Origin: Klebsiella pneumoniae
GTDB taxonomy: Bacteria; Myxococcota_A; UBA796; SXON01
Length of the DNA: 32,586 nt
Assembly: GCA_945867435.1 (NCBI GenBank)
Contig: CAMBIK010000014.1
Location: 1 to 32,586 of the forward strand
Direction of reading: 5' to 3'
Below, one piece after another: positions 1 to 32,586 of the stretch (within the stretch, counting starts at the first letter, position 1; each line of letters begins with the position of its first letter). The notes beneath the pieces were generated by a model. It saw only the letters and a list, made by a program, of their open reading frames with translations. It was not told where the DNA came from and did not search any database. A program made the translations under genes and the position numbers.

Positions 1-423
<423 letters not shown>

Positions 424-520
424 CTTTCGAAATCTCCCTCCGCCTTGTGCGGAGACTCCGGCTTGCCGGAGAATCGGGACCTCGGTCCCGTCTTCCACCA
501 TCCTCGACCAGTCACCCTTT
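424..520 (+). other. 23S-5S internal spacer with three hairpins
   Basis: No tRNA is present in this spacer. Three short inverted repeats follow one another: 438-443 with 449-454 (CTCCGC/GCGGAG), 456-461 with 466-471 (CTCCGG/CCGGAG), and 475-480 with 485-490 (CGGGAC/GTCCCG). They probably fold in the rRNA precursor and may mark or protect RNase processing sites. That role is inferred from position only. Confidence 0.6.
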
Positions 521-638
<118 letters not shown>

Positions 639-644
639 TCCCCT

Positions 645-690
645 ACTGCCCCCGTCGAGTCGAAAGACTCCGGGGGCAGTTTCATTTTTG
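645..690 (+). terminator. Intrinsic terminator of the rRNA operon
   Basis: A long stem, ACTGCCCCCG (645-654) with CGGGGGCAGT (671-680), encloses an inner GAGTC/GACTC helix closed by a GAAA tetraloop. It is followed by a T-rich tract (TTTCATTTTT, 680-689). Position directly after 5S and the stem-plus-T-tract form make this a confident Rho-independent terminator. Confidence 0.92.
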
Positions 691-782
691 CGCCCGCTCT
701 CGCGTCTGACGGATGTCTACGGGCACTGACGGTTGTCGGGCGGCTCGGGCCGCTGACCTCCTATGAATTCGGGCACTTGGCG

Positions 783-799
783 TTGGCACGGCGTTCGCT
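783..799 (+). promoter_or_regulatory. Possible sigma-54 promoter before comM
   Basis: TTGGCACG-GCGT-TCGCT matches the sigma-54 consensus YTGGCACG-N4-TTGCW at all but one position (C for T at 796). The invariant GG (785-786) and GC (797-798) are exactly 10 bases apart. Transcription would start near 809, leaving a short leader containing GGAG (816-819) before the comM ATG at 825. This is a sequence match only; enhancer sites were not identified. Confidence 0.4.
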
Positions 800-824
800 T
801 GGGCCGGCTCAGCGTGGAGTCGCG

Positions 825-2339
825 ATGCCGGGTCTTGTTCACGGGGCGGTGTTGGTGGGGGTCGAAGGGGTCTTGGTGTCGGTCGAGGTGGACCTGTTGC
901 GGCGGCTGCCGTCGGTGGTCATCGTCGGGCTTCCTTCCCCCAGCGTTCGCGAGGCGGCCGAGCGCGTTCGGAGCGCCATCCTCGCCTCGGGCTTCGAGTT
1001 TCCGCGCAATCGAGTCGTGATCTCCTTGGCGCCTGCCGACATCCGGAAGGAGGGAACTGGCTTCGACCTGCCCATGGCGATGGCCATTCTGGCGGCTGCT
1101 GGCGTCGTGGACCGTGCCCGGGCGGCACGTTGGTTGTTCGCCGGCGAGTTGGCACTTTCGGGAGAGGTGCGTGGCGTTCGCGGGGCGCTTTCGATCGCGT
1201 GCGTGGCCCGGGACGCAGGCTTCGAGGGGGTCGTGTTGCCAGCGGCGAGCGCGGCCGAGGGTGCGCTCGTGGAGGGCGTGGATGTGCGCGTGGCCGGGAC
1301 GCTGCGCGAGGTCGTGCAGTTCATCCGCGGGGAAGGGGAGCTGCTCCGCCCTGGATGTCCGGAGTCCGCGCCTCCTGCGGAGGGTGTTGACCTCCGGGAG
1401 GTGGAGGGCCAGACCGAAGCCCGGCTCGCGCTTGAAGTGGCGGCGGCGGGCGGACACAATTTGATCTTCGAGGGGCCGCCTGGCTGCGGGAAGTCGATGC
1501 TCGCCGCCCGCCTCCCAGGAATCCTGCCTTCCCTCACCACCGCGGAAGCGCTGGAGTGTACCCGCATCCACTCCTCGGCCGGACTGCGTCCTGCGAATGC
1601 GGGGATTGTCTATCGGCGCCCGTTCCGGGCCCCGCACCACAGCGTCAGTGCTGCGGGCATTGTGGGGGGCGCTGACCTTCGTCCCGGCGAAGCTTCGCTC
1701 GCGCATCACGGAGTCTTGTTTCTCGACGAATTTCCTGAGTTTCGGCGCGATGTCCGCGAGGCCCTGAGGGCCCCGCTCGAGGACCGGGTCGTGGTGCTCG
1801 CGCGCGCCGGCGGTCGCGCGGTCCTGCCCGCGAGTTTTGCCCTGGTGGCGGCGGCGAATCCGTGTCCGTGCGGCTACCATGGGCACCCCTCCCGCGCCTG
1901 CGTCTGCTCGCCTTCCGCGCGGCAGCGCTACCGGGCACACCTCTCGGGACCGATCGTCGATCGCATCGATCTTCGGGTGGTTCTTGTTCCTGTGGATCCG
2001 TCGCTGTTGTTTGGGTCGAGCGGTGCGGAGGACAGCGCTTCTGTCCGTGTGCGGGTGGAGGCGGCGCGGGTTCGGCAGCGCGCTCGAAATGGTCCGGGAT
2101 TGACGAACGCGTCGGTTGCGGCGGAGCGGGTGGTCTCGCTCGCGGATCCGAGCGAAGTGTCGCTTCGGGCCCTTGTTTCCCATGTGGAGCGTTCGGGAAC
2201 GAGCGCACGGGTTGCTACGCGGATTCTTCGCGTGTCCCGCACACTCGCCGATCTGGAGGGGACGCCACGCGTGGAGCTGCGGCATGTGGAACGCGCGATC
2301 ACCCTCCGCTTTGAAGGTGAAGAGCAGGTGGCACCGTGA
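825..2339 (+). CDS. comM: ComM/YifB family AAA+ helicase (Mg-chelatase-like)
   Basis: A 504-residue protein, the usual length for ComM/YifB. In naturally transformable bacteria ComM is a hexameric branch-migration helicase acting on recombination intermediates; in others the role is unclear. The N-terminal domain (about residues 1-170) has the Lon-protease-like fold typical of the family. Walker A GPPGCGKS is near residues 217-224 and Walker B VLFLDEFPEF near 297-306. The family's Cys cluster NPCPCG...CVC is near 345-361, and the C-terminal Mg-chelatase segment ends in ELRHVERAITLR. I chose the ATG at 825 because GGAG lies 5 bases upstream and the protein then begins MPGLVHGAVLVG, as family members do; an open frame extends further upstream into the terminator and 5S. 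It overlaps the next gene by GTGA and sits two genes before recA, a fitting partner in DNA uptake and recombination. Confidence 0.93.
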   Translation: MPGLVHGAVLVGVEGVLVSVEVDLLRRLPSVVIVGLPSPSVREAAERVRSAILASGFEFPRNRVVISLAPADIRKEGTGFDLPMAMAILAAAGVVDRARAARWLFAGELALSGEVRGVRGALSIACVARDAGFEGVVLPAASAAEGALVEGVDVRVAGTLREVVQFIRGEGELLRPGCPESAPPAEGVDLREVEGQTEARLALEVAAAGGHNLIFEGPPGCGKSMLAARLPGILPSLTTAEALECTRIHSSAGLRPANAGIVYRRPFRAPHHSVSAAGIVGGADLRPGEASLAHHGVLFLDEFPEFRRDVREALRAPLEDRVVVLARAGGRAVLPASFALVAAANPCPCGYHGHPSRACVCSPSARQRYRAHLSGPIVDRIDLRVVLVPVDPSLLFGSSGAEDSASVRVRVEAARVRQRARNGPGLTNASVAAERVVSLADPSEVSLRALVSHVERSGTSARVATRILRVSRTLADLEGTPRVELRHVERAITLRFEGEEQVAP

Positions 2340-2524
2340 TCGTGTGCCTTGCCCTGGTCCTCGTCGTTGATCGTGTAGAAGATGGCGTGGCGGTCGTCGA
2401 AATCGGCGACGTGCGCGTGGACGTCCCGGGTCTCGTCGGCGTCGCAGAGGGCGACCGCCTTTCCCTCTGTCCGCTCCCGCCTGCACCCGTGGTCGCAAGG
2501 AGCGTTCATGTCCCCTCTCGTTGA
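2336..2524 (+). CDS. Small DUF3006-like protein
   Basis: A 62-residue frame starts at GTG 2336, sharing GTGA with the comM stop, and runs 17 bases into recA. Its core [19 protein letters not shown]...[10 protein letters not shown] has the pattern of the DUF3006 family: a DR-E-G-AV-E opening, a short beta-hairpin, then a 'GD-L' close. Those proteins are tiny predicted beta-barrels of unknown function. The C-terminal 15 residues are Pro/Val-rich and overlap the recA ribosome-binding site, so they may not matter. A second in-frame GTG lies at 2342. The assignment rests on pattern recognition alone. The alternative is a non-coding comM-recA spacer, but the overlap geometry and motif make a real gene more likely. 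Confidence 0.55.
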
Positions 2525-3365
2525 TGCCCGAACCCAGGCTCTGGGGAACACGTTGGCTGCCATCGACCGACAGTTCGGCAAGGGGCTCATCCTCCGGCTG
2601 GACGGTCCTGCGGAGTCTGTCCCCGTGATTCATAGCGGCTCCGTCGCCCTCGACATGGCGCTCGGCGTCGGCGGCTACCCCCGCGGGCGGCTCATCGAGA
2701 TCTACGGTCCCGAGGCCAGCGGCAAGACTACCCTTGCCCTCCACGCGATCGCGGAGGTTCAAAAAAAGGGGGGAATCGCGGCCTTTGTGGACGCTGAACA
2801 CGCGTTCGACCCTGCCTACGCCCGTCGGCTCGGTGTGCGCCTGCCCCAGCTGGTGGTGGCCCAGCCCGACGATGGCGAGCAGGCCCTGGACTTGGTGGAG
2901 GCTCTCGTTCGTTCCGCCGCCATTGATCTGGTGGTGGTGGATTCGGTGGCCGCGCTCACCCCGAGAGTGGAGATTGAAGGTGAGATGGGCGATCTGCACG
3001 TCGGGAGTCATGCGCGCATGATGTCGAAGGCGATGCGCAAGCTGGTCCAGCCCGCTTCCCGTACCGGCACCACGGTGATCTTCATCAACCAGCTGCGGCA
3101 GCGGATCGGCGTGACCTTTGGCCCGAGCGAGGTAACAACCGGGGGCAACGCACTCAAATACTACGCCAGCGTACGGCTGGACGTGCGGAGGGTGAGCACC
3201 GTGAGCGATGGGGATCGCGCGATCGGCTCGCGCACGCGGGTCAAAGTGGTGAAGAACAAGTTGGCACCGCCATTCCGCTCAGTAGAGTTTGAGATCCACT
3301 TCGGTAGCGGCATCCGTCAGCTTGGGGATGTGATCGACCTCGCCGAGCTCCAGGGCGATGGGTAG
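2508..3365 (+). CDS. recA: RecA recombinase lacking the C-terminal domain
   Basis: RecA forms ATP-dependent filaments on single-stranded DNA, drives strand exchange and triggers LexA cleavage. The ATG at 2508 has an AAGGAG site five bases upstream. The core is intact. The N-terminal helix shows QFGKG at residues 22-26. Walker A is GPEASGKT (67-74) and Walker [11 protein letters not shown] (141-150). The loop 1 region is [17 protein letters not shown] (157-173), the FINQLR switch is 192-197, and loop 2 ends in [16 protein letters not shown] (210-225). The protein stops at residue 285, just after the segment equivalent to 'GELVDLG' in E. coli RecA. The regulatory C-terminal domain and acidic tail (about 60-70 residues) are therefore absent. 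Only 28 bases separate its stop from pyrC, so no frameshifted remainder can be hidden there. It may be the main RecA or a second paralogue; the window cannot decide. Confidence 0.93.
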
Positions 3366-3393
3366 GTGCAGGCGGGCGCGTTAGCCCCGCAGC

Positions 3394-4713
3394 GTGTACG
3401 ACCTGATCATCGAGGATGGCACGATCCTCTCCGCCTCAGGCCGCACGGTGGCCGACATCGCCGTGGAAGGGGGGGAGATCGTGTATGTGGGCTCCCGACC
3501 GGCGGGAGGGGCGAAGCTGCGGGTCTCGGCTATCGGCCGCTTCGTCGCGCCGGGCCTGATCGATACCCACGTTCACTTTCGAGATCCGGGGCATTCCGCC
3601 AAGGAAGATTGGGCGAGTGGGTCCAGGGCGGCGGTGTCTGGGGGGGTCACGACCGTCTGCGACATGCCCAACACGCGGCCCCCCACGATCTCCGTCGAGG
3701 CCTGGCACGAGAAGGCGGCGATCGCCCGGGAGCGCTCGCGCGTCAACTTCGGGATCTGGTTCGGGGCGGCGGCGGGCAGGGTGGACGAAGCCCGTGCCAT
3801 GGTGGACGAAGGTCCAGCGTGCGGCCTCAAGGTGTTCATGGGGGCCTCGACTGGCCCGCTCCTCGTCGACGACGCGACGCTGGTCGAACTTTTCAGGCGA
3901 ACCTCGGGTCTGATGGGCGTGCATGCAGAAGATGAGGGAACGCTCCAAGGCCTTCGCGAGGAATGGGCCGGCCGCACGCCACCTTCCCACCACGATGCGC
4001 GTCCGGCCAGGGCGGCGGTAGTGGCAGTCGAACGCCTGGTGGAGCTCACCCGGGCCTTCCCTCGGCCCGTGCACATCTGTCATGTCTCGACTGCTGCTGA
4101 GATCGCGGTGCTTGAGGCGGTTCGCGATGAGCTTTCCATCACCACCGAGGTGTCGCCTCACCACCTCTGGTTGAACAACGAGGACCCTCTCGGCAACCTC
4201 GGCAAGGTGAACCCGCCCCTGCGCCCGGAAAGCGACCGTCGCGCGCTTTGGACCGCCTTGCGTCGCGGGCTGCTGGACACGGTCGGCAGCGACCACGCTC
4301 CGCACACGCTGGAGGAAAAGGCACTTTCCTACCACGAGGCTCCTGCCGGTATTCCGAGTGTCGAGTTGACGTTTTCGCTGCTCATGGCCGCGGTTAAGCA
4401 TGGGCGCATGTCAATGGAGCGACTGGTGCAGATGACCTCGGAGGTGCCCGCGGCCCGATTCGGCTTCTCGCGAAAGGGGAAGGTGAAGGTCGGCTTCGAC
4501 GCGGACCTCGTCGTTTTTCGCGAGCAGGAGCTTGTCGAGTTGGCGACTCTGAAGTTGCTTACCCGCGTGGGCTGGAGCCCCTTCGGCTCCCAGCGTGGAT
4601 CCCCGAAACCAGAACGCGTGTTCGTGGGGGGGCGTCTGGTGTCCCACAACGGCACCCTCGTCGACGACGAGGGCAGAGGGCGCCTCGTCTCGCCGACTCG
4701 GGAAGCGTCATGA
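3394..4713 (+). CDS. pyrC: Dihydroorotase, class I
   Basis: This zinc amidohydrolase cyclises N-carbamoyl-aspartate to dihydroorotate, the third step of pyrimidine synthesis, in the cytoplasm. At 439 residues it fits the long class I (PyrC/AllB-like) type. Metal ligands are visible: HVHFRDPG (His59, His61), the carboxylated lysine in GLKVFMG (Lys146), the SPHH histidine region, and SDHAPH with the catalytic Asp300. The substrate-side GKVNPPLR motif is present. The start is GTG 3394, giving the typical MYDLIIEDGTI opening, though the ribosome-binding site is weak. Allantoinase and hydantoinase are relatives, but the HFRDPG and DMPNT motifs favour dihydroorotase. It follows recA by 28 bases and overlaps the next gene by ATGA. 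Confidence 0.93.
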   Translation: MYDLIIEDGTILSASGRTVADIAVEGGEIVYVGSRPAGGAKLRVSAIGRFVAPGLIDTHVHFRDPGHSAKEDWASGSRAAVSGGVTTVCDMPNTRPPTISVEAWHEKAAIARERSRVNFGIWFGAAAGRVDEARAMVDEGPACGLKVFMGASTGPLLVDDATLVELFRRTSGLMGVHAEDEGTLQGLREEWAGRTPPSHHDARPARAAVVAVERLVELTRAFPRPVHICHVSTAAEIAVLEAVRDELSITTEVSPHHLWLNNEDPLGNLGKVNPPLRPESDRRALWTALRRGLLDTVGSDHAPHTLEEKALSYHEAPAGIPSVELTFSLLMAAVKHGRMSMERLVQMTSEVPAARFGFSRKGKVKVGFDADLVVFREQELVELATLKLLTRVGWSPFGSQRGSPKPERVFVGGRLVSHNGTLVDDEGRGRLVSPTREAS

Positions 4714-5576
4714 CCGGCTCCTCGCCGCGTCGGGTGTGGCTTCTTGCTGGCCCGCCTTTTGACGTAGAGCTGTACCGGGGCGTTCGGCCTCGGCTGGCCG
4801 CGACTCGGCCCGATTTGGCGGTGGAAGTCGTCTCGGTGGTAGAGGCCGCGCGGGGCGGCGGGTGGGCCGATAGCGCGGCTCACTTGGCGGAACGCGTCTC
4901 GGAAGGGGACGTGGTGGCGGCCCACGGTCTCGCCGTGCCGGTCGGCATCGCCTTGGATGCGGCGCTTTCGGCATGCGGCTCAACCCTGGGCGCTCTCGTG
5001 CTGGTCAACGGTCCGCTGGTGCAGCTCGACGGGCTCGCTGCTGCTCTGGTGCGATTGGCCCGCGTGCCTGGCGCGGCCCATTCGGCGTTTCTCCCGCGGC
5101 CGTGGCTCGGCTGGCTTCGCTCCTCCGCCGGGCTGCGTCGGGCTGTCAACAACCCCTACGCCATGGACCGCGACACCGTTGCCGCGCTTTGCGGACCCCT
5201 CGTGGCCGACGCAGCCCGGCGCGCGTCGTTGGTCGCTTGGCTCGTCTCCCTCGCGGAAGCCTGGCCGAGCGCCGCCGGAGTGACCGCTCCCCTCACCCTT
5301 TTATGGGGGGATAATGACGTCCTTCACCCCCTCGGAGAGGTTGATTCTATCAGCGGAATTCGTGGAAATGGTCAAGTTCACCTTGCTCCGGGAGGGCGAT
5401 TCGCCTGGCCCGAGGAAATGCCTTGGCGCTTCGCGGATGTCGTGGCCGCTCTGGCCCCCCCCCCGACCCCCGCGCCGTCGAGTCTGGGCGGCACTACGAC
5501 AGGCGTGTCGCGGATGGCTGACCCCGAAGGCTCGCCGCCCTCCGCGGGTTCGCTTAATTCAAAGGTAGGACCTTAG
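4710..5576 (+). CDS. Alpha/beta-hydrolase-like protein, probably inactive
   Basis: A 288-residue protein translationally coupled to pyrC by ATGA. The layout recalls an alpha/beta-hydrolase: an opening strand with LLAGPPFD, a nucleophile-elbow position (VVAAHGLAVPVG, residues 68-79), a cap-like middle, then LTLLWGDND (195-203) and LAPGGRFAWPEEMPWRF (225-241). The elbow reads H-G-L where active enzymes have H-S-x-G, so Ser is replaced by Gly73. The usual 'GH' near the end is GR (Arg230). Only the acidic Asp in WGDND remains. It is therefore inferred to be a non-catalytic homologue, or a divergent fold I have misread. The last 40 residues are Pro/Ser/Gly-rich and follow a run of ten C (5455-5464). 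A miscounted base there would change the C-terminus but not the core. Confidence 0.6.
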   Translation: MTGSSPRRVWLLAGPPFDVELYRGVRPRLAATRPDLAVEVVSVVEAARGGGWADSAAHLAERVSEGDVVAAHGLAVPVGIALDAALSACGSTLGALVLVNGPLVQLDGLAAALVRLARVPGAAHSAFLPRPWLGWLRSSAGLRRAVNNPYAMDRDTVAALCGPLVADAARRASLVAWLVSLAEAWPSAAGVTAPLTLLWGDNDVLHPLGEVDSISGIRGNGQVHLAPGGRFAWPEEMPWRFADVVAALAPPPTPAPSSLGGTTTGVSRMADPEGSPPSAGSLNSKVGP

Positions 5577-5598
5577 GTTCGTGGGATCGTCCACCCAC

Positions 5599-5615
5599 TT
5601 GGCACGCCGTTTGCA
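5599..5615 (+). promoter_or_regulatory. Sigma-54 (RpoN) promoter
   Basis: TTGGCACG-CCGT-TTGCA is a full match to the -24/-12 consensus YTGGCACG-N4-TTGCW, with GG at 5601-5602 and GC at 5613-5614 exactly 10 bases apart. It lies in the 117-base gap before the FAD-linked oxidase. The predicted start near 5626 gives a leader of about 68 bases to the ATG at 5694. Sigma-54 promoters need an activator ATPase; its binding site could not be identified. Confidence 0.8.
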
Positions 5616-5693
5616 TGCCGCTTTGATCGGAGACGCAACGGCCGGTGAGCGGACGGGTACCCCCCGCCTGCCCTACCCCAGGGGGCGCTCGGC

Positions 5694-7654
5694 ATGGAGG
5701 CCGAGCGCCCCAAGCTCCGAAGCGGCTGGCGCATGAATGTCGAGGCGCTCGCGGCGGTGGTCGAAGTCGATCGGTCGCCGGTGGAGTGTCTGGCGCACGG
5801 TCGAGATCTCTGGCCGCGCAGCACCCTGGGGCTCGCCTTGGGGGAGGTCCCGGCGATCCCTGACCTCGTGGCCTTCCCGGCGGATGAAGGCGATCTTCGC
5901 TTCATCTTGGATTGGGCGGTGGCGAACGGGGTGGCGGTCGTGCCCTGGGGCGCCGGCAGCGGTGTGTGCGGTGCGGCAGGCGGTCGTGCTGGGTCGCTCG
6001 CGCTCGACTTGAAGCGGATGAACCGGATCGGCAAGGTCGATCCTGCCACATCCACGGTGCGCGTGGGCCCCGGCGTTATCGGCCAGCACCTCGAAGACGA
6101 GTTGGAACGGTCGGGATGGGCCACACGACACAGTCCTTCTTCGATCTGGTGCAGCACGGTGGGCGGCTGGGCTGCGACCCGGTCGGCGGGGCAGTTTTCG
6201 AGTCGCTACGGGAAGTTCGAGGACATGGTGGCCGCGATGCGGGTGGTGGCACCGGCGCGCAGCTTCCGTACCGGGCTGTGGGCGGTGGGGGAAGACCTGG
6301 GCCCATGGGTGCTCGGTAGCGAAGGCGCGCTCGGGGTGGTCAGCGAGCTCCTCGTCCGCGTCGTGCCCCGGCCAGAGCGGCGCTGGATGCGAGGCTACCG
6401 CTTCCCCTCCGTCAGCGAGGCCTGGGAGGCGATGCGTCGGGTGATGCAGTCCGAGCTGCACCCTTGCGTGCTGAGGCTCTACGATGCCGTGGACACGCGC
6501 GTGGGGGGGCGTGCCAAGCGGGTGAAGGGGGGGATGCTGTCGTCTTTGACCTCCACGTTGGGCGGCACCGGCGGTTCGAGCCTAGCGCTCCCGCTCGCGC
6601 TCCCGAAGCTGCTCAACACCCTCGCTCGCTGGGGGGGGACGAATGTGTGCTCATCGCGGGGTGGGAAGGCCGGCCGGAGGTGGTGGATGTCCTCGCCCGC
6701 CACGGGCACGCGCTTTTGATAGAGGACGGGGAGGATCTGGGCAGCGAGCCTGGCGATCACTGGTACGAGCACCGCCACGACGTGAGCTACAAGCTGGCAC
6801 CCCTGTTCACTCGCGGGGCTTTCGCGGACACGATGGAGGTGGCGTGTACATGGTCACGGCTGCACGCTCTGGACGCCGCGGTACGCGAAGCCCTCGGCGC
6901 GGATTGCTTCGTGATGGCGCACTATTCTCATGTGTACCGCGAAGGGTGCAGCATCTACTTCACCTTCGTCGGCCGCGGCGAGATCGTTCGTTATGACCGG
7001 GTTTGGGAGCGTGCGCTCGCTGCGGCGGCCGCAGCCGGAGGCACCGTTTGCCATCATCACGGCGTGGGGCCTCACAAGATGCACGCTGCGGCTCGCGAGC
7101 TCGCAGGGGTCGCCTCGAAGTTCAGGGCGCTCGTTGCCGATCTCGATCCCACAGGCGTGATGAACCCCGGGAGGCTGTTCCCGGCGGTGGACGTGCCGGA
7201 ACCGGAGGCCCTGGATGTTTCGGTCGATCGCCTGTCGATGATCGCGACGCTCCCGGCCCACGCGCCGCCTGACGAGCGGGATGCCTATCTGGCGGCACAC
7301 GGGATGATGCTGCGTTTTCCGGTCGATGGTCCGTTGGCTGCCGGGGTTGCCGCGCCCCACCCACCCTGGGAGACCCCTCTCCTGGGCGCTTCGTTGCGCG
7401 TGGATGGCAAGCGAGTCGTGCTCCTCGATGTGCCGCGTTCCGCGACGGGCCCGGACCCGCGTGGCGCCTTCCCCTGCCATGCGTACGAAACCGTCACGGT
7501 CCCTTTGGTGTCGGTGGACGAGCCCTTCGTTGCGGTCTCGCACCTTGCTCGCGATGTCCGACCGGCGCGGGCCCTGGGAACCGGTTGGGAGCTGCGTGGG
7601 CCCGCTGCAGCCGAGCTGGCGGCCTTGTGCGCCGCCGAGGAGAAAGGAGCGTGA
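5694..7654 (+). pseudogene. FAD-linked oxidase (alkyl-DHAP synthase/GlcD type), frame broken at a G8 run
   Basis: Read with one extra base at the G run 6631-6638, this is a single protein of about 653 residues. The first frame (5694-6719) carries an FAD-binding PCMH domain: PWGAGSGVCGAAGG near residue 85, then HSPSSIWCSTVGGWAATRSAGQFSSRYGK near 145-174, a signature of the alkyldihydroxyacetonephosphate-synthase branch. The second frame continues after the G run with ECVLIAGWEG, the FAD-oxidase C domain, and the active-site HHHGVG (near residue 452), ending at NPGRLFP. About 145 further residues follow that I do not recognise. The family makes the ether bond of ether lipids or oxidises 2-hydroxyacids. 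The Fe-S neighbour resembles GlcF, which favours an oxidoreductase. The break may be a real mutation, a -1 slip during expression, or a miscounted homopolymer. A perfect sigma-54 promoter lies upstream. Confidence 0.8.
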
Positions 7655-8448
7655 GCAGGGTCGTAGACATCTGCGGGTTTTGCCCCCGGCTGTGCCGGCA
7701 CGTTTGTCCGGTGGTCGTGGCCACAGCCCGTGAGGCCGCTACGCCCACCGCCATTGTGTCGGCGGTACGCTTGGCGGCCGCCGGGTTGATCGATCTTTCG
7801 GTGGCCGAAGCGGCGCTGGCCACATGCAACGGGTGCGGTGCGTGTACTCGTCACTGCGCCCTCCATATGGATGTGCCTACCTTTGTTCGGAAGTCACGAC
7901 CGCAGTCGACGATGCTTCCGCTCCCCGCACTGCCGAACGGTCGGGGTCGGGTCGTGAGGGTGGAGGTGGGGGAAGCTCGGGGCCAAGCTGCTGAGGAGGG
8001 TGGGGTTCCCGTCGTCTGGGTCGAGGATGCACTGGGCTTTTCCGGCTACAAGGCGTCGGGGCGCCCGCCGCCGGAGTTGGCGCGCCACTTTGGGGGTTGG
8101 ACCGTGCGAACAGGCTCCTTTGCCGTCGCCGAGGTGTTGGAGGCCGCCGTGGCTGCCCGCGGTCTGGGTATTCCTCCCGCGCGGGTCCTTCGCGACGTGC
8201 CGCCGGTCGGTTCGCCACGCTTTGTCACGTGCTGGGAAGGGTCGACGGGCGGGGACGGTCAGATCGCGTGCTGTGGGGCTCGGGAAGGCTTCGAGCTGAG
8301 CCAGCCATGGGCCGCTCAGGCGATGGCGCGTGAAGCGGTCGCGCGGATGGGGGGACGCGAGCACGGCTGCGCCGATTCCCGGTGTACGGCGTGGCTGCGC
8401 GAGGCGGGGGGAAGGGTGCGAGGTCCAGATGCCGACCAGCCAGGGTGA
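7651..8448 (+). CDS. GlcF/HdrD-like Fe-S protein
   Basis: A 265-residue protein overlapping the FAD oxidase by GTGA. Two 4Fe-4S motifs stand near the N-terminus: C8-x2-C11-x3-C15-x3-C19-P and C59-x2-C62-x2-C65-x3-C69. The C-terminal part holds QIACCGAREGFELS and later GCADSRCTAWLREAG, which resembles a single CCG-type domain as in GlcF and heterodisulfide reductase subunits. It is shorter than GlcF (about 400 residues). Paired with an FAD oxidase, it probably passes electrons to quinone or another carrier at the membrane. The start is GTG 7651; AGGAG is only one base upstream, so initiation may rely on coupling, or GTG 7627 may be used. The middle section (about residues 75-205) is divergent. 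Confidence 0.75.
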   Translation: MSRVVDICGFCPRLCRHVCPVVVATAREAATPTAIVSAVRLAAAGLIDLSVAEAALATCNGCGACTRHCALHMDVPTFVRKSRPQSTMLPLPALPNGRGRVVRVEVGEARGQAAEEGGVPVVWVEDALGFSGYKASGRPPPELARHFGGWTVRTGSFAVAEVLEAAVAARGLGIPPARVLRDVPPVGSPRFVTCWEGSTGGDGQIACCGAREGFELSQPWAAQAMAREAVARMGGREHGCADSRCTAWLREAGGRVRGPDADQPG

Positions 8449-9442
8449 TCTGCGGGGGGACGAAGGGCACGGCGCCCGAAATCGGGGCGAGCGCCTCGTC
8501 ATCGTGGCCAACCCAAATGCCGCGGGCGGGCGTGCAGGAAAGGCGCGGGAAGCGATCGAGCAGGCAGCGCGGCGCGCCTTTGAGCACGTCGATGTGCGCT
8601 GGACGCTTCGCCCTGGACACGCCGCCGAGCTCGCTCGCGCAGCGGCCGAGGAGGGGGTGGACATTGTCGCTGCCCTTGGCGGCGACGGTACCTGCAACGA
8701 AGTGGTGAACGGCCTGATGGGGGAGTCCGGTCCGCTCAACCCGCGCGTGATCTTCACGACCCTCCCGTTCGGTACCGGCGGGGACCTTGCCCGCACCCTT
8801 CAGATCCCGCGTCGACTTGGTGATGCGCTCTGGGTCGCCAGCACAGGCACTACCGTACACGTCGATGTGGGGCGGGTGGAGTTCGCGGCTGGAGGTGGGC
8901 ACTGGTTCCTCAACGTTTCGGGTGCGGGCGCAAACGCTGACGTATGCGTGCGGGTGAACGCCTCGGCGAAGCCGTTCGGCGGCACCCTTGCCTTTCTGGG
9001 CGCGATGCTCGCCACCGTACGCGAATTCGCGCCCATCCCGGCCACATGGACTTGGCGCGGACCGGAAGGAGAAGGGCGGTGTGCCATGGACACCTTGGCG
9101 AGCTTTGTCGCGAACGCGCACTACTGTGGGGCCGGAATGTATGTGGGTCGGGGTGGGTCGATGGCCGATGGCTGCTTCGACGTCACCTTGGTCCCTCGGC
9201 TCAGCTTCGCGGAGGCCCTGCTAGCGCTTCCTCACACGCGGACGGGGGAACTCCTGCGCATTCCGGGGGTCGTTCGATTCAAGGCGAGTGAAGTGCTGAT
9301 GGAAGGCGCGCTTCGCGTGGAGACCGATGGCGAACCGCGGCAGGTTGGCCCGGCTCGCTTCACGGTCCAGACCCGTTCTCTCCAAGTGCGGGGCGCCTGG
9401 AGCCGGCCACCGGTGGCGTCCGAGGAGATTCGAGAATTGTGA
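8429..9442 (+). CDS. Diacylglycerol kinase family lipid kinase (YegS/DgkB-like)
   Basis: A 337-residue soluble lipid kinase. It opens with RLVIVANPNAAGGRAG (phosphate-binding NP-GG motif), has the nucleotide-binding GGDGT at residues 84-88 within VAALGGDGTCNEVVNGL, and PFGTGGDLAR in place of the usual GTGNDFAR. The C-terminal beta-sandwich carries NVSGAGANADV and VANAHYCGAGMYVG. The family phosphorylates diacylglycerol, sphingoid bases or similar lipids; the substrate here is unknown. The ATG at 8429 was chosen because AGG lies five bases upstream and an earlier in-frame ATG (8330) gives an Arg/Gly-rich, non-conserved lead. It overlaps the Fe-S gene by 20 bases and so probably shares the sigma-54 transcript, a link to lipid metabolism. 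Confidence 0.88.
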   Translation: MPTSQGDLRGDEGHGARNRGERLVIVANPNAAGGRAGKAREAIEQAARRAFEHVDVRWTLRPGHAAELARAAAEEGVDIVAALGGDGTCNEVVNGLMGESGPLNPRVIFTTLPFGTGGDLARTLQIPRRLGDALWVASTGTTVHVDVGRVEFAAGGGHWFLNVSGAGANADVCVRVNASAKPFGGTLAFLGAMLATVREFAPIPATWTWRGPEGEGRCAMDTLASFVANAHYCGAGMYVGRGGSMADGCFDVTLVPRLSFAEALLALPHTRTGELLRIPGVVRFKASEVLMEGALRVETDGEPRQVGPARFTVQTRSLQVRGAWSRPPVASEEIREL

Positions 9443-9658
9443 CTTTCGGACAAATGCGGAAAAAATGCAGGTGATCGCTTGCACGGTATCCGTGTTCCCG
9501 GCTAAGCAGTCGGCGCGGAAACCACAGAACATCACCCTTTCTCGGCACCCCGTGCAGAGATTGTAAAGTGTCCTGGTGTTGACGTGTCTCGGTTCAGGCT
9601 TCGACAGGTTTTTAGTCTTTCGATTGTCTGCACCACCGCCCCACCTCACGGAGATTTC
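9443..9658 (+). promoter_or_regulatory. HU upstream region, relatively AT-rich
   Basis: This 216-base gap carries no convincing gene. It is visibly richer in A and T than its surroundings and must hold the HU promoter, but I cannot fix one: TTGACG at 9579-9584 lacks a well-spaced -10. A 13-base palindrome CACGG-tat-CCGTG lies at 9482-9494 and could be an operator. The HU ribosome-binding site GGAG is at 9650-9653. Confidence 0.45.
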
Positions 9659-9934
9659 ATGAACAAAGCCGACCTCACCGAGCAGCTCGCCATCAAGGCC
9701 TCGATCCCCAAGATCCGCGCCGCCAACTACGTCAACATCGTGATGGACACCATTCAGGCGGCCCTCACCAACAGCGAAAAGGTCACCATCAGCGACTTCG
9801 GCACCTTCACGGTGTCCCAGCGCCGCCAGTTCAAGGGTCACAACCCGAAGAACGGCGCCGTGATCCAGGTCCCCTCTCGCCGCATCCCGGTCTTCCGCGC
9901 AGGCAAGGGCCTCAAGGAAGCTCTGAACGCTTGA
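9659..9934 (+). CDS. hup: HU family DNA-binding protein
   Basis: A 91-residue nucleoid protein that bends and compacts DNA as a dimer. The start at ATG 9659 follows GGAG with a five-base spacer and gives MNKADLTEQLAIKA, the classical HU opening. Helical N-terminal half, SDFGTFTV strand, then the DNA-binding arm region GHNPKNGAVIQVPSRRIPVFRAGKGLKEALN are all present. The arm reads GHNPKNG instead of the commoner GRNPxTG. Codon use is strongly biased to C-ending codons, as expected of a highly expressed gene. It stands alone, with its own leader and terminator. Confidence 0.96.
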   Translation: MNKADLTEQLAIKASIPKIRAANYVNIVMDTIQAALTNSEKVTISDFGTFTVSQRRQFKGHNPKNGAVIQVPSRRIPVFRAGKGLKEALNA

Positions 9935-9947
9935 TCCTTCCGGATCC

Positions 9948-9992
9948 ACGCGGGCGTGCGCCTTCAGGTGCCCGCCCGCGTTTTCTTTTTTT
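9948..9992 (+). terminator. Intrinsic terminator after HU
   Basis: The arm ACGCGGGCG (9948-9956) pairs with CGCCCGCGT at 9973-9981, closing over an interior hairpin with a TTCA loop, and is followed by TTTTCTTTTTTT (9981-9992). This ends the HU transcript and isolates ribA. Confidence 0.88.
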
Positions 9993-9998
9993 GCGGCA

Positions 9999-10012
9999 GT
10001 AGTGTCCACTAC
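9999..10012 (+). promoter_or_regulatory. Palindrome upstream of ribA
   Basis: GTAGTG-tc-CACTAC is a near-perfect palindrome with six-base arms in the 60-base gap between the HU terminator and ribA. Position suggests an operator or part of the ribA leader. There is no room for, and no sign of, an FMN riboswitch. Confidence 0.3.
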
Positions 10013-10051
10013 CCGCGCCGGCTGGCTTCCGCCTTTATGTTGAGGCCGCCG

Positions 10052-10654
10052 ATGCTGGACAAGCCCGCTCCTGCCCCTCAGGTCACGCTCGCCGCCAGAG
10101 CACGCCTTCCTTCTCGTTTCGGCGATTTCACCGTCGTGGCGTTCGAAACGGAGGATGGCGAGTACGGGGTGGTCTTGCGGGGCGATCTCGAGGGTGCCGA
10201 AGCCGTGCCCGTGCGCCTGCACAGCGAATGCTTCACAGGCGATGTGATGGGAAGCCTCAAGTGCGATTGCCGGGACCAGTTGGAGTTCGCCCTCCGCTTC
10301 ATCGGTCGCGCCGCGCGCGGCGCGGTGGTCTACTTGCCGCAGGAAGGGCGGGGAATCGGCTTGGCCAACAAGATTCGGGCGTACGCGCTACAAGATGAGG
10401 GACTCGACACGGTAGAAGCGAACTTGGCGCTGGGCTTCCCGGACGACCTTCGCCGCTACGATGTCGCCGCCGAAGTGCTGCGGCAGCTGGGCGTCCGCTC
10501 CGTGGTACTCTTGACCAACAACCCCACCAAGCGCGCGGGCCTGGTGCGCGCCGGCCTCGAGGTCGTGGGCCAGATTCCGTTGCGCGCCGCGCCGAATCCG
10601 CACAACGCATTCTACCTCGACACGAAGCGGGCAAAGAGCGGGCACCTGCTCTAA
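10052..10654 (+). CDS. ribA: GTP cyclohydrolase II
   Basis: A 200-residue single-domain enzyme that opens GTP in the first step of riboflavin synthesis, releasing formate and pyrophosphate. The zinc ligands are seen in RLHSECFTGDVMGSLKCDCRDQ (three Cys), the GTP-binding and catalytic stretch in YLPQEGRGIGLANKIRAY, and the conserved LTNNPTKRAGL near the C-terminus. There is no fused DHBP synthase (RibB) domain, unlike many bacterial RibBA proteins. The ATG at 10052 has TGAGG six bases upstream; an in-frame ATG at 10037 has no such site. It appears monocistronic, with the next gene having its own promoter. Confidence 0.94.
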   Translation: MLDKPAPAPQVTLAARARLPSRFGDFTVVAFETEDGEYGVVLRGDLEGAEAVPVRLHSECFTGDVMGSLKCDCRDQLEFALRFIGRAARGAVVYLPQEGRGIGLANKIRAYALQDEGLDTVEANLALGFPDDLRRYDVAAEVLRQLGVRSVVLLTNNPTKRAGLVRAGLEVVGQIPLRAAPNPHNAFYLDTKRAKSGHLL

Positions 10655-10668
10655 TCCCCAACAAGTCG

Positions 10669-10698
10669 TTGACACGGAACGTCACGTACGGCTACCTT
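10669..10698 (+). promoter_or_regulatory. Sigma-70-type promoter for the secreted MopE/ASH gene
   Basis: A perfect -35 TTGACA (10669-10674) is followed, after 18 bases, by TACCTT (10693-10698), a fair -10. Transcription would start near 10705, about 38 bases before the ATG at 10743, whose ribosome-binding site GAGG lies at 10731-10734. It probably also drives the TadE/TadG genes downstream. Confidence 0.55.
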
Positions 10699-10742
10699 CC
10701 GTCGGCGCTGCCCACCCCAGGGCGGCAACCGAGGTTTGCCGA

Positions 10743-12971
10743 ATGTCCCGAACCACCTCCCTGGTGATGCCCTCGTTCCTGCTCTTCGCCATGGCGTGCC
10801 TCACGCCGGCACCCCAGACGCGCGACATCCCCTACCCCAAGATGTCGCTGAACCAGGACACGATGGAGTTTGGTACCCTTGAATTCGGGGAGACTTCCGA
10901 GCGGACCGTGACCGTGACCAACGACGGCTACACCGTTTTGGATTCGGTCTATGTGGGCATGCAGATGGGCGTCGGCAGCAAGGATGTCGAGTTCACCGGC
11001 GTCGACATCGGCCCCGGCCAGGACGGGTTTAGCGTTCACTGGAATGTTGACGACATTGTGTGCCCCGAAGGCACCGAGCCGGCGGCGGAGGACGAGGTTT
11101 CGGCCGATGCCAAGGGTGGAACCGGCGGCGGTGGCGGCGGTGGCGGCACAGGGGCATCGGGTGGAACCGGTGGAACCACCGACACCGAGCCCGACGATGA
11201 CGGGGATGGCGATGGCTACGCGATGTTCAAGTTGGGCCCGGCGTGCAGCATTCCCATCACCGTCACATACAACCCGGTCTTGGTCGGAGAGGTGTGGGGT
11301 TCACTCACCCTCACGAGCGTCCAGGCCGACCAGACCGAAGACCAAGCCAAAGCCAACGATCTGCCCGACTATCTGCGTGATCCCAGCCGCTTCATGCAGC
11401 AGGTGTACTTGCACGGGGAAGCAGAAAAGGGCCAGGGAACGATCGTCGTTTCGCCCCGCTCCGTGGATTTTGGCTACCTCTATCCTGGCGAAGATGCCGA
11501 GACCCAGCGCATCGAGGTTCAGAACGTCGGCACGGGCGATCTCACGCTCAGCGGCGCCGTGCTCTCGAACTGCGGTACCGGATTCACCATCTCGAGCTCC
11601 TTTGCGGCGAACTACGTCCTCGCCGCCGGCCAGAACACCTTGGTGGAAGTCTCCTACGCCCCGGTCGACACCAAGCCGGCCTACTGCGAAATGGACGTGA
11701 CCTCGAACGACCCCGTCAACGGCGAACTGTCCGTCACGATCAAGGGCAATACGGGCGCCGATCCGAACAACTCTCCGCCCAGCGTCGCGATTCGCTGGCC
11801 CGAGCCTGGCTACGAATACAACAGTCCGAATCCGCTCGAGATGGAAATCAACATCTTCGACAAGAATCAGCCGGCCACCTCGCTTACCTGTAAGGTGAAG
11901 AGCACCCTGCGGGTCGCCAATGTGGCCTCCTGCGAATCCTCGAATGACTCTGGCCATGTCATCGTCAGCATCCCGAGGGAGAACTTCGACTCTGGCGTCG
12001 ACACGCTCAACGTGGTGGTCACGGATGCCAACGGGGTGTCCACGTCGGCATCGGTCTCGATGTTGATCAACAGCAGCTACCCCGACAGCGACGACGACGG
12101 CGATGCCTACGGTGTCGAGAGCACTCCTCCCGACTGCGACGACCACAATCGCGACACCTACCCCGACGCGGCCGAGGTGTTCGATGGCGAAGACAACGAT
12201 TGCGATGGCCTGACCGACGAAGGTACCGAGGGGGCCGACGACGACGGCGACGACATCTCCGAGGCCGATGGCGACTGCAACGACTACAACGCCCAGGCCT
12301 ACCCGGGGGCTCCCGAACGTGCCGACAGCGTCGACAACGACTGCGATGGCCTTGTGGATGAAGGCACCACCCTCTACGACGACGACGGCGATGGCTTTGC
12401 CGAAGTCAACAACGACTGCGACGACAGCGATCCCGCGCTCAGCCCCGCCGCCGTCGAGGTGTGCGATGGCCTCGACAACGATTGCGATGGTCTGAAGGAC
12501 AGCGCCGATGACTGCGTGGCCACCGACTCGGAACCGTTGGTCATCGGCTACCCACGCCCCACCCAAAATGCATGCCTTGAAGGCGAGCAGATCAGCATCA
12601 CCGTGAAGGTGTTCGATCCCGATGGCCAGGTTCCCACCTACACATGGGGCACCGACGACGAGAAGGGTCTTGGGCTGTACGACAATCCCTTCGCGCAGAC
12701 CGTGAACTTCACCTGCCCCGAGGTGTCGGAAGGCAGCGCCGGCCGCAACGTGACCGTCTATGTTCTGGCGCAGGACCCGGAAGCCCATCAGGTGTGGGGC
12801 CAGACCAAGATCGCGGTCTATCCTTCGGATTACGAGCTCTACGAGCCCTACACCGAGGTGATTCTGGCCGAAACGACTGAGGGTGCCGCCGCGGCGAGCG
12901 CACCCATCCTCGTGCTCGGTGGGCTCGGCGCACTTGGTGCCTTGGCGGCTCGCCGTCGCCGTAAGGCCTGA
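10743..12971 (+). CDS. Secreted ASH-domain and MopE-repeat protein with C-terminal anchor
   Basis: A 742-residue surface or periplasmic protein. Residues 1-19 form a short signal ending in FAMAC, so a lipoprotein is likely although the lipobox is imperfect. An ASH-like beta-sandwich (MEFGTLEFGETSERTVTV...) follows. It is split by a Gly- and Asp-rich insert at about 119-158 before its last strands (SIPITVTYNPVLVGEVWGSL). A second ASH-like domain spans about 233-345. Three MopE-type Asp/Cys repeats (DCDD...EDNDCDGLTDEG pattern, about 446-592) probably bind calcium or another metal. A final beta domain precedes APILVLGGLGALGALAARRRRKA, a hydrophobic helix plus Arg cluster like C-terminal sorting signals. 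Such proteins abound in myxobacteria and relatives; the substrate is unknown. It precedes the Tad-like genes with a 20-base gap. Confidence 0.82.
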   Translation: MSRTTSLVMPSFLLFAMACLTPAPQTRDIPYPKMSLNQDTMEFGTLEFGETSERTVTVTNDGYTVLDSVYVGMQMGVGSKDVEFTGVDIGPGQDGFSVHWNVDDIVCPEGTEPAAEDEVSADAKGGTGGGGGGGGTGASGGTGGTTDTEPDDDGDGDGYAMFKLGPACSIPITVTYNPVLVGEVWGSLTLTSVQADQTEDQAKANDLPDYLRDPSRFMQQVYLHGEAEKGQGTIVVSPRSVDFGYLYPGEDAETQRIEVQNVGTGDLTLSGAVLSNCGTGFTISSSFAANYVLAAGQNTLVEVSYAPVDTKPAYCEMDVTSNDPVNGELSVTIKGNTGADPNNSPPSVAIRWPEPGYEYNSPNPLEMEINIFDKNQPATSLTCKVKSTLRVANVASCESSNDSGHVIVSIPRENFDSGVDTLNVVVTDANGVSTSASVSMLINSSYPDSDDDGDAYGVESTPPDCDDHNRDTYPDAAEVFDGEDNDCDGLTDEGTEGADDDGDDISEADGDCNDYNAQAYPGAPERADSVDNDCDGLVDEGTTLYDDDGDGFAEVNNDCDDSDPALSPAAVEVCDGLDNDCDGLKDSADDCVATDSEPLVIGYPRPTQNACLEGEQISITVKVFDPDGQVPTYTWGTDDEKGLGLYDNPFAQTVNFTCPEVSEGSAGRNVTVYVLAQDPEAHQVWGQTKIAVYPSDYELYEPYTEVILAETTEGAAAASAPILVLGGLGALGALAARRRRKA

Positions 12972-12976
12972 GAGTC

Positions 12977-12985
12977 TGGTACTAT
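12977..12985 (+). promoter_or_regulatory. Extended -10 element at the TadE start
   Basis: TG-g-TACTAT (12977-12985) matches an extended -10 box. Its expected start site falls at about 12992, the A of the TadE ATG, so this would give a leaderless message. No ribosome-binding site is visible before that ATG, which is consistent. There is no good -35. Confidence 0.35.
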
Positions 12986-12991
12986 AGGCCC

Positions 12992-13405
12992 ATGCGCGCC
13001 CGCGTCGGCCAGAGCACTGTAGAACTCGTGATGATGATCCCGGTGCTGTTCGGGCTCTGCTTCATGGTGGTCGAGCTTGCCTTGTGGCTGGGTGGCACTC
13101 ACTTCGTCACCTATGCGGCGTTTGCCGGGGCGCGTGCCCAGCAGGTGGGTCGGGATCCGGAGGCTGCCGTTGGCATGCTGCTCGACGGCCGTGCCACCCG
13201 GAGGGCCTCCACCAGCGGCGATGGTTCCGCGGTCACCATCTCGATGCCGTGGAAGGCCGACTTGCCATTCACCAGCGCGGTCGGCGATCTCACCTATGAA
13301 GTCACGGTCACCGCCGGCCCCAGCGAGGAAGACTACGAAGGCACCACGGGCAACGGCAAACGCGCCCAGCGGTACGGCGACAACAACTGCCAGGGTGGAT
13401 GTTGA
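12992..13405 (+). CDS. TadE-like pseudopilin
   Basis: A 137-residue protein with the TadE-family opening GQSTVELVMMIPVLFGLCFMVVELALW: a short basic head, Glu five residues into the hydrophobic segment, and one N-terminal membrane helix (about 11-35). The remaining 100 residues are exported and end in CQGGC. TadE proteins are minor pseudopilins of Flp-type pili or are used with other secretion systems; none of the Tad ATPase or secretin genes are in this window. It overlaps the next gene (13399). No ribosome-binding site is visible at its own start. Confidence 0.8.
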   Translation: MRARVGQSTVELVMMIPVLFGLCFMVVELALWLGGTHFVTYAAFAGARAQQVGRDPEAAVGMLLDGRATRRASTSGDGSAVTISMPWKADLPFTSAVGDLTYEVTVTAGPSEEDYEGTTGNGKRAQRYGDNNCQGGC

Positions 13406-14487
13406 ACCCCCGCAATCGTCGTGGGCAGGCTGCGGTCTTCGTGGCCCTTTCCCTGATGTCACTGCTGCTCGTCGTCGCCTTCGCGACCAACACGGGCATC
13501 GCCGTGAACGACCGCGTTCGCATGCAGGAAGCGGCCGACCTTGCCACCTACGCGGTGGCCTATAGCGAGGCCGCCTCGCTCAACGAGATCACGCAGAAGA
13601 ACAAAGCCATTGCCCAGTCGGTGGAAGATTGCCGCAGCGTGCTGGAGCACGGCGGCGGGCCCTGGTACACGCCCTGCAACTGCACCAACGTGGACCCGTT
13701 CGCCGAGATCGCGGTCGCCGCATGCCGGATGGACATCAGTTTTGCCATTTACGACTTCGTGTCGGAGGCTTCGTACAACAACTCAGTGGCACCCGCGATC
13801 CGGGCTGGAAAGGCGACTGCGGAGGCAAACTTCGCGGGAACGGGTGATCACACCAGCTTCTTCGAGGACATGTTCGGGTCGCCCACCGCCCGGTGGACCC
13901 ACTCCACGATGTGGACCACGCCCGCCGGCATGGCGGGTTTCAACTCTACTCTCGCGTCGTTCGAACAGGTGACCGACACCAAGTTCAACTACCAGTACAT
14001 CAAGACGTGCGGCCGCTGCGACATCCCCAGCATCGTCCTGAGCCCCACCTACGACTTCCCGACGTGGTTCTACAAACGCTCTCGCGACCCAGACGTGTGG
14101 GTGGCCGGTCGCGTGTCGGGCACACCCGAAAAGCGCTTTCTGGACAGCGACTACCGGGCCACGGGCCGGGACCGTGGCTACTTCGGGGCCTCCTCCACGG
14201 GGGGCGACGACCTGCTCGTTAGCTACGCCGTCGCGAAGCCCTACGATGGCAGCGTGGGGCCGAGCGAGCTGAGCGGGAACCAGCAGAACGGCAACGGGAA
14301 GGGAGGCAGGGGCGTGTACGCCTCCGACGCCGTGCGCTTTCCGGTCCTGTCGATGTACGACGAATATCGGGCGCGCATGGCCGGTATTCAGGATGGATTG
14401 GGTGGCGTGTTGTCGCCCACCACCCTCATCGCGCTCGACGGCGCCGAGCTCGGCAAGAGCTGGGACACGTCGCGGTTCGAACACTGA
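13399..14487 (+). CDS. TadG-like protein (Tad domain)
   Basis: A 362-residue protein whose N-terminus RRGQAAVFVALSLMSLLLVVAFATNTGIAVNDR...ADLATYAVAYSEA is the classical Tad domain: a hydrophobic segment followed by the 'R-x-Q-x-AADLA' helix. The rest is a large exported region without a domain I recognise. It contains closely spaced cysteines (CNC near 13676, CGRC near 14011), likely forming disulfides. The ATG at 13399 overlaps the TadE gene by seven bases and the stop shares TGATG with the next. It probably acts with the flanking TadE-like proteins in a pilus or envelope structure; that is inferred from synteny. Confidence 0.75.
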   Translation: MLNPRNRRGQAAVFVALSLMSLLLVVAFATNTGIAVNDRVRMQEAADLATYAVAYSEAASLNEITQKNKAIAQSVEDCRSVLEHGGGPWYTPCNCTNVDPFAEIAVAACRMDISFAIYDFVSEASYNNSVAPAIRAGKATAEANFAGTGDHTSFFEDMFGSPTARWTHSTMWTTPAGMAGFNSTLASFEQVTDTKFNYQYIKTCGRCDIPSIVLSPTYDFPTWFYKRSRDPDVWVAGRVSGTPEKRFLDSDYRATGRDRGYFGASSTGGDDLLVSYAVAKPYDGSVGPSELSGNQQNGNGKGGRGVYASDAVRFPVLSMYDEYRARMAGIQDGLGGVLSPTTLIALDGAELGKSWDTSRFEH

Positions 14488-14807
14488 TGCGCCGCGGTCA
14501 AAGCGCCGTGGAAACGATGATGATCGTGCCGCTCATCGCGATGGCGATCATGTCGCTTTACTACCTGTGGAGCGTGATTTTCGCTTCTGAAAACGCCCAT
14601 CTTCGCGCTCGTGAGTATGTCTTGCACGGGGATGCGTACCTGCCGGATGCCGAAGGCGTGAGCGGCAGTTCGGTGTTCTCCGGCGGGAACTATGCGCGGG
14701 CCGACAGTCGCGACTTCAGCTTCTCGGCCGAGGCGCAGGATCAGACCCTCCCCGTGTTCGGAAAGGCCGAAACTGTGACCACTCACGCCTACATCGTCAG
14801 CGAGTAG
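14487..14807 (+). CDS. Second TadE-like pseudopilin
   Basis: A 106-residue protein beginning MRRGQSAVETMMIVPLIAMAIMSLYYLW, the TadE-type processing and membrane segment with Glu at the expected place. The exported remainder is short (about 75 residues) and rich in Ser, Ala and Asp. It starts by TGATG coupling to the TadG-like gene and ends inside the 3' end of rsmE on the other strand (11 shared bases), so the operon ends here in a convergent overlap. Confidence 0.75.
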   Translation: MRRGQSAVETMMIVPLIAMAIMSLYYLWSVIFASENAHLRAREYVLHGDAYLPDAEGVSGSSVFSGGNYARADSRDFSFSAEAQDQTLPVFGKAETVTTHAYIVSE

Positions 14808-15519
14808 CGTGTAGGGCGGCCAGACCCACGGCGACGGCCGTCGGGGCGCGCAGGATGGCGGATCCAAGGCTTACAGGCACGAAGTTCGCCGCCAGGAAGG
14901 CGTCGACTTCGTCGATGGCCCAGCCCCCTTCAGGGCCGACCGAGAGCGCCAGTACCCCGCTCCCTGCCGCTCCCCAGCACTCGCCTGGTGAAGCACCGCC
15001 GGGCGCGGCGAGAAACCGCGCCCCCCCTGGTCCCGCGTTCAGAGCCTCGCGCACGGACGCGAACACGCGCACGTTCGGACGGTCGGAACGGCCGCACTGC
15101 TTGATCGCGGCGCTGATGACGCGTTCCACGCGGTCGAGGCGCACTTCGCCGGGGAGGGAACGAGCCGCGCGGATGAGCCAGAACGCGGTCGCGCCGGCTT
15201 CGGTGCCGAGCGTGACGGCCTCTTCCACCAGGGCCGGCCTGGGTACGCCAAGCAGCACGAGGGCTTCCGCGGGAGCCGGCGTGGCCTCCAGGGGTCCCAC
15301 GTTGAGGGTGGCCAGCCCTGCCTCGGCCCCCACGAGGCACGCGATGGCCTCTTGGCCGGCGCCATCGCAAACACGAAGCGTGCCTCCGCGTGGCAGCCGG
15401 ATCACCCGGAGCACATGATGGCTCTCGGCCGCGTCAAGGCGGAGGATCCCGGGAAGGATGCGGGCCACGAGCACGGTGCGCACGTTCAGCCCGGAACGCG
15501 GTAGGTCAGGGAAGTCCAT
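14797..15519 (-). CDS. rsmE: 16S rRNA m3U1498 methyltransferase RsmE
   Basis: RsmE methylates N3 of U1498 in 16S rRNA using S-adenosylmethionine. It is a SPOUT enzyme with a deep C-terminal knot. The N-terminal PUA-like part has LDAAESHHVLRVIRLPRGG. The SPOUT part has AAIKQCGRSDRPNV, LALSVGPEGGW and SLGSAILRAPTAVAVGLAAL (family: LGxRILRxETA; here SAILRAPTA). The ATG at 15519 has GAAGG six bases upstream and gives 240 residues, overlapping prmA by 34 bases. GTG 15483, just after the prmA stop, is the alternative and gives a more typical N-terminus (VRTVLVARILPG). It is the last gene of the smpB-VKOR-prmA-rsmE operon; prmA-rsmE adjacency is common in bacteria. Confidence 0.9.
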   Translation of the reverse strand: MDFPDLPRSGLNVRTVLVARILPGILRLDAAESHHVLRVIRLPRGGTLRVCDGAGQEAIACLVGAEAGLATLNVGPLEATPAPAEALVLLGVPRPALVEEAVTLGTEAGATAFWLIRAARSLPGEVRLDRVERVISAAIKQCGRSDRPNVRVFASVREALNAGPGGARFLAAPGGASPGECWGAAGSGVLALSVGPEGGWAIDEVDAFLAANFVPVSLGSAILRAPTAVAVGLAALHATR

Positions 15520-16337
15520 CCTTCGCCTTCGTCGCGATGGATGAGCTGCAGTCCTTCCATCGAGGCCTCTACGAGGTGGGCTCGGTCGCTCAGGATGCCG
15601 GCGAACACCAGGTGGCCGCGGGCGAGCCGGCGGAGGTCGGGCGCGAGCGCCGCGATCACCTCGGCGTACAGGTTGGCGACCACCAGGTCCCAGTCGCCCT
15701 TTACCTGGGCGAGCGGGGTGGAGTCGAAGGTGGCCGCGAGGCCGTTCTGGGAGGCGGCGTTGCGAGCGGCGGCGACCGCGTCATCGTCGATGTCCATGCC
15801 GTAGGCACGCATGCCGAGGTGAGCAGCGGCGAGAGCTAGGATGCCGGAGCCGCAGCCCACATCCAGGCACGACTGGCCAGCGTTGGCGAGGCGGTCGATA
15901 GCCGTGAGGCAGCTACGCGTGGTGCGGTGTTCCCCGGTGCCGAAGGCGTTGCCGGGTTCGATCACCACCGCGTGAGGAACGGCGTGCCACGGGGCGGCGA
16001 TGACGAGTCGTTCGCTGATGTGGATCGGCTGGAAGTGGACCTTCCACCCTTCGTTCCAGTCCACCTCGGGCTCCTCGGTCCACGCCACTTCGCGCCCCAT
16101 CACGGCGGCGCTCACCGCGGAGCCCGGCGGCCGCTCTTTGAACCAGGCTCGCAGCACGACCGTGGCCGGCGGACGAGGTTTCCTGCCTTTATCCCAGGGC
16201 TGTTTGAATCGGAGGGTGGTGCCGGCAGGCACATCCTCCAGGAGTCCTGTCGCTCCGAGTGCCAACAACGCCCGGCTCGTCGGCTGCACGGCCGAGCGCG
16301 GGAGGGGTACGGCGAGCGCGTGCCACACCGCCGGCAC
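15486..16337 (-). CDS. prmA: Ribosomal protein L11 methyltransferase PrmA
   Basis: A 283-residue S-adenosylmethionine enzyme that trimethylates ribosomal protein L11. The N-terminal substrate-recognition part is divergent. The catalytic domain is clear: IEPGNAFGTGEHRTTRSCL (substrate and cofactor loop), LDVGCGSGILALAAAHLG (SAM motif I), MDIDDDAVAAARNAASQNG (motif II acid), and VVANLYAEVI, the PrmA version of the N-x-x-x motif IV. It begins two bases after the VKOR-DsbA stop and is followed by rsmE, so three translation-related genes share this operon. Confidence 0.9.
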   Translation of the reverse strand: MPAVWHALAVPLPRSAVQPTSRALLALGATGLLEDVPAGTTLRFKQPWDKGRKPRPPATVVLRAWFKERPPGSAVSAAVMGREVAWTEEPEVDWNEGWKVHFQPIHISERLVIAAPWHAVPHAVVIEPGNAFGTGEHRTTRSCLTAIDRLANAGQSCLDVGCGSGILALAAAHLGMRAYGMDIDDDAVAAARNAASQNGLAATFDSTPLAQVKGDWDLVVANLYAEVIAALAPDLRRLARGHLVFAGILSDRAHLVEASMEGLQLIHRDEGEGWTSLTYRVPG

Positions 16338-16339
16338 GG

Positions 16340-17659
16340 CTATTCCGGAAGCGGCGCGGGTTCAGTGGGCGTCGGCGGCGGCTTTCCGGCGCGGAGGTGG
16401 GCGAAGAACGCGGTCATCCGGTCCTCGTCGCCCGCGCCCACGTTCAGCTTCACCCATCGCTCGCCGTAGGCGCCAAAGAGGAAGATCGAGGGCGTTCCAT
16501 CAATCTTTGCGGTCGCGCCTGCTTCCACGTCGGCCTTCACGGCATCCATCGCCGCTGGGCTGGCCAGGCAGGCGGTGAGCGCCGGCATGTCGACCCCCAC
16601 TTTTTCCGCCATGAACCGGATGTCGTCGGGGCTGAGATACTCACGGTTGAGGAACATCTGTTCCGAGAGCTCCCAGAAGCGACCCTGCACCCTCGCACAT
16701 TCCGCGGCCGCCGCTGCGCCACAGGCCATCAGATGCATCGGATGATCCATGTGCCGGTTGCAGTCCTGGGAGAGCGGATAGTGCTTGAAAGCCAGCTTTA
16801 CATCGCGGTTTGCCTCGAGCACGCGCTTCAGGACCGGCGACATCAGCCCGCAATGGGGGCACTCGTAGTCGGCGAACTCGACCAGCGTGAACTTGGCAGC
16901 GGGATCGCCGCGAACCGGCTCCGTGCCGTCGAGCTTCAACTCCCCTCGAACGTTCTCGACCAGGTCGCTGAACGTGTCGCGCGTGGGACTGAGGGCTGGC
17001 CCGCCTGTTTCCATCTTCACGATCAGCAGGCCGACGATGAAGACGCCGAAGCCCATGAGGGTGGCGGGGAGCGCGTCCTGGGCGAACGCGCTGGCGAAGC
17101 CCCGAGAGCGGGGGGCGGGCATCCGCACCACCAGCGCTGAGCTACCGGCGAGCAGCAGTACGTTCATGGCCCAGGTGGTGGCGCAGAAGACGCATAGCGC
17201 CCCCATCTTGTAGGATTCCCGGGCGAGGAACATGTCGTACGCCACGGCACCGATGGCGCCGAGCAGGAGCAGCGTGGGGGCCGAGGCCATTCGCCCGCCC
17301 TTGGCGCGGAAGGCGAGGTAGCCCATCGCTGCGTAGAAGCCGAGTCCGAACAGGGCGATGGGCGTGTCCCCGATTTTGCTGTACGGCGACTTGTTTATGG
17401 TCTCGCAGTTGATCACTGCCGACACGTTGCAGATGCTGGGGCCACCGTTCTGGGCCACGAAGTGCTGCGCCGTGAGGTACACCGCCGCCAGCGCGCCGAC
17501 GCCTGCCGCCGCGATCATCCCATCGATCGGACGCCGCATCATCACGATGGCAACCGCCAGGACCGCAAGCACGGCACCGGCGATCAGGGCCGTACCGGGG
17601 GCGCCGGCGGCACCATCGGCAGCGTGCGCGGCGGAGACAAGGGCAAGGAGCACGAACAT
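16340..17659 (-). CDS. VKOR-DsbA fusion (disulfide bond formation)
   Basis: A 439-residue membrane enzyme that should make disulfides in exported proteins and pass the electrons to quinone. A signal-like segment (1-15) leads into a VKOR domain with several membrane helices: loop cysteines C77 and C85 (SICNVSAVINC), the conserved Ser/Thr after the loop, and the quinone-side C156-VF-C159. A further helix (about 199-215) ends the membrane part. A periplasmic DsbA-like thioredoxin domain follows with C267-PH-C270 and the cis-proline in DGTPS (Pro390). VKOR fused to its thioredoxin partner is a known arrangement in several phyla. Likely clients include the Cys-bearing MopE and Tad proteins encoded next door. 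The gene sits between smpB and prmA. Confidence 0.9.
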   Translation of the reverse strand: MFVLLALVSAAHAADGAAGAPGTALIAGAVLAVLAVAIVMMRRPIDGMIAAAGVGALAAVYLTAQHFVAQNGGPSICNVSAVINCETINKSPYSKIGDTPIALFGLGFYAAMGYLAFRAKGGRMASAPTLLLLGAIGAVAYDMFLARESYKMGALCVFCATTWAMNVLLLAGSSALVVRMPAPRSRGFASAFAQDALPATLMGFGVFIVGLLIVKMETGGPALSPTRDTFSDLVENVRGELKLDGTEPVRGDPAAKFTLVEFADYECPHCGLMSPVLKRVLEANRDVKLAFKHYPLSQDCNRHMDHPMHLMACGAAAAAECARVQGRFWELSEQMFLNREYLSPDDIRFMAEKVGVDMPALTACLASPAAMDAVKADVEAGATAKIDGTPSIFLFGAYGERWVKLNVGAGDEDRMTAFFAHLRAGKPPPTPTEPAPLPE

Positions 17660-17713
17660 TGTGCGCGCTTATCATGAAACGGCTGAAGGGCCCGACGCCC
17701 CGCCTGCCTTGGC

Positions 17714-18175
17714 TCAGCGGTGGTATGCCCGCGCGATCTCGATGCGGTCTTCGCGCTCGCGCAGCGCCTCTCGCTTGTCATGCTCCTTCCGGCCGCGACC
17801 CACCGCGAACTCCAGCTTTACCCAGGGACCGTCGAAGTACAGCTTGAGGGGCACCAACGTGAGCCCGCGTTCGCGCACCGCTTGACTCATCCTCGCAACC
17901 TGCTCGGCGTGCAGCAGGATGGGGCGCGGCCGGTCGGGCTCGTGGCAGACGTGCGTCGCCTGAGCGTATGGTGCGATGTGGGCTTTAAAGAGGATGGCCT
18001 TTCCATTTTCAAAGCCAACCCACGCATCGCTCAGGTGGGCGTTCCCCTTCCGAAGCGACTTCACCTCCGACCCCATGAGCACCAACCCGGCTTCGGTGTG
18101 CGACTCCAACTCGTACTCGTGACGAGCTCGGCGGTTGTCGCAGATGATTCGACGTTCGCCCTTGCGCGCCCCCAT
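17714..18175 (-). CDS. smpB: tmRNA-binding protein SmpB
   Basis: A 153-residue protein that brings tmRNA to stalled ribosomes for trans-translation. The family landmarks are RRARHEYELESHTEAGLVLMGSEVKSLR, the SDAWVGFENGKAILFKAHIAPY beta-barrel strand, LTLVPLKLYFDGPWVKLEFAVGRGRKEHDKRE, and the basic C-terminal tail that enters the decoding centre. GAGGAAA lies six bases before the start. It is the first gene of the minus-strand operon and diverges from mraZ. The ssrA RNA gene is not in this window. Confidence 0.95.
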   Translation of the reverse strand: MGARKGERRIICDNRRARHEYELESHTEAGLVLMGSEVKSLRKGNAHLSDAWVGFENGKAILFKAHIAPYAQATHVCHEPDRPRPILLHAEQVARMSQAVRERGLTLVPLKLYFDGPWVKLEFAVGRGRKEHDKREALREREDRIEIARAYHR

Positions 18176-18239
18176 GGCGGTTTCCTCGGCCCCAAGGAGT
18201 GCGCACGCGGCACCGGATCGGCAAGCCCGGCGTTCGGGG

Positions 18240-18421
18240 AACGACCGTTACACACTATTGTTTCGTCAAGAGTTTTAGTTATCCATATTGTGGAAAACCT
18301 TATGGAAAGAGAATGATCAACTTTCTGTTCGTCAAGTGGGTTCGTTTTCCCACGAGATGGAGTATATTCCCACCATCAGGAGGAGCCGCCCACGCAAGCC
18401 CGGCGTCGGTGGCAAAAGCGA
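18240..18421 (+). promoter_or_regulatory. mraZ promoter/operator region (divergent from smpB)
   Basis: The smpB-mraZ gap is strikingly AT-rich for this genome. A likely -10 TATATT lies at 18363-18368 with TTCGTT (18341-18346) 16 bases upstream. TTCCCAC occurs at 18347-18353 and again at 18367-18373, exactly 20 bases apart, with a further CCCAC at 18389-18393 in the same phase and an inverted GTGGG at 18336-18340. MraZ is known in E. coli to bind phased TGGG repeats in its own promoter, so these are candidate autoregulatory sites flanking the -10. The octamer TCGTCAAG occurs at 18263-18270 and 18329-18336. A strong AGGAGGAG lies at 18378-18385. Confidence 0.6.
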
Positions 18422-18859
18422 ATGCTGGAAGTACGGTTTAACCAGCAACTCTCGATGGACGCCCGCGGCCGGGTCACGCTCCCCGCACGCCTGAAGGCGG
18501 CGCTCGACACCCACCGAATCTACAGTCTCGTGTTCATCGCCCACTCAGGGCGGCTGCGCGGGTACACTCCGGCCGACTTCACCGAGAGGGTGGAAAGGCC
18601 TCTGCTTGGAAACGATCCCTTCGATCCTTATGAAGACGAAAAGCAGCTCCTGCGGCTGGGCTCGGCCTGCGAGCTGGATGTGGACCGGCAGGGTCGGTTG
18701 GTCGTTCCTTCGGAACTGCGTGATCTCACCGGGCTAACTGACAAGATCACGATGGTCTCGTTGCTGGACCGCCTCGAGATCTGGGGCGCTGACGCGTTCC
18801 AAGCGGCGTTCGCCGACGCGCGTGCCCGTCGGGATGCGCTGGGAGGGGTGGGTGGATGA
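18422..18859 (+). CDS. mraZ: MraZ transcriptional regulator
   Basis: A 145-residue DNA-binding protein that forms rings and controls the dcw operon from its own promoter. Two SpoVT-AbrB-like halves are seen: LSMDARGRVTLPARLKAAL (about 10-28) and ELDVDRQGRLVVPSELRDL (about 85-103). The ATG at 18422 fits the family length but has only weak purines upstream. The strong AGGAGGAG at 18378 instead faces an in-frame ACG at 18392, which would add ten residues. I keep the ATG. It overlaps rsmH by eight bases and leads the cell-wall cluster. Confidence 0.92.
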   Translation: MLEVRFNQQLSMDARGRVTLPARLKAALDTHRIYSLVFIAHSGRLRGYTPADFTERVERPLLGNDPFDPYEDEKQLLRLGSACELDVDRQGRLVVPSELRDLTGLTDKITMVSLLDRLEIWGADAFQAAFADARARRDALGGVGG

Positions 18860-19751
18860 ACGGTCGCACCTCCCCGTTCTGCTCGACGACGTTCTTGAAC
18901 TGCTCGGCGTTCGCGAAGGTGGTTTGTACGCGGATGGCACCCTGGGCTTCGCGGGGCACGCGGCCGGCATTGTCGCGCGCGGTGGCCGCATCGTCGGCAC
19001 CGACCGAGACCCGATGGCTATCGCGGCCGCTCGGCAACGCATCGGCGGGGAAGTCGAACTGCACCACGCGCGCTTCACAGAGCTGCCCGCGATCCTCGGT
19101 GCTCGCCGCGTCGACGGCATCTTGTTGGACCTTGGGGTGTCGTCGCCCCAGCTCGACCGTCCGGAACGGGGCTTCTCGTTCCGCCTCAACGGCCCCCTGG
19201 ACATGCGGATGGACCCTTCGACCGGCGAATCCGCGGCCGATTGGCTCGCCCGCGTCGATCAGGCGGAGCTCGAATCGGCCCTTTGGAAGTATGGCGAGGA
19301 ACGTCATGGTCGCCGGGTGGCCCGCGCCATCCTCGCCCGCCGGGCAGACGAAGAGGAGGAACCCTTACGCACCACCCGCCAGCTCGCGGAGCTTGTCGCC
19401 AAAGTGGTGCCTTCCGAAGGTCGAATTCACCCTGCCACGCGCACCTTTCAGGGCATTCGCATCGCCATCAACGACGAACTTGGCGAGCTCGAAAGGGCCT
19501 TGGATGCCTTTCCACAGTGCCTCGCCCCGGGCGGGAGGCTGGTCGTGATCAGCTTCCATTCCCTGGAAGATCGTGCTGTGAAGGCATGCTTTCGTCGGCT
19601 CGTCGGAGATGGCGGGCCGCGGGATCTCTACGGCAACCCCGTTTCCTCGTCCGCCTTCCGCCTCGTCGAGCGTCGCGCCCGCAAGGGCGACTCCGACCCC
19701 AACCCGCGGGCGCGCTCCGCCCGCCTGCGCGCCCTTGAGAGGCTTCCATGA
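18852..19751 (+). CDS. rsmH: 16S rRNA m4C1402 methyltransferase RsmH
   Basis: RsmH (MraW) methylates N4 of C1402 in 16S rRNA and is nearly always second in the dcw cluster. The protein has 299 residues from GTG 18852, preceded by GGGAGGGG, and then reads VDERSHLPVLLDDVLELLG like other members. SAM-binding DGTLGFAGHAAGI and GTDRDPMAI are seen; the family motif is usually G-R-GGHS, here F-A-GHA. LLDLGVSSPQLDRPERGFSF, PLDMRMD, HPATRTFQGIRIAINDEL and VISFHSLEDR are all conserved. An earlier in-frame ATG (18834) lies inside mraZ. It ends by ATGA overlap with ftsL. Confidence 0.94.
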   Translation: MDERSHLPVLLDDVLELLGVREGGLYADGTLGFAGHAAGIVARGGRIVGTDRDPMAIAAARQRIGGEVELHHARFTELPAILGARRVDGILLDLGVSSPQLDRPERGFSFRLNGPLDMRMDPSTGESAADWLARVDQAELESALWKYGEERHGRRVARAILARRADEEEEPLRTTRQLAELVAKVVPSEGRIHPATRTFQGIRIAINDELGELERALDAFPQCLAPGGRLVVISFHSLEDRAVKACFRRLVGDGGPRDLYGNPVSSSAFRLVERRARKGDSDPNPRARSARLRALERLP

Positions 19752-20080
19752 GCACCACCACCGGCGTCCGCACCTCTACCCTCACGCTCCCAGGCTTCGA
19801 TGCCGCGGCCCCGGAAGTGCGGCTGCTCAGTCGGCTGCTGGGCGTGATGATCTTCGTGGCCGCCGCGTTGTCCGTGTACCTCTGGAGCCGGATGCAGGTG
19901 CGGGAAACGGCGCTTGCGCTCGATGAAGCCCGGGGACAGCTTGTTGAGGCGCAGACTCACCACGACCGTCTGCTCGTGGAACGGACCATGTTGCGCTCGC
20001 CTGGGCGCCTGGGGGCGGTGGCGGCCAGCCTGGACCTGTCGGCCCCGGTTTCGGTCCAAGATGTGAGCGCGCCAAGGTGA
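19748..20080 (+). CDS. ftsL: FtsL-like cell division protein
   Basis: A 110-residue bitopic membrane protein: cytoplasmic head (1-28), one membrane helix (about 29-47, LLGVMIFVAAALSVYLW), then a heptad-rich periplasmic segment (about 50-80) that would form a coiled coil. FtsL, with FtsB and FtsQ, activates FtsW-FtsI at the septum. Sequence similarity in this family is weak. Assignment rests on topology, size and position between rsmH (ATGA overlap) and ftsI (GTGA overlap). Confidence 0.78.
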   Translation: MSTTTGVRTSTLTLPGFDAAAPEVRLLSRLLGVMIFVAAALSVYLWSRMQVRETALALDEARGQLVEAQTHHDRLLVERTMLRSPGRLGAVAASLDLSAPVSVQDVSAPR

Positions 20081-22194
20081 AAACATCCGGCCGCAAATCC
20101 AAGAAGAACAGCCTTGAGGGCTTCTGGGGGGCCGTGGCGCCGGGGCGGGTCACGCCTGTCACCGACGCCGAGCTGCTCGCCGAGTCGCGGTTTCGGGCTC
20201 GCGGAGTCTTCGTGGGGATCGCGATCGTGATGGCGTTGCTGACCGTGCGCGCCGGATGGGTGATGGGTGTGCCGGATGAGCGGCTGGAACGGCACGGGCG
20301 GGAACAGTTTCGGTTTGCTGTAGAACTTCGCGGTCGGCGCGGCGCCATAGTGGACCGCCAGGGGCGGGTGCTGGCGGCTACCGTGAAGCTCCCTTCGTTG
20401 TACGCGAATCCGGCACGCATCGCGCCCGAGGCGGTCGAGGCGCGGCTCGCAGCGATCACCGCGGCGACTGGCAAGGAAGTGGACTGGGTGCGGGCGCGCT
20501 TTGAGAAGCGGAACGGGCGCCTCCTGCAGGAAGTGAAGCTCGGCGCCTCCCTGGACCCGGATGCCGCGAAGGCGATCGTGGCCGGTCTCCCTCGCGATCA
20601 GATGTGGCTGGTGCAGGAACCGGTGCGGGTCTACCCGGGACGCGACCTGGCGGCGCCGCTCCTGGGCTTCACCGACGTGTTCGACGACGGCGCGGGGGGC
20701 CTGGAGAAGATCCTGAACAAGGAACTCTCGGGCGATACCCTGCGCGTGCTCCAGGAAAAAGACCGGAAGGGGCGCGTTCTGGATGGCGGAATTGACGCCG
20801 AGCGGGCGGCGAACGCCGGGCATTCGGTGCGGCTCACGATCGATGCGTCGATTCAGTACGCGACGGAGCGGGCCCTCGACGAGGCGATGGCGGTATCGCA
20901 GCCCGAGGCGGCCATGGCCGTGGTGATGGATGTACACACCGGCGCGATCCTCGCGATGGCCTCGCGCCCTGGAGGCAACCCGAACGATGGAGAATCGAGG
21001 GCACACCAGGAGAACTTCAAGAATCGTCCTGCGATGGATCAGGTCGAGCCGGGGAGCGTTTTCAAGCCCTTTGTGGCTGCGGCAGCCATGGAAGAAGGGC
21101 TCGTGCGGCCCGAGACCATGATGGATTGTGAGATGGGCAACTGGGCCGTGGGTAGCAAGGTGATCCACGACGACCATGAGAAGGGCGTGATCTCCCTCAC
21201 CGAGGTAATCAAGTACAGCTCAAACATCGGCGCGGCCAAGTTGGGCTTTATGCTTGGCGCAGACACGACGCTCCAGTACCTCCGCGACTTTGGCTTCGGA
21301 CGCTCTACAGGCCTTGGCCTTCCCGGCGAGGTGTCGGGGGTGATGCGCTCCGCGGCCAGCATCAAGCCGATTGAGCTCGCCACGACCTCCTTCGGACAGG
21401 GGGTCACCGCATCGTCGGTGCAGCTCGTGGCCGGGGTCGCGGCCCTGGCGAACGGCGGGATGCGGATGTCTCCACGTCTCGTCGATGCGGTGCTGGACCG
21501 CCACGGCGAGGTGGAAATGGTCCGAGAGCCTCGCGAGGATCGCAGGGTGATCTCGGAGAAGACCGCGGCTAGCATCTCCCGGATGATGGAAACGGTGACC
21601 GAAGAGGGCGGCACCGGCACGCGGGCGCGGGTCAGTGGCTACCGCGTGGCCGGCAAGACCGGCACCGCGCAAAAGGTCGAGAACGGCGTGTACAGCCCGA
21701 CCAAGCGCGTTTCTTCGTTCGTCGGCTTCCTACCTGCGGATCGTCCGGAAGTGGCCATCGCGGTCATCGTGGATACGCCCACCGTGGGTTCGAAGTTCGG
21801 CGGCATCGCCGCTGCCCCGGCGTTCTCCACGATCGGGGCCTTCACCATGCGCTATCTGGGGATCGCCCCCGACGCTCCGGGCACGGTCGTTGCCCCCGCC
21901 CCCGGCATGCCGGTCGCCCCAGAAGGTGCCCTGGCGGTGGCGCCCCCCAAGCCATCCAAGGTTGTTCCCTTCGCCTCGGTGCTTCCGGCCGGTCCGGTCG
22001 AGATCGCTGCGTCCGCGACAGGTTCGTGGGTGGTGCCCGACCTCTCGGGTCGTACCCTTCGGGCCGCGCTCGCCGCCCTGGCACCTTCCGGCGTGGACCT
22101 TCACGTCCAGGGCTCGGGTCGTGTGGTTTCGCAAGAGCCGCTGGCCGGTGCTGTGCTCGCTCCAGGAGAGCGGGTTGTCCTTCATCTGAACTGA
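20077..22194 (+). CDS. ftsI: Septal transpeptidase FtsI (class B PBP) with PASTA domain
   Basis: A 705-residue penicillin-binding protein that cross-links septal peptidoglycan with FtsW. It has a basic cytoplasmic head, a membrane helix (about 45-65), the PBP dimerisation module (RGRRGAIVDRQGRVLA), then the transpeptidase domain with catalytic S327-VFK, S381-S-N383 and K527-TG. After a Pro/Ala-rich linker (about 600-650) comes a single PASTA domain (VVPDLSGRTLRAALAALAPSG...), which binds muropeptide or beta-lactam-like ligands in other proteins. The PASTA tail is familiar in Gram-positive SpoVD/PBP2x and also occurs in some deltaproteobacterial FtsI. The start is GTG 20077 by overlap with ftsL. 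A 230-base structured gap follows before murE. Confidence 0.93.
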   Translation: MKTSGRKSKKNSLEGFWGAVAPGRVTPVTDAELLAESRFRARGVFVGIAIVMALLTVRAGWVMGVPDERLERHGREQFRFAVELRGRRGAIVDRQGRVLAATVKLPSLYANPARIAPEAVEARLAAITAATGKEVDWVRARFEKRNGRLLQEVKLGASLDPDAAKAIVAGLPRDQMWLVQEPVRVYPGRDLAAPLLGFTDVFDDGAGGLEKILNKELSGDTLRVLQEKDRKGRVLDGGIDAERAANAGHSVRLTIDASIQYATERALDEAMAVSQPEAAMAVVMDVHTGAILAMASRPGGNPNDGESRAHQENFKNRPAMDQVEPGSVFKPFVAAAAMEEGLVRPETMMDCEMGNWAVGSKVIHDDHEKGVISLTEVIKYSSNIGAAKLGFMLGADTTLQYLRDFGFGRSTGLGLPGEVSGVMRSAASIKPIELATTSFGQGVTASSVQLVAGVAALANGGMRMSPRLVDAVLDRHGEVEMVREPREDRRVISEKTAASISRMMETVTEEGGTGTRARVSGYRVAGKTGTAQKVENGVYSPTKRVSSFVGFLPADRPEVAIAVIVDTPTVGSKFGGIAAAPAFSTIGAFTMRYLGIAPDAPGTVVAPAPGMPVAPEGALAVAPPKPSKVVPFASVLPAGPVEIAASATGSWVVPDLSGRTLRAALAALAPSGVDLHVQGSGRVVSQEPLAGAVLAPGERVVLHLN

Positions 22195-22424
22195 TTCTTT
22201 TTCATTCCCCATGTCTTCCGGGTGGGTCCGCCAGAATGGCGGGCCCGGCCGCGGCTCCCCGCCGCGGCTTTGGTCCCCGAGCAGGTTCGCCCTCATGGGC
22301 GGCCGTTCCCCTTGAGCTGGGTCCTCCAGCTCCCGCTCAGAACCTGCTGCCGACCCTACCCGCCGCCGACCTTCCCCGCAGGGCGGCCCCATCCGGAAGA
22401 CCCCCTCCCTACCGAATCCCGTCG
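22195..22424 (+). promoter_or_regulatory. Structured leader between ftsI and murE, candidate cis-regulatory RNA
   Basis: The only sizeable gap inside the dcw run. Six helices can be drawn by eye: 22224-22233 with 22237-22246 (10 pairs, one G-U, GAA loop); 22248-22255 with 22261-22268 (8 pairs); 22280-22288 with 22340-22348 (9 pairs), closing a junction that holds 22289-22292/22297-22300 and 22314-22320/22326-22332 (4 and 7 pairs); and 22362-22367 with 22382-22387 (6 pairs), whose loop contains CUUCCCC. No T tract follows the helices, so simple termination is unlikely. The murE ATG lacks a ribosome-binding site. The stretch is open in the murE frame but its translation is low-complexity Pro/Ala/Arg, so I do not call it coding. 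Confidence 0.5.
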
Positions 22425-23855
22425 ATGTTCCTCGAAACTGTTGTTGCCGCCCTTCCGGGCGCGTGTCTGGTCCGGGGCTCCGGGGCGAGACAGGTGCGTC
22501 GGGTCACCGACCGCGACGCGGATGTCGGCGCCGACGACGTTTTCGTCGCGGTGAAGGGCGATAACTTTGATGGGCATCGTTGCGTGCCGAATGTGCGTGG
22601 TGCCGCGGTGATCGTGGACCGTGATGTGGTGGCGCCCGAGGGCGTGGCCGTGGTCCGGGTGCCGAACACCCGACTGGCCCTGGCACCAGCCAGCGCGGCG
22701 GCCCTGGAGTGGCCGGGGCGAAAGGTGCCCACGGTCGCGGTGACGGGCACCAACGGTAAGACCACCACGACGTTTCTGCTAGCGGCCATCGCACGGGCCG
22801 CGGGCCTGGTTCCGGGCATCATCGGCACGACCGGGAACTACGTCGGCGACCATCGCATCGAGACGGAACACACCAGTCCGACGCCTCCCGTGGTCCAAGG
22901 CCTCCTGGCGCAGATGCGCACCGCCAAGGTGGGGTTGTGCGCCCTGGAGGCCTCCAGCATCGGCCTGGCGTCGTGGCGGTGTGATGCGATCCCCTTTCGC
23001 GCCGCGATCTTTACGAACTTGACTCGCGACCATCTCGACTGGCATGGAACGATGGATGCCTATGCTGCCGCCAAAGCAAGGTTGTTCCACGAGCTTTTGG
23101 AGGGGACGGCCATCCTTAATGCGGAAGACCCTGCGCACGCGGCCATGCTTCCCTCCGGCCGGGCCGTGTGGACCTTTGCGACACGCGGTCCCGCTGACTT
23201 CCGGAGCACGCTTACCTCGGAGCGCTGGGAAGGTCTCGAGGCGGCGATCGCAACGCCGCGCGGGACCGGACGTCTCCGCCTCCCCATGGTGGGCAGTCAC
23301 AACCTGCAGAATGCCCTCGGGGCCGTGGCGGCGGCGATGGCGCTGGGCATCGACCTTGACACCGCGCTTTCGGGGCTCGCGACCTGTACGGGAGCCCCGG
23401 GAAGGCTGGAGCGCGTCGGGCCGGACCGCCCCTTCGGGGTGTTTGTGGACTACGCCCACACGGACGATGCGCTTACTCGCGTGCTTGCGGAGCTTCGCAG
23501 GCTTCGCCCAGCGCGGATCCTGTGTGTTTTCGGATGCGGCGGCGACCGGGACCGCGGGAAGCGCCCGCTGATGGGGGCCGCGGTGGGGGCCGGGGCGGAC
23601 CTTGCCATTGTCACCAGCGACAACCCTCGGAGCGAGGATCCGTTGGCGATCATCGCCGAGATTCTGCCCGGCGTCGGGACCGCCCCTCACCGGGTCGAGC
23701 CCGACCGTGCGGCTGCCATCCGCCTCGCGCTCAGCCTCGCCCAGCCCGGCGATGTCGTACTCATCGCGGGAAAGGGACACGAGTCCTTCCAGGAGATCGC
23801 CGGAGTGAAGCATCCTTTCGATGACCGTGCCCACGCACGCGGTGAAACGGCATGA
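22425..23855 (+). CDS. murE: UDP-MurNAc-tripeptide synthetase MurE (meso-DAP adding)
   Basis: MurE adds the third amino acid to UDP-MurNAc-L-Ala-D-Glu. The protein has 476 residues from ATG 22425, giving the family's usual N-terminal domain with DADVGADDVFVAVKGDNFDGHRC. The ATP loop VTGTNGKTTTTF is near residues 106-117, followed by TSPTPP (substrate loop) and the YAHTDDALTRVL segment. The DNPR motif at 399-402 (TSDNPRSEDP) is typical of enzymes that add meso-diaminopimelate rather than lysine, so a DAP-type wall is predicted. No ribosome-binding site precedes the ATG, and the frame stays open upstream to 22026, but that part overlaps ftsI. It ends by ATGA overlap with murF. Confidence 0.94.
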   Translation: MFLETVVAALPGACLVRGSGARQVRRVTDRDADVGADDVFVAVKGDNFDGHRCVPNVRGAAVIVDRDVVAPEGVAVVRVPNTRLALAPASAAALEWPGRKVPTVAVTGTNGKTTTTFLLAAIARAAGLVPGIIGTTGNYVGDHRIETEHTSPTPPVVQGLLAQMRTAKVGLCALEASSIGLASWRCDAIPFRAAIFTNLTRDHLDWHGTMDAYAAAKARLFHELLEGTAILNAEDPAHAAMLPSGRAVWTFATRGPADFRSTLTSERWEGLEAAIATPRGTGRLRLPMVGSHNLQNALGAVAAAMALGIDLDTALSGLATCTGAPGRLERVGPDRPFGVFVDYAHTDDALTRVLAELRRLRPARILCVFGCGGDRDRGKRPLMGAAVGAGADLAIVTSDNPRSEDPLAIIAEILPGVGTAPHRVEPDRAAAIRLALSLAQPGDVVLIAGKGHESFQEIAGVKHPFDDRAHARGETA

Positions 23856-25195
23856 TCTTCGATGCTGCCACGATCGCTGCGGCCACGGGGGGGGCCCTGT
23901 CGAGCGCGGGTGCCGCCGGCCCGCTCACCACGGATAGCCGGCGGGTCCCTCCGGGCGCGTGGTTCGTGGCGTTGGTGGGCGACCGCTTCGATGGTCACGA
24001 CTTCCTTGGCGTGGTGGAGGCCAGCGGCGCAGCCGGGGCCATCGTTTCGCGGGCCCCGGAAGGGTGGACCCGCGGACTGGTTCTGGTCCCCGACACGCTC
24101 GTCGCACTCCAAAATGTGGCGCGCCACGCTCGGTCGGGCTTCGCGGGTCCGGTGGTCGCCATCACGGGCAGCGCGGGAAAGACCAGCACTCGCGTGATGG
24201 TTGTCGAGGTGCTGCGAAGCCTGGGCCTCGTACATCACACCCAGGGGAACCTCAACAACCACATCGGACTCCCGCTCACGCTGTGCGCTCTCCCTCCCGA
24301 CGCGGACGCCCTTGTTCTCGAGCTGGGCATGAATCACCTTGGGGAGATCGCGCTTTTGCAGGACATCGCCCGTCCCACCGTGCGCCTCATCACCAACGTG
24401 GGCGCGGCGCATGTGGAGGGCTGTGGGAGCCTGGATGGCGTTGCGCAGGCGAAGCAGGAGCTGTTCGATGGGGCTCTCCCCGGTGATGTCGTTTGTGTGA
24501 ACATCGATGATCCTCGGGTGGCGGCCATGCCCATCCCCGAGGGCGTGCGGGTGGTGACCTACGGCTCCGAAGCATCCGCCACCATCCGTCTCACCGATGC
24601 CGTGATCGACCCGGAGCGCTTGCAGACCCGTCTCCGGATTGAAACGCCGGATGGCACCATCCGGGCCACGCTCGACGTGCCGGGGGTCCATCTCGCGATC
24701 AACGCTGCCGCTGCGGTGGCTGTCGCGTGGGCGCTGCGGGTGCCGACGGAAACCGTGGGGCCGGCACTTAGTCTTTTTAAACCTGAGGGAATGCGGAATC
24801 GGGTCGAGCACATCGGCGCGGTCACGGTCCTCGACGACGCCTACAACGCCAACCCCGTGAGCATGACCGCGGCGCTCCACACCCTGGCCAGCCTGAAGGG
24901 TCGTCGGGTCGCCGCCCTGGGCGACATGCTGGAGCTTGGGCCCGAAGAGGCCGCTGCCCATCGGGGCGTGCTCGACGTGGCGATCGTCAGTTGCGACGAA
25001 GTCTGGGTGTCGGGGCCGCGTATGATCGCGGCGGCGACTGCGTTCCCGAACGTTCGCGCCTTCGAGGATGTGGAGGTGCTCGCGGCCGCGCTGGCTGCCA
25101 CGCTCGCGGAAGGCGATGTGGTTTTGGTGAAGGGGAGTCGCGGTGCTCGCATGGAACGTGTCGTTGAGCGCATCCGCGCCGCAAGGAGGACCTGA
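23852..25195 (+). CDS. murF: UDP-MurNAc-pentapeptide synthetase MurF
   Basis: MurF adds D-Ala-D-Ala (made by Ddl, encoded downstream) to the UDP-MurNAc-tripeptide. The 447-residue protein has the N-terminal domain with TTDSRRVPPGAWFVALVGDRFDGHDF, the ATP loop ITGSAGKTSTR, the TQGNLNNHIGLPLTL substrate motif, LELGMNHLGEI, and LDDAYNANPVSMTAAL in the C-terminal ligase domain. Every landmark is intact. Starts by ATGA from murE and ends by TGATG into mraY. Confidence 0.95.
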   Translation: MIFDAATIAAATGGALSSAGAAGPLTTDSRRVPPGAWFVALVGDRFDGHDFLGVVEASGAAGAIVSRAPEGWTRGLVLVPDTLVALQNVARHARSGFAGPVVAITGSAGKTSTRVMVVEVLRSLGLVHHTQGNLNNHIGLPLTLCALPPDADALVLELGMNHLGEIALLQDIARPTVRLITNVGAAHVEGCGSLDGVAQAKQELFDGALPGDVVCVNIDDPRVAAMPIPEGVRVVTYGSEASATIRLTDAVIDPERLQTRLRIETPDGTIRATLDVPGVHLAINAAAAVAVAWALRVPTETVGPALSLFKPEGMRNRVEHIGAVTVLDDAYNANPVSMTAALHTLASLKGRRVAALGDMLELGPEEAAAHRGVLDVAIVSCDEVWVSGPRMIAAATAFPNVRAFEDVEVLAAALAATLAEGDVVLVKGSRGARMERVVERIRAARRT

Positions 25196-26298
25196 TGCTC
25201 TACCACCTGCTGATTCCGCTCGGCGGACCCTTCAACGTTTTCCGCTACATCACCTTTCGGTCCGCCTGCGCGATGATGACCGCATTGGTTATCTGCTATG
25301 TGGCCTATCCCGCGTTCATCGGTTGGATGCAAAAGCGAAAGCTTGAGCAGATTATCCGGGCCGAGGGGCCCAAGGAACACCTCGAAACCAAGGTGGGCAC
25401 GCCGACGATGGGGGGTGTGGTGATGCTGGCCGCCCTTTCGATCTCGACGCTGCTCTGGGCGCGGCTCGACGAACCGCTCCCCTGGCTCGTGCTCATGGTG
25501 ACCCTGGCCTGCGGCGCGATCGGCTTTATTGACGATTGGAAGAAGGTGATGGAGAAGTCCAGCGCTGGGCTCGCTGGTCGCTGGAAAATCGTCGGGCAGG
25601 TGCTGGCCGGGGCGCTTGCATTCGGCGGCGCCTACCAGTTCGGCGTCATGGACGCCACGTTCCACCTTCCCTTCTACAAGCACGCCGTGTTCGACCTTGC
25701 CCACATCTGGGAGGGTGCACCAGCGTGGCTCGGGTGGGCCTATGTGCTGTGGGGCATCTTCCTCGTTGTAAGTTGGTCCAACGCCGTGAACATCACGGAT
25801 GGGCTGGATGGGCTGGCCATCGGTCCGACCATCACCAGCGTCGGCACGTTCGCTGTGCTCGCCTACCTCGCTGGCCATCGTGAGTTCTCGGATTACCTCC
25901 ATATTCCCTATGTGCAGGGGGCCGGTGAGGTGGCCGTTTTCTGCCTCGCGCTGCTCGGGGCTGGATTGGGGTTCCTCTGGTACAACTGCTACCCGGCCCA
26001 GATCTTCATGGGCGATGTCGGGTCGCTCGCGATCGGTGGTGCGCTCGGTTCGATGTCCGTGTTCATCAAGCAGGAGATTTTGTTGGCTCTCATCGGTGGG
26101 ATTTTCGTGCTGGAGGTCGCTTCGGTCGCGCTGCAGGTGTTCTGGTTCAAGCGCACCGGGCGCCGAATCTTCCTGATGGCCCCCATTCATCATCACTTCG
26201 AGAAGCAGGGTTGGGGAGAACCGAAGATCATCGTGCGCTTCTGGATCATCTCGGGTTTGTTGGCCCTCGTGGCTCTCTCGACGCTGAAGCTGAGGTAG
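25195..26298 (+). CDS. mraY: Phospho-MurNAc-pentapeptide transferase MraY
   Basis: MraY moves phospho-MurNAc-pentapeptide from UDP to undecaprenyl phosphate, making lipid I at the inner membrane. A 367-residue protein with about ten membrane helices. Conserved polar loops are seen: KVGTPTMGGVV, FIDDWKKV (catalytic Asp pair), NAVNITDGLDGLAIG, FMGDVGSLAIGG and MAPIHHHFEKQGW. A strong AAGGAGG precedes the ATG, which overlaps the murF stop as TGATG. The next gene follows after nine bases. Confidence 0.96.
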   Translation: MLYHLLIPLGGPFNVFRYITFRSACAMMTALVICYVAYPAFIGWMQKRKLEQIIRAEGPKEHLETKVGTPTMGGVVMLAALSISTLLWARLDEPLPWLVLMVTLACGAIGFIDDWKKVMEKSSAGLAGRWKIVGQVLAGALAFGGAYQFGVMDATFHLPFYKHAVFDLAHIWEGAPAWLGWAYVLWGIFLVVSWSNAVNITDGLDGLAIGPTITSVGTFAVLAYLAGHREFSDYLHIPYVQGAGEVAVFCLALLGAGLGFLWYNCYPAQIFMGDVGSLAIGGALGSMSVFIKQEILLALIGGIFVLEVASVALQVFWFKRTGRRIFLMAPIHHHFEKQGWGEPKIIVRFWIISGLLALVALSTLKLR

Positions 26299-26307
26299 AT
26301 CGGGGCG

Positions 26308-27630
26308 ATGCGCGATTCCCGTCCCCACCCGCCTGGCGGCGGCGCACCGCAGCGCGTGCTGGTCGTGGGCATGGCACGCAGCGGGGTCGCAGCGGCAAAG
26401 CTGGCGGTTTCACAGGGGCACCGGGTGGTGTGCACCGACCGCCGCCCGGAGGCTTCCGTGGTTCCCGGCACGGATGCGGTGTACGGCACGCACCGGATCG
26501 AGGACTTCACAGGCGCTGACAGGGTGATTGTCTCCCCGGGTGTCCCGGCGGCGATGCCCGAGGTGGTCGCGGCGGTGGCAGCCGGCGTGGATGTGGTGGG
26601 GGAGTTGGCGTTCGCGGCCGAGCAGCTGTCGTGCCCCATCCTCGCGGTGACCGGCACCAACGGCAAGTCCACGACCACCCACTTGCTGGCACAGCTTTGC
26701 GCCAACGCGGGGATGCGAACGTTTGAAGGGGGGAACATTGGTCGGCCGCTCTCGGAGGCGGTGGGGGGGGGATTCGATGTGGCGGTGGTGGAGGTGTCGT
26801 CATACCAGATGGAGCTGCCGGGGCGGTTTCGACCGCGGGCCGCCGCCATCCTGAACCTCACGCCGGATCACCTGGAACGCCACGGCACGATGGATGCCTA
26901 CGCGGCCCACAAGTGCCGTATTTTCGCTCGCATGGGCCCCGACGATGCGGCGATTGTGCCTGCGGGAGATGCGCGGCTGCGTCGCCTCGCGGAGGACCTG
27001 CCGGGGAAGCGCTTCCTGCTTGGGTCCAGCCCGGGTGTGGCTGTGGAGGGCGATCACCTCGTTTTGCGCGGCGTACACGACCCTGGCACGGTGCCGCTCG
27101 CCGGCTATTCGCTGCCCGGTCGGCACAACGTGGACAATCTTGCGGCGGCCGTTCTGCTCGCGGTGTGTGGGGGGCTGTGGCGTCGGGACCTGGATGTCGC
27201 GCGGCTCTTGGGGCTGCCTCATCGCATGTGCGTGGTCCACGAGGCGCAAGGCGTGCGTTGGATCGACGACAGCAAGGCCACCAACGTGGATGCCGCTCTC
27301 GCGTGCTACCGCGGATTTCCGACTCCGTTCGTGGCCCTTTTGGGGGGAAAGGGGAAGGCTGGTGCGCACTACGATGGCTTGGTGCCGGCGCTTCGCGGTG
27401 CGCGCGGCGTGATCTGCTTCGGGGAGGAAGGGCCCCTGTTGCACCGGCTTCTGGTCTCCCACGAGGTCCAGGCGCGGCTGGTGGGCACGTTGGGCGCGGC
27501 AGTCGAGGCGGCTCGCGCGGTCGCGGTCTCGGGGGATTCCGTGCTGCTCTCGCCCGCCTGCGCCTCGTTCGACGAGTTCCTGGACTTTGAAGATCGTGGG
27601 CGTTTTTTTCATCGGGCCGCCACCGGCTGA
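26308..27630 (+). CDS. murD: UDP-MurNAc-L-Ala D-Glu ligase MurD
   Basis: MurD adds D-glutamate to UDP-MurNAc-L-Ala. The 440-residue protein begins with a short Pro-rich lead and the Rossmann-like VLVVGMARSGVAAAKLA. ATP loop VTGTNGKSTTTH, EVSSYQME, NLTPDHLERHGTMDAYAAHK, and WIDDSKATNVDAA with the later SPACASFDEF complete the family set. A run of nine G (26763-26771) lies inside an intact frame at a Gly-rich turn. A GGGG sequence precedes the ATG. The 51-base gap to ftsW is longer than most in this run. Confidence 0.95.
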   Translation: MRDSRPHPPGGGAPQRVLVVGMARSGVAAAKLAVSQGHRVVCTDRRPEASVVPGTDAVYGTHRIEDFTGADRVIVSPGVPAAMPEVVAAVAAGVDVVGELAFAAEQLSCPILAVTGTNGKSTTTHLLAQLCANAGMRTFEGGNIGRPLSEAVGGGFDVAVVEVSSYQMELPGRFRPRAAAILNLTPDHLERHGTMDAYAAHKCRIFARMGPDDAAIVPAGDARLRRLAEDLPGKRFLLGSSPGVAVEGDHLVLRGVHDPGTVPLAGYSLPGRHNVDNLAAAVLLAVCGGLWRRDLDVARLLGLPHRMCVVHEAQGVRWIDDSKATNVDAALACYRGFPTPFVALLGGKGKAGAHYDGLVPALRGARGVICFGEEGPLLHRLLVSHEVQARLVGTLGAAVEAARAVAVSGDSVLLSPACASFDEFLDFEDRGRFFHRAATG

Positions 27631-27681
27631 CGCGACCCGCTATACTCTTGACTCGTCAAGCTTCCGTCTACGGACTTTCCC
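27631..27681 (+). promoter_or_regulatory. murD-ftsW gap with palindrome and -10-like box
   Basis: TATACT (27641-27646) resembles a -10 box and is followed directly by the palindrome CTTGAC-tc-GTCAAG (27647-27660). The right half includes TCGTCAAG, an octamer also seen twice before mraZ. An internal promoter with an operator for ftsW-murC-ddl is possible. No good -35 is visible, and none of this is proven. Confidence 0.35.
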
Positions 27682-28875
27682 ATGCCGAACCCCCTGGGGC
27701 CCCCGCCCCCCGCAAGCGTCCTCCCCAAGACGTTCGCCGCGCCCCCGGTGAGCCGCCGCTACGACACCCCGCTGGTAATTGTGACGGCCCTGCTCTTGGG
27801 GTACGGACTCACGATGGTGTGGTCTGCGTCGGCATTCGTGGCGCAGGAAGAGACGAATAACGGCTACCATTTTGTGACCCGGCAGGCGATCGCCATCGCG
27901 ATGGGGCTGGGGGTTGGCCTGGTCGCCATGGTCACGCCGTACCGGCACCTCCAGAAGTACGCGACCGCGCTCTACATGCTGTCCATCGTGTTCCTCATCG
28001 CGGTGTGGCTTCCCCGAATCGGTCACTCTGCGAACGGGGCCACGCGTTGGTTCGGTTTTGCCGGCGTCCACTTCCAGCCGGCGGAGATGGCGAAGGTCGC
28101 GATCCTCATCGGGCTCGCGACATGGATTCACAAACATCGGGCCGACATCCACAACTGGGCGGTGCTCGGCTGGGCGGGCGCGGCGATTCTGCTCCCTCTG
28201 GGCTTCATCATCTGTCAGCCCGATTTCGGATCGATGGCGATCATCGGCTTGCTGTGCGCGACGATGCTGTTCTTTGCGGGCCTGCGGTGGTCCTGGATCC
28301 TGTCGCTGTTCATCTCCCTCACGGTCGTCCTGGGCATCATCATGGTGGCTCAGCCGTACCGGCGCGCTCGCGTCGCCAGCTTCCTAGACCCGTTCGCGGA
28401 CTGTGCGGGGGATGGCTACCAGGTGTGCCAGTCGCTCCTGGCGCTCCACCACGGTGGCCTCGGGGGTCGCGGGCTTGGGGAAGGGGCGGCCAAGCTGCTC
28501 TACCTGCCGGAACCCTACAACGACTTCCTGGCGGCGGTGCTGGGCGAAGAGCTCGGGTTGCTCGGGTTCGCGGTCCTGACCCTCCTGTATGTGGTGGTCG
28601 CTCATCGCGGGTTCTCGATTGCGCGCCGGGCCCCCGACCTCTTCGGCAGCTTGCTGGCTTCGACCTTCACGGTGATGATCGTTGGCCAGGCGGCCCTGAA
28701 CCTCGGCGTGGTGTTGTCGGTCGTGCCCAATAAGGGGCTTGTGCTGCCGTTCATGAGCTATGGCGCTAGTGCCATGATGATGAACATCGCCGCCGTCGGT
28801 GTCCTGCTCTCCATCTCCGCGGAGTGCAAGCCTGTCGAGGTGACGACCAAGGCCACTCGTCCGGTGTTTAGCTGA
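27682..28875 (+). CDS. ftsW: Septal peptidoglycan glycosyltransferase FtsW
   Basis: FtsW is the SEDS-family polymerase that makes septal glycan strands together with FtsI. A 397-residue protein with about ten membrane helices after a 30-residue Pro-rich cytoplasmic head. SEDS landmarks are present: NGATRWFGFAGVHFQPAEMAKVA, the large extracellular loop with GLGGRGLGEGAAKLLYLPEPYNDFLAAVLGEELG (its Asp region is functionally essential in the family), and NKGLVLPFMSYGASAM. It runs by TGATG straight into murC, where many genomes have murG. Confidence 0.95.
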   Translation: MPNPLGPPPPASVLPKTFAAPPVSRRYDTPLVIVTALLLGYGLTMVWSASAFVAQEETNNGYHFVTRQAIAIAMGLGVGLVAMVTPYRHLQKYATALYMLSIVFLIAVWLPRIGHSANGATRWFGFAGVHFQPAEMAKVAILIGLATWIHKHRADIHNWAVLGWAGAAILLPLGFIICQPDFGSMAIIGLLCATMLFFAGLRWSWILSLFISLTVVLGIIMVAQPYRRARVASFLDPFADCAGDGYQVCQSLLALHHGGLGGRGLGEGAAKLLYLPEPYNDFLAAVLGEELGLLGFAVLTLLYVVVAHRGFSIARRAPDLFGSLLASTFTVMIVGQAALNLGVVLSVVPNKGLVLPFMSYGASAMMMNIAAVGVLLSISAECKPVEVTTKATRPVFS

Positions 28876-30254
28876 TGTTTCGTGGAAAGTTTCGGCGCAT
28901 CCACTTCATCGGGATCGGCGGGTCGGGGATGTCGGGCATCGCCGAGGTGCTCCTGACGATGGGCTTTGCAGTGTCGGGGTCCGACCTCAAGGAGGGCCCG
29001 GTCGTCGCCCGCCTGCGCAGCCTGGGCGGCATCGTTCACATCGGGCACCACGCAGACAACGTGATGGGTGCCGACGTGGTCGTGCGCTCCGCGGCGGTTT
29101 CGGAGGCGAATCCCGAAATGGTCGCCGCTGCGGCTTTGAAGATCCCGATCATCCCCCGCGCCGAGATGCTCGCGGAGCTGATGCGGCTCAAGTACGGCAT
29201 CGCGGTGGCTGGCACGCACGGAAAGACAACCACGACCTCGATGATTGGCACCTGCCTGCACCGGGCCGGGGTCGACCCGACCGTGGTGATCGGCGGCCGG
29301 CTCGACACCTTCGGCTCCAACGCGCGGCTGGGCGCGGGCGAGTATCTGGTGGCCGAGGCGGATGAGTCGGATGGCAGCTTTCTCCTGCTGGATCCGACCG
29401 TGGCGATCATCACCAACATCGATCCCGAACACCTTGAACACTGGGGCGACTTCGACCGCCTCGTCGATGGCTTCGTTCAGTTCGCGAACAAGGTTCCCTT
29501 TTACGGGTTCTCGGTGGTCTGTGTGGACCACCCCGTGGTTCAGCGCATTCTTCCTCGCCTTCGCCGCCGCTTTCTCACCTATGGGCTCAGCGCCCAGGCC
29601 GAGATTCGCGCCGACCGAATCCGGCAAGATGGGCGTTCGCTGCGCTTTTCGGTCCTGAGGCAGGGTGAGGTTCTGGGGGAGCTGCACCTGGACCAACCGG
29701 GTCGTCACAACGTACTGAACGCCCTCGCAGCGACCGCCGTGGCGCTGGAACTGGACTTGCCGTTCGCGCAGATCCAGGCGGGCTTGGAAGGGTTCAGCGG
29801 TGTGGACCGTCGGTTTAGCCAGCGGGCGGATGTGGGGGGCGTGCTCATTGTGGACGACTACGCGCACCACCCCGTGGAGATCCAGGCCACGCTCTCGGCG
29901 GCCGCCGAGGGGTACGAAGGTCGGCGCCTGGTGGCCGTGTTTCAACCGCACCGATACAGCCGTGTCGCGGCGTTGAAGGATGAGTTCTGTCAGTGCTTCC
30001 ATGCGGCTTCGCAGGTGCTGGTGCTGCCGGTCTACGCGGCCGGGGAAGCCCCGATCGAGGGTGCCACCCAGGAGGCGCTGGTCCAAGGGCTGACCGACCG
30101 GGGGCATCGCGGCGCGGTGGCGGTTTCCTCCGTGGACCACGCGGTAGACGTGTTGGCCGAACTTGTTCGTCCCGGCGATGTGGTGCTCACCCTGGGGGCC
30201 GGCGATGTGAACCGGGCCTGCGCGGCGCTGGCTGGCCGGCTCGCGAGCCGCTGA
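28875..30254 (+). CDS. murC: UDP-MurNAc L-Ala ligase MurC
   Basis: MurC adds L-alanine to UDP-MurNAc, the first amino acid of the stem peptide. A 459-residue protein with IHFIGIGGSGMSGIAEVL, GSDLKEGPVV, ATP loop VAGTHGKTTTTSMI, EADESDGSFL, NIDPEHLEHWGDFD, FSGVDRRFSQRADVGGVLIVDDYAHHPVEI and FQPHRYSR, all as in the family. Overlaps ftsW and the next gene by TGATG. Confidence 0.96.
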   Translation: MFRGKFRRIHFIGIGGSGMSGIAEVLLTMGFAVSGSDLKEGPVVARLRSLGGIVHIGHHADNVMGADVVVRSAAVSEANPEMVAAAALKIPIIPRAEMLAELMRLKYGIAVAGTHGKTTTTSMIGTCLHRAGVDPTVVIGGRLDTFGSNARLGAGEYLVAEADESDGSFLLLDPTVAIITNIDPEHLEHWGDFDRLVDGFVQFANKVPFYGFSVVCVDHPVVQRILPRLRRRFLTYGLSAQAEIRADRIRQDGRSLRFSVLRQGEVLGELHLDQPGRHNVLNALAATAVALELDLPFAQIQAGLEGFSGVDRRFSQRADVGGVLIVDDYAHHPVEIQATLSAAAEGYEGRRLVAVFQPHRYSRVAALKDEFCQCFHAASQVLVLPVYAAGEAPIEGATQEALVQGLTDRGHRGAVAVSSVDHAVDVLAELVRPGDVVLTLGAGDVNRACAALAGRLASR

Positions 30255-31015
30255 TGGAGGCCGTGCGCGGGTCTCGGGAGGAAGAGCCGATCGCGCGGCA
30301 CCTGCCGCTGCGGGCCTCGCCGGGTGCGTTCGAGCGGTGGGTTCATGTGGAGGATGAAGCCGCTCTCGTCGCGGCGATCCGCTCCGCCCGTGCCGAGAAG
30401 CTCCCGGTACGCGTTCTGCCGCCCTTCTCGGATGCGCTGCCGCCTGAAGGGGGGCTTTCGGGCGTCACGCTTCGGCTCGGTGCCGGGTTCGAGGGTCTGG
30501 AGCCGCATGGCCGCCACTGGGCTGTGGGCGCCTCGGTGCCGCTCGCCCAGCTCGCGGTGGTCGCGGGGTGGAAGGCACTGTTGCGGGCGGCCGGCACTGT
30601 CGCCGACGCCCTGGAGGATGGCTGGTTGGTGCCCGCGCTGGTCCGGGCTCGCCGCTTCAAGGGTCGCGGCTTCGAGGAGGTGGAGGCCTGGGTGGTGGAT
30701 CCGAAGTCGCTTCTGGTGCGGGCCACGCTCGACCCCGCGGTGAAGGTGAAGCCCATTGTGGCCGGTACCGCCTTTCGCGAGCCGGGTCCGAAGGCCGACC
30801 TTCGGGCGGTCTTGAGGCGGGCGAACCTCACGACCGTGCGTCTCTACGATGCTTCCTTGGCGGAAGATGATCCTGCCGTTCTCGTGAATCGGGGGGAAGC
30901 CTCCCCTCGGCAGCTTCGTTTGTTGCTCCAGGCCGTGCGCGAGCGCGTGCACGTGGCCACGGGGTTGGAGTTGGATGAACGTTTGGTGCCCCCAGGGCGG
31001 GGCGGGAGGTGGTGA
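30254..31015 (+). CDS. Degenerate MurB-like protein
   Basis: A 253-residue protein in the murB slot, coupled by TGATG on both sides. It can be aligned by eye along the whole length with UDP-GlcNAc-enolpyruvate reductase: ARHLPLRASPGAFERWVHVEDEAALVAAI matches the N-terminal FAD domain, and LRAVLRRANL...ASLAEDDPAVLVNRGEASPRQLRLLLQAVRERV matches the C-terminal 'EEAGLKG...VSEKHANFIVNTG' part. Key sites are lost. The FAD loop GGGSN is PPFSDA (56-61), GIPGTVGGA is AAGTVADAL (112-120), the catalytic Ser of GSxFKNP is Thr172 in GTAFREP, and the middle with the GYRxS arginine is much shortened. It should not bind FAD or reduce enolpyruvate normally. A structural or regulatory role with other Mur enzymes is possible but is inference. 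Confidence 0.72.
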   Translation: MEAVRGSREEEPIARHLPLRASPGAFERWVHVEDEAALVAAIRSARAEKLPVRVLPPFSDALPPEGGLSGVTLRLGAGFEGLEPHGRHWAVGASVPLAQLAVVAGWKALLRAAGTVADALEDGWLVPALVRARRFKGRGFEEVEAWVVDPKSLLVRATLDPAVKVKPIVAGTAFREPGPKADLRAVLRRANLTTVRLYDASLAEDDPAVLVNRGEASPRQLRLLLQAVRERVHVATGLELDERLVPPGRGGRW

Positions 31016-31947
31016 TGGTCAACAAAAGCACGGCAAAGGTTGGGGTTCTTCTCGGCGGCATCGCGGCTGAAAGGCCGATCTCGCTCAAGTCCGGGGCTGC
31101 GGTATCCAAGGCCCTGCGAGCGAGAGGATGGAACGTCGTGGATATCGATGTGGGTCGCGATTTACCTGCCCAGATCGTGGCGAACGGGGTCACGCACGCG
31201 TGGCTGGCCCTGCACGGACCCCTCGGCGAGGATGGCTGTGTCCAGGGGCTCCTGGAGGTGATGGGCATTCCGTACACGGGGAGCGGCGTGCGCGGCAGCG
31301 CCATCGCGATGGACAAGATCGCCACCAAGCGCATGCTGGCGGGTACGGGCGTCCCGATGCCGAGCGATCAGGTGTGGCATCGGGGCGATGGCTTCCCGAC
31401 CGGCGTGCGCTACCCGGTGATGGTCAAGACCCCTGAGGGCGGATCCACCTTGGGAATTCGGAAGTGCCACGATGCCGCGGAGCTGGAAGCCGGGCTGGCC
31501 TACTGCCTCGACTTCGCCGGCGAGGTGCTGTTGGAGCAGTTCGTGGCTGGCTACGAGATCACGGTGGCCGTGCTGGAAGGCACCGCGCTGCCGGTGGTGA
31601 AGATCGAGCCGCTCAATGAGTTCTTCGACTTCGAGGCCAAGTACCAGAAGGGAAAGACCCGCTACCTCGTTCCGGCACCCATCCCGGATTCCGTGGCCGC
31701 CGCGGCGCAGGCGCATGCGAAGCTTGCCTACGATCGCCTGAACCTCGCGGGGGTGGCTCGCGCAGACTTCATCGTGGATGCCGAGGGAATCCCGTGGTTC
31801 CTGGAGATCAATACTTTGCCGGGCATGACCGAGACCTCGTTGTCACCCATGGCGGCCGGCCAGGTAGGGATGAGTTTTGAGGACCTCGTGGAGCGCCTGC
31901 TTCACGGGTCGCGGTGCTGGGTGCCGGAGTACGCGCCGAAAGGGTAG
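31015..31947 (+). CDS. ddl: D-alanine-D-alanine ligase
   Basis: Ddl joins two D-alanines for MurF. A 310-residue ATP-grasp enzyme with VGVLLGGIAAERPISLKSG (family: GG.S.ER..S), LHGPLGEDGCVQGLLEVMGIPYTGSGV, SAIAMDKIATKRMLAGTGVP, VKTPEGGSTLGI (phosphate loop), LEQFVAGYEITVAVL, and the metal- and product-binding FLEINTLPGMTETSLSP. GGGAGG precedes the ATG at 31015, which overlaps the MurB-like stop as TGATG; GTG codons at 31009 and 31012 are alternatives. It is the last dcw gene here, ending three bases from the convergent hflX. Confidence 0.94.
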   Translation: MVNKSTAKVGVLLGGIAAERPISLKSGAAVSKALRARGWNVVDIDVGRDLPAQIVANGVTHAWLALHGPLGEDGCVQGLLEVMGIPYTGSGVRGSAIAMDKIATKRMLAGTGVPMPSDQVWHRGDGFPTGVRYPVMVKTPEGGSTLGIRKCHDAAELEAGLAYCLDFAGEVLLEQFVAGYEITVAVLEGTALPVVKIEPLNEFFDFEAKYQKGKTRYLVPAPIPDSVAAAAQAHAKLAYDRLNLAGVARADFIVDAEGIPWFLEINTLPGMTETSLSPMAAGQVGMSFEDLVERLLHGSRCWVPEYAPKG

Positions 31948-31950
31948 GGG

Positions 31951-32586
31951 TCAGGCCACCAAGGCCTGAAGCCTCGCGACCTCGGCTCGCTTCCCGCGCA
32001 CCTGGAAGCGAACGCCTTCGTCTTCATGCGCCTCGTCGAGGACGCGCACCGCTGCGTGGATCTGGCCCATGAGCGCGGCCCTCGCCCAGGGCACGAACAG
32101 CTCGGCGTCGGCCAGATCCCTGTCAAACCCGGCGACCAGGGAGGCGTGCAGCGCGGCCACATCTTCTGCATCGTGCGCGCTGAGTTGAAGGGCCTCGGGA
32201 AACTCAGCCGTCAACGCCGCTCGCGCTTCGGTGTCGATTCGGTCGCACTTGTTCAGGATCAGCCGGCTCGGCACCACGTTCGCCCCGATCTCGGTCAAAA
32301 CCGCCGTCGTCACGGCGAGCTGGGCGCGGAAGGTGGGGTCGCTCGCATCCACGACGAGCAGCAGCAGACTGGCCTCCAGCGCCTCATCGAGCGTGCTGCG
32401 GAAGCTGGCCACGAGGTCATGCGGAAGCTTTTTTATGAAGCCGACAGTGTCGGAAACCAGGATGCGCGGCACCGTTTCGGGGTGAAGCGTGCGTACGGTG
32501 GTATCGAGCGTGGCGAACAGCTTGTCGGCCACGAGCACCTGACTGCCCGTGAGCGCCCGCATCAGCGAGCTTTTCCCGGCGTTGGT
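31951..32586 (-). CDS. hflX: GTPase HflX, C-terminal part (partial at window edge)
   Basis: HflX is a ribosome-associated GTPase that splits stalled or heat-damaged ribosomes. The visible 211 codons start within the G1 loop: the edge reads TNAGKSSL, then MRALTGSQVLVADKLFATLDTTVR (switch I region, DTTVR), VSDTVGFIKKLPHDLVASFRSTLDEAL (G3 DTVGF), NKCD (G4), and a C-terminal domain. The N-terminal HflX domain lies beyond the window. It is convergent with ddl and has no visible terminator in the three-base gap. Confidence 0.93.
   Translation of the reverse strand, partial: TNAGKSSLMRALTGSQVLVADKLFATLDTTVRTLHPETVPRILVSDTVGFIKKLPHDLVASFRSTLDEALEASLLLLVVDASDPTFRAQLAVTTAVLTEIGANVVPSRLILNKCDRIDTEARAALTAEFPEALQLSAHDAEDVAALHASLVAGFDRDLADAELFVPWARAALMGQIHAAVRVLDEAHEDEGVRFQVRGKRAEVARLQALVA

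Follow-up and report, generated by a model that had tools for sequence, protein, structure and literature searches.

The 230-nt interval between the essential cell-wall genes ftsI and murE (positions 22195–22424, plus strand) carries a real structured RNA, sense to the two genes, whose fold is kept by compensating mutations. In this uncultured group of bacteria, most of the order's sampled genomes have the RNA; the genomes sampled elsewhere in the phylum lack it. It is a new RNA family of a known kind, a structured intercistronic leader, possibly with a boxA.

The window, namely the whole 32,586-nt stretch that was analysed, is one contig of a 3.79-Mb genome that is only 76% complete, and contains a dcw cluster featuring rsmH (18822–19751), a small ftsL-like ORF, ftsI, murE, murF, mraY, murD and further genes. 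The gene upstream of the RNA, ftsI (20077–22194, plus strand), encodes a PASTA-type penicillin-binding protein; the downstream gene, murE (22425–23855, plus strand), matches TIGR01085 (1.9e-128), and its start is kept in the relatives. Neighbouring genes of the cluster overlap or sit within about 50 nt of each other, with the sole exception of the 230 nt that separate the ftsI stop (22194) from the murE ATG (22425). A preliminary description of this DNA had called attention to this gap in an otherwise tightly packed cluster, which the gene coordinates bear out, and had proposed that it contains a multi-helix RNA leader, which is supported by the covariation and the order-wide conservation described below. 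Farther upstream, 5′ of the dcw genes, the window encodes a choice-of-anchor-D domain protein (NF012200; 10743–12971) and, at 13399–14487, a protein whose TadE-like match falls below threshold.

The predicted folding energy of the gap, −111.5 kcal/mol (z = −5.65), was reached by none of 200 shuffles. As 21 of 210 windows of equal length (10%) in the same GC-rich contig fold at least as well, the fold energy alone is weak evidence, and the reality of the structured RNA was decided by comparison. The gap DNA is alignable among same-genus genomes. We used an alignment of 11 such genomes (alignment A2), trimmed to the closing helix (22213–22401), with a 57-pair structure; the alignment was not fitted to a model, but its structure was hand-drawn while the sequences were being inspected. 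In A2, 89% of the cells were paired (78.7% in shuffles), 26 of the 57 pairs had changes on both sides (17.0 in shuffles), and 75 sequence-pair cells were changed on both sides (26.5 ± 4.2 in shuffles); none of 500 shuffles reached these values. When the partners were slid by 1–3 columns, pairing fell to 38–51% and double changes to 9–21. Larger alignments of 15 family sequences and of 21 sequences including three other families, both fitted to the covariance model and hence biased towards it, had double changes in 46/57 pairs (166 cells) and 52/57 pairs (286 cells), respectively. The G-U cells numbered 46 and the A-C cells 12, and therefore the RNA lies on the plus strand, sense to ftsI-murE. 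Conservation and covariation in relatives, on which the preliminary description had made its proposal depend, are thus both present, with compensatory changes far above the shuffled and slid controls.

The fold is closed by a long-range helix, P1, whose 5′ strand (22213–22232; 14 bp, a mismatch and 5 bp) pairs with 22382–22401. Its 19 pairs with one mismatch enclose about 190 nt. It is defined both by covariation and by a long-range helix score of 46.8 (shuffles: mean 25.3, maximum 29.8); 98.1% of its cells are paired in the 11 genus sequences, and 13 of the 19 pairs changed on both sides among the 15 family sequences. Of all the features compared between families, it varies least. The 9-pair stem given in the preliminary description proved to be real, but P1 was overlooked there. 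Next to P1 lies an A-rich joining strand, AGAAU (22233–22237), with an AGAA/AAAA/ACAC-type joiner throughout the family, followed by P2 (22238–22243 paired with 22359–22364), which also covaries (96.4% of cells paired; both-side changes at 4/6 pairs in the 15 family sequences). Within P2, the P3 hairpin (22248–22268) consists of the strands 22248–22255 and 22261–22268 and a UCCCC loop (22256–22260), and all eight of its pairs changed on both sides in the 15 sequences. The P4 arm (22281–22347), likewise supported by covariation, is composed of P4 (22281–22288/22340–22347), P4′ (22297–22302/22333–22338) and the P4b hairpin (22314–22320/22326–22332), for which the corresponding numbers were 8/8, 3/6 and 7/7. 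P4 is the 9-pair stem 22280–22288/22340–22348 noticed initially. The 3′ strand of the internal loop (22365–22381) contains a non-conserved CUUCCCC and a conserved GCAG, as seen in alignments A2 and A4. Conserved unpaired sequence is scarce, being limited to the AGAA-type joiner, GCAG and the UCCCC loop, and helices and arm lengths vary freely from family to family. Two further pairings were discarded: a weak GGU/ACC helix (22272–22274/22353–22355; 48.5% of cells paired), and a local hairpin, CCGCC-AGAAU-GGCGG, that would join the P2 5′ strand with 22228–22232 as an alternative to P1/P2. As the latter does not covary, and 271 of 500 shuffles gave an equally good one, there is no evidence for a two-state switch.

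We also considered translation of the gap as an extended MurE N-terminus, the alternative named in the preliminary description. The murE frame is open 5′ of the ATG in the source genome. However, the gap lengths within the genus (229, 230, 239, 241, 246, 247, 251 and 255 nt) do not keep the reading frame, stops interrupt the murE frame inside the gap in three relatives (L051, L053 and L049), and the position-specific GC of the gap is that of non-coding DNA. The extension was rejected on this frame and codon-position evidence.

The distribution of the RNA was followed with covariance models. Model R1 identified exactly one copy per genome, always at ftsI-murE, in 11/11 same-genus genomes, and found the held-out L053, L052, L047 and L048 at 1e-8 to 1e-11. 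Model R2 found the held-out L049 and L061 and, in other families, L058, L161, L165 and L056; three of the nine matches listed in this search lay outside the gap, with E values of 0.03 to 0.75. Model R3 found the held-out L147 and L045. Taken together, the held-out members found include further genera and families of the order. A search of 189 phylum genomes with stricter filters gave no match outside the order. Within the order the ftsI-murE gap is 170–730 nt long except in two genomes; elsewhere in the class and phylum, ftsI and murE of most genomes overlap or nearly touch, with one outlier of 154 nt; for some outgroups the lengths depend on approximate MurE match starts. L055 (G038) and L162 (G042) have gaps of 2 and 9 nt, respectively, and no model match at the locus; they appear to have lost the RNA, so that such loss is evidently possible within the order. 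In G050, G048 and G036 (L153, L157, L063 and L185), no ftsI was found in the stretch examined upstream of murE, so that gene order or gap size differs there. The gaps of other families are often 350–730 nt long (L054, L057, L059, L060, L062, L064, L066, L150, L152, L155, L163–L165 and L183), which makes it probable that the core is followed there by additional structured domains. A CCAATCC-GCGTGACTCCCTG stretch and a repeated CTGCTGA are common to four f5 genomes; the alignment of these four, made without controls, has 148 consensus pairs, 48 of them with double changes. A quick MurE tree tentatively put the order near Myxococcota sequences.

No known family accounts for the element. The Rfam scan that the preliminary description had called for (Rfam 15, gathering thresholds) gave nothing in the gap, and relaxing the cut-off to E ≤ 10 added just one match, to mir-1986, which is due to chance and lies outside the gap; our search of the open-licence literature found no paper on such an ftsI-murE element. 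The mraW RNA of Actinomycetales (RF01746) has a conserved CUUCCCC terminal loop, that is, a C-rich hairpin loop. The ftsI-murE RNA likewise is an element of the dcw cluster with a C-rich hairpin loop, but it is a multi-helix domain, it lies after ftsI and not, like the mraW RNA, at the start of the cluster ahead of mraW/rsmH, and it does not match the covariance model: RF01746 had no match in the window at E ≤ 10 and none over the cut-off in 19 relatives, while the C. glutamicum control matched. The CUUCCCC at 22371–22377, which the preliminary description had placed in the last hairpin loop and likened to the mraW loop, belongs in fact to the internal-loop 3′ strand and is replaced in relatives; the likeness is due to chance, and the conserved C-rich loop is UCCCC at 22256–22260. 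With 6S RNA (RF00013) the element shares a length of about 190 nt and a long closing helix, and differs from it in its branched interior. Identity with 6S was rejected, as 6S sits elsewhere in genomes of the order, with separate loci in families f2, f3, f5 and f6, and G025 has both 6S and a long ftsI-murE gap. The RF00013 model had no match in the 15 family f1 genomes searched (G000–G014), which suggests that 6S is divergent or missing in this family.

The RNA is preceded by a single-stranded motif, UUCUUUUUCAU (22195–22205), that is conserved in sequence and spacing. Its UCUUU is unchanged in 21/21 family members. The spacing to P1 is 16–21 nt in all but one of these, L045, where it is 29 nt. 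Because this spacing is nearly fixed while UCUUU follows the ftsI stop by anything between 1 and 59 nt, UCUUU belongs to the RNA and not to ftsI. Of the 44 order gaps, 21 have the strict pattern UCUUUNN[CA]A within their initial 70 nt (300 shuffles: mean 0.8, maximum 5). The rrn operons of the same order have the boxA sequences GGUCUUUGAAAA in the leader and GCUCUUUGACAUC and GUUCUUUUACAUC in the spacer. Five rrn leaders of the order (L197, L198, L199, L203 and L205) have a common boxA, GGTCTTTGAAA, about 100–230 nt 5′ of 16S, and the 23S-proximal spacers have a different one (CTCTTTGACATC, TTCTTTTACATC). When the motif is compared with the rrn boxA of the order (GGTCTTTGAAA, GCTCTTTGACA) and with the gamma-proteobacterial consensus GYTCTTTAANA (PMC5725501), the conserved UCUUU and CA agree and the stretch between them agrees more poorly; positions 8–9 are mostly pyrimidines, where the same-order rrn boxA has GA/UA. 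Judged by its sequence, the UCUUU-NN-CA motif is thus a candidate boxA that resembles that of rrn. Outside rRNA, a boxA at suhB acts on Rho and translation (PMC5725501), and a further published analogue is the antitermination complex with the rRNA leader–trailer helix (PMC10250234). The ftsI-murE element is like such rrn boxA/Nus elements (rRNA leaders; suhB, PMC5725501) in that, downstream of a UCUUU-type motif, a long-range helix closes a long stretch of structured, untranslated RNA; it differs in its location in a cell-wall operon, in positions 8–9 and in that NusB binding is only putative. The motif does not define a genome-wide regulon: nearly all of the 15 inspected sites overlap long open frames, L233, L235 and L244 being less clear.

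In the 44 order gaps there are 24 hairpins with a UCCCC loop and a stem of 6 bp or more (0.31 per shuffled set, maximum 4), and only four in 800 kb of strand (400-kb genome sample), with one in the window. Their stems are unrelated between families; the loop is kept and the stem is not. A conserved GGGGA partner for loop–loop pairing within the RNA was looked for and none was found. From P1 a C-rich, G-poor single-stranded linker without a Shine-Dalgarno sequence (22402–22424) leads into murE; CCCCCUCCCU follows P1 here and other C-rich linkers in relatives, none with a terminator U-run. The GC-rich hairpin plus U-run expected of an intrinsic-terminator attenuator or riboswitch is therefore not what precedes the gene. 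The pooled linkers of 21 family members contain 65% C and 11% G, and from this composition the linker may be rut-like; elsewhere in the genome there is roughly one equally C-rich island for every 11 kb of strand, by a criterion for which the 23-nt linker of the window is too short. The observation in the preliminary description that murE lacks a ribosome-binding site holds throughout: a Shine-Dalgarno sequence before murE is absent in 21/21 family members, and GGAG, GAGG and AGGA are absent in 43/44 order gaps. Closely related members are not independent, so independent events are fewer than the motif, hairpin and linker counts imply; the recurrence in families f1, f3, f5 and f6 is a stronger point than counts from close relatives.

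On the basis of the observed structure, strand, location, single copy, motif spacing and conserved loop, we favour, with somewhat less than even confidence, an order-specific RNA of the ftsI-murE operon that acts as a boxA-type antitermination leader controlling transcription into, or translation of, murE. The RNA would be made as part of the ftsI-murE operon transcript. As polymerase exits the ftsI frame, the boxA-like motif would load NusB/S10 (the Nus complex), which may keep polymerase Rho-resistant over about 200 untranslated, Rho-prone nucleotides. Tethering of the 5′ end to polymerase would favour closure of the long P1, by analogy with the rRNA leader–trailer helix, and a protein or a second RNA might dock on the UCCCC loop. 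The folded domain would then set polymerase and ribosome traffic into murE and the genes behind it, as a control point at which the wall-precursor genes, beginning with murE, are uncoupled from the division gene ftsI. Setting of the FtsI:MurE ratio by the RNA is possible and compatible with this mechanism. Against the mechanism speak the departure from rrn boxA at positions 8–9, the presence of equally C-rich islands elsewhere in the genome, and the two genomes of the order with almost no gap.

The antitermination mechanism and its main rival both have precedents at the same operon or with the same factors (PMC5725501, PMC5089854, PMC6156199, PMC7815308), none of them in the present arrangement. 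The rival, unlikely in our judgement, is that RNase III cuts at the ~20-bp P1 to release from the operon transcript a stable trans-acting sRNA, with UCCCC as a C-rich seed for purine-rich ribosome-binding sites. A long, near-perfect and covarying P1, a loop conserved though its stem is not, and the missing GGGGA partner would suit an excised RNA. The operon, moreover, yields sRNAs elsewhere. E. coli has in its ftsI region the structured ftsI-decRNA (173 nt; PMC6156199) and, from the same operon, the ORF-internal sRNA FtsO (PMC7815308); decRNA lies within the ftsI coding sequence, whereas the present RNA is non-coding and past the stop. UpsM of R. sphaeroides (PMC5089854) is also an sRNA from a clade-restricted long structured leader in the dcw cluster, but it precedes the first gene, and an intrinsic terminator marks its end. 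Against excision, the strict murE synteny suits cis action, and the UCCCC loop is short for a seed. A rather unlikely extension would have the order use an rRNA-like arrangement (boxA, long closing helix and excised folded RNA) in a cell-wall operon, making a dedicated small RNA whose UCCCC loop links the growth or ribosome-synthesis machinery (Nus factors) to wall-precursor synthesis.

It is quite doubtful that the RNA is an mRNA processing or stability element, in which P1, as an RNase III site or a block to decay, would divide the ftsI message from that of murE and set the proportion of the two, the interior being only structural; this agrees with the constancy of the closing helix between families, but the UCCCC loop, the 5′ motif and the helices of the interior are conserved as well, beyond the needs of a cleavage site. 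The idea of the preliminary description, a riboswitch whose junction binds a wall precursor, has in its favour a multi-helix domain directly 5′ of a wall-precursor gene; we consider it improbable in view of the little conserved unpaired sequence, the free change of helices and arm lengths between families, the lack of covariation in the one competing hairpin examined, and the C-rich sequence without a terminator U-run after P1. A chance fold in GC-rich DNA or an overlooked coding stretch, for which the unremarkable fold energy and the open upstream murE frame might speak, deserves practically no credence in the face of covariation far above the controls and of relatives whose gaps are not multiples of three and contain in-frame stops.

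The dcw cluster is among the most conserved bacterial gene clusters. The RNA described here provides a defined, testable control point inside this cluster and bears on how its division genes are uncoupled from its precursor genes. Retention of the UCCCC loop on stems unrelated to each other predicts a partner that acts in trans, and if the boxA reading is true, the rRNA antitermination machinery would be tied to wall synthesis.
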